Shown here in pieces: positions 1 to 32,356 of a stretch of 32,356 nucleotides of DNA (positions within the stretch are counted from its first letter, which is position 1; every line of letters begins with the position of its first letter). The notes beneath the pieces were generated by a model. It was not told where the DNA came from. It saw nothing but the letters and a program-made list of their open reading frames with translations, and did not search any database. The stretch comes from a virus. The stretch lies in the IMG/VR virus record IMGVR_UViG_3300025125_000004, positions 1 to 32,356 of that record, one strand, 5' to 3'. The position numbers were made by a program, and so were the translations under genes.

Positions 1-2
1 AG

Positions 3-788
3 GCTGCGTCAGATAACGAAAGAGATGATTTCGCCCGAAACTTCGCAAATCTCGCCCGACAAGAGGCAAGATTGCGAGGAGAGCGGGACGAATTTAATCA
101 AAGAAGAAATAATACCCAAGAAGTAACGCAAAAGGCCCCTGACCTTGAAAACCTGCGGCAAATAGCGCGAACAGACCCGATGCAAGCCCTTGAAGCCCTC
201 GGTCTTTCCTATGATGGCCTCACCCGCCGCGTTATTAATGACGGGAAGGTGCCTCTTGAGGATAAATTCGCTCAACAGGCCAGGGAAATTGAAGAATTAA
301 AACAAATAAACTCAAATAATGTCCAAGAAAGAGAAAATCGCCAAATTGAGCGGGACAAAAAGGCCATTTATGGTGAGATGATTGACAAGATTACGGATTT
401 AGTGGAAAATAACGATAAATACGAAATGATTAAGGCTAATAATGCTCATCATACAGTATATCAGGTCATGCAAGACCAATTTGAGCGGGATGGTAAAATC
501 CTGCACTTTGATCAAGCCGCTGACCTTGTTGAAAAGTATTTTGAGGATGAAGCCGAACGCTATTTTAAGAGTAGCAAGCTAAGAGAACGTTATAGGGGAC
601 ACTGGCAACCTGAGTCAGAAAAAGCGCAAGCAGCAGAGCCTAGCCAGCAAGCGGTAGTTCAACAACGGCCGAATACATTGTCTAATGAACTAACGTCGCA
701 GGTTCCGTCGCGTGGTGGTGAACTCTTATCAAGAGAGGACTCATTACAGGCGGCTGCTGATTACATACGAACGCATGGCGGGGTGTAA
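3..788 (+). CDS. Scaffolding protein, 5' truncated by the window edge
   Basis: The reading frame is open from base 3 and runs to a TAA at 786-788, so the true start lies upstream. A TTG at 72 is only an internal candidate. The product is highly charged, with long helical/coiled-coil-prone stretches rich in Glu, Gln, Lys and Arg, an ARTDPMQALEALG segment and a polar, Gln/Ser-rich C-terminus. Low hydrophobicity, coiled-coil character and a position directly before the major capsid gene are classic for phage capsid scaffolds, which sit inside the procapsid and are removed before DNA packaging. The scaffold role is inferred from position and composition. No protease motif is visible. Confidence 0.72.
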   Translation, partial: AASDNERDDFARNFANLARQEARLRGERDEFNQRRNNTQEVTQKAPDLENLRQIARTDPMQALEALGLSYDGLTRRVINDGKVPLEDKFAQQAREIEELKQINSNNVQERENRQIERDKKAIYGEMIDKITDLVENNDKYEMIKANNAHHTVYQVMQDQFERDGKILHFDQAADLVEKYFEDEAERYFKSSKLRERYRGHWQPESEKAQAAEPSQQAVVQQRPNTLSNELTSQVPSRGGELLSREDSLQAAADYIRTHGGV

Positions 789-789
789 C

Positions 790-812
790 TTCCTCGCCCC
801 TATAGCGAGGAA
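790..812 (+). promoter_or_regulatory. Hairpin sequestering the capsid gene ribosome binding site
   Basis: A perfect 8-bp inverted repeat, TTCCTCGC (790-797) and GCGAGGAA (805-812), has a 7-nt loop. The right arm contains the GAGGAA Shine-Dalgarno sequence of the capsid gene (ATG at 816), and the left arm starts one base after the scaffold stop codon. A ribosome finishing the scaffold would melt the stem, so scaffold and capsid translation could be coupled. The stem is seen directly; the coupling is inference. Confidence 0.6.
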
Positions 813-815
813 ATC

Positions 816-2063
816 ATGGCATCTCCACTTAGTACCTTGGTAACAGAAGGACTCAAAAGACACTACAAACCCCAGCGAATCAAGGAGATGGTTTATAAGC
901 AACAGCCACTTCTCGCCTTGATGCCCAAGTATACGAAATTCGGCGGTGAAAACATGCCGATTCCAATCATCACCGCAGGGCCACAGCGCCGGTCTGTTAA
1001 TTTCACGACCGCGAAGGCGAACACTTCTACTTCTGCCGTGAAGCAGTTCCTCCTGACTCGCGCAAAGGATTATTCTTTTGCTTCAATCGAGCATGAGGCA
1101 ATCAAGGCGAGTCTAAGTGATGCTGATGCCTTTATTCGGTATGCAACCATGGAAATCGACGGGGCTATTCACAGCCTCAAGCGTTCCATCGCGGTTGCGA
1201 TGTATCGGGACCAGACGGGTTCAGTCGGGACTGTGCAAGGGAATTCAGGAGGGGTGCTTACCTTGGGTTCAAGCTCAGGGAAAGTTTCGGAACAGGCCGC
1301 CAACTTTGAGGTTGGGATGGTCATTGAGGCTTATGCCCCAGTGGGGACAACTGTTACCTTATCCACTTACCTGAAGCCCGATTCTGGGACTCAGCATAAT
1401 GCTGACTTGACCGTAACCGCTGTTGACCGCTCTGCTGGTACTGTGACCGTTACCGGCACATCTTCGGCGGTTGTTGCGAATGATGTTCTTGTTCAAAAGG
1501 GCGACCTTAACTCTAAGATTCATGGTGTTGAGGCTTGGTGTCCCGCCGTTCTGGATGGAACTAACTCTACTATTTTTGGTGCCGTTAGAACCAGCGACCC
1601 CTCCCGTTTGGGTGGTAATCGCTCTGATGGAAGCGCCAAGCCAATTGAGGAGGCCCTTGTTGACGGGCTGAGTCTTGCGGCTCGGAATGGCGGCGGCCCA
1701 ACCCATGTGTTCATGGATTTTGCGTCTTACGCGAATCTTGAGAAGGCTTTGGGTTCAAAGGTTATCTATAGCGTGGCGGAGGCGGCTGATGCTTCGGTTG
1801 GTTTTCAGACCATTAAGTTGCATGGGCCTTCCGGCACCGTTGATGTCATCCCTGACATTAACTGTCAGCCTAATGTTGCCTGGGCATTGCAGCTTGATAC
1901 TTGGTCCCTGAACAGCCTGGACGAAGCCCCTCATATTCTTGACCTTGACGGGAACAGCATGTTGCGGGAAGCCACTTCGGACGCATACGAGGTGCGCGTT
2001 GGCTTTTACGGCAATGTGGCCTGTGTCGCTCCGGGTTGGAACTGCCGTATCAAATTGGCTTAA
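816..2063 (+). CDS. Major capsid protein
   Basis: The 415-aa product sits immediately after the scaffold gene and is the first large structural gene of the block. It begins MASPLSTLVTEGLK and has the mixed composition of HK97-fold capsid subunits: an N-terminal helical region (residues 1-35), PIPIITAGPQRRSVNFTTA, a long helix region around 90-130, a Gly/Ser/Thr-rich beta insertion (about 140-215) and a C-terminal beta-rich domain ending in GFYGNVACVAPGWNCRIKLA. The length is typical for podovirus capsid proteins of 35-45 kDa. The ATG at 816 follows GAGGAAATC, a good ribosome site. It would assemble the icosahedral head together with the scaffold. The fold is inferred from position, size and pattern, not from an alignment. 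Confidence 0.85.
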   Translation: MASPLSTLVTEGLKRHYKPQRIKEMVYKQQPLLALMPKYTKFGGENMPIPIITAGPQRRSVNFTTAKANTSTSAVKQFLLTRAKDYSFASIEHEAIKASLSDADAFIRYATMEIDGAIHSLKRSIAVAMYRDQTGSVGTVQGNSGGVLTLGSSSGKVSEQAANFEVGMVIEAYAPVGTTVTLSTYLKPDSGTQHNADLTVTAVDRSAGTVTVTGTSSAVVANDVLVQKGDLNSKIHGVEAWCPAVLDGTNSTIFGAVRTSDPSRLGGNRSDGSAKPIEEALVDGLSLAARNGGGPTHVFMDFASYANLEKALGSKVIYSVAEAADASVGFQTIKLHGPSGTVDVIPDINCQPNVAWALQLDTWSLNSLDEAPHILDLDGNSMLREATSDAYEVRVGFYGNVACVAPGWNCRIKLA

Positions 2064-2090
2064 ACCTTAGATTAGGGAAGGAGCCTAGAT

Positions 2091-2483
2091 ATGGCTAATA
2101 GAGACTTTAAGAATTTTCAGGCTGCTGAGCGTCAAGTTAAGCGGCTCTACATGAAGGCTACAATCGGAGCAACGGGGGCACCCACGCTTGTTGAAGATGA
2201 TAGCCTTGGCATTAAGTCAATCGCTCGGAATACCACCGGTGACTATACGGTCACACTTGGTACGCCTTCGGCGCTGACTGACCATTATAATAAGCTGCTC
2301 TGGGCAGACGGAAAGCTGCTGGACCCAGTAGCCGAAGATGTTCGTGTCAATATCGACACTGACAGTGTGTCGACATCTGGCCTTGTCAAGATTTTGACAC
2401 TGACCGGTGGCTCGGCGGCAGATCCATCAAATGGGGCAACCTTGACGATGGTCTTTGACGTGAAAAATAGCTCTGTGAAATAG
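2091..2483 (+). CDS. Small structural protein, possible head decoration or fibre-like protein
   Basis: The 130-aa product follows the capsid gene after 27 bases, with a strong AAGGAG site seven bases before the ATG. The N-terminal 20 residues are charged (MANRDFKNFQAAERQVKRLY). The remainder is Thr/Gly/Val-rich with predicted alternating beta strands (TGDYTVTLGTPSAL, VRVNIDTDSVS, LTMVFDVKNSS). Genes at this position in podoviruses often encode head decoration or other minor virion proteins, but I recognise no specific family. The gene lies on the strand and in the run of the late block, so a structural role is likely; the exact role is unknown. Confidence 0.6.
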   Translation: MANRDFKNFQAAERQVKRLYMKATIGATGAPTLVEDDSLGIKSIARNTTGDYTVTLGTPSALTDHYNKLLWADGKLLDPVAEDVRVNIDTDSVSTSGLVKILTLTGGSAADPSNGATLTMVFDVKNSSVK

Positions 2484-2487
2484 GGTC

Positions 2488-2528
2488 GGGGGGGGCTTTT
2501 GCTCCCCCTGCCACTCTTTGGAGGGGGA
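2488..2528 (+). promoter_or_regulatory. Two mutually exclusive RNA hairpins before the adaptor gene
   Basis: Between the stop at 2481-2483 and the ATG at 2529, the run of G at 2488-2495 plus C2496 can pair with 2501-2509 (loop TTTT, nine pairs including two GU). Alternatively, CCCCCT at 2504-2509 can pair with AGGGGG at 2522-2527, which is the ribosome binding site of the next gene. The two stems share the C-run and cannot form together. The first stem would leave the ribosome site free and the second would hide it. There is no U-run, so an intrinsic terminator is unlikely. Confidence 0.45.
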
Positions 2529-3248
2529 ATGCCGACTAACGCGACGACTTTTGGGACGTTGATTACTCAGGTTAAGCAGCGGGCCGACATGGAAGGCTCC
2601 ACCTTCGTGTCCAACGAAGAAATTAGGACATGGCTGAATTCCGCCCTTGCTGAGCTGCATGACATAATGATTCTCGCTTTTGAGGACCATTACGTTAACT
2701 CTGACCAGACCTATACCCTGCCTTTGGCTGGCGGCCAGGGAACACTGCCCGCTACGTTCTATAAGTCGCTTGGGGTGGATTTTGAGTCTGGCGGGATAAC
2801 GTACACGGTTAGGCCGTACTCGTTTCAAGAGCGGAACATGTATAACAGCAATGCCGGAATTGTTGCCGGTAATATTGCTACTCTTCGATACCATATCCAA
2901 GACAGCGTAATTAAGTTTATTCCATCGGACCCTCCCGCTGGGACGGTGACGCTTCATTACATTCCCGAATGTCAGCAGTTTGCGACTGGCGGCGGTGATG
3001 ATAGCGCGACCGTTAACAGCAAGAATAAGAGTGTGGCCACTGGCTACCAGGAGTATCTTGTGGTTGCTGCTGCCATCAAATGCCTGATGAAAGAAGAGTC
3101 TGATGTTCGTATGCTCTTGGCTGAGAAGGTGGATATTCAGCGCCGAATAGAGGGTACGGCTTCTAAAAAAGATGCCGGACACCCCCATAAGATTGTTGAT
3201 GTGAATGTTGGAACCCATGGAGATTCGAGGATTAATCTTTTTAATTAG
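2529..3248 (+). CDS. Head-tail adaptor / tail tubular protein A-like protein
   Basis: The 239-aa product begins MPTNATTFGTLITQVKQRAD. I chose the ATG at 2529 because GGAGGGGG lies just upstream; an in-frame TTG at 2499 lies inside the hairpin region. The N-terminal half is helical (TLITQVKQRADMEGSTFVSNEEIRTWLNSALAELHDIM) and leads into a beta-rich middle with repeated Tyr/Thr (YTLPLAGGQGTLPATFYKSLGVD) and a helical C-terminus (EYLVVAAAIKCLMKEESDVRMLLAEK). This helix-beta-helix layout, length and position match the podovirus adaptor family (P22 gp4 / T7 gp11 type) that joins the portal to the tail. The assignment is by pattern and context. Confidence 0.68.
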   Translation: MPTNATTFGTLITQVKQRADMEGSTFVSNEEIRTWLNSALAELHDIMILAFEDHYVNSDQTYTLPLAGGQGTLPATFYKSLGVDFESGGITYTVRPYSFQERNMYNSNAGIVAGNIATLRYHIQDSVIKFIPSDPPAGTVTLHYIPECQQFATGGGDDSATVNSKNKSVATGYQEYLVVAAAIKCLMKEESDVRMLLAEKVDIQRRIEGTASKKDAGHPHKIVDVNVGTHGDSRINLFN

Positions 3249-3260
3249 TGATGGTTTTTA

Positions 3261-3590
3261 ATGGCTCAGGATTCGTTCATAAGTTCTTTTATCAGGGGCA
3301 GCACGGACAACGAGAGCGTTAATGTCCTTCAGAACAGCCTTGAGAACAGCTTTCGCTCTATTGAGTCCTGCCCTCTCCTAGATGGCCACCTGCTTGAAGG
3401 GCTCACCATTGCCACGGGCCTAAATACAATTGAACATAAGCTAGGAAGGCCGATTCGTGGCTGGATAATTACCCGCTGTAATGCGGGTTTGCATCTTCCA
3501 TCTGTTCATCAGGAAGATAACGCGCACGACGATAAAACCCTGGTGATTCAGTTCTCTCAAGCGGCAACTGCCGATATTTGGGTGTTTTAA
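3261..3590 (+). CDS. Small virion-block protein of unknown function
   Basis: The 109-aa product lies between the adaptor gene and the large tail gene, and its stop overlaps the start of the latter (TAATG at 3588-3592). There is no strong Shine-Dalgarno sequence, only GATGG, so it may be translated by coupling. The sequence has a charged N-terminal helix with NVLQNSLENSFRSIESCP, then a beta-rich part with LEGLTIATGLNTIEHKLGRPIRGWIITRC. The pattern of a GLNTIEHKLGR segment followed by a 'GWIITR' strand is one I associate with small virion proteins encoded between adaptor and tail genes in several podoviruses. No biochemical role can be stated. Confidence 0.6.
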   Translation: MAQDSFISSFIRGSTDNESVNVLQNSLENSFRSIESCPLLDGHLLEGLTIATGLNTIEHKLGRPIRGWIITRCNAGLHLPSVHQEDNAHDDKTLVIQFSQAATADIWVF

Positions 3591-6500
3591 TGGCTCTTGA
3601 AAAGAAAATTGTCGGCCTTCCACTCTCCAAGGGGTTAAACCGGAAAATTGTTGACCGCAACTTGCCCCCGGGTGAACTAACAGAGGTTGATAATGCTCAG
3701 GTGGTTGAGGGCGGCGAACTGCGAAAGAGGAAGGGGTTTCATAACCTCTCCAATACTGTTCCGGCGATTGTGTCTGGCAGTTCAGCCGGGACCGTAGCGA
3801 CGGGCAAGGCTATTGCGGCTTATGGGGATGAGATTGTTTCGTTTGATGGCCGATATGCCTATTCAAAGACTTCTACCGGCGACAATTGGGTAAATAAGGG
3901 CCGGGTTGTTGGCTGCACCCTTGAGAATGAGTTTGTTGAGGCGGGAACCAGTTTGGTTCAAACATCTGCCCAGATTGGCCAAGCCAATAACTTTGAGGTT
4001 CAGGTTTGGTCTGAAATGGACCCCACCGAGGCTGTGAGCTTTTCAGGAACGGTTAGCCTGGCCGATATTCCCGGGGGCTATACTAAGGCCGATGGGTTGA
4101 TTCAACTCAGGGTTACAACGGACCATAATTTATCTGTTGGGGCAAAACTCGCGGTTAATTTTGCGGGATGGGCCGATGATGATTATGTGGTCACTAAAAT
4201 TGTTGATGAAAACCATTGCGTGATTGACTACACGACTACCGTTCCAGGTTCCCCCACTACTGATACAGCCACTTATACGGGCTCCGGGGTTACTTGGCGA
4301 ACCTATGCTAAAGTAATCGACAAAGTGACGCGCTCTGAGATTGTGGCCAGAACGCTCATTAACACGTTCACCACTGCGAACTCGATGTATAACATCCCCC
4401 GGGCACAGGTCGCATCTGCCGGGCAATACGTCTTCATCCTTGTTCATGTCGGTAGCGGTCGGGTTAAGTACACGAAGGTGGACACGGGCGGGGGGAGTGG
4501 TGCCCTTACTTCTGCTCTGACTCCTTCTGTCTTGGTGAGCAATACATCAGACGTTCTGTTTTCGGTGGATTTGACTAACCCCGATTGGTGCATTGAATCG
4601 GTTAGCAACACATCCATCACCAATGGCCTTTGCGTCTTTAGGAGGACTACGGCGTCCTCTCAGTATCTTCGCCTCTCTTACTATTCCACAACAAGCGGAA
4701 CTCTCGCTGAAAGTTCTGCTGAAACCCCCGTGTCGATAAACACGGCTCCACACTTCCCCCCTGCCAATAATGGCGTTGCGGCAACATCTTTTACGACCTA
4801 TCCGGCAACATACCCAGGGGCAAGTGCAAAGGGGAATATGGAACTTGTTGCTGGCCTAATGCTCAAGGTGGTGCAGCCTAGCGACGCTTCTACGGGGGAC
4901 TATATTGCCATTGCCTACACTATTTCAGAGGATAAGACTTCCGTTGGTGGCTCAGCAGACGAGCCGGGCGGTGTTGCAATGCGGGTGTATGACAAAGAAC
5001 TCGCTCTACAAGGTGCGGAGCAAGAGGCGGTAATTTTATCGGCAAATACTCAGTTCGGCTCAACAACGTCCCCGGGCTATGTCCTCATAAACGGGACTGC
5101 CGGGAAAAATGAGTCTGGCGCTGTTCGGTTCTTTCTCACCATGATTAAGAACACGAGTAATTGCAATGCTCGCTCTCCAAAGTTCTTGGTCAACTCCTAC
5201 GACTATACGCTTGCCGGTGGCGGCGGCATCGCAGACAAGGGGCTGAATCTTTACGGCTGCACTGTTACATCCGATTGCTTCGACTATAACGGCGATTTGT
5301 ATCTAGGTGTTGGATACGCCAGCCGCCCTAATCATGTTTCCGGTGCCGGAATGATGGCTCTCTCAACGTTCAACACATCTGTTGGGCTGATTATAGACCA
5401 TCAGGGGCAGGTTATGGCCAAGGGGCCGACAAGTGCGGGGCCCTGGTGTCAGGAAATCGACTTTCGTTTCTTGCAGTACGCGACAGCTAATCGGCTGCAC
5501 TTCATGTATGGCGTCCCCCGGGTGATTGAGGAAAGTGCCACTGCATTTCGCTTTGGCTCATCTCGCTATAGTGGGGTTAACACGCAGTCTGACGGAACAG
5601 ACCTTACCGCGATGGATGCGGCTGTTGGCTTCATTGATTTTGCCCCTGCCCGTTATCTTCCGAGTGTTCAGGCCAACGGGGCGCTGAAGGTTGCCGGGGG
5701 CATCTTGTGGGATTACTCAGGTGATTACTTTAAGGAAGAAAACTTCTTTTGGTATCCTGAGATTCACTCGTCAGATGTAACGGGGTCGGGTGTTCTGAGT
5801 GGCGCGTTTAGCTATAAGGCGGTGTACGAGTGGGTGGACCATAACGGGAAGGTTCAGCAATCGAATCCATCGCAGTCTTTCACCACGGGCACACTTTCCT
5901 CAAAGTCCCCTCTCCTTCGTATCTATGGCCTCCATCTAACCTACAAGAAAGACGCCACCGGCCTATTAGACCCATCCGGGAATGCTTCGGTTGTCTGGGG
6001 GGCCCGTTCAGAGGTTAAGGTTGTTCTGTATCGGACCCAGGCATCACAGAGCATCTTCTTTCGCTGCGCCGAGGTTTTAATGAATCGGCTTGATCGCATA
6101 CAGGAGATTACCGACAATCTTTCTGATGCTGATTTGGTTGATAATCCGGCCCTCTACACCACGGGCGGCAATGCAGGGCATATTTGCCCGCCATCCCAGT
6201 ATGACATTGCTGTGTGGAAAGACCGGCTTTGGCTCGCAACAACCGATAACACCATTTGGCACTCTAAGAGGTTTAAGCAGGATCGCGAAGCCGGATTCAA
6301 TGACTTATTTGTTCGCTCCGTGGACAATCAGTCTGAGAAGATTAATTCCATATGCCCAAACCTTGAGCATCTTCTAGTTTTCGGCTCTAAGAGCGGTTAT
6401 TACATCTCCGGGGAAGGGCCAAGTGATTCGGGTGCCGGACCCGATTTCTCCTCCATGCGTGTTTTTGCCCCGGGCCAGAGTGTGGTTCCTGGGAGTTGCC

Positions 6501-7228
6501 GTGTGGAAACACCTGCGGGTGTATTCTTTCAGGCCAGACAGGGGCTAATGCTTGTTGGCCGCAATATGCAGGTTAGCTATAAAGGGGCCTATGCTGAGGG
6601 GGAGTTTGACGTTACCAACTTCCTGATTGATGGGCATGTTATTGAGGATTCTCACGAGGTTAGGTTTACGGCCTCCGGCTCGGGGAAGATACTGGTTTAT
6701 AACTATGTCTTTGACCTGTGGTCACTTTGGACGCTTAACGCTTCGTTGGGGAATAATGCGGGGTCTGTTGTCGTCGGGGGCGCTCATTATCGACTAGGGA
6801 CCAATGGGATAACCTATAAGCAGCAGACTGGCGCTGACTATAACGACCAACACGGCGGCGCGAATGCAAGTTATGCCTTTGGATTTACAACCGGGTGGAT
6901 TAACGTTGGCCAACTTCAGCAACTAAGCCGGGTTTATCGGCTCTTGTTTCTGGGGGACTATAACGCAGCATCCAAGCCCAAGGTGTTATACCATACCGAC
7001 TATGATGAATCGGCAACTACGGTGGAGATGGATGCGGTGCCTGGGACTTCAAAATTTCAGCTTATCTTTAAGTTGCCTAAACAAAAGATTAAGGCGTTGA
7101 AGTTTCGACTGACTGAAACAACACCTAGTGCTGGCGCTTATATGGCTGTTCAGGGTGTTTCACTTCTGGCTGGTCTTAAAAAGCCCGGCACGAGTTTTAA
7201 ATTTCCGACTTCGGACCACATTACTTAG
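3590..7228 (+). CDS. Large tail tube / nozzle-like (stabilisation) protein
   Basis: The 1212-aa product starts at the ATG at 3590, which overlaps the preceding TAA; an in-frame TTG at 3578 is less likely. The N-terminus MALEKKIVGLPLSKGLNRKI, followed by PPGELTEVDNAQVVEGGELRKRKGF, is the signature opening of podovirus tail tube/stabilisation proteins (T7 gp12 and P22 gp10 type), which form the lower tail. The rest is beta-rich and full of Gly, Ser, Thr, Tyr and Asn, with strand-turn patterns and many WD/WS-type turns, as expected for a beta-propeller. It is larger than T7 gp12 (about 790 aa). The extra length fits inserted domains around residues 100-450, where Thr/Ser-rich Ig-like stretches occur. 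Assignment is by N-terminal pattern and position. Confidence 0.72.
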   Translation: MALEKKIVGLPLSKGLNRKIVDRNLPPGELTEVDNAQVVEGGELRKRKGFHNLSNTVPAIVSGSSAGTVATGKAIAAYGDEIVSFDGRYAYSKTSTGDNWVNKGRVVGCTLENEFVEAGTSLVQTSAQIGQANNFEVQVWSEMDPTEAVSFSGTVSLADIPGGYTKADGLIQLRVTTDHNLSVGAKLAVNFAGWADDDYVVTKIVDENHCVIDYTTTVPGSPTTDTATYTGSGVTWRTYAKVIDKVTRSEIVARTLINTFTTANSMYNIPRAQVASAGQYVFILVHVGSGRVKYTKVDTGGGSGALTSALTPSVLVSNTSDVLFSVDLTNPDWCIESVSNTSITNGLCVFRRTTASSQYLRLSYYSTTSGTLAESSAETPVSINTAPHFPPANNGVAATSFTTYPATYPGASAKGNMELVAGLMLKVVQPSDASTGDYIAIAYTISEDKTSVGGSADEPGGVAMRVYDKELALQGAEQEAVILSANTQFGSTTSPGYVLINGTAGKNESGAVRFFLTMIKNTSNCNARSPKFLVNSYDYTLAGGGGIADKGLNLYGCTVTSDCFDYNGDLYLGVGYASRPNHVSGAGMMALSTFNTSVGLIIDHQGQVMAKGPTSAGPWCQEIDFRFLQYATANRLHFMYGVPRVIEESATAFRFGSSRYSGVNTQSDGTDLTAMDAAVGFIDFAPARYLPSVQANGALKVAGGILWDYSGDYFKEENFFWYPEIHSSDVTGSGVLSGAFSYKAVYEWVDHNGKVQQSNPSQSFTTGTLSSKSPLLRIYGLHLTYKKDATGLLDPSGNASVVWGARSEVKVVLYRTQASQSIFFRCAEVLMNRLDRIQEITDNLSDADLVDNPALYTTGGNAGHICPPSQYDIAVWKDRLWLATTDNTIWHSKRFKQDREAGFNDLFVRSVDNQSEKINSICPNLEHLLVFGSKSGYYISGEGPSDSGAGPDFSSMRVFAPGQSVVPGSCRVETPAGVFFQARQGLMLVGRNMQVSYKGAYAEGEFDVTNFLIDGHVIEDSHEVRFTASGSGKILVYNYVFDLWSLWTLNASLGNNAGSVVVGGAHYRLGTNGITYKQQTGADYNDQHGGANASYAFGFTTGWINVGQLQQLSRVYRLLFLGDYNAASKPKVLYHTDYDESATTVEMDAVPGTSKFQLIFKLPKQKIKALKFRLTETTPSAGAYMAVQGVSLLAGLKKPGTSFKFPTSDHIT

Positions 7229-7234
7229 AGGGAT

Positions 7235-7849
7235 ATGATGGGATTTGTTCGCGGTGCAAAAAACCTAATAACCGGGGTTGATACTTCCGGCCTCAAGGCT
7301 TCCCCCAGGGAGCAGCTTGACCCGGAAACTCAGGCCAACTTAAATCGAAGTATCGAATCAGCCCAAAGCCTTCGCCGCGCCCCTCTGATTTCTCAGGGCT
7401 ATGCGGGCATGGCGAGTGATGAGGGAATCAGGCAACAGGCCCGGGCTATGGGTGGAGCCTCCCCGGCGAAGACCCATGCGGTAATGCAGCAAGGGGCTGG
7501 CCTTGGGGCTCAGATTGTCGGCAAGTATGGGCAACCAATGGCGCAAGAGTCGGTTGATAAGTACGCCGAAGGTTTGAGGGTGGCTCAAGCTGGTCAGTTA
7601 TTGTCTCAGGGGCAGGTGCTTCATGCTCTGGCTGAGAGGATAAAGAACTATCTTGTTACTGAGGGGATAAACATCTCACAAAGCCAGGCCCTTACGATGG
7701 CGGGGAGTACGGCATTGGCTTATGGGGCCTCTCTTTTCGACGAAAAGGGACAGCAACCCGATAATTCCGGGTCCTACAGGAATAACCCGAATAGTCGTAT
7801 GGGAGATTTCCCAACAACATCGTCCGGCCAGAATTGGGCAGTAGGTTAA
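7235..7849 (+). CDS. Internal virion protein candidate (small, Ala/Gln-rich)
   Basis: The 204-aa product is preceded by GAGGG; the second ATG at 7238 is equally possible. It is rich in Ala, Gly and Gln with amphipathic helices (QARAMGGASPAKTHAVMQQGAGLGAQIVGKYG; LRVAQAGQLLSQGQVLHALAERIKNYL). There is a weakly hydrophobic segment near residues 155-166 (ALTMAGSTALAYGASLF) and a polar Asn/Ser-rich tail. It is the first of four consecutive Ala/Gln-rich genes placed where podoviruses encode the proteins ejected into the host with the DNA (T7 gp14-16, P22 gp7/16/20). The role is inferred from context and composition. Confidence 0.55.
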   Translation: MMGFVRGAKNLITGVDTSGLKASPREQLDPETQANLNRSIESAQSLRRAPLISQGYAGMASDEGIRQQARAMGGASPAKTHAVMQQGAGLGAQIVGKYGQPMAQESVDKYAEGLRVAQAGQLLSQGQVLHALAERIKNYLVTEGINISQSQALTMAGSTALAYGASLFDEKGQQPDNSGSYRNNPNSRMGDFPTTSSGQNWAVG

Positions 7850-7859
7850 GGATTGAACC

Positions 7860-8822
7860 ATGGGCAAAAGTAATTGGGAGATGGCAAAAGACGTAGCATC
7901 CCCTTTCGTTGATCTGTTTGAAAAGGGTTCCGATGTGGCGGGCAAGGCTTCCGATTGGCTCGTAGGTGGCGACTCGGAGCCCAAAATAGGTGGCAGGGCA
8001 GAGTATCAAGCCCAAGATCCATATCGCAAACAGATTCAAACAGACATAGGCGAACTTGGCCGGTTAGCTCAGCAGGGCGGCCCAGCTACGCAGGGAGTCA
8101 GAGATCTTCAAAGGGACCAAGCAGCGGCCCAGATAGCCCTATCTCGTGGCGGTGGCGGCGGGGCTGCCATGAGAAGAGGAACCGAGGCGGCTGGCGAGTC
8201 CTTTGTTCAGTCCATTGCGGCAACGGAGTTAGCGATAGAGGCCGAAAAGCAGGGGTACACGAGGCAAGAATCCGCTGCCGCTGGCATGTTGGCAATGAAC
8301 GATAATGAGTTTGCCCAAAGACTTGATCAATTGGCCGGGGACATAAAGCGGGGAACGGTAATGGCCCGGCAGCAAGAGGCTGCTCAGGCTGGGCAGACTA
8401 TATCAACCGGTGTCAGTACTGCTGCATCAACCATGGGCGGCGCAAAGGATGGCGGTGTGGTCCCAGGCGAGGGGAATGAGGACACCGTTTCAGCCAAATT
8501 GACCCCCGGTGAGATCGTAATCCCGAAGGAACTAAGTGCGCAGCTTATGGAGGTGATAAGCCGCAGCGTCGGGGAGAACCGGGGTGCAGCTAAGGCCAAT
8601 ACGGGGGGCACCGTGCGACGTGACCCCTCTACTGGCTATCTTACGCAAGAGCCAGATGCGGGGGATTATATGCGAAGGATGGCTCAAGTGTCGCCGGGGC
8701 AGCAGGTCATGGGCCAATTTGGCGGTGACATGACTGAATTAAGCGAGTGGTATGAGGGGCGAAAGAAAAAACCGAGGGATTGGGGAGAGGCCCTTAAAAT
8801 GCTCTCAGCAGGAGGCAAGTGA
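7860..8822 (+). CDS. Internal virion / DNA ejection protein with PGE-type motif
   Basis: The 320-aa product starts at an ATG after AAGGATTGAACC. The N-terminal part is helical (IQTDIGELGRLAQQGGPATQGVRDLQRDQAAAQIALSRGGGGG). Around residues 195-220 is the motif GGVVPGEGNEDTVSAKLTPG followed by EIVIPKE. This motif is widespread in phage tape-measure and pilot-type proteins, with consensus GG.VPG.GN.DTV.A.L.PGE.VI. It supports a role in the internal core or the DNA delivery channel. The C-terminus is basic (EGRKKKPRDWGEALK). The stop overlaps the next gene's start (TGATG), indicating tight coupling. The motif and placement are seen; the ejection role is inferred. Confidence 0.62.
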   Translation: MGKSNWEMAKDVASPFVDLFEKGSDVAGKASDWLVGGDSEPKIGGRAEYQAQDPYRKQIQTDIGELGRLAQQGGPATQGVRDLQRDQAAAQIALSRGGGGGAAMRRGTEAAGESFVQSIAATELAIEAEKQGYTRQESAAAGMLAMNDNEFAQRLDQLAGDIKRGTVMARQQEAAQAGQTISTGVSTAASTMGGAKDGGVVPGEGNEDTVSAKLTPGEIVIPKELSAQLMEVISRSVGENRGAAKANTGGTVRRDPSTGYLTQEPDAGDYMRRMAQVSPGQQVMGQFGGDMTELSEWYEGRKKKPRDWGEALKMLSAGGK

Positions 8823-10501
8823 TGGAGTATCTAGGGAAAGACAAAGAAACGGGTGAGCATATTTACGACACAGGGACTCAGACTATTCGTAGCGCAACAC
8901 CCCCGGCTTCAGCGGGCATCCAAACTCCCGCAGTTGCTCCTCCTCCTCAGACGACTTATGCCCCCGGATCGTGGGGGGCTCAAGGGTTCCCTGCCGCGCA
9001 GGAGCAAATGCCGCAAATGCCCGGACGAATACGAGATGTGCTTACGCTGGGGGGGCGAATAGGGCAAGGCTCGGAAGAGTTTGATGAGGGACAGAGGGCT
9101 CAGGAACTTTTAATGAGCCGAAATCTTCCCTTCACGATGGAGAACCTGAATGCGGCAAGGGCAGAGGTTAGGGCGGGCACCAATCCATTGGGCTCCTCTC
9201 CTGACTTGCGCATCCCGATGTCTGATGACCCGTCAGGCGGGAAGCAGATTGACACAGGGGGGGTTCCGACAAAACCAGAACCAGAACAAGTTTCGTTTCA
9301 GCAGGGCCCTTTGCCCGCTCAGATTCCAGGGATGGCAAGTATAAAGGGCCAACTTGGGACGCTTAAAGGTGAAATCAAGGCCGAGAAGATAGCTCAGGAT
9401 ATAAGATACAAGAAGGCCGAAGAGAACTATAGGACGCATCTTGATGAGGTAGATGAGCAGTCTCAAGAGGATGAAGCTCGTTGGCATATGGATAAGGCCA
9501 AAGGTGCCCTGAATACCGCCACTGAGAGATTAAAGAGTTGGGATATTAATCCACAGAGGGCATTCCCAACGGCGTTCTCTAAGATGGCGGCTGTTATTGG
9601 TGTTTCCATGGGGGCCTATGCTCAGGGTCTTTCTGGCGGGAAGCTTCCAAATACTGCGCTGCAAATTGTGGACGCTGCAATTGACCGGGACATTGATGCA
9701 CAGAAAGCCGAGTATCGGCAGTTAAAGGGCTTGGTGGACGAAAAGAGAAATGTCTACGGGATGGCGATGCGGCTCCTGGGAGATGAACGTCAGGCTGATG
9801 AGATGGCCAGAACAGCGGCTTATCGGTCCTTTAATGCGGGCATTACCTCGATGAGCAAGCAGTTCGGTTTGAGCAATCAGGAAAATGCTCGGATGCTTCA
9901 GGCCCTCGGCTTAGAGGCTCAAGAGAACTATCATCGTGCCAATTTATTTGGAACAGCGGCGAAGGGGGCAGCAAGGGCGGGTAAACTCCCCAAAGAAATG
10001 GCGAAAGCAGCATCTTCTTTTGGGGCCATTCAAGCTACAGCGAAGTCCTTATGGGAGGATGTAGGAAAGTTCTCGTTGGGCCCGCTGACTGGAGTGGGCC
10101 ACGCGATATGGCCTGGGGAGCAGTTAGGGGACACCTTTAACCGGGAATCAAAACAAGCCTTGGTGGAAATGCTCCATTCCATCTCCGGGGTTGCCTTGAG
10201 CCCGGGCGAGTTTGACCGAATAAACAAGTTTTTCCCGAATTCCAAAAAGTTGGAATCTACCAACAGGGCAGACCTTATAGGGCTGGTTGATTGGGCGGCG
10301 AAGAAGGGTGCGGGCTTCTACAAAACATTGACCCCACAGCAGAAGGGCATAATGAACCAAGCCAGCCCTGAGTTGGTTCAGTTGTACTTAGAGAAAGACC
10401 CAGACAGGAGAAAAACGATAGCTGTTTCGATTCTCTCTCAGCAGTCGGTTAGCGAATCGGGCGGCGATTTCTTTGGGGAAGCGACACGGATAAAGGAATA
10501 A
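8822..10501 (+). CDS. Internal virion protein, large helical
   Basis: The 559-aa product starts at the ATG at 8822, six bases after a perfect AGGAGG; the in-frame GTG at 8819 is too close to that site. The first 130 residues are Pro/Gln-rich and low in structure. Residues 190-330 are heavily helical and charged (IAQDIRYKKAEENYRTHLDEVDEQSQEDEARWHMDKAKGALNTATERLKSW), then KMAAVIGVSMGAYAQGLSGG, which may be a membrane-active helix. The remainder is Ala/Leu/Lys-rich. Its place between two other internal virion candidates suggests that it belongs to the ejectosome. I recognise no enzyme domain such as a lytic transglycosylase. Confidence 0.55.
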   Translation: MEYLGKDKETGEHIYDTGTQTIRSATPPASAGIQTPAVAPPPQTTYAPGSWGAQGFPAAQEQMPQMPGRIRDVLTLGGRIGQGSEEFDEGQRAQELLMSRNLPFTMENLNAARAEVRAGTNPLGSSPDLRIPMSDDPSGGKQIDTGGVPTKPEPEQVSFQQGPLPAQIPGMASIKGQLGTLKGEIKAEKIAQDIRYKKAEENYRTHLDEVDEQSQEDEARWHMDKAKGALNTATERLKSWDINPQRAFPTAFSKMAAVIGVSMGAYAQGLSGGKLPNTALQIVDAAIDRDIDAQKAEYRQLKGLVDEKRNVYGMAMRLLGDERQADEMARTAAYRSFNAGITSMSKQFGLSNQENARMLQALGLEAQENYHRANLFGTAAKGAARAGKLPKEMAKAASSFGAIQATAKSLWEDVGKFSLGPLTGVGHAIWPGEQLGDTFNRESKQALVEMLHSISGVALSPGEFDRINKFFPNSKKLESTNRADLIGLVDWAAKKGAGFYKTLTPQQKGIMNQASPELVQLYLEKDPDRRKTIAVSILSQQSVSESGGDFFGEATRIKE

Positions 10502-10504
10502 TTC

Positions 10505-13500
10505 ATGCCTCGGCTTTATAACTTTGACACGAACTCTTATGAGGAAATCCCAGAAGAACATGTTCGGGATAAGATCTTGTCGCGCCGGTATGCGTTCCCC
10601 GACACGGAGAAGGTGGGGGTTGCCGCTCCTGATGGAAGTAGGCATCTAGTCCCAGGCGCAAACGTCCTTGAAGCGTTTGGTCATGGTGGGGAGTTTTTGA
10701 GCGGCAAAGAGTTAGACCGCCGGTCGCGTGTTGATAAATACGGCGATGGCTGGGAGAACTACTTAGGAGCTGCCCTTGCTGGCGGCGCTAGGGGTGCCAC
10801 TCTTGGCGCTTCTGACGTCCCCTTGCGGGCGATTCTTGGCAAAGAACGAATGCGCACATGGCGGGAAGAATTAAGCGGCGTAAGCACTGCGGCAGAGATT
10901 GGTGGTGCCATCTTGCCCACCATAGCCACCGGGGGGGGCGCTGGCGCAGCGACAGGGGCCCGTTTGGCTGCTCGCGGAGCAAAGGCTAGTGCCTTCTTGC
11001 CCTCATCCGTGGCATTCAAGTGGGGCCAGGGTGCTGAGCAAGCCTTGGCTAGAAGCGCCCTGCTTTCAAGAGGGGCTGACAAGGGCCTAGCCCTAAAGAT
11101 GGTTAGCTCGTCTTTGCCAAAGGCGGTTGGCGGGGCAATTGAGGGGGCAGCCTTTGGGGCGGGAACATCCTTAACTGAGTCGGTGCTTGGCGACCCGGAT
11201 GAGTCCAGTGAAATGCTCTTGGCGAATATTGGCTATAGTGCCCTTTTTGGTGGCTTAGCGAATGCGGGGATTCATGCCACGCTGATGGGTGGTGTCGGGG
11301 CCACACGCAAGATGAGTGATGGGTTTGCGTCTATTTATGAGAAAGCGACTAATAGCGAACTCTCAATTGCTGGTCAGAAGAAACTGGCAGATTTGACCGG
11401 TGGCCTTCTGGGGGCCGAGAGTAAGACTATCCAGAAACAGGTTGGATTATGGGCTGACCCGAAGAAGGGGAGGGCCGATGCGCTTGCAAAGGAAGGCACG
11501 TTTAAGCAGTCACAGAATGATATTGTTACGGGGCTAAATGATACCTTAGATGATTTGTCTGCTGTGGCCATGAACTCCCGGGGCAGCAAAAAACAAGAGG
11601 CTATGCGAAAGCACCTCTTTGTGACCACAGACGAGGCCGCCGAGGGAGCATTGGCGCGGGGTGAAGATTTCGTTGAGGGCCTTGAGTCTCAGGCGCACAT
11701 GGCCCACAGGGCCATTGCTAAATCAAGGGATGTTGTGGCCGACATATATGAGGACTTACGGTCCTTGGTGGACGCATCAGAGAAGCTCGGCGGGTACTCG
11801 TGGATTGGTGGATCAAAAAACCTGGGAGAACATGCGAAGGCTTTGCACGATATATTGTCGAGGCCCGGAACAGATAGGACCAAGGCCATGTCTGCCCTGG
11901 AGTCGATTCTTCGCAAATGGGATGCGCCAAAGGGGGGCCCGCGCCCGCAGACGCACGAGGCAATGGTTGGGGAGTTTATAAAGGCCGGGCAAGATACCTT
12001 CCTTCTGCTTGATGATTATAAGAAGTTTCTCGCCCATTTTGCCTTTGGCAAGAAGGCCAGAAGCCAACTCGACTTTAACACCCAGAGCCGCCTGAGAGAC
12101 ACCTGGTCACGAGTGCATGAGCTTTTGGAGGACAAGAGCCTTTGGGGGAAGGCCGCTGAGGTTCAGAAGACGGTAAACCCCAAATTCTCAAGGCTCATCA
12201 AGGCCGAGGCCCTATTTAGGAAGGCTTTTCGTGACCCGGTTTCAAATGAGTTGGTGAACACAAAGAAGATAGGTCAATACCTCAAGAATCTTGAAGGCCG
12301 TGGCGATGACACCATGGAAGCGTCATGGGGGATTGAGAAGGAGGCGGTTTTTGATGATTTCTTGAATGCTGCTGAGGACTTCGCATCATCATCAAGCCAT
12401 CTTTACGGCTTCACGGATGACGCAGCCACTTCAGCGAGTAGGGCTGTAAGTAACGCCAAGAAGACCAGGGAGAGGGTAAAATCGATAGTTACCGACATGA
12501 GAGAAACCCGCTTCATTAACGAGGCGGCGGGAGGCAATGGATTTCACCCAAGATATGCGGCGGCTCTATATCGGCGGTTCGGAGGTGCGGCGCTTGGCGG
12601 CCTAACGCTGGGCCCCGCTGGGGCGGCGGCTGGCCTGATTATGGGCGGATTGGCAGACGGAGCCAGCACAGCCCGCAAACTGGCCATGATGGAACAAGCC
12701 ATAGGGAGAGGCAGAAAGGCCCTAAATGACTCTCTGGACAAGACGATTGACCGCATGGCCAAAGGTGGCCCGGGCGGCAGCATTCCGGTTCGGCCAAACA
12801 GAACGAAGCTGTTTCTCGCTCCATTGGCTGACCAGTTCGGGGAGTCGACGGCGAAGGAGAAGAGGAAGGCAAGCAAACTCGATCAGTACAATACGGCGAA
12901 GAAACGGGTTGTGCAGATGACAGACCCGGAGCTGCTTATGTCGTCCATTGGCAAGATAACCGAGCCAATTGAACACGATATGCCCATGCTGTCTGCGGCC
13001 ATCAAGGGCAAACTTGCCTCTGGTATGGGAAACGCTACAGAGGGGTTCAATAAAGATAACCGGACGATTGAAGACAAACTAATGGGCGTCCCTGAGCGGC
13101 AACCCACCGACCGGGAGATGGCCCAGACTGAGATTCGATGCGCTGTTCTGGAAGACCCAATAGGAGAAACCCTTAGCAACCTCCAGGCCGGGACGCTTAC
13201 AGCGACACACGTTGACATGCTTGAGCGGTGCTATCCCACCATTTATCAGAATATCTCAATTGGCCTTATGGACAGAATGTCAGTATTTGCTGAGGAAGGG
13301 GGCAAGACTGTACCCTATGGCTACAAGGCTCAACTCAGCATCCTCTTTAAACGCCCATTTGATTCGTCGTTTAAAACTGAGAATATCAACATTCTTCAGG
13401 CCAGTTATGGCGAGAAAGCCCCAAAAGGTGATAAAATTAAGTCGTCACCCCTAATTAAGCACCCAGGAATGGGGCCAACAGAGGTGGAGCGAATAGCTAC

Positions 13501-13507
13501 GGGCTAA
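10505..13507 (+). CDS. Very large internal virion / DNA pilot protein
   Basis: The 1000-aa product follows AAGGAATAATTC and a good ATG. It begins MPRLYNFDTNSYEEIPEEHV and residues 35-60 read VGVAAPDGSRHLVPGANVLEAFGHGG, a pattern seen at the N-terminus of large phage internal proteins. Residues 85-270 contain several Gly/Ala-rich hydrophobic stretches (AALAGGARGATLGASDVPLRAILG, AEIGGAILPTIATGGGAGAATGA, AVGGAIEGAAFGAG, LFGGLANAGIHATLMGGVG). A second such cluster lies near 690-720 (GGAALGGLTLGPAGAAAGLIMGGLADG). These could insert into membranes. The rest is Lys/Ala/Leu-rich helix. Size and composition parallel T7 gp16 and P22 gp16/gp20, but no transglycosylase motif was seen. Confidence 0.62.
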   Translation: MPRLYNFDTNSYEEIPEEHVRDKILSRRYAFPDTEKVGVAAPDGSRHLVPGANVLEAFGHGGEFLSGKELDRRSRVDKYGDGWENYLGAALAGGARGATLGASDVPLRAILGKERMRTWREELSGVSTAAEIGGAILPTIATGGGAGAATGARLAARGAKASAFLPSSVAFKWGQGAEQALARSALLSRGADKGLALKMVSSSLPKAVGGAIEGAAFGAGTSLTESVLGDPDESSEMLLANIGYSALFGGLANAGIHATLMGGVGATRKMSDGFASIYEKATNSELSIAGQKKLADLTGGLLGAESKTIQKQVGLWADPKKGRADALAKEGTFKQSQNDIVTGLNDTLDDLSAVAMNSRGSKKQEAMRKHLFVTTDEAAEGALARGEDFVEGLESQAHMAHRAIAKSRDVVADIYEDLRSLVDASEKLGGYSWIGGSKNLGEHAKALHDILSRPGTDRTKAMSALESILRKWDAPKGGPRPQTHEAMVGEFIKAGQDTFLLLDDYKKFLAHFAFGKKARSQLDFNTQSRLRDTWSRVHELLEDKSLWGKAAEVQKTVNPKFSRLIKAEALFRKAFRDPVSNELVNTKKIGQYLKNLEGRGDDTMEASWGIEKEAVFDDFLNAAEDFASSSSHLYGFTDDAATSASRAVSNAKKTRERVKSIVTDMRETRFINEAAGGNGFHPRYAAALYRRFGGAALGGLTLGPAGAAAGLIMGGLADGASTARKLAMMEQAIGRGRKALNDSLDKTIDRMAKGGPGGSIPVRPNRTKLFLAPLADQFGESTAKEKRKASKLDQYNTAKKRVVQMTDPELLMSSIGKITEPIEHDMPMLSAAIKGKLASGMGNATEGFNKDNRTIEDKLMGVPERQPTDREMAQTEIRCAVLEDPIGETLSNLQAGTLTATHVDMLERCYPTIYQNISIGLMDRMSVFAEEGGKTVPYGYKAQLSILFKRPFDSSFKTENINILQASYGEKAPKGDKIKSSPLIKHPGMGPTEVERIATG

Positions 13508-13567
13508 CTTTTGTAATTCAGATGCCGGGCACCGGAAACGGGCAACGGTCTAAAGATAGGGATTATT

Positions 13568-13873
13568 ATGAGAACCTTTGAGAAAGAAACCACCCAGGCC
13601 GCAACGACGGCCATCGACCATTCATGGGACAACACCAACAACGCCGGGGTCGCCTGGTACGTCAACGCATCTGCACAGGCGGGGACTGCGAACCTTTGCA
13701 TCATCCATGACGATGGGACCGAGAAGGTGGTTCAAACTGACACCGTGGCAGCAGATACGCCCACGGTCGTCATGTATGACTTCCCCATTTCAAAAGGAAT
13801 CTTTCGATGGATACCCGGGGGCACAACCTCCAGCGTCTTGACTTCGCGAATCACCCCCAAGCCAACGAGGTAA
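13568..13873 (+). CDS. Small Thr/Ala-rich virion-block protein
   Basis: The 101-aa product starts at an ATG preceded by TAGGGAT. It is a short beta-rich sequence (AGVAWYVNASAQAGTANLCIIHDDGTEKVVQTDTVAADTPTVVMYDFP, then GIFRWIPGGTTSSVLTSRITP), consistent with a small one-domain virion or fibre-associated protein. It lies three bases before the fibre-like gene. I recognise no family. The promoter is unclear; it is presumably cotranscribed with the late block. Confidence 0.55.
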   Translation: MRTFEKETTQAATTAIDHSWDNTNNAGVAWYVNASAQAGTANLCIIHDDGTEKVVQTDTVAADTPTVVMYDFPISKGIFRWIPGGTTSSVLTSRITPKPTR

Positions 13874-13876
13874 ATT

Positions 13877-14950
13877 ATGCCCGTCATATATCACGACAAA
13901 TCCACTAAGACCTTGAGGGTCACTACGGCGACAGGTAACCATCTCGACATCCTTATGGGAGATAATACCGCTCAAGCCAAGATCGAGACAACGAATCATT
14001 TAGTGCTAAACGCCGCTGGCTCTACCTCAAATCTCCAGTTTGAACTGGAAGGCGCCGAGCGGATGCGGCTAACGAGACAGGGTGCAGGAACGCAAGCGGC
14101 ATTGCTTATCGGCGACGTCTACGAGGGTGCATTCACAGCCGACGCAAAGCTAGTCCTTCAGACAGATGGGGATTGTGGGCTTCATATCATCGCCGATGAT
14201 GACAACATCGGCGGGGAGGGCGATAACCCCCTTATCAAATTGTCACAAGACGGTGGGACAAAACTGTACACGATCGGCATGGCGGGGGTTGCCGGGAGCT
14301 TCTTCACTGGTTCACTCGGCGATGCCGCTTATGTCCATGGAGTTGGAGGGACTTTTCAAATTGCCACGGCGGGTTCCGTAGCGATAACTGTTGACGCAGC
14401 ACAAGAAACAACGCTTCAGGGAAATCTCGTCCTGCAAGAGATCTCGGCACCTGGGACACCCCCGACCGGCTCATCGGCTGTGTATGTCAAAACAGTCTCC
14501 CCCACATCGCACCTGTTTTTCAAGGACGACGGGGGCAACGAACGCGATTTAACCCCCGCCCCCTGTGCGTTTAAGGCGTATGACGACCAAGGGGGCGACG
14601 TGGAACTGTTGAGTTCGGCGATCTTCCCGGGTAACGTGGCGGTGTTCAATATCGGATCCCATTATAACACAAGTACCTACAAGTTCACCGCTCCTCAGGA
14701 TGGGCTTTATCAATTTAGCTGGAATTCGTGGAGTACGGACAACCCCGCGAACGGTGAAAAGATGGCGCTTATGGTGAACACGTCAATTGTGTTTAGTGCT
14801 GGCGAAGAGGGAAATGGGGAGTGCTTCACAACGATCTTGGTTTTGAGCGCTGACGACTTAGTGTTTTTGCAAGCATATAATACCGTAAACTATTACGCGG
14901 GCGCAACGTGGAACGAGTTTAGCGGTCATTATATCGGGCCATCGTCCTAA
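13877..14950 (+). CDS. Tail fibre-like / adhesin protein with C-terminal C1q-like domain
   Basis: The 357-aa product starts at the ATG at 13877 after GAGGTAAATT. Residues 1-225 are beta-rich and repetitive, with strand-turn units (TKTLRVTTATGNHLDILMG, LVLNAAGSTSNLQFELEGAERMRLTRQGAG) like phage fibre shafts. The C-terminal 125 or so residues fit the C1q/TNF-like jelly roll: CAFKAYDDQGGDVELLSS, then FNIGSHYNTSTYKFTAPQDG, LYQFSWNS and a closing EFSGHYIGP. The hallmark 'N.G..Y..st..F.aP.dGlY.F' core is visible. C1q-like heads trimerise and bind ligands, so this is a plausible receptor-binding fibre. Family membership is by pattern. Confidence 0.72.
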   Translation: MPVIYHDKSTKTLRVTTATGNHLDILMGDNTAQAKIETTNHLVLNAAGSTSNLQFELEGAERMRLTRQGAGTQAALLIGDVYEGAFTADAKLVLQTDGDCGLHIIADDDNIGGEGDNPLIKLSQDGGTKLYTIGMAGVAGSFFTGSLGDAAYVHGVGGTFQIATAGSVAITVDAAQETTLQGNLVLQEISAPGTPPTGSSAVYVKTVSPTSHLFFKDDGGNERDLTPAPCAFKAYDDQGGDVELLSSAIFPGNVAVFNIGSHYNTSTYKFTAPQDGLYQFSWNSWSTDNPANGEKMALMVNTSIVFSAGEEGNGECFTTILVLSADDLVFLQAYNTVNYYAGATWNEFSGHYIGPSS

Positions 14951-14964
14951 CAGAAAGGTTCTTG

Positions 14965-15186
14965 ATGAGAGATGCACTATATAGCATATTTGTTGTTGTG
15001 TTTGTCGCGGCAATGCTTGTGTTAAATATCGCTTGGGCCATGTCGTTCAGCGGATGTGCAGCGAGGCAAGCGACTCCTGAATTCAGTCTGAGTACAGATT
15101 TCTGTATCCCCCAGATGGACCAGGCAAAAGACCCCTGTGAACTAGAATTCTGGGAAGACCAGCAGTTTGAGAAGCATGGAGGATAG
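14965..15186 (+). CDS. Small membrane/lipoprotein-like protein, candidate spanin component
   Basis: The 73-aa product starts at the ATG at 14965 after AGAAAGG; a TTG at 14962 is less favoured. Residues 7-27 are a strong hydrophobic helix (SIFVVVFVAAMLVLNIAWAM), followed by FSGC at 28-31, a lipobox-like site. The rest is polar and acidic with C47 and C58. In many phages of Gram-negative hosts, small lipoproteins lie beside holin genes as outer-membrane spanins. That role is a possibility from context only. The next gene's start lies within its 3' end. Confidence 0.5.
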   Translation: MRDALYSIFVVVFVAAMLVLNIAWAMSFSGCAARQATPEFSLSTDFCIPQMDQAKDPCELEFWEDQQFEKHGG

Positions 15187-15409
15187 CGCCGCCACCGCCG
15201 CCCTTGTTGGGATCGTTTTGGCCCTTATAGAGCTTGTCAAAAAATTGACAGGCAAGGCCAACGGCGGTGTTGGGGCTTACAGGCAGAAGACGCTGGAAGG
15301 CAAGATAGACCAACTCCAAGACAGCACTGACACACTCAAAACTGCCTTTTACGAATTCAGAGAAGAAGCGCGTATCAGGTGGGCGAAGGAAGATGCTGAT
15401 GACAAGTAA
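15176..15409 (+). CDS. Small single-span membrane protein with C-terminal helix (holin or i-spanin-like)
   Basis: The 77-aa product starts at the ATG at 15176, inside the 3' end of the previous gene; an in-frame TTG lies at 15167. Residues 5-24 are hydrophobic (AATAALVGIVLALIELVKKL), followed by a Lys/Gly linker and an amphipathic charged helix rich in Gln, Asp, Glu and Arg (DQLQDSTDTLKTAFYEFREEARIRWAKED). An N-terminal membrane anchor plus a periplasmic-type coiled coil would suit an inner-membrane spanin or a phage holin class protein. It lies in a run of short membrane proteins at the end of the late block. Function is inferred. Confidence 0.5.
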   Translation: MEDSAATAALVGIVLALIELVKKLTGKANGGVGAYRQKTLEGKIDQLQDSTDTLKTAFYEFREEARIRWAKEDADDK

Positions 15410-15644
15410 ACCCGGGTGGAGAACTACCGAATTTTGGATGAGCCTTGCGGCGATGTTTATAGGCGCACTCACGGCATCTGGCGCAGTGACCAATAGCGTT
15501 GTCCTCCAGGGATTGGGGCTTGCGGGAACGGCCCTTGGGGCGATGGGCTACAGTGCCGGGCGCTCCTGGGCCAAAGGGAAGACTGACGCAGCTCATGCGA
15601 GCGCGAGTACCATTGCCGAAGCTATGCTAAAAAAAAATTCCTAG
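15399..15644 (+). CDS. Holin-like protein, two membrane spans (zero-frame product)
   Basis: The 81-aa product starts at the ATG at 15399, eight bases after GAAGGA; the ATG at 15393 is too close to that site. It reads MTSKPGWRTTEFWMSLAAMF, with hydrophobic helices at about 12-30 and 36-54 and an Arg/Lys tail (GYSAGRSWAKGKTDAAHASAS). 'KPGWRTTEFW...L' followed by two spans and 'GYSAGR..AK' is a pattern of small phage holin-like membrane proteins. It ends at TAG 15642-15644. Just before this stop is a nine-A run (15629-15637), and a -1 shift there gives a longer product (separate entry). The holin role is inferred. Confidence 0.62.
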   Translation: MTSKPGWRTTEFWMSLAAMFIGALTASGAVTNSVVLQGLGLAGTALGAMGYSAGRSWAKGKTDAAHASASTIAEAMLKKNS

Positions 15645-15658
15645 GGCTAGACGGCCCT
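15629..15658 (+). promoter_or_regulatory. Candidate programmed -1 ribosomal frameshift site with downstream stem-loop
   Basis: The nine-A run at 15629-15637 is read in the zero frame as AAA AAA AAT, giving slippery sites of the A AAA AAA type. Five bases after the run and its following T, a stem AGGGC (15643-15647) / GCCCT (15654-15658) with a six-base loop can form; the spacing is standard for -1 stimulators. The zero-frame stop TAG lies at 15642-15644. The alternative explanation is a sequencing or assembly error in the homopolymer (ten As would fuse the frames). Confidence 0.5.
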
Positions 15659-15835
15659 GATACAAATGCCCTCCTGGCTGGAGTGCGGGTGAGCGGGGAA
15701 TCGTGGGGGGATCTCCGGCCAGAAGGGTTTGTCCGGTTCGACGCAGAAATCAGGGATAACCTCCATGTGTTCGCAGAAGCCTCGGCAACAACGAGAGCGA
15801 TGGCCGCCGTTGCCGGGCTCAAGCTGACATGGTGA
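15635..15835 (+). CDS. -1 frame extension of the holin-like gene (candidate frameshift product C-terminus)
   Basis: The frame is open from the A-run to TGA at 15833-15835 and adds 66 residues (KFLGLDGPDTNALLAGVRVS, then GESWGDLRPEGFVRFDAEI, HVFAEASATTRAMAAVAGLK, LTW). The composition is typical coding sequence, and its stop abuts the stop of the convergent HTH gene (15836), so no non-coding gap remains. The fusion would be about 145 aa: two membrane spans plus a beta-prone C-terminus ending in an aromatic residue. There is no ATG in this frame; a GTG at about 15686 after GGAG could start a 48-aa alternative. The role is unknown; a spanin-like or membrane-anchored domain is one idea. Confidence 0.5.
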   Translation, partial: KFLGLDGPDTNALLAGVRVSGESWGDLRPEGFVRFDAEIRDNLHVFAEASATTRAMAAVAGLKLTW

Positions 15836-16069
15836 TTAGCTCTCATACCACCATGACATAGGGATTTTGCACAACTTCTCTATCCTATACATTGATTCAC
15901 TCTTAGGGGTTCGTGACCCCGTTGTGTACCTCGATAATCGCGATTTAGACCAATCGAGCAATTTACATGCCTCAGATCTCGATAGCTCCATCTGTTCAAT
16001 CCACATTACAAGCGCCCGGCAGCCTCTACTCGGCCCCGGATGGTTTGGTCTTCTTCCTACGTTTCCCAC
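15836..16069 (-). CDS. Small helix-turn-helix DNA-binding protein
   Basis: The 77-aa product has a GTG start at 16069 preceded by AAGGAG with six-base spacing, and overlaps the 3' end of the nuclease gene by 44 bases in another frame. A shorter 56-aa form from the ATG at 16006 lacks a ribosome site. Residues 27-65 (MELSRSEACKLLDWSKSRLS followed by RYTTGSRTPKSE) match an XRE/Cro-type HTH: 'S..EAC.LL..S.SRLSRY..G.R.P' contains the turn and recognition helix. It is the last gene of the leftward replication operon and may be a repressor or regulator of phage transcription. Its stop abuts that of the convergent plus-strand extension. The target is unknown. Confidence 0.62.
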   Translation of the reverse strand: MGNVGRRPNHPGPSRGCRALVMWIEQMELSRSEACKLLDWSKSRLSRYTTGSRTPKSESMYRIEKLCKIPMSWWYES

Positions 16070-16589
16070 CGCCTTCTCCTTTGTTCTTAATATATCCTAG
16101 TTCTTCCAACTCGCTTATCGCGGCATCGTATCCGTGACACACGGTTGCATACCATCCCGCTTCGTTCAGTCTCCAAATCCACTCTTTCTGCATCTCACTA
16201 AGTCGGCCCCCCTTCTTCCGTTTAAGTTCGATGGCAACCCCTCTAACTTCTGGCTTATTGGGCGCAGGAGAAAACAGGAGTATATCGGGACACCCGGATT
16301 TTAGACCGGCAGCCCTTAACCTTGACCCCGCAACGGCGCTCCGCTTCCCCTCATTCGGGACGTGACACCAGAGCAGACCAAGCCTGTTCAATAACGAGGC
16401 TATGGCGCATTGCGCCTGATATTCTGTCCATTCGCCGGGGTCAGTGGATTTTGCCCGCCTTGGCTTTTTTGGCGTCATGGCCGCGGCGGCTTCCTCGTCC
16501 CCCTCTCCTGAAATCCTGTCAGCCTCCCGTTTATTCTCATACCTCGCTATCGCTTGCAGTATTCTTGCTTTATGCCCCATTTTCGGCAA
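16026..16589 (-). CDS. VRR-NUC domain nuclease
   Basis: The 187-aa product starts at a TTG at 16589, four bases after GGGAGG; the ATG at 16580 is 13 bases from that site. After a Lys/Arg-rich N-terminal 50 residues, residues 56-165 match the VRR-NUC type of the PD-(D/E)XK fold: E56 in EYQAQ, HVPNEGKR (76-83), SGCPDILLF (98-106, catalytic D102), AIELKRKKGGRLSEMQ (119-134, catalytic E121 and K123, Q134) and WYATVCHGYDAAISEL. Such domains act as structure-specific DNA endonucleases, often near phage replication genes. The C-terminus is basic. It lies between the primase and the HTH gene, and its leader contains CCACACACAAGAGAGAAGG, like the CA-rich leaders of the right end. Confidence 0.82.
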   Translation of the reverse strand: MPKMGHKARILQAIARYENKREADRISGEGDEEAAAAMTPKKPRRAKSTDPGEWTEYQAQCAIASLLNRLGLLWCHVPNEGKRSAVAGSRLRAAGLKSGCPDILLFSPAPNKPEVRGVAIELKRKKGGRLSEMQKEWIWRLNEAGWYATVCHGYDAAISELEELGYIKNKGEGGGKRRKKTKPSGAE

Positions 16590-16645
16590 TTATCCTCCCT
16601 ACCTTCTCTCTTGTGTGTGGAGGGGCGGGGGGATGGGGCTTGTTC

Positions 16646-17503
16646 TTATCCTCCCGCCGTTGCCACTCGCTGGTAGCTCGGCCTAGTTACCGACCTAAAA
16701 ACACCCTCAACCTCTCTGTCCCGCAGCGGCGGCTTACACCTTGCCTTATTCAAGCAATGCAGAAGATTGTTCACCTTCTCATGTGGCAAATCCTCATACA
16801 CCCAGCGCCCGCCCCATTTAGCTAGGAAGTTGTTACGCCCCCCCTCCCCTTCTTCGGGTATGTCCTCAATCCGAACGTGTCTCGCTGGCCGGTCAAATGC
16901 CTGGGGTCCGGATATTGGCTTAGCCGGGTACTGGCGCTCTGTTAACATCTGACGAAGCCACATCGGCGGGGTTACAATCTTTGCATTGTTCCACCAACTG
17001 TAGAGCTTTCCGTTAATGTGCCTAGAAGGGGCTGCCACGATGTAGCCGCCATCTCCCCGAATATCCAGCCCCGGCATCACCCCGGTCTTGTTCTTATATT
17101 TCGAGGTTCCAACCTTGAAAAACAGGTGCCCCCCCTTCCCTGTCTTGGCCACCAGCGTTCGGGGGAGCTTTCCGCATTTAAGTTGCAAATCCTTCAGGCT
17201 TGCTTTCCCAAGGGGCCCGTCTACATCCAGAACCATAATCCCGGAGGCTTGGCCGGTAGCGATGCCGATGTTGGCATTAGGCCACTTGGCCCACCACGCC
17301 CGAATCTTGCTCTCATCTGTGGATGCGCCCCACAGCCCATCATGAAGAAGTTTTACGTCCCATTGGGGGTGCTTACCCGGGCTCTGGCACTCCTTAGCCG
17401 CGCTACAGGTGCAGAATCCCGCCTCATTTATTGTATGAAGCGGGAAAACTGCAAACCCTTCGGTCCCGTATAGCAATGCCCAATTAAGCATCCCCGAAGT
17501 CAT
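16646..17503 (-). CDS. Bifunctional primase/polymerase (Prim-Pol) with PriCT-like C-terminus
   Basis: The 285-aa product starts at the ATG at 17503, which follows AAAGG and overlaps the recT-like gene by 20 bases; M5 is an alternative. Domain order: a Cys-rich loop CTCSAAKECQSPGKHPQWD (31-49), VLDVDG (91-96, the acidic metal-binding pair D93/D95), GKGGHLFFK (122-130) and GLDIRGDGGYIVAAPS (145-160). These are the hallmark motifs of the archaeo-eukaryotic primase-type Prim-Pol domain of phages and plasmids. Residues 220-275 (GRNNFLAKWGGRWVYEDLPH, CKPPLRDREVEGVFRSV) resemble the PriCT-1 module. It would synthesise primers for phage replication. The helicase is a separate gene at 20435-21877, on the same strand but beyond the plus-strand island. 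Confidence 0.87.
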   Translation of the reverse strand: MTSGMLNWALLYGTEGFAVFPLHTINEAGFCTCSAAKECQSPGKHPQWDVKLLHDGLWGASTDESKIRAWWAKWPNANIGIATGQASGIMVLDVDGPLGKASLKDLQLKCGKLPRTLVAKTGKGGHLFFKVGTSKYKNKTGVMPGLDIRGDGGYIVAAPSRHINGKLYSWWNNAKIVTPPMWLRQMLTERQYPAKPISGPQAFDRPARHVRIEDIPEEGEGGRNNFLAKWGGRWVYEDLPHEKVNNLLHCLNKARCKPPLRDREVEGVFRSVTRPSYQRVATAGG

Positions 17504-18287
17504 CGTTCAGCCTTTCCTGTAAGCTCTGGGGCGGCGAGGGCACATCCTCGAAATCAACTACGGTGGGGGCTGCATCTGGCTGCTCAATCAACTTCTCCTT
17601 TATCGAATCAAGGCTTTCAACTTCCATGTCGATAACCCCTCGGTTGTCCTCAAACTGCGCCATCTGAGTCACGCCATTCATGGACTGCGTTTTACAGAGG
17701 CGCTTGATTGCAACCTTCTTTGCCATTTCCTTTGGCCATGTCTTCCATGCGGGGTTAATTTTGCCCCCACGCGAAGATGCGTCCCGGGCCTTGTCCACGT
17801 CCTCCCAATCCAGAACCTCAAAGCGGGCATAGCCATTCTTGAAGCGGGCCACGGCGTAAACGTGCGTTGGGGAACCCCTGTCCCCAGAGGCATACTTGTG
17901 AACCAAATCAGGGCTAATTCCCTTCGTAACTTCAAACGTGTCGTACTCATGCACCACGTCAGCGTAAATGTCCTGAATCTCTCCAGACATTTTGGCCTTC
18001 TTTATCCATCCTCGATACCCGAACTGAAGGGTACACATTTTGCCATATGGGATTAGGTGAGCCTCCCCGGCTGCTGGGTTCAAACTCAGCCCTTGCTGGC
18101 AGACCTGCATAACACAGGTGTAAACAGAGGCCCGGTCACACTCCAGGAGCTTCCGGTTCTCATTACATGCGACGAAACACATCTTCATGAACTGGTTAAT
18201 GTCCACCCCGGCGGGGAGTACCTGTTGAATGTCCTGAGACTTACTGTCTAAGTAAGCGACCATTTGACCTGCGTTTGAATTAGCCAT
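17484..18287 (-). CDS. recT: RecT-family single-strand annealing protein
   Basis: The 267-aa product starts at the ATG at 18287, eight bases after AGGGA. An upstream extension to 18395 has no ribosome site and overlaps the exonuclease gene in another frame. It begins MANSNAGQMVAYLDSKSQDI and contains RecT hallmarks: 'CDRASVYTCVMQVCQQGLSLNPAAGEAHLIPYGKMCTL' in the first third, QFGYRGWIKKAKMSG, then EVLDWEDVDKARDASS and KTWPKEMAKKVAIKRLCKT. RecT proteins bind single-stranded DNA and pair it with a complementary strand. The start overlaps the exonuclease stop (ATGGCTAA), so the two are translationally coupled, matching the known RecE/YqaJ-RecT partnership. Confidence 0.92.
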   Translation of the reverse strand: MANSNAGQMVAYLDSKSQDIQQVLPAGVDINQFMKMCFVACNENRKLLECDRASVYTCVMQVCQQGLSLNPAAGEAHLIPYGKMCTLQFGYRGWIKKAKMSGEIQDIYADVVHEYDTFEVTKGISPDLVHKYASGDRGSPTHVYAVARFKNGYARFEVLDWEDVDKARDASSRGGKINPAWKTWPKEMAKKVAIKRLCKTQSMNGVTQMAQFEDNRGVIDMEVESLDSIKEKLIEQPDAAPTVVDFEDVPSPPQSLQERLNDDFGDA

Positions 18288-19203
18288 TGTTGACTTCCCT
18301 TCTAGAAAAAGTGCGTGTGCCTTCTTTGGTGGTGGTGTACTTCTCAATGCAATCGGGCGAGATTTTATCCCCGATAGAATGAACGAGTGCCTCATAATTT
18401 GTCTTCGGCTTGGGCTTGCTCATTCGCAGCGTAATCTTCCAATCGCTGGATTCCATCCCCACGTTCTCCCCGATGGCCTCCCGGAATTCGTTCTGTAACT
18501 GCTCTTTCTCAACCTTCAATACCTTCAATTGGCCATTAACAATCTGCAACCGGTTGTCTCGTTCTATGTCTTCCGGCGTTGCCCCAACAAAAACATCGCT
18601 CTCAATGGGCACCCGTTTAAGTGCGTCGACACAGGCTTCTGCATCGGTAATCGGCGGCGGCGTCTTTGTTACAATGTATGTGTTCCAGAACTTAATGCAC
18701 TTGGCCTCAAGCCGCTTCCAGAATTCCCGGTCACGCTTAACGACAAACACCCGGGGAGCGTCCCCGCCAAAGTATGCAATCACCCGGCAGAATGGGGTGT
18801 TGTTGAATTCACAGTGCATCTGGCATTGGACGTGTACCCTATCAGGCACTTGCCCGCCGTAATCCACCCCGTACTGAGATTCGATAAAACTGGAGTGTGA
18901 TTTGACTTCACACAGGAATTCCACCCCATCCTTGCCTGTGGCCCAAAAGTCGCAGGTGTTCCTAAAGGGCACCCCCTCGATTTCTTTTCGGATCGTTGGA
19001 GCCTTGCGGTATGTCCAACCGTGGTCTTCTGCCCCCCGGTACATAATAGGCTCCTCAAGCCAATTCCCCCTCTTCATCGCAGGGTTCAGCGGGGTTTCTA
19101 GCTTCTCAACAAGCTGCTCATAAGAGCGTCTCCCGCCTTCAAAACATATGTTGTGAATCATTGAAGAGCCTAGCCGCTCATTTCTGTCTTTTATCTCGTC
19201 CAT
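18280..19203 (-). CDS. YqaJ/RecE-type phage recombination exonuclease
   Basis: The 307-aa product starts at the ATG at 19203 after AAGGATT and is the first gene after the strong promoter at 19245-19273. Motifs of the YqaJ-like lambda-exonuclease fold: RNERLGSSMIH (7-17), LNPAMKRGNWLEE (39-51, with E50), CDFWATGKDG (84-93, catalytic D85), FLCEVKSHS (97-104, catalytic E99 and K101) and VHVQCQMH (123-130). Such 5'-3' exonucleases resect DNA ends for the RecT partner encoded immediately downstream. Residues 220-260 form a charged coiled-coil-like segment, and the C-terminal 45 residues are basic. Its C-terminal coding bases overlap recT by eight bases. Confidence 0.87.
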   Translation of the reverse strand: MDEIKDRNERLGSSMIHNICFEGGRRSYEQLVEKLETPLNPAMKRGNWLEEPIMYRGAEDHGWTYRKAPTIRKEIEGVPFRNTCDFWATGKDGVEFLCEVKSHSSFIESQYGVDYGGQVPDRVHVQCQMHCEFNNTPFCRVIAYFGGDAPRVFVVKRDREFWKRLEAKCIKFWNTYIVTKTPPPITDAEACVDALKRVPIESDVFVGATPEDIERDNRLQIVNGQLKVLKVEKEQLQNEFREAIGENVGMESSDWKITLRMSKPKPKTNYEALVHSIGDKISPDCIEKYTTTKEGTRTFSRREVNNG

Positions 19204-19244
19204 AATCCTTGCACTCCATTAGGGTGGATGTTACCGTTGCGGAA

Positions 19245-19273
19245 ATTATACAGACGTTTGAAACACCCGTCAA
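19245..19273 (-). promoter_or_regulatory. Sigma70-type promoter for the leftward replication/recombination operon
   Basis: On the minus strand TTGACG (19268-19273) is separated by exactly 17 bases from a perfect TATAAT (19245-19250). It lies 42 bases upstream of the exonuclease start and points into the exonuclease-recT-primase-nuclease-HTH series. It is the best match to the sigma70 consensus in the window. An operator is not obvious, although GTTTCAAAC lies in the spacer. Confidence 0.8.
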
Positions 19274-19311
19274 TAGGTTATTTGATCAGGTTAGAGATAG
19301 GAGCGGAAATA

Positions 19312-19569
19312 ATGAACAGGTTTAGAGAGAAAGAACCTAGATTCCCTTTTGCTGCATTTTTTGCATTTGCCGCGATTCTGATTTTTGGATTCGGGATCTG
19401 GTATTCAGCGAATAGAGCCCGGGCGATACGCCCGCCCATAGCAAATCAACCGAGCATAAAGCAAGGGCCTGTTGAGCCGTACCACCGGCAGAACAGGATA
19501 ACAGATGTTGACCGAGAGGTTCTGAAGTCAATTATCGAGAAAGCACTGGAGAGAGCAGATGAACAGTAA
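19312..19569 (+). CDS. Small single-span membrane protein of unknown function
   Basis: The 85-aa product starts at the ATG at 19312, preceded by AGGAG; a longer frame from 19228 runs through the promoter region and lacks a ribosome site. After a charged start (MNRFREKEPRF) comes a hydrophobic helix at about 11-28 (PFAAFFAFAAILIFGFGIWY), then a polar, Pro/Gln-containing tail ending in a charged helix (DVDREVLKSIIEKALERADEQ). It is the first gene of a three-gene plus-strand island, and its stop overlaps the next start. An i-spanin-like or lysis accessory role is possible because the endolysin follows, but nothing specific is recognised. Confidence 0.5.
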   Translation: MNRFREKEPRFPFAAFFAFAAILIFGFGIWYSANRARAIRPPIANQPSIKQGPVEPYHRQNRITDVDREVLKSIIEKALERADEQ

Positions 19570-19924
19570 CGCACAAAACAATGTTGTAAATATGGGGATT
19601 GCCCCGGTTGAGCAGCCCCGGGTTACAAAAGAAGAAATCCTGGAGCGGGGACAAGACCTTCGGGAAACAAACAGTGTCATCTTAGCGTTTGAGTCACTCG
19701 TTAAACATCTTGCCGATGCCTCAAGCAAGTACTCCGGGAGGGAGCTTGTTAGCGGCCCCGATGGTTCCAGCCCGCTGGATAAAACCGGGAGGGAGAAAAC
19801 AGCCGCCGCGCTTGTTTGTCTGCAAAAGGGATTGACGGAATTATCGGCGTTAGAAGACGAAATCGGTTCATTCCTGGAGGCTAATAAACTACCGTTTATG
19901 ACGCGAATGTTTAGGAGAACTTGA
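19559..19924 (+). CDS. Small charged helical protein of unknown function
   Basis: The 121-aa product starts at the ATG at 19559, after GAGAG inside the end of the previous gene. It is hydrophilic and helical, with VTKEEILERGQDLRETNSVI, LAFESLVKHLADASSKYSGR and ALVCLQKGLTELSALEDEIG in order. There is no transmembrane helix or known motif. It lies between a small membrane protein and the endolysin, so it might belong to the lysis island, but no function can be assigned. Confidence 0.5.
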   Translation: MNSNAQNNVVNMGIAPVEQPRVTKEEILERGQDLRETNSVILAFESLVKHLADASSKYSGRELVSGPDGSSPLDKTGREKTAAALVCLQKGLTELSALEDEIGSFLEANKLPFMTRMFRRT

Positions 19925-19945
19925 GTTTATTTCAGCGAATGATAG

Positions 19946-20017
19946 AATGTACACGGGGGCGGTGGCGGCCCTTCCGACCGGCATACCACTTACGCCATCG
20001 TCCCCTCCGTGTGTATT
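19946..20017 (+). promoter_or_regulatory. Long RNA stem-loop abutting the endolysin start codon
   Basis: Left arm 19946-19966 pairs with right arm 19994-20017 in 21 pairs, with a one-base bulge (20001) and a two-base bulge (20005-20006). Three pairs are GU in the plus-strand transcript and would be A-C mismatches on the other strand, so the plus RNA is the likely functional form. The loop is 19967-19993. The right arm ends one base before the ATG at 20018, and no Shine-Dalgarno sequence is visible before that ATG. This suggests control of endolysin translation. The pairing is seen in the sequence; the role is inference. Confidence 0.6.
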
Positions 20018-20434
20018 ATGGCTAAGCAGCTAACGAAAAACTTTGCGACTTTTGAATTTGAGTGCCCGTGTGGCTGTGGCTACGGTGCTATGTCCCCCTT
20101 TCATATGGACAATTTGCAACGGTTGAGGGATTCGGTGGGCGAGCCGTTGAAAATCACATCAGGAATCAGGTGCCAGGAGCATAACGATTCTCTCGCATCT
20201 ATCGGGGCCGCAAGTCGCTCATGGCACATACCCCGCAATGGAATGTGTTTCGCATCTGATATTACATTTGCCACCGGCTCCCGAAGCAATCAACGTATGC
20301 TCTATCTCTCAACGATGGCCGAGCAGATGTATTTCAAGGGCTTGGGGCTCTACCCGCGCCGCATACATATCGATAGCAGGCCCGGGAGAAGGGCTCGGTG
20401 GATTGACCGACATTGGAATTGGAAAGACTCTTAG
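20018..20434 (+). CDS. M15-type peptidase endolysin (D-Ala-D-Ala carboxypeptidase-like)
   Basis: The 138-aa product is called from the ATG at 20018; an in-frame GTG at 20009 is the only other nearby start, and no upstream ATG is open in frame. Residues 47-52 (TSGIRC) and H55, then SWHIPRNGMCFASDI with H70 and D81, and IHIDSR with H117 form the zinc-site layout of M15_3 peptidases (H...D...H), which cut peptidoglycan cross-bridges. The H70-D81 spacing is four residues longer than the usual SxHxxGxAxD. 'CPCGCGYG' near the N-terminus could hold another metal or be structural. This would be the phage endolysin. It lies on the plus strand between minus-strand replication genes, far from the holin-like genes at 15 kb. 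Confidence 0.8.
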   Translation: MAKQLTKNFATFEFECPCGCGYGAMSPFHMDNLQRLRDSVGEPLKITSGIRCQEHNDSLASIGAASRSWHIPRNGMCFASDITFATGSRSNQRMLYLSTMAEQMYFKGLGLYPRRIHIDSRPGRRARWIDRHWNWKDS

Positions 20435-21877
20435 TTAGTTCGCGTACTGGTCACGCTCAGAGATTAACCTGATGTTGCAATTGTAGGTTTTTCCTGCCGC
20501 TGTTTTTTTCCACGTGAGCCCCTTTATGTTTTTAAGCCGCTTACCCATTGTGATTTTCGACACGGGAACCCGCCTCGATTGCAGCGCAAACTCTTCATGC
20601 TCTTTGAACAGGTCTGAAAATGTAGTCTCCCCACCATTGCCGATTTCTAAACAGGTGTGGGCAAAATCACACACCACATCAGACTCGTTCTGCCAGCTTG
20701 TCATCGTTTCTTTGTGAGATGCGATCTCGGTATAGCCGCCGCGCTCAATTAGCCGTGACGCCCCCCGTAGGGCCCACACAATGATTGCAGCGCGTTCTTC
20801 TTCTATGTCTGCCAGGATTTCGGCTTTTGTCCGGCGTGTCGGGGATTCATCAAAATTATGATTGAATTGCATCGTGATGAATCGCCGGAAAAAACCATGG
20901 CTTGTGTCCGATGTGCGGGGGATCTCGTTTGCGCTGAATATGTGTCCGGCAGATGGCCTGATGAAATGGGGCGGCTGGTACGGGAGGCGGGCCTCCAGTT
21001 TGTCACCAGAGATAATCGCCTTGAACACATCAGCACTTTCGAGTGCCGACGTTTCGGGTAACTCGCTAACTATGTTGATACTCGCCCCACCGAGCCCGGC
21101 CACTGAATAGTCCCTGTCCCAGCGCCGGGGGGAGATGAACGTTGCCGTGCCCTCCGGGAATAGCAACTCAGCGATTAACTCGCACAACACCGATTTCCCG
21201 TTACTGCCCGCCCCCAGGAGCAGCAAACACTTCTGATATTGTGTCGCCAGATTCGCAATGCTCGCACCCACAAACTCCTGGAGAACCGCGATTTTAGCGT
21301 CCCGGTCTGCATCCCCGGCCCACAGTGTATCGAGAAAACCGATCCATTTTTCGGGGGGGGCAGATTCGGTGTCCAGGTCGAAATCATATGCAACCGTGGC
21401 CCGATTGCCCGAATCATGCTCATACTGCTCAACCCCCTCGCTGGTCACTTCTACAAACCCCGATGTGCAAGCAATCCCGCGCCGGGGGCTCGCAAAGAAT
21501 TCGTGCGCTTGAATCTCGTATAAGCGGAGCGCCGATTTCGCTATGTTCACGCTGCGCTGATGGCCTGTCCTAATCCGTCTCGGCTTACTATCCCCGCCCC
21601 CGCCAGTTTCCGGGAGCAATCCGTCAAATAGCTGAGCGAGCGTTATTATGTCGTCTATCTCTATCTGCGACCACGTTCCTGTCATGAGAGAGTATTGCCA
21701 GAGGCAGCCGTCAGTTGAAATTATGTCCGTGTCAGATAAACCTAGCTGCGCGGCAACCTGCCCCGCATGGCGAGTGATGTGGCGAGCAATCGCCGTTTCT
21801 GAATCGAAGTCAACACGCTCGTTTAGAATACTTGTTCTCATAGCGGCAATAAAGCGCGGGTGTTGAACAATTTTCAT
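20435..21877 (-). CDS. D5/P4-type SF3 replicative helicase (primase-helicase C-terminal type)
   Basis: The 480-aa product starts at the ATG at 21877 after CGGGAG. Residues 1-180 are the D5_N-like helical N-terminal region (ARHITRHAGQVAAQLGLSDTDIIS...). The SF3 core follows: Walker A GAGSNGKS (222-229), Walker B INIVSE (267-272), then HIFSANEIPRTSDTSHGFFRRF (312-333), with motif C and the arginine finger (R331/R332). This is the P4 alpha / poxvirus D5 type of ring helicase, which unwinds DNA at replication forks. The separate Prim-Pol at 16646 would prime, so the two together resemble a split primase-helicase. The C-terminal 100 residues form a winged-helix-like segment. Confidence 0.88.
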   Translation of the reverse strand: MKIVQHPRFIAAMRTSILNERVDFDSETAIARHITRHAGQVAAQLGLSDTDIISTDGCLWQYSLMTGTWSQIEIDDIITLAQLFDGLLPETGGGGDSKPRRIRTGHQRSVNIAKSALRLYEIQAHEFFASPRRGIACTSGFVEVTSEGVEQYEHDSGNRATVAYDFDLDTESAPPEKWIGFLDTLWAGDADRDAKIAVLQEFVGASIANLATQYQKCLLLLGAGSNGKSVLCELIAELLFPEGTATFISPRRWDRDYSVAGLGGASINIVSELPETSALESADVFKAIISGDKLEARLPYQPPHFIRPSAGHIFSANEIPRTSDTSHGFFRRFITMQFNHNFDESPTRRTKAEILADIEEERAAIIVWALRGASRLIERGGYTEIASHKETMTSWQNESDVVCDFAHTCLEIGNGGETTFSDLFKEHEEFALQSRRVPVSKITMGKRLKNIKGLTWKKTAAGKTYNCNIRLISERDQYAN

Positions 21878-21915
21878 AACTACTCCCGAAATGTGTGTTT
21901 AAAGGCATAGGAGCC

Positions 21916-21958
21916 ACTGTAAAGCAGTTTGTGAGTTTGCGTCAACACCAACGTTGAC
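21916..21958 (-). promoter_or_regulatory. Promoter-like sequence with GTCAAC/GTTGAC inverted repeat before the helicase gene
   Basis: On the minus strand TTGACG (21940-21945) lies 18 bases before TACAGT (21916-21921), a weak -10. The -35 is embedded in the inverted repeat GTCAAC (21941-21946) / GTTGAC (21953-21958). The same half-sites recur as GTTGAC-N5-GTCAAC at 25083-25099. The leftward product would be the helicase. The site could also act on the plus-strand gene at 22009. Confidence 0.45.
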
Positions 21959-22008
21959 TTGTTCTTTCCACTGTGGCAACTTATCAGGCATAACACAAGG
22001 GAGTTTTC

Positions 22009-22200
22009 ATGTTGAACATGTTTCATTTAGCCATCCAGACGGTTGAGGTTCACGAGGATTTTAAAGGAAAGGCTATGGTAATCTATTGGTCGCCAACAAT
22101 TCAAGATTATTGGTCAACCGAGGGGTTAGGGACAAGGGAGGCGTACAGAATCGCTGAGCAAATAAAAGCCAGGCTCGCCCTCTCCTGTCGCGCAAACTAA
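22009..22200 (+). CDS. Small protein of unknown function
   Basis: The 63-aa product starts at the ATG at 22009, preceded by ACACAAGGGAG, the CA-plus-purine type of leader seen repeatedly to the right. It is hydrophilic, with a beta-like N-terminus (FHLAIQTVEVHEDFKGKAMVIYWSP) and a helical C-terminus (GTREAYRIAEQIKARLALSC). No motif is recognised. It is the only plus-strand gene between the helicase and the small-gene operon. Confidence 0.55.
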   Translation: MLNMFHLAIQTVEVHEDFKGKAMVIYWSPTIQDYWSTEGLGTREAYRIAEQIKARLALSCRAN

Positions 22201-22214
22201 GATAAGAAAGGTGC

Positions 22215-22231
22215 GGGGGGCCACGCCCCCC
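22215..22231. terminator. GC-rich hairpin between convergent genes, possible bidirectional terminator
   Basis: GGGGGGC and GCCCCCC form a seven-base-pair stem with a three-base loop, located between the end of the plus-strand gene (22200) and the end of the minus-strand gene (22237). On the minus strand it is followed by CACCTTTCTTATC, only partly T-rich, and on the plus strand by no T-run. It fits a weak or factor-assisted terminator for converging transcription. Confidence 0.45.
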
Positions 22232-22236
22232 AAACC

Positions 22237-22470
22237 CTACATCCCCAAAATAGAAAACATCCGGCCAACAAACACACCCAAAAGCAGGGGAATAAAAAAC
22301 AGATTCCCCCAAGTGGTTATGCTCAGGCTGGTATAAGAGTTAAGAATTTTCCCAGCTTTCGCTGCGCGTGTACTTGCGACCAGCCGGTCAATCGCGGGGC
22401 CGAGTACGAACATCCAGCACCCCGCGATCACCATCAAAATAATTATTCCCTCATTACTAAAAATACTCAT
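22237..22470 (-). CDS. Two-span small membrane protein
   Basis: The 77-aa product starts at the ATG at 22470 after GGGAGG. Residues 6-24 (NEGIIILMVIAGCWMFVLG) and about 52-70 (WGNLFFIPLLLGVFVGRMF) are membrane helices, separated by a basic loop with VASTRAAKAGKILNSY. Two spans, short length and a charged loop resemble small holin-like or membrane accessory proteins, but it is not beside the endolysin. It is the last gene of the leftward 22.2-25.0 kb operon. Confidence 0.6.
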   Translation of the reverse strand: MSIFSNEGIIILMVIAGCWMFVLGPAIDRLVASTRAAKAGKILNSYTSLSITTWGNLFFIPLLLGVFVGRMFSILGM

Positions 22471-22483
22471 ACTACCCTCCCGG

Positions 22484-22582
22484 TTAAATGCCCCCATCGG
22501 TGAGCGCATACCAAATTGTTGTAAAAAACCGGCGCATACCGCCGCCGTCTGGACTCCTTAGTTTGTTCCTACCTCTCCGCAT
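22484..22582 (-). CDS. Tiny 32-aa protein, basic
   Basis: A short frame on the minus strand, MRRGRNKLRSPDGGG followed by MRRFFTTIWYALTDGGI, starts at an ATG preceded by GGGGGGAGGGAAC, a strong ribosome site, and stops with TAA at 22484-22486. It fills the gap between two larger minus-strand genes. No other gene explains the strong ribosome site. The real status of so short a frame is uncertain. Confidence 0.4.
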   Translation of the reverse strand: MRRGRNKLRSPDGGGMRRFFTTIWYALTDGGI

Positions 22583-22599
22583 GTTCCCTCCCCCCTTTC

Positions 22600-23148
22600 T
22601 CATTCCGTTAGACCAACCGCTTTGGACAACCCCCGAATCATTTCAGCGGGAGTCTCCTTTTCTTTGGGGGGATTCTCACGCAATGCCTCGCTTTCCCTAC
22701 TAAGTTTTGATTGATACGCGCGAAGTCGGTGAAGTGCCGCATTCTGGAGTGCATCTAAATCAATAAAAGGCTTGAGCGTTTCCCTCGTTTTCTTGGAGAA
22801 ATCCTCGTGATAAATATTCCGGGGGTATTTTATCTCTTTTGGCCAGCCCAAGGCTTCGCGTGTACTGTCAGAACGGGTTATCTCTGAACCCAGGGCCATA
22901 GCCAAAGAGTGGATTTCGCCCTCCAAACTCGCCACCTTCTTCTCCAGCTTCTGAATCAGGTCATAAGCGTTTCCGCCGTAATCGCCGCCACATGTTCCAC
23001 ATTCGGTATCAAGCCCATCGGTGGGCTCTGTCGCACAGTCGCAATGGTCGCAGTATCTCCCCTGGCGCGGTTCAATTCCGCTGTTGTGTTCTGCTTCCAA
23101 GTTGTTGGCCCATCCGGTGTGCATCGCGCTTTCGTTATTGTTCAACAT
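22600..23148 (-). CDS. Protein with a zinc-ribbon-like Cys cluster
   Basis: The 182-aa product starts at the ATG at 23148 (MLNNNESAMHTGWANNLE) after GGAGAG; the longer frame from 23181 has no ribosome site. Residues 27-60 contain CDHCDC and CGTCGG, which could bind zinc. Residues 65-90 form a Leu/Glu/Lys-rich helix (DLIQKLEKKVASLEGEIHSLAMALG), likely a coiled coil, and the C-terminus is charged. No enzyme motif is visible. It overlaps the upstream gene's end by 14 bases. The function is unknown; a nucleic-acid-binding or protein-protein adaptor role is possible. Confidence 0.58.
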   Translation of the reverse strand: MLNNNESAMHTGWANNLEAEHNSGIEPRQGRYCDHCDCATEPTDGLDTECGTCGGDYGGNAYDLIQKLEKKVASLEGEIHSLAMALGSEITRSDSTREALGWPKEIKYPRNIYHEDFSKKTRETLKPFIDLDALQNAALHRLRAYQSKLSRESEALRENPPKEKETPAEMIRGLSKAVGLTE

Positions 23149-23353
23149 TGTTCTCTCCGTCGCTCTCATATGCAGCCTCAAGAGCGTCTAATTTTAAAAG
23201 AAGGTCGCGGGCTAGGCCCACGCAATAGTTTTTCTCTACCTCGCCGATCAACTCCCGCAGCTCCCGGGCGTGTTTCTCTATTGCCCGGTAGCGGCGCAAA
23301 CCAGCCCTCCCTCCTATAGCGGCTCTTCCCCATTGCTTTAGTCGTTTAGTCAT
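23135..23353 (-). CDS. Small basic helical protein
   Basis: The 72-aa product starts at the ATG at 23353 (MTKRLKQWGRAAIGG); an ATG directly upstream at 23356 is possible. The leader GGGAGGCCAATGATG also occurs, with one base fewer, before the gene at 23854. The N-terminus is basic and the rest is helical (LRRYRAIEKHARELRELIGEVEKNYCVGLARDLLLKLDALEAAY). The upstream gene's TGA overlaps the tandem ATG codons, so translation is coupled. The function is unknown. Confidence 0.55.
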   Translation of the reverse strand: MTKRLKQWGRAAIGGRAGLRRYRAIEKHARELRELIGEVEKNYCVGLARDLLLKLDALEAAYESDGENNVEQ

Positions 23354-23538
23354 CATTGGCCTCCCTTTCTTCTGCTCATGTAAGGGGGCCAGCGGTCAGT
23401 GCGTGACAAACGTTCCTCCAGTTTTTCCTTGTCCTTCCTTAACTCCTTAATCGCTTCCAATAGTTTTGTGATTGTAGACTCCGCCTCATTAGCTTTGGCG
23501 ACCAGCGCATCTATTTGTTTGTTCGTTTCATTAGTCAT
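23353..23538 (-). CDS. Small coiled-coil protein
   Basis: The 61-aa product starts at the ATG at 23538, overlapping the TGA of the gene upstream (ATGA). Residues 5-47 form one charged helix of Leu/Ala/Lys/Glu heptads (DALVAKANEAESTITKLLEA, IKELRKDKEKLEERLSRTD), typical of a short coiled coil. The C-terminus is basic (MSRRKGGQ). No function can be assigned. Confidence 0.52.
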   Translation of the reverse strand: MTNETNKQIDALVAKANEAESTITKLLEAIKELRKDKEKLEERLSRTDRWPPYMSRRKGGQ

Positions 23539-23699
23539 GACAAATCCCTAAAGTCCTTCCACCACCTGCGAACCGGCGTAAAAGCCAAGGCAGCCAGGGC
23601 ACATAAAGCAAAATACACTGGCCAGTCATCTATAGCCGGGGGCCATGATGGATCCCAAACCTGCTTAACGCACTGCTCGCTTGTTGTTTTCCAAGCCAT
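23535..23699 (-). CDS. Small membrane protein with PVRRWWK tail
   Basis: The 54-aa product begins MAWKTTSEQCVKQVWDPSWP; its ATG overlaps the upstream TGA (TGATG). Residues 28-43 (DDWPVYFALCALAALAF) form a membrane helix, followed by TPVRRWWKDFRDLS. The same PVRRWWK tail occurs in the neighbour at 23699-23854, encoded by a 22-bp perfect direct repeat (23555-23576 and 23710-23731). The two genes appear to share a recent origin or a shuffled membrane-anchor tail. The function is unknown. Confidence 0.55.
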   Translation of the reverse strand: MAWKTTSEQCVKQVWDPSWPPAIDDWPVYFALCALAALAFTPVRRWWKDFRDLS

Positions 23700-23854
23700 C
23701 ACCGTTCCCCCTTCCACCACCTGCGAACCGGGCGGAAAACGAGAATGAAAACAAGACCCAGGAGAGCCCCTATGCCGACCCCGTACACCACGGTCCCAAC
23801 TAATTGGGGGACCATCACAAAGCAGGTGTTATCCATGCAGTCTATGCTCCACAT
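23699..23854 (-). CDS. Small membrane protein, 51 aa, with PVRRWWK tail
   Basis: A minus-strand frame begins MWSIDCMDNTCFVMVPQLVG, has a membrane helix at about 18-40 (QLVGTVVYGVGIGALLGLVF, then ILVF) and ends RPVRRWWKGER. The leader GGAGGCCAATGATG gives a strong ribosome site and overlaps the upstream TGA; the first ATG at 23857 is also possible. The Arg/Trp-rich cytosolic tail matches the downstream gene. Two cysteines (C6, C11) lie in the N-terminal part. The function is unknown. Confidence 0.55.
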   Translation of the reverse strand: MWSIDCMDNTCFVMVPQLVGTVVYGVGIGALLGLVFILVFRPVRRWWKGER

Positions 23855-24036
23855 CATTGGCCTCCATGCTTCACGGTCATGGTCTTACCGTTGGCGTGCA
23901 TCGTGTGTGTGGTTGTCTCACCGTTGTTGCGCATCGTGACTGTTTGCGTACCTCCACCCGCCGCTGCGATAGTCTCCAGGGCCACCGCGATTCTCTGTAG
24001 CGTCTTAATCAACGCTGCAATTTGTGTCGGGTTCAT
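23854..24036 (-). CDS. Small protein of unknown function
   Basis: The 60-aa product starts at the ATG at 24036, overlapping the upstream TGA (ATGA). The N-terminal helix (IAALIKTLQRIAVALETIAA) and Gly linker are followed by a Thr/His-rich beta-like segment (TVTMRNNGETTTHTMHANGK). The N-terminal helix resembles that of the gene at 24323 (KLIAVLESIAASLGKID), suggesting related small proteins. The function is unknown. Confidence 0.52.
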   Translation of the reverse strand: MNPTQIAALIKTLQRIAVALETIAAAGGGTQTVTMRNNGETTTHTMHANGKTMTVKHGGQ

Positions 24037-24326
24037 GACTCAACTCCTTTATTCGTTTTAGCCCCTTGAGGGTGCCAAAAAGGGTGGTCTAGTTGTCTGC
24101 GCTCTACCCATTCACGGAGTTTAAGAAGCTGTTTGATTGCCTCCTCCACCTCGGGGATGACCACATCTAGGGTCTTGATGTTCTCCTTAGCCACTACATC
24201 TCCTTCCTTGCCGCCACGAAGATAAGCGGGTTGAAGCTCCTCTAGATGGTACTCCTCCAGTGTTTCGAGGGCGGAGCGCAGTTCTGCAGTGGCGGTTGCC
24301 CACAGCTCACCTTCTCTACTAGTCAT
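24033..24326 (-). CDS. Small acidic helical protein
   Basis: The 97-aa product starts at the ATG at 24326 after AAGGAGG with six-base spacing; the ATG at 24347 is less likely. It is almost all helix, with charged repeats (ATAELRSALETLEEYHLEEL; NIKTLDVVIPEVEEAIKQLL), and may form a helical bundle. No motif is recognised. It overlaps genes at both ends. Confidence 0.55.
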   Translation of the reverse strand: MTSREGELWATATAELRSALETLEEYHLEELQPAYLRGGKEGDVVAKENIKTLDVVIPEVEEAIKQLLKLREWVERRQLDHPFWHPQGAKTNKGVES

Positions 24327-24484
24327 TGAGCGCCTCCTTCCAGCCATTCGTTTTCGTAATCAGCAGAGTCATCATGCTCCTGCTGCTTGAGGCCCGCGAG
24401 CTGGTCGAGCGATGCATCAATCTTGCCGAGAGATGCAGCGATAGACTCCAGAACGGCAATTAGTTTGACCATTTCCTCAGTCAT
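24323..24484 (-). CDS. Small acidic helical protein, 53 aa
   Basis: A minus-strand frame begins MTEEMVKLIAVLESIAASLG, continues KIDASLDQLAGLKQQEHDDS and ends WLEGGAQ. Its ATG at 24484 overlaps the upstream TGA, and its own TGA overlaps the next ATG (24326). The helical N-terminus resembles the 60-aa neighbour. Its last codons carry the ribosome site of the next gene (AAGGAGG), which ties its translation to that gene. Unknown function. Confidence 0.5.
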   Translation of the reverse strand: MTEEMVKLIAVLESIAASLGKIDASLDQLAGLKQQEHDDSADYENEWLEGGAQ

Positions 24485-25029
24485 GACTCACCGCCATTCT
24501 CTTTTGCTTCAGCGACGGAAGGGGAGGCCATAAGGGCAGCACTGAAACGAGCATCCAAATTCTCCATCTGGGCGCTCCAAAAAGACAACTTCCCAAGCTC
24601 CTTTTCAATCGCATCATCAGAGCGCAGCCAGTGTGGGAGCGTAAGGAGAAATGGAGAGAATTTGACTACGTGGTCAGATTTGCCGCTCATGGCGTTTGTA
24701 AGGATTTCCCCGTACCGGTTGCAGTAGTTCATGTTGACCCAATGCGCGAATACGAGAGACAGGTAATCACTCCCCTCCCCCATTTTTTCCCGGGGGTAGG
24801 ATGGGTCCAGATACGTCCCATCTAGCCCCAAGAATACTGAGCGCCCCCCGGCCCCGGTGCTAATGGTCACGAGGCTCTGGTGCGGGCTCCCTTGCTGCCC
24901 CGGGTACTCGTGGGGAACCTTTGTCACAATGAAACGATAGCGTGTGCCATCGCCCGGCTGATAAATATCCTGCTTAACCTCGGAAGCCATGTAATCTTCA
25001 ACCGACTCTTCCATCATTTCACCTGCCAT
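24481..25029 (-). CDS. Protein of unknown function, first gene of the small-gene operon
   Basis: The 182-aa product starts at the ATG at 25029 after GGAGAGAAAA and is the first gene after the promoter at 25070-25098. It has an acidic N-terminus (MAGEMMEESVEDYMASEVKQ), then a mixed beta/alpha part (TRYRFIVTKVPHEYPGQQG) and RSVFLGLDGTYLDPSYPREK, with several Trp/Tyr residues near 95-150. No catalytic motif is recognised. Its stop overlaps the next start, so it heads a run of overlapping genes down to 23135. Confidence 0.55.
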   Translation of the reverse strand: MAGEMMEESVEDYMASEVKQDIYQPGDGTRYRFIVTKVPHEYPGQQGSPHQSLVTISTGAGGRSVFLGLDGTYLDPSYPREKMGEGSDYLSLVFAHWVNMNYCNRYGEILTNAMSGKSDHVVKFSPFLLTLPHWLRSDDAIEKELGKLSFWSAQMENLDARFSAALMASPSVAEAKENGGES

Positions 25030-25069
25030 TTTTCTCTCCTGTGTTTGTCTCGTTATGAGCGCTTAATCA

Positions 25070-25099
25070 TTTCTATTGCGTAGTTGACACGGAGTCAAC
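25070..25099 (-). promoter_or_regulatory. Promoter with GTTGAC-N5-GTCAAC operator-like inverted repeat
   Basis: On the minus strand TTGACT (25093-25098) lies 17 bases before TAGAAA (25070-25075), about 40 bases upstream of the 25029 start. The -35 overlaps a perfect inverted repeat GTTGAC ACGGA GTCAAC (25083-25099). Related half-sites occur at 21941-21958 and degenerate versions at the promoters near 30940, 31470 and 32190. A repressor covering these sites could coordinate them. Confidence 0.6.
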
Positions 25100-25100
25100 T

Positions 25101-25232
25101 TTATCGACACAATAATCTGTAAATAAATCTTAGGAAAAGCAGACTGCAAGCGCATGAGAGCGCAAGCATGATTATCCCAACAACCCGCCCGGCAACATCA
25201 AAGCGCGGTTCGTTATTGTCTGAATCCTGCAT
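25101..25232 (-). CDS. Small membrane protein, 43 aa
   Basis: A minus-strand frame begins MQDSDNNEPRFDVAGRVVGI, with a membrane helix at about 15-36 (GRVVGIIMLALSCACSLLFL), and ends in Arg-containing residues FIYRLLCR before TAA at 25101. Its leader is a CA-repeat followed by AAGGGAGGGGTAAA and the ATG at 25232, the same type as the larger array genes, which supports it as real. Cys residues cluster in the helix. Unknown function. Confidence 0.55.
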   Translation of the reverse strand: MQDSDNNEPRFDVAGRVVGIIMLALSCACSLLFLRFIYRLLCR

Positions 25233-25259
25233 TTTACCCCTCCCTTGTGTGTGTGTGGG

Positions 25260-25700
25260 TTACTGGTGCCACTCGTAAAGGCTTGGATCCCAGGCGGCGC
25301 GGTCTTTTCCTAAAAAGTGGTGAAGGGGGTTCCAACGCTTGGAAGCGGGGAGGGATTCCAACAGCATAACAGTCTGTAGAACGTGTTCCGTCAACATAGG
25401 GGTGTAACCGTCCGGCAGGATAACCCCCTCAATCTCTTTTCCCTCAATGTCTAAGATCTTGTGCTTACCATCGCCGCCCGGATTGCCAAACCAGATGTGA
25501 TCAACCGACTTGAATAGCCAACCGCTCCCACGCACCATCCAAGCCTCAATTTGATCATCGAGTTGGGCGGGCGCGGCCCATCGTGTTTGGCTAACATCAG
25601 GCCCATTTTTGTCTATTCCGTGAACACAAACCAAAAATTCAAAGGGCGCGGAATGGCTGCGCGGGAAAAAATAATCACCAGTGCGGGGTTCATTTGTCAT
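25260..25700 (-). CDS. Unknown protein in the leader-repeat array
   Basis: The 146-aa product starts at the ATG at 25700; the leader is a CA-repeat with AGGAGAGATAAG. It is rich in Trp, Pro and Gly (EFLVCVHGIDKNGPDVSQTR, WMVRGSGWLFKSVDHIWFGN) with alternating beta strands, suggesting a compact beta/alpha fold. A 25743-25861 inverted repeat lies upstream. No motif is recognised. It belongs to the leftward array of unrelated small genes that share leaders. Confidence 0.58.
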   Translation of the reverse strand: MTNEPRTGDYFFPRSHSAPFEFLVCVHGIDKNGPDVSQTRWAAPAQLDDQIEAWMVRGSGWLFKSVDHIWFGNPGGDGKHKILDIEGKEIEGVILPDGYTPMLTEHVLQTVMLLESLPASKRWNPLHHFLGKDRAAWDPSLYEWHQ

Positions 25701-25873
25701 CTTATCTCTCCTGTGTGTGTGGGCTAGTGCCCGGGTTAATCAGTGCCCCATCTAAGCGCCGTTAAGTTTCGTTGAATTGCGGCCCCCCCAACCTTGTCAG
25801 CCTAAGGTCTAGCGGGGTTGCCGTGGCATGGTCAAAAACTTTGGTCCAGTAGATGGGGCACCTGTTAAACCGG
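25701..25873 (-). repeat. Leader module copy with a long inverted repeat (GTGCCCCATCTA)
   Basis: This spacer lies between genes 25874 and 25260. On the minus strand it reads GCCGGTTTAACAG, then a 12-bp arm (25850-25861), a 95-nt loop, the matching arm (25743-25754), CTGATTAACCCGGGCAC, a CA-repeat and AGGAGAGA before the ATG. The loop carries further short self-complementary bits (CTGGACCAAAG and a matching GC-rich segment), so it could be a structured RNA. It is the longest member of the leader family. Confidence 0.55.
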
Positions 25874-26317
25874 CTACCTCAAACCCTCATTAATCGCGTT
25901 AAGTTCTGCAGTGGTTGGCGTTTCACCTTCACCCGGGGAACCCCCCGGGCTCATCCCGTAATAGGTCCGCTCCCCTGATTCGTGGGGGTTTTTTACATCG
26001 TGCCCTTCACTTGTCCAGTCTACCCACCATACCTGTTTAATGGGGCCTGGAACCGGCACAATGCCCAAATAACGGCCCGTCTTGATATGGTCCTCAACTG
26101 TCCCGGTTACGAGGTAATCATTGGGGTTCTCTCGTATGTCATCAGCAATTTTGGGATCGTTGATTGAAGACTCACAACCCCCCCCCGGGGCCAAATCACG
26201 AGCGGATGGTGTCCACGCGCCCGTATCTAAGGACTCGGCAAATTCAGCCACCTCACCGGCCTTAAGTCTTACGCGCGTGTAATCAAACGCCATCTTGATT
26301 TCTCTTTTATCGGTCAT
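25874..26317 (-). CDS. Array protein, paralogue of the 29286-29666 product
   Basis: The 147-aa product starts at the ATG at 26317 (CA-repeat AGGAGAGAG leader). Residues 50-85 read INDPKIADDIRENPNDYLVT, GTVEDHIKTGRYLGI, which align with DPHILADIQANPGDYEITGS, LEDMIYDARNLGI in the gene at 29286. Both continue into Gly/Ser/Trp-containing segments and end in a short helix (AELNAINEGLR; ATIKHIHNLLQG). A family-wide 'NP.DY..TG..ED.I..(G)R.LGI' motif is evident. The protein is acidic and soluble-looking. Unknown function; the duplication suggests a useful phage accessory role. Confidence 0.62.
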   Translation of the reverse strand: MTDKREIKMAFDYTRVRLKAGEVAEFAESLDTGAWTPSARDLAPGGGCESSINDPKIADDIRENPNDYLVTGTVEDHIKTGRYLGIVPVPGPIKQVWWVDWTSEGHDVKNPHESGERTYYGMSPGGSPGEGETPTTAELNAINEGLR

Positions 26318-26356
26318 CTCTCTCTCCTGTGTGTGTGTGGGCGCGGGCCCCGTTAA

Positions 26357-26623
26357 CTATTCCGGAAGAACACAAATACAACAAAATGTTTTACGCGGCC
26401 CCGATGTTTTACCGGGCATCCTTATTACCGATGAAACACCCTCCAAATAATGAACGGCGCGCCTGCCGTCCGCGTGGACATAGTGACGCCTGGAACGCCT
26501 GTTATCTGTACCGCGCTCTTCAACCCAACCCGGGGGCAGGGCGCAGGGCTCGCCCTTCCTGTGGTCTTTCCTGAAAACCACACCGAAATCCCCGTCTCTA
26601 ATCACTTGAACCCCTGAAATCAT
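26357..26623 (-). CDS. Small Arg/Gly-rich protein of unknown function
   Basis: The 88-aa product starts at the ATG at 26623 after AGGGGAG; the ATG at 26644 lies directly after the CA-repeat and lacks a ribosome site. It is basic, with MISGVQVIRDGDFGVVFRKD, HRKGEPCALPPGWVEERGTD and RRSRRHYVHADGRRAVHYLE. The beta-rich N-terminus and Arg-rich middle suggest nucleic acid or partner binding. No family recognised. Confidence 0.5.
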   Translation of the reverse strand: MISGVQVIRDGDFGVVFRKDHRKGEPCALPPGWVEERGTDNRRSRRHYVHADGRRAVHYLEGVSSVIRMPGKTSGPRKTFCCICVLPE

Positions 26624-26664
26624 GGTCACTCCCCTTTTTTTCATGTGTGGGCGCGGGCCCGTGG

Positions 26665-27138
26665 TTAAAACAAATCGACCCAGGCCGGGAGCGCTGGCTT
26701 ACCCGCCAATACAGGCGGCGGCGATGCAGCAAGCCAATCAAGCGGGCAGCTTCTAACCCTGTAATCATTGTGTTCCCCGTCACAGTCCCGGGCCTTGTGA
26801 CCCTGAACCCACACAATTTTTTTCCCCTCGTGTCTCCACATGCTAATATCAGAACACCAACCCTCCTCAGTTGGTCCCTCATCTATATGGGTCAATATTT
26901 CGCCGGGCGCGACGCTAATTTTAACAAGCGCGCCCCTGTAATAGACCCAGAATCGAGCCGTTGCCGTTGCCGATCGCCGGGCCCTATCTGCAAGCATTTC
27001 AGCCGATCGCTTAGCTTGCCACGCATCGATGGAATCCTGTCGGGCGCAGTTACAGCGTAGAACGGGGTCTATTTGAACCGCACAGCTTTCGTGGTGTTCT
27101 GGATCGTGCCCGTAGCACGTTGATCGTCTTTTATTCAT
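26665..27138 (-). CDS. Array protein, paralogue of the 27161-27691 product
   Basis: The 157-aa product starts at the ATG at 27138 (GAGGAGAGAGACG leader); the longer frame from 27210 lacks a ribosome site. After a Cys/His-rich N-terminus (STCYGHDPEHHESCAVQID, CNCARQDS), residues 60-145 read TARFWVYYRGALVKISVAPG, THIDEGPTEEGWCSDISMWR, ARDCDGEHNDYRVRSCPLDW. The gene just upstream has the matching TARFWVHHKGSFVKLSVAPG, EEGGQTDEGWSS, ADCDGRHSSDRVQLCPLDAL. The two are tandem paralogues with an SVAPG...EGW...DCDG...CPLD core. Unknown function. Confidence 0.62.
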   Translation of the reverse strand: MNKRRSTCYGHDPEHHESCAVQIDPVLRCNCARQDSIDAWQAKRSAEMLADRARRSATATARFWVYYRGALVKISVAPGEILTHIDEGPTEEGWCSDISMWRHEGKKIVWVQGHKARDCDGEHNDYRVRSCPLDWLAASPPPVLAGKPALPAWVDLF

Positions 27139-27160
27139 CGTCTCTCTCCTCTGGCCCGTG

Positions 27161-27691
27161 TTAATATCCCATCGACTCCGCAAAATAGTCCCGCTGGCGG
27201 GCGCTCTCATCTTCCCACGCCGGGAGCGGGGGGCTCGTAATCAAGCGCACGATCCCGGGCTTTGTAAAAGCCATTGTTACGGGCTGATATAGCGGCCCAT
27301 CGGTGAAGGTCCATCGGGTATCAGTCCGGAAACCGGGATAGCCAAGCCGCTCATATTGGGCGCGATGTTTTGGGCCACGAAATAACCCCGGGCGAAACCC
27401 GGTGGCCGCCTCGGTTTCAGCGGGAAAGGCTTTGAGCGCATCAAGCGGGCACAATTGCACCCGATCGCTACTATGCCGCCCATCACAATCGGCCCCATCG
27501 CTGTACTGCCCCCAAGTAACTTCATCCCCTAAATTTCTCCAGATTTGCTCGTATGATGACCAACCCTCATCTGTTTGCCCCCCCTCCTCATGAGTTAGCC
27601 TTTTACCGGGCGCAACGCTCAGCTTAACAAAAGAACCCTTGTGATGGACCCAAAATCGAGCCGTTGGGTTTGTGTCCTTAAGTATTTTCAT
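27161..27691 (-). CDS. Array protein, paralogue of the 26665-27138 product
   Basis: The 176-aa product starts at the ATG at 27691 (GAGGAGAGAGAAA leader). It shares the TARFWV...SVAPG...EGW...DCDG...CPLD core with its downstream neighbour (see that entry), but its N-terminus is short and its C-terminal 85 residues differ (FRPGLFRGPKHRAQYERLGY, then MAFTKPGIVRLITSPPLPAW). The beta-strand-rich core with conserved Trp and Asp-Cys-Asp-Gly residues suggests a small folded domain. Unknown function; tandem duplication followed by C-terminal divergence is evident. Confidence 0.62.
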   Translation of the reverse strand: MKILKDTNPTARFWVHHKGSFVKLSVAPGKRLTHEEGGQTDEGWSSYEQIWRNLGDEVTWGQYSDGADCDGRHSSDRVQLCPLDALKAFPAETEAATGFRPGLFRGPKHRAQYERLGYPGFRTDTRWTFTDGPLYQPVTMAFTKPGIVRLITSPPLPAWEDESARQRDYFAESMGY

Positions 27692-27773
27692 TTTCTCTCT
27701 CCTCTGGGCTAGGTGCCCGGTTTAATCGGCTAACCGGGAGCAATACCCCCGGGCAGCCTGTTAAACCGGTTAC
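27692..27773 (-). repeat. Leader module copy
   Basis: This spacer separates genes 27774 and 27161. It has a perfect nine-base inverted repeat CCGGTTTAA (27717-27725) / TTAAACCGG (27761-27769) that encloses a smaller CCGGG/CCCGG stem, and on the minus strand ends in CCGGGCACCTAGCCCAGAGG-type sequence and a purine-rich ribosome site. It matches the consensus of the other array leaders. Confidence 0.6.
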
Positions 27774-28505
27774 TTAGTTCAGGCCCTCAAGCTCTTTTAA
27801 GGTGGCCAATAATGCAGGGGGGGCATCGGGCAGCTTGCGCGCCGCCTTAACCGCTTTCCACACGATTTCGTGGCTTGAAATATCCCGCAAAAGGGGCCGG
27901 TGATTTACAACGTAATCAGCCCGGGAATCGTTCGGGCCATCGGGGGCGCGGTAGTTCTGGGGAACTTGCTCCGCAACTTGGGCAAGGGCCAGAAACAGCT
28001 CTTCTACTTTCGCCGCCTTTTCCTTGATTTCGTCGCACTCCCTTTTCAGCCCGGCGCTGATTAAGCCGCCAAGAAATTCGTCTTTAAATTCAGGCGATGC
28101 CACGTTGATAGCCTCAAGCATGGCGGCGATCGACAACCTTATCTTCTCCCTGGCTGAATCGCTGATCTTAGAATCAAAGCTAGTGCTGGAATCGCTCCGC
28201 TTGATCCGTGGGTAGCTCTCAAGCTCCAAATGATACAAACAAGCATCGGGAATGACTAAGCGATAACTCCCGGGAGATCCCACGGCCACCAGATGGAAAG
28301 TGATTTGGTCATAATCAACCCGGTTGATTGTCACGGTTTCTTTTATGTCAACGGAAAGCACCGGGATCCCCTTGCCCGTGGTGCGCTTGCAATCAATCCC
28401 CCATCGCTCGTCTGATGTGTACCCCTGCTCTTCTGTCGTGTGGCTGTAAGTTAACTCGAAAGCGCCGATGGGCGAGGCGACGACTAAAACACTCTTGTCT
28501 TGCAT
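27774..28505 (-). CDS. Unknown 243-aa array protein
   Basis: The start is the ATG at 28505 with a CA-repeat AGGAAAAAAA leader. The N-terminal half is beta-rich (SVLVVASPIGAFELTYSHTT, VTINRVDYDQITFHLVAVGS). The C-terminal half is helical (ISDSAREKIRLSIAAMLEAI, ECDEIKEKAAKVEELFLALA, then VWKAVKAARKLPDAPPALLA). No catalytic motif is seen. It is the largest gene of the array and sits between two leader repeats. The helical C-terminus could mediate oligomers. Unknown function. Confidence 0.55.
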   Translation of the reverse strand: MQDKSVLVVASPIGAFELTYSHTTEEQGYTSDERWGIDCKRTTGKGIPVLSVDIKETVTINRVDYDQITFHLVAVGSPGSYRLVIPDACLYHLELESYPRIKRSDSSTSFDSKISDSAREKIRLSIAAMLEAINVASPEFKDEFLGGLISAGLKRECDEIKEKAAKVEELFLALAQVAEQVPQNYRAPDGPNDSRADYVVNHRPLLRDISSHEIVWKAVKAARKLPDAPPALLATLKELEGLN

Positions 28506-28602
28506 TTTTTTTCCTGTGTGTGTGGGCGCGGGCCCGGTTAAGTTTTGGCCAGCTGGCCGGAATAATCAGCGCCCGGGGAAGCCCGGGAACTTGTTAAGCC
28601 GG
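28506..28602 (-). repeat. Leader module copy with GGCCAGCTGGCC palindrome
   Basis: The minus-strand order is ACCGGCTTAACAAG, a CCCGGG-rich stem, CTGATTATTCCGG, the palindrome GGCCAGCTGGCC (28547-28558), AAAACTTAACCGGGCCC, a CA-repeat and AGGAAA before the 28505 start. It is one of the six recurring leader modules. Confidence 0.6.
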
Positions 28603-28866
28603 TCAACGTGCTAAGTGATCAAGAGCAGCAATCGCCGCCCGGACTTCGGACAAATCGCCGGAAGTATCCAAAATAGTTACCCGCTCGGCTTCACCCAAGG
28701 GCGAGCATTCAAAAATGGATTCCGGCCCAAAATTGGGAGAGTCAAAGCGAACCGGGCCCGTGGTATACGAGCGCGCCGTGATTCTAAAAACAAATTGCCC
28801 CTTTTCTGTCTCATAGTGGGGGTTCCAATCCCCCGGGTGTTCAATCCAGATCATGGTTTTAATCAT
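28603..28866 (-). CDS. Unknown small array protein
   Basis: The 87-aa product starts at the ATG at 28866 after AAAGGA; its start overlaps the stop of the gene upstream (ATGA). It is beta-rich (MIKTMIWIEHPGDWNPHYET, GQFVFRITARSYTTGPVRFD) with a C-terminal helix (SEVRAAIAALDHLAR). There is no known motif. It is translationally coupled to the 28863 gene, so the two may act together. Confidence 0.55.
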   Translation of the reverse strand: MIKTMIWIEHPGDWNPHYETEKGQFVFRITARSYTTGPVRFDSPNFGPESIFECSPLGEAERVTILDTSGDLSEVRAAIAALDHLAR

Positions 28867-29282
28867 GGCTCATTCCTTTCAATTTTGGCGATTCCAGCCG
28901 CTTCCAGTTTGTTGCACAAATTACGATAGGCGCGCTTGATCCCGGTGTAGCCTTGGTTACTTAACCCGGGCCAGTCATCCCGGGGGCCAACTTCAAATCC
29001 GTCAACGGTGTCCCATAAAACCAAAATATCATCCAAGCACCATTCACAAGGGAGGTTCCCCGGGCGGCAAAATAGCTTGATACCTCGACCACGGGCCCCG
29101 CGCATCAGGCGAGCCGCGCTCATCTCTACAGCGGCGGGGGAGATTTGCCCCGGGCGGGGATAAGGATAACGCGCCCCCATCTTTTCCCGCATTGCAGCAA
29201 TATCAGCCGCGATCTGGCTAGGACGGCTCAGCCGGTGTTCTAGTATGTCGATTTGACGTTCTGTGATCTTGATTGTTTGCAT
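28863..29282 (-). CDS. Array protein, paralogue of the 30248-30628 product
   Basis: The 139-aa product begins MQTIKITERQIDILEHRLSR; a second ATG at 29285 is directly upstream. It matches the 30248 gene (IRITRTQHEILDHRLSIPDC) at the N-terminus, at LDDILVLWDTVDGFEV versus LDKLVLWDSIDGSTF, and at QGYTGIKRAYRNLCNKLEAAGI versus QGYSRSFENLVDKLEAVGM. It therefore belongs to a family with an N-terminal helix-forming region, a central LWD..DG motif and a C-terminal helix. The arrangement could be a DNA- or protein-binding fold, but no known family is recognised. Confidence 0.62.
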   Translation of the reverse strand: MQTIKITERQIDILEHRLSRPSQIAADIAAMREKMGARYPYPRPGQISPAAVEMSAARLMRGARGRGIKLFCRPGNLPCEWCLDDILVLWDTVDGFEVGPRDDWPGLSNQGYTGIKRAYRNLCNKLEAAGIAKIERNEP

Positions 29283-29285
29283 CAT

Positions 29286-29666
29286 TTACCCCTGTAATAG
29301 GTTGTGAATATGCTTAATCGTGGCCGCGTTGTTCCGGTGCTTTCCCTCAATGTGAAGGGAGTAAGAAACATCAGCGCCGGTTGAATAGTCTTCGGTTTCA
29401 GGGTGGGAGCTAAACCAGCTGCCCGGGCCCACAGGAGAGCAGGACGGCTCGTAAATACCCAAATTACGGGCATCATAAATCATATCTTCCAGCGAGCCCG
29501 TGATCTCATAATCGCCGGGGTTGGCTTGAATATCGGCTAGAATATGGGGATCCCGGTCCGAAAATTTACCCATCCCGGGAATATAAAAGCCGGTGTCGGA
29601 GTGGTCGCCGTGTTCCGCGCTTTCAGGGGTGGTCTCTGAATAGGTGAATGATACTGTTATCGGCAT
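29286..29666 (-). CDS. Array protein, paralogue of the 25874-26317 product
   Basis: The 126-aa product starts at the ATG at 29666 (AAAGGAGAAAACAA leader). An upstream extension to 29723 runs through the leader repeat and lacks a ribosome site. It begins MPITVSFTYSETTPESAEHG, and its middle matches the 25874 protein (DPHILADIQANPGDYEITGS, LEDMIYDARNLGI). The copies sit 3 kb apart in the same array and are diverged, so duplication is not recent. Unknown function. Confidence 0.6.
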   Translation of the reverse strand: MPITVSFTYSETTPESAEHGDHSDTGFYIPGMGKFSDRDPHILADIQANPGDYEITGSLEDMIYDARNLGIYEPSCSPVGPGSWFSSHPETEDYSTGADVSYSLHIEGKHRNNAATIKHIHNLLQG

Positions 29667-29741
29667 TTGTTTTCTCCTTTGGCCAATTGGCCGGTTAATC
29701 AACCCCCGGGAGCGGTAACCCACGGGCGTTGCTTAAACGGC
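29667..29741 (-). repeat. Leader module copy with GGCCAATTGGCC palindrome
   Basis: The minus-strand order is GCCGTTTAAGCAACGCCCG, a CCCGGG-containing stem, TTGATTAACCGG, the palindrome GGCCAATTGGCC (29681-29692) and AAAGGAGAAAACAA before the start at 29666. It is the same module as at 28506, 30156 and 30629. Confidence 0.62.
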
Positions 29742-30155
29742 TTATCGGTGCTCATTCCTGTCAATTGTAGAGGTTTCTATTTTGTCGCATAGGTGCCGCA
29801 GGGTTGGGAGCACTCGCCGCAATTCATCCCGCTGCTTTTGGGCTTCCCTGTACATGTCCTGATACTCGGAAACCAATTGTTTGGCGGCGCTCAGCTCTTC
29901 CTGTACTTCCTCTATCTCGTGTTCCAGCTTGCTGGCTCGTGCGTACTGGAGTTGCTCTAATTTGACCATATCGCTCCCGTGGGTTTTGGACTTTTCAAGC
30001 TCCCGTGAAAGCTCAAGCGCTTCCTTTTGAAGCCGGGACTCTTCGACCCAGCAAGCTTCGATCTCTTTTATCGTGTTTTGATTGCTCGTTTGGGACTTTG
30101 CTAAGTCTGTCTGGAGCGTGCGGTACTCTTGCAAATCTATAGTTATGGTAGACAC
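29742..30155 (-). CDS. Coiled-coil protein
   Basis: The 137-aa product starts at a GTG at 30155 after a purine-rich AGAGAGAGAAAAAA leader, so translation may be weak. Nearly the whole length is a charged coiled coil (RTLQTDLAKSQTSNQNTIKE, LQKEALELSRELEKSKTHGS, ASKLEHEIEEVQEELSAAKQ). No enzymatic motif. It probably forms a rod or scaffolds other factors. Position and leader place it in the array. Confidence 0.55.
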   Translation of the reverse strand: MSTITIDLQEYRTLQTDLAKSQTSNQNTIKEIEACWVEESRLQKEALELSRELEKSKTHGSDMVKLEQLQYARASKLEHEIEEVQEELSAAKQLVSEYQDMYREAQKQRDELRRVLPTLRHLCDKIETSTIDRNEHR

Positions 30156-30247
30156 TTTTTTCTCTCTCTATCTGGCCAATTGGCCGTTTAATCAGCGCCC
30201 GGGAGTCTGAAACCCGCGGGAACTGCTTAACCGTCCTATCGTGTGGC
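30156..30247 (-). repeat. Leader module copy with GGCCAATTGGCC palindrome
   Basis: The minus-strand order is CGATAGGACGGTTAAGCAG, a CCCGCGGG / CCCGGG stem, CTGATTAAACGG, the palindrome GGCCAATTGGCC (30174-30185) and AGAGAGAGAAAAAA before the GTG at 30155. The inverted repeat is imperfect, about GTTTAATCAGC versus GTTAAGCAG. Confidence 0.62.
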
Positions 30248-30628
30248 TTAGATGAATCCGCAGTGGATCGTTGGCATACCCACGGCTTCCAACTTATCAA
30301 CGAGATTTTCGAATGATCGGCTGTATCCCTGATACTTTTGAGGGGTTATGTAAGTACCCACAGCACCGTCCGCGCATCCCATGAAGGTCGAGCCGTCGAT
30401 GCTGTCCCACAGAACCAACTTGTCGAGGTCGCTCAGCGCACCCCAATCAATCACACCCCGCTCGGACATTTTGGTTAGGTCACAAGCGGAGCTCTCTACG
30501 TCATCCTCAGAGACGAGCTCTGTGCCCGCCACCCGAGCATTTTCGTTTAGAACCTCTGCTATGCAGTCGGGGATTGATAACCGGTGATCCAGTATCTCGT
30601 GTTGTGTTCGGGTGATTCTTACTTTCAT
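30248..30628 (-). CDS. Array protein, paralogue of the 28863-29282 product
   Basis: The 126-aa product starts at the ATG at 30628 (MKVRITRTQHEILDHRLSIP), with AAGGG 11 bases upstream; a longer frame from 30751 passes through the leader repeat. It shares the IRITR.QHEILDHRLS start, the LWDSIDG centre and the QGYSRSFENLVDKLEAVGM end with the gene at 28863, so it is a clear paralogue. The C-terminal 20 residues (MPTIHCGFI) differ. Unknown function. Confidence 0.62.
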   Translation of the reverse strand: MKVRITRTQHEILDHRLSIPDCIAEVLNENARVAGTELVSEDDVESSACDLTKMSERGVIDWGALSDLDKLVLWDSIDGSTFMGCADGAVGTYITPQKYQGYSRSFENLVDKLEAVGMPTIHCGFI

Positions 30629-30716
30629 TTGTGTGTGTTCCCTTGTGTGTGTGACCAATTGGCCAGTTAATAAATCCCCGGGAGTGGTTGCCCACGGGGA
30701 CCGGTTAACCGTCCTA
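30629..30716 (-). repeat. Leader module copy with a degenerate palindrome
   Basis: The minus-strand order is TAGGACGGTTAACCGG, a stem with CCCCGTGGG / CCCGGGG, TTTATTAACTGG, CCAATTGGT (30654-30664, with one arm degenerate) and a CA-repeat with AAGGGAACACACACAA before the 30628 start. It is the outermost of the six modules. Confidence 0.58.
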
Positions 30717-30872
30717 TTAGCCTTGGGATTGAATAGCGGCCTTGACTGCAATCAGGCGATATTGGCCAGCGGCACCCTCATACCATCCCCCGGATGTGCG
30801 CTCGCTGGTAAGCCAGCCTTCCAGGATTTGTTGTAAGTGGAGTTGGATAGTGGCTTGTGTTTGGTCGTTCAT
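30717..30872 (-). CDS. Small protein of 51 aa, first gene of the leftward array
   Basis: A minus-strand frame begins MNDQTQATIQLHLQQILEGW, continues LTSERTSGGWYEGAAGQYRL and ends IQSQG before TAA at 30717-30719. It starts at the ATG at 30872 with a CA-repeat AAGGGATTGAAC leader. It lies directly after the promoter at 30917-30945, so it is the first gene of the leftward array. Gly/Gln-rich with two Trp; no known motif. Confidence 0.55.
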   Translation of the reverse strand: MNDQTQATIQLHLQQILEGWLTSERTSGGWYEGAAGQYRLIAVKAAIQSQG

Positions 30873-30916
30873 GTTCAATCCCTTGTGTGTGTGTGCTGCC
30901 CTTTGGCGTTGGAGTC

Positions 30917-30945
30917 ATCTTATAGAGTTGTTTCCCCCGCGTCAA
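30917..30945 (-). promoter_or_regulatory. Leftward sigma70-type promoter of the accessory gene array
   Basis: On the minus strand TTGACG (30940-30945) is separated by 17 bases from TAAGAT (30917-30922), about 45 bases before the first small gene's ATG. The surrounding sequence TTGTTGACGCGGGGGAAACA resembles the rightward promoters at 31470 and 32190. An operator over the -35 is likely. Confidence 0.65.
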
Positions 30946-30965
30946 CAAGTATCTCAGGGGGTGGG

Positions 30966-31225
30966 GGGGAAAATGATCCTTTTGTGGTCCTTTTTCGGGG
31001 AAAATGATCCTTTTTAAAAAGCTAAGTGCGTGTAATTACAGGGGAAGTGATCCTTATGATCATTATGACGCTGTTTTGAAAGTTTTGAGAAAAACACCTA
31101 ATGGGAGCTACAAAATAAGTTAGTCCAAAAAAGGGTCATTTGGATCAAAAGGATCACTTGCTGAATGATTCCGTGGGGTTGGGGGATTTGAAAAGGATCA
31201 CTATTTGGGGAAAAGGCTCACTTTT
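30966..31225. repeat. Iteron-like repeat cluster around an AT-rich centre
   Basis: At least six, probably eight, related 10-18 bp units occur. GGGGAAAATGATCCTTTT is an exact direct repeat (30966-30983 and 30997-31014, 31 bases apart), with a variant at 31041-31057. Three units in the opposite orientation follow: AAAAGGATCACTT (31147-31159), AAAAGGATCACTATTTGGGG (31191-31210) and AAAAGGCTCACTTTT (31211-31225). More degenerate units are at 30985-30996 and 31129-31140. The two groups face each other around an AT-rich stretch (about 31060-31135). It could be a replication origin or a multi-operator. Confidence 0.6.
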
Positions 31226-31254
31226 GTCCGGGAGCTGCGGGAAGGCCTGGGGGA

Positions 31255-31284
31255 TTGCTTGTTTTGGGGGTTGGGGAGTATAAT
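31255..31284 (+). promoter_or_regulatory. Promoter-like sequence with a perfect TATAAT before a strong RNA stem
   Basis: TTGCTT (31255-31260) lies 18 bases from a perfect TATAAT (31279-31284). The expected start, near 31291, is eight bases before the 18-bp stem at 31299. The -35 is weak (three of six bases). The G-rich spacer is unusual. Confidence 0.5.
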
Positions 31285-31290
31285 GGGGGC

Positions 31291-31375
31291 AACGTTTCGG
31301 GGATGGGTCGGCGGCTACCAAAAGACACCCATCTTAAGCCGCTGGCCCATCCCCCCTTCACTCCCCCCGAATCCC
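31291..31375 (+). ncRNA. Candidate structured small RNA
   Basis: The arms 31299-31316 and 31337-31354 pair in a continuous 18-bp stem with two GU pairs and a 20-nt loop. Because GU pairs would be A-C mismatches on the opposite strand, the plus transcript is the likely functional form. G- and C-runs outside the stem could extend it. A promoter ends seven bases before the predicted 5' end. There is no terminator-like T-run after the stem, so the 3' end is uncertain. The RNA itself is inferred. Confidence 0.45.
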
Positions 31376-31469
31376 CCTTGCCACTGCTATCCGCTCCCCC
31401 TCTGGCTCGTGTTGGCCCTTGTGTGGCTTGTGTGTGGCTCTATTAGTTGCGATTAATATCATTCATTTG

Positions 31470-31498
31470 TTGACACGTCGGAAACAAGGACATAAGGT
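31470..31498 (+). promoter_or_regulatory. Rightward promoter before the first small plus-strand gene
   Basis: TTGACA (31470-31475), 17 bases and TAAGGT (31493-31498). The context TTGTTGACACGTCGGAAACA matches the leftward promoter at 30940 closely. The downstream leader has GGCCAAAAGTGGCC, a small palindrome-like hairpin, then a CA-repeat and AAGGATTAGAG before the ATG at 31542. Confidence 0.65.
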
Positions 31499-31541
31499 GT
31501 CCCTATCGGCCAAAAGTGGCCCACACACACAAGGATTAGAG

Positions 31542-31808
31542 ATGCCTAGTCAGAACATGAGCCCCAGAGAGCACACAGACCTAACAGCCCCCGACCGTGG
31601 GGACGAGTACATTATGGTCTGGAGTCGCTTTCCCGCTGGTCCCTATCGTACCGAGCCCGGTATGTGGTTGGTAGAGCGGGGCTGTCCCCTGCGGTATGCT
31701 GTTAACCCCCATGGTTGGGCATTGTCGGCCAAAGAAGGCAAGCCAAAGAAGGCACTAGGCCGGGAGTGGGCGTGGTATCCCATGGGAGTCGACCCAAACC
31801 AGAGCTAG
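31542..31808 (+). CDS. Small protein of unknown function
   Basis: The 88-aa product starts at the ATG at 31542 (MPSQNMSPREHTDLTAPDRG) with a CA-repeat AAGGATTAGAG leader; the longer frame from 31419 crosses the promoter. It contains WSRFPAGPYRTEPGMWLVER, GCPLRYAVNPHGWALSAKEG and a Lys/Trp-rich end (WAWYPMGVDPNQS). Many Trp, Pro and Tyr residues suggest a small beta-rich domain. No motif recognised. Confidence 0.6.
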   Translation: MPSQNMSPREHTDLTAPDRGDEYIMVWSRFPAGPYRTEPGMWLVERGCPLRYAVNPHGWALSAKEGKPKKALGREWAWYPMGVDPNQS

Positions 31809-31836
31809 CCAGCCAGAGACATACGCGGGCCCCTAT

Positions 31837-31880
31837 TGGCCACCACTCGCCCGGGTAATCCCCGGGCATTTGTGGTGAAA
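31837..31880 (+). repeat. Hairpin leader module before the second plus-strand gene
   Basis: GCCCGGG-TAATC-CCCGGGC forms a perfect seven-base-pair stem flanked by CACCAC / GTGGTG arms. Immediately upstream is GGGCCCCTATTGGCCAC (31827-31843), repeated exactly at 32263-32279; a partial version, CCCTATCGGCCA, is at 31501-31512. It is the plus-strand counterpart of the leftward leader modules. Confidence 0.55.
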
Positions 31881-31901
31881 CCTACACAAGGGAGAGAGAG
31901 C

Positions 31902-32120
31902 ATGTCTAGTTTAAGTGAATGGAATGAATTGACCATGGAGCGTTTAGGGGCGCTACCTGTCGCAAGGTTCGACCCTGCGGAGTTCCCACCTATTCCGGGG
32001 ATGGAAGGACCATTTCAATACAAGTGCGGTAAGGTCCTGTACTACGACAGCAGGGAGGGGAAGCACTACGACCGATTGACCGACTTGTACGTCGAAGCGC
32101 CTGTTCCGCAGCTGCGGTAG
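31902..32120 (+). CDS. Small protein of unknown function
   Basis: The 72-aa product starts at the ATG at 31902 (MSSLSEWNELTMERLGALPV) after ACACAAGGGAGAGAGAGC; the longer frame from 31836 runs through the hairpin. It continues ARFDPAEFPPIPGMEGPFQY, KCGKVLYYDSREGKHYDRLT and ends VEAPVPQLR. Small, Pro/Tyr-containing, possibly a one-domain protein. Unknown function. Confidence 0.58.
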   Translation: MSSLSEWNELTMERLGALPVARFDPAEFPPIPGMEGPFQYKCGKVLYYDSREGKHYDRLTDLYVEAPVPQLR

Positions 32121-32125
32121 GTCGT

Positions 32126-32168
32126 CCCTGGCTGGTCCCCTTAGTTGTGTGGGGGGACTGGCCCAGGG
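32126..32168 (+). terminator. Stem-loop after the plus-strand gene, possible terminator
   Basis: CCCTGG (32126-32131) pairs with CCAGGG (32163-32168) and GGTCCCC (32134-32140) with GGGGACT (32153-32159), giving an interrupted 13-bp stem with one GU pair. No T-run follows, so a factor-assisted terminator or an RNA structure is more likely than an intrinsic terminator. Confidence 0.4.
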
Positions 32169-32189
32169 GGAATAAAAGCACAATAGTTG

Positions 32190-32219
32190 TTGACACGCTG
32201 GCAACGATGGGTGTACAAG
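32190..32219 (+). promoter_or_regulatory. Rightward promoter near the window end
   Basis: TTGACA (32190-32195), 18 bases and TACAAG (32214-32219), in the context TTGTTGACACGCTGGCAAC, similar to the promoters at 30940 and 31470. The exact 17-base repeat GGGCCCCTATTGGCCAC follows at 32263-32279. The gene it would serve lies beyond the window. Confidence 0.5.
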
Positions 32220-32356
32220 GGGTCAAGAAATTGGCGCGGACGGGGTGCAAGCGGGCTCAGGTGGGCCCCTATTGGCCACACACAGGCGCGACCAAGCGGT
32301 CAGGTCAGGCCACACCCAGGCCACCAGCGCGGGCCCAGGAAGACGACCCCCCCCCC

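Follow-up and report, generated by a model that had tools for sequence, protein, structure and literature searches.

A candidate SaPI/P4-type iteron origin in the divergent early control region of an uncultured phage

We have analyzed a linear stretch of viral DNA of 32,356 bases, hereafter the window, which is the whole of IMG/VR record IMGVR_UViG_3300025125_000004, and propose that a repeat cluster at positions 30966-31225 is the iteron array of the phage replication origin, of the SaPI/P4 type and relocated into the early control region. From sequence comparisons, we put the probability of this reading at about 0.7. It is favoured by the unique, clustered and mirror-oriented sites, by retention of the array in a close relative (L119, whose full contig is L146), and by resemblance of the phage helicase to SaPI5 PriRep1; the best support comes from the comparative evidence. 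An earlier note on this DNA had offered an origin or a multi-site operator, and the same comparisons favour the first half of that claim, leaving the second a minor share of the probability. The cluster is a concrete replication-origin candidate for a group of uncultured, apparently marine phages, and limited literature searches turned up no account of such an arrangement in phages of this kind.

Gene layout and the control gap

The leftward genes of the window encode a Prim-Pol, RecT, a RecE-like exonuclease, a VRR nuclease and an SF3/D5-type helicase, and a gap of ~670 bp (30873-31541) separates the leftward and rightward operons. The rightward genes, from ~31.5 kb, extend off the window end, and the L119 sequence goes on beyond the position matching that end; the record is probably incomplete. 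Since structural genes occupy the left end of the window, we infer that the rightward operon leads round to them. The GC skew turns near 30 kb, where gene orientation dominates the signal, and we rejected it as origin evidence on account of this confounding. Also, a CACACACACAAGG leader with a likely ribosome-binding site precedes the early genes flanking the control region (30640, 30880 and 31523), in L119 as well. The principal features are as follows.

16646-17503, minus strand: Prim-Pol with PriCT_1, proposed primase partner
20435-21877, minus strand: SF3/D5-type helicase, proposed initiator; C-terminal residues ~386-470 modelled as winged-helix-like
30917-30948, minus strand: leftward early promoter-like site, TTGACG/17 bp/TAAGAT, with a 21-bp TTGTT-N11-AACAA site at 30928-30948; conserved in L119
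30970-30983, minus strand: iteron site 1, AAAAGGATCATTTT, part of the 18-bp repeat; 21.2 bits
30981-30994, minus strand: iteron site 2, AAAAGGACCACAAA, weak, within the L119 deletion; 14.2 bits
31001-31014, minus strand: iteron site 3, AAAAGGATCATTTT, part of the 18-bp repeat; 21.2 bits; 15/15 identical in L119
31023-31040, plus strand: control-region element TAAGTGCGTG (family consensus TAAGTRCYTG) and adjoining palindrome TGTAATTACA
31044-31057, minus strand: iteron site 4, ATAAGGATCACTTC; 17.9 bits
31053-31066, minus strand: degenerate site 5, ATAATGATCATAAG; 10.2 bits; a clear site stands in its place in L119
31065-31125, no strand: AT-rich centre around the dyad (~31102), poorly conserved (37/61 with L119)
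31129-31142, plus strand: iteron site 6, AAAAGGGTCATTTG; 18.2 bits
31138-31151, plus strand: degenerate site 7, ATTTGGATCA, in 9-bp register with sites 6 and 8; exact GGATCA at 31142
31147-31160, plus strand: iteron site 8, AAAAGGATCACTTG; 21.0 bits
31161-31188, no strand: conserved non-repeat spacer of the right arm (26/28 with L119), mirroring the position of the TAAGTGCGTG element
31191-31204, plus strand: iteron site 9, AAAAGGATCACTAT; 20.5 bits
31211-31224, plus strand: iteron site 10, AAAAGGCTCACTTT; 19.7 bits
31279-31354, plus strand: TATAAT (31279-31284), then an 18-bp hairpin (31299-31316 / 31337-31354); folding z -5.06
31467-31499, plus strand: rightward early promoter-like site, TTGTTGACACGTCGGAAACAAGGACATAAGGTG; conserved in L119

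Topography of the repeat array

The array comprises 8 strong AAAAGGMTCAYTT sites and 2 degenerate ones between 30970 and 31224, and is absent elsewhere in the record. With a weight matrix made from the units, 8 sites scored at least 14 bits, all of them in this interval, and the top score outside the array was 12.4. The strands of these sites run ----++++, such that both sides read outward, which upholds the earlier description of GGATCA-core units in two opposing groups; exact GGATCA occurs six times in the array, at 30974, 31005 and 31048 on the minus strand and at 31142, 31151 and 31195 on the plus strand. The 18-base direct repeat described at the same time, with its 31-base spacing, was likewise found: GGGGAAAATGATCCTTTT lies at 30966-30983 and at 30997-31014, an offset of 31 bp. 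Pattern AAAAGGATCA has 4 copies in the 32,356-base record, all within the array (the reversed control pattern, 0), and an unbiased 8-mer cluster scan returned the array as its top cluster, with 5 copies in 227 bp against a maximum of 3 in simulated sequence. Viral contigs searched for the exact pattern of two spaced units gave no match.

On the left, successive sites are spaced by 11, 20 and 43 bp; on the right, the intervals are 18, 44 and 20 bp. The two degenerate sites adjoin inner sites of the array. Three site pairs are mirrored about a dyad near 31102, an arrangement matched by random positions and strands in 257 of 20,000 trials; the mirror symmetry, at p ~0.013, is by itself suggestive, not overwhelming. 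The centre, which had been called AT-rich, is indeed AT-richer than the window (~48%), but only moderately so, at ~60-68%. A GATC sequence is not obligatory in the units, GGCTC and GGTC variants being present. We considered and rejected a GATC cluster of the Dam/SeqA type, since L119 retains sites as GGCTCA without GATC.

Conservation and turnover of the array among relatives

L119 has the same control region as the window, at 81.5% identity, and the array is kept. The right-arm sites, site 3, the segment 31019-31043 (23/25) and the right spacer are better kept, and the array centre and the segment 31359-31466 (64/108) less so. GGATCA and GGCTCA are exchanged at sites 9 and 10 with the consensus retained; on the left, L119 has lost one site, and its inner pair has been reshaped into two clear sites. 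By their sequence, these changes look like selection on a binding consensus plus site turnover.

The same units could be traced to a close relative, L119/L146, but not to deeper ones: GGATCA arrays were not found in capsid relatives having the same helicase. The earlier note would have taken absence of the repeats from close relatives sharing the replication genes as telling against the proposal, an argument that would misfire, as several deeper relatives have different arrays in the same place. In the unbiased scan, the strongest 8-mer cluster lay either in the control gap or in a long intergenic gap close by in G001, G008, G012, G013 and G017, the repeats differing in sequence lineage by lineage; in G016, G015/G018 and L121, the clusters in these gaps were weaker. 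Within the window's clade, here defined by a helicase at least 35% identical to the window's (n=20, window included), the control gap holds the strongest cluster in the window, in L146 and in the same five genomes, and no strong array was found on the available sequence of G007, G020, L154, L161, L167, L170 and L171. A second repeat family, GTATGGCA(AC), is common to the distant relatives G012/G013/G017 and G015/G006 (L095:3426-3552, L099:4684-4945, L087:14184-14256) and lies ~0.6-1.5 kb from the conserved element described below.

Promoter-like sites and a separate operator candidate

Near-identical divergent promoter-like sites flank the array, as the earlier placement between leftward and rightward promoters had it. 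They form a 33-bp inverted repeat, 76% complementary (30916-30948 and 31467-31499), each arm of which reads as a promoter. A 21-bp TTGTT-N11-AACAA site (TTGTTGAC...GGAAACAA) covers the -35 region of both (30928-30948 and 31467-31487); it is kept in L119 and is found also upstream of an early gene of G016 (G016:C1:26682-26702). A scan of viral contigs for this site returned 9 stretches, including G016 and the L119 contig; the remaining stretches were not tied to this phage group.

These observations bear on the possibility of a multi-site operator or enhancer, an array at which a phage regulator on the repeats would control the two divergent early promoters and which would take no direct part in replication. 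The position of the array between two matching promoter-like sites is what such an operator would have, its spacings lie near whole helical turns, the unit cores are near-palindromic, and the phage encodes an HTH_3 protein (15836-16069) with weak matches to phage transcription-regulator families. Yet the separate 21-bp site overlaps both promoters, is kept in L119 and recurs in G016; the array ends ~240 bp short of the rightward promoter; and the arrays that homologues have immediately 3' of their helicase gene, presented below, would be left unexplained. From its sequence and position, the 21-bp palindrome-like site is a better operator candidate for the HTH_3 protein than is the array, for which that protein, earlier named for footprinting, is a poor candidate binder. 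We consider the operator reading unlikely.

Between the array and the rightward promoter lies a GC-rich hairpin (31299-31354), and the segment around it, 31273-31358, is 79/86 identical (92%) in L119. An Rfam search gave no match, and a terminator was rejected because a scan gave no terminator-like site at the hairpin. Possibly, the segment is a structured or small RNA, an antiterminator-type site, or a part of the origin.

The helicase and known replicons

The best profile match of the window helicase was SaPI5 PriRep1 (7ola; E 1.9e-24), and a model of the helicase (mean pLDDT 83.8) aligned with 7ola over 398 residues at a fold Z of 28.1 and an rmsd of 8.3. By both sequence profile and fold, SaPI5 PriRep1 is the closest solved relative, and it belongs to a family of self-loading initiators that use iterons. 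The C terminus of the model has a winged-helix-like order of elements, and the model aligns over most of 7ola_C; DUF5906 was found in 13 of 13 aligned helicase members and D5_N in four. Where PMC7581432 deals with SaPI Rep and Cch2, the C-terminal domain is described as binding iterons directly downstream of the helicase gene, and Cch2 as requiring the iteron AAGTG (PMC7581432).

The SaPI replicon (SaPI5 PriRep1, or SaPIbov1 Rep and its ori) and the window have in common a homologous D5/SF3 helicase, in the window a putative initiator, as judged from 7ola and DUF5906, and a cluster of short, specific, iteron-like repeats, lineage-specific in sequence and unique in the window record, for which the C-terminal domain is the putative recognition part; moreover, in distant phage homologues an array follows the helicase gene immediately on its 3' side. 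In contrast, the window array is ~9 kb from the helicase gene, in the divergent early control region, and the repeat score in the 500 bp after the helicase stop is 0. Also, SaPI5 Rep holds primase and helicase domains that are two separate proteins in the window. The window array would work like a SaPI/P4-type iteron origin but lacks the SaPI-type placement directly downstream of the helicase gene, for which reason we regard it as a variant rather than a plain member of that type. The SCCmec Cch2 origin is similar in its D5-type helicase, whose C-terminal DNA-binding domain acts on AAGTG direct repeats (PMC7581432), and dissimilar in having three iterons only, directly downstream of the gene, on a chromosomal cassette.

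The P4 alpha protein, invoked in the earlier note, is an initiator helicase whose winged helix binds origin repeats (described in PMC4234260). It is a fair analogy, drawn on initiator helicase and origin repeats, but SaPI5 PriRep1 is closer by profile and fold; P4 alpha unites a Toprim primase and a helicase in one protein, whereas the window has its Prim-Pol (16646-17503) apart from its helicase (20435-21877). The pRN1-type Prim-Pol/SF3/winged-helix replicon has the same three activities, and a stem-loop of 100 nt that lies downstream of its replication gene serves as origin in place of iterons (PMC4234260). In the window, no inverted repeat of at least 14 bp was found within 500 bp downstream of the helicase gene, and the hairpin is instead at 31299-31354, near the array. 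By analogy, pRN1 counts against the iteron reading, being a related replicon type without iterons.

Arrays beside helicase genes, and apparent change with the C-terminal domain

We examined 54 helicase loci for a strong lineage-specific array within 500 bp after the helicase stop, and observed one at 18 of 34 more distant homologues and at 0 of the 20 loci of the window's clade. Clusters of at least 4 copies starting from -100 to +400 bp of the stop were present at 16 of 33 non-redundant distant loci, as against a mean of 1.09 and a maximum of 6 when clusters were shifted at random (20,000 trials). Because of these two results, we conclude from sequence that arrays go with this helicase family, gene-adjacent as in SaPIs, and that an apparent move has brought the array into the divergent control region in the window's clade. 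The putative link between array and helicase in the window itself is drawn from this family pattern, the gene being ~9 kb distant.

Near pairs of loci also suggest that the repeats follow the C-terminal domain. L218 and L220/L223 are 98% identical in the helicase core and 53-54% in the C terminus, and have no repeated 7-mer in common, although the units called different are close (TGGAACA in L218 and TGGCACA in L220/L223, a one-base difference); L220 and L223, with C termini 92% identical, have 5 repeated 7-mers in common. In the window's clade, all 9 of 9 pairs with C termini at least 84% identical have control-region repeats in common, and sharing is rare among pairs with less similar C termini. 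Across the 18 downstream-array loci, repeat sharing and C-terminal identity were uncorrelated overall (Spearman ~0), and we therefore limit the claim to near pairs, in which the repeat sequence appears to change with the C-terminal domain. Common ancestry explains a part of this, and the repeats common to close relatives could reflect ancestry alone. The pair L188 and L155 (core 96%, C terminus 70%, no shared 7-mer) was set aside as a clean swap and counts weakly, as the units look related (TTTGCTGC and TTTGCTAC) and the L155 array ends at the contig end.

One rule would link these arrays of unrelated sequence: where an array lies depends on the helicase clade, and what sequence it has appears to depend on the C-terminal domain. 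If true, it would let origins be predicted from metagenomic contigs, and near-identical cores with different C termini, as in L218 and L220/L223, are natural pairs for the study of initiator specificity.

A conserved element in the control gap

The consensus TAAGTRCYTG is common to several deeper relatives, usually in the control gap and sometimes in two copies; the window copy, at 31023-31032, has one mismatch and the L119 copy none. Among 80 helicase loci gathered independently of the element, it was present in intergenic DNA at 10, whereas permuted motifs were present at 0.72 loci on average and at no more than 3, and L150, L151, L153 and L155 are new carriers from that set. These loci were collected with an alignment as query; the window helicase alone retrieved no locus from the same viral-contig collection. 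A limited literature search found no description of the element.

A split origin can be pictured from these data, in which the helicase or another conserved protein recognises TAAGTRCYTG, and the array binds a different, rapidly evolving phage protein. The excess of the element at helicase loci is in keeping with this, as are its persistence through complete turnover of the surrounding repeats and its inclusion of AAGTG, an iteron required by Cch2, a related helicase (PMC7581432). However, AAGTG is only 5 bases, the element is absent from G001, G007, G020, G011 and G023, all of which have the helicase, and the joint change of arrays and C-terminal domain speaks for the arrays. TAAGTRCYTG also resembles an IHF core, and binding by a host protein is possible; an IHF site as sole explanation was rejected, since only some copies match the IHF consensus. 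We regard the split origin as improbable.

More tentatively than the iteron-origin reading itself, and at rather less than even odds, we suggest an origin in two parts: a slowly evolving TAAGTRCYTG core, common to distant phages that retain this helicase, and around it iteron arrays whose turnover goes with that of the helicase C-terminal domain. This origin would have left the 3' side of the helicase gene for the divergent early control region, where replication initiation and the transcription switch would share one site.

A working model for initiation at the array

If the array is the iteron origin, the helicase would bind the AAAAGGMTCAYTT sites through its C-terminal winged-helix-like domain, and the two outward-pointing groups would each load a helicase, to the left and to the right of the moderately AT-rich centre. 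Melting would take place at that centre, and the Prim-Pol would prime two forks, for bidirectional replication. As the array sits between two early promoters, initiation and early transcription are probably coupled.

Partition-like sites and other repeats

A partition or centromere-like array, or another DNA-tethering site, has a precedent of sorts in G001 (IMGVR_UViG_3300038315_000952), which has two exact canonical parS sites, TGTTTCACGTGAAACA, at L081:4519-4534 and G001:C1:36596-36611, one of them adjoining its own array. The window array has no parS-like match, the best in the window having 3 mismatches and lying in the structural-gene region, and Pfam scans of 20 window proteins gave no partition gene; we think this reading very improbable for the window. 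In G001, the array that adjoins the one site is a dense series of TGAACAnnTGTTCA palindromes with a 15-17 bp period, and its parS sites may indicate use of a host ParB or a plasmid-like state.

Elsewhere in the window, long imperfect inverted repeats with CCGGTTTAA-type arms lie between early genes at 25731-25873 and 27704-27782, and are perhaps attenuators or terminators.
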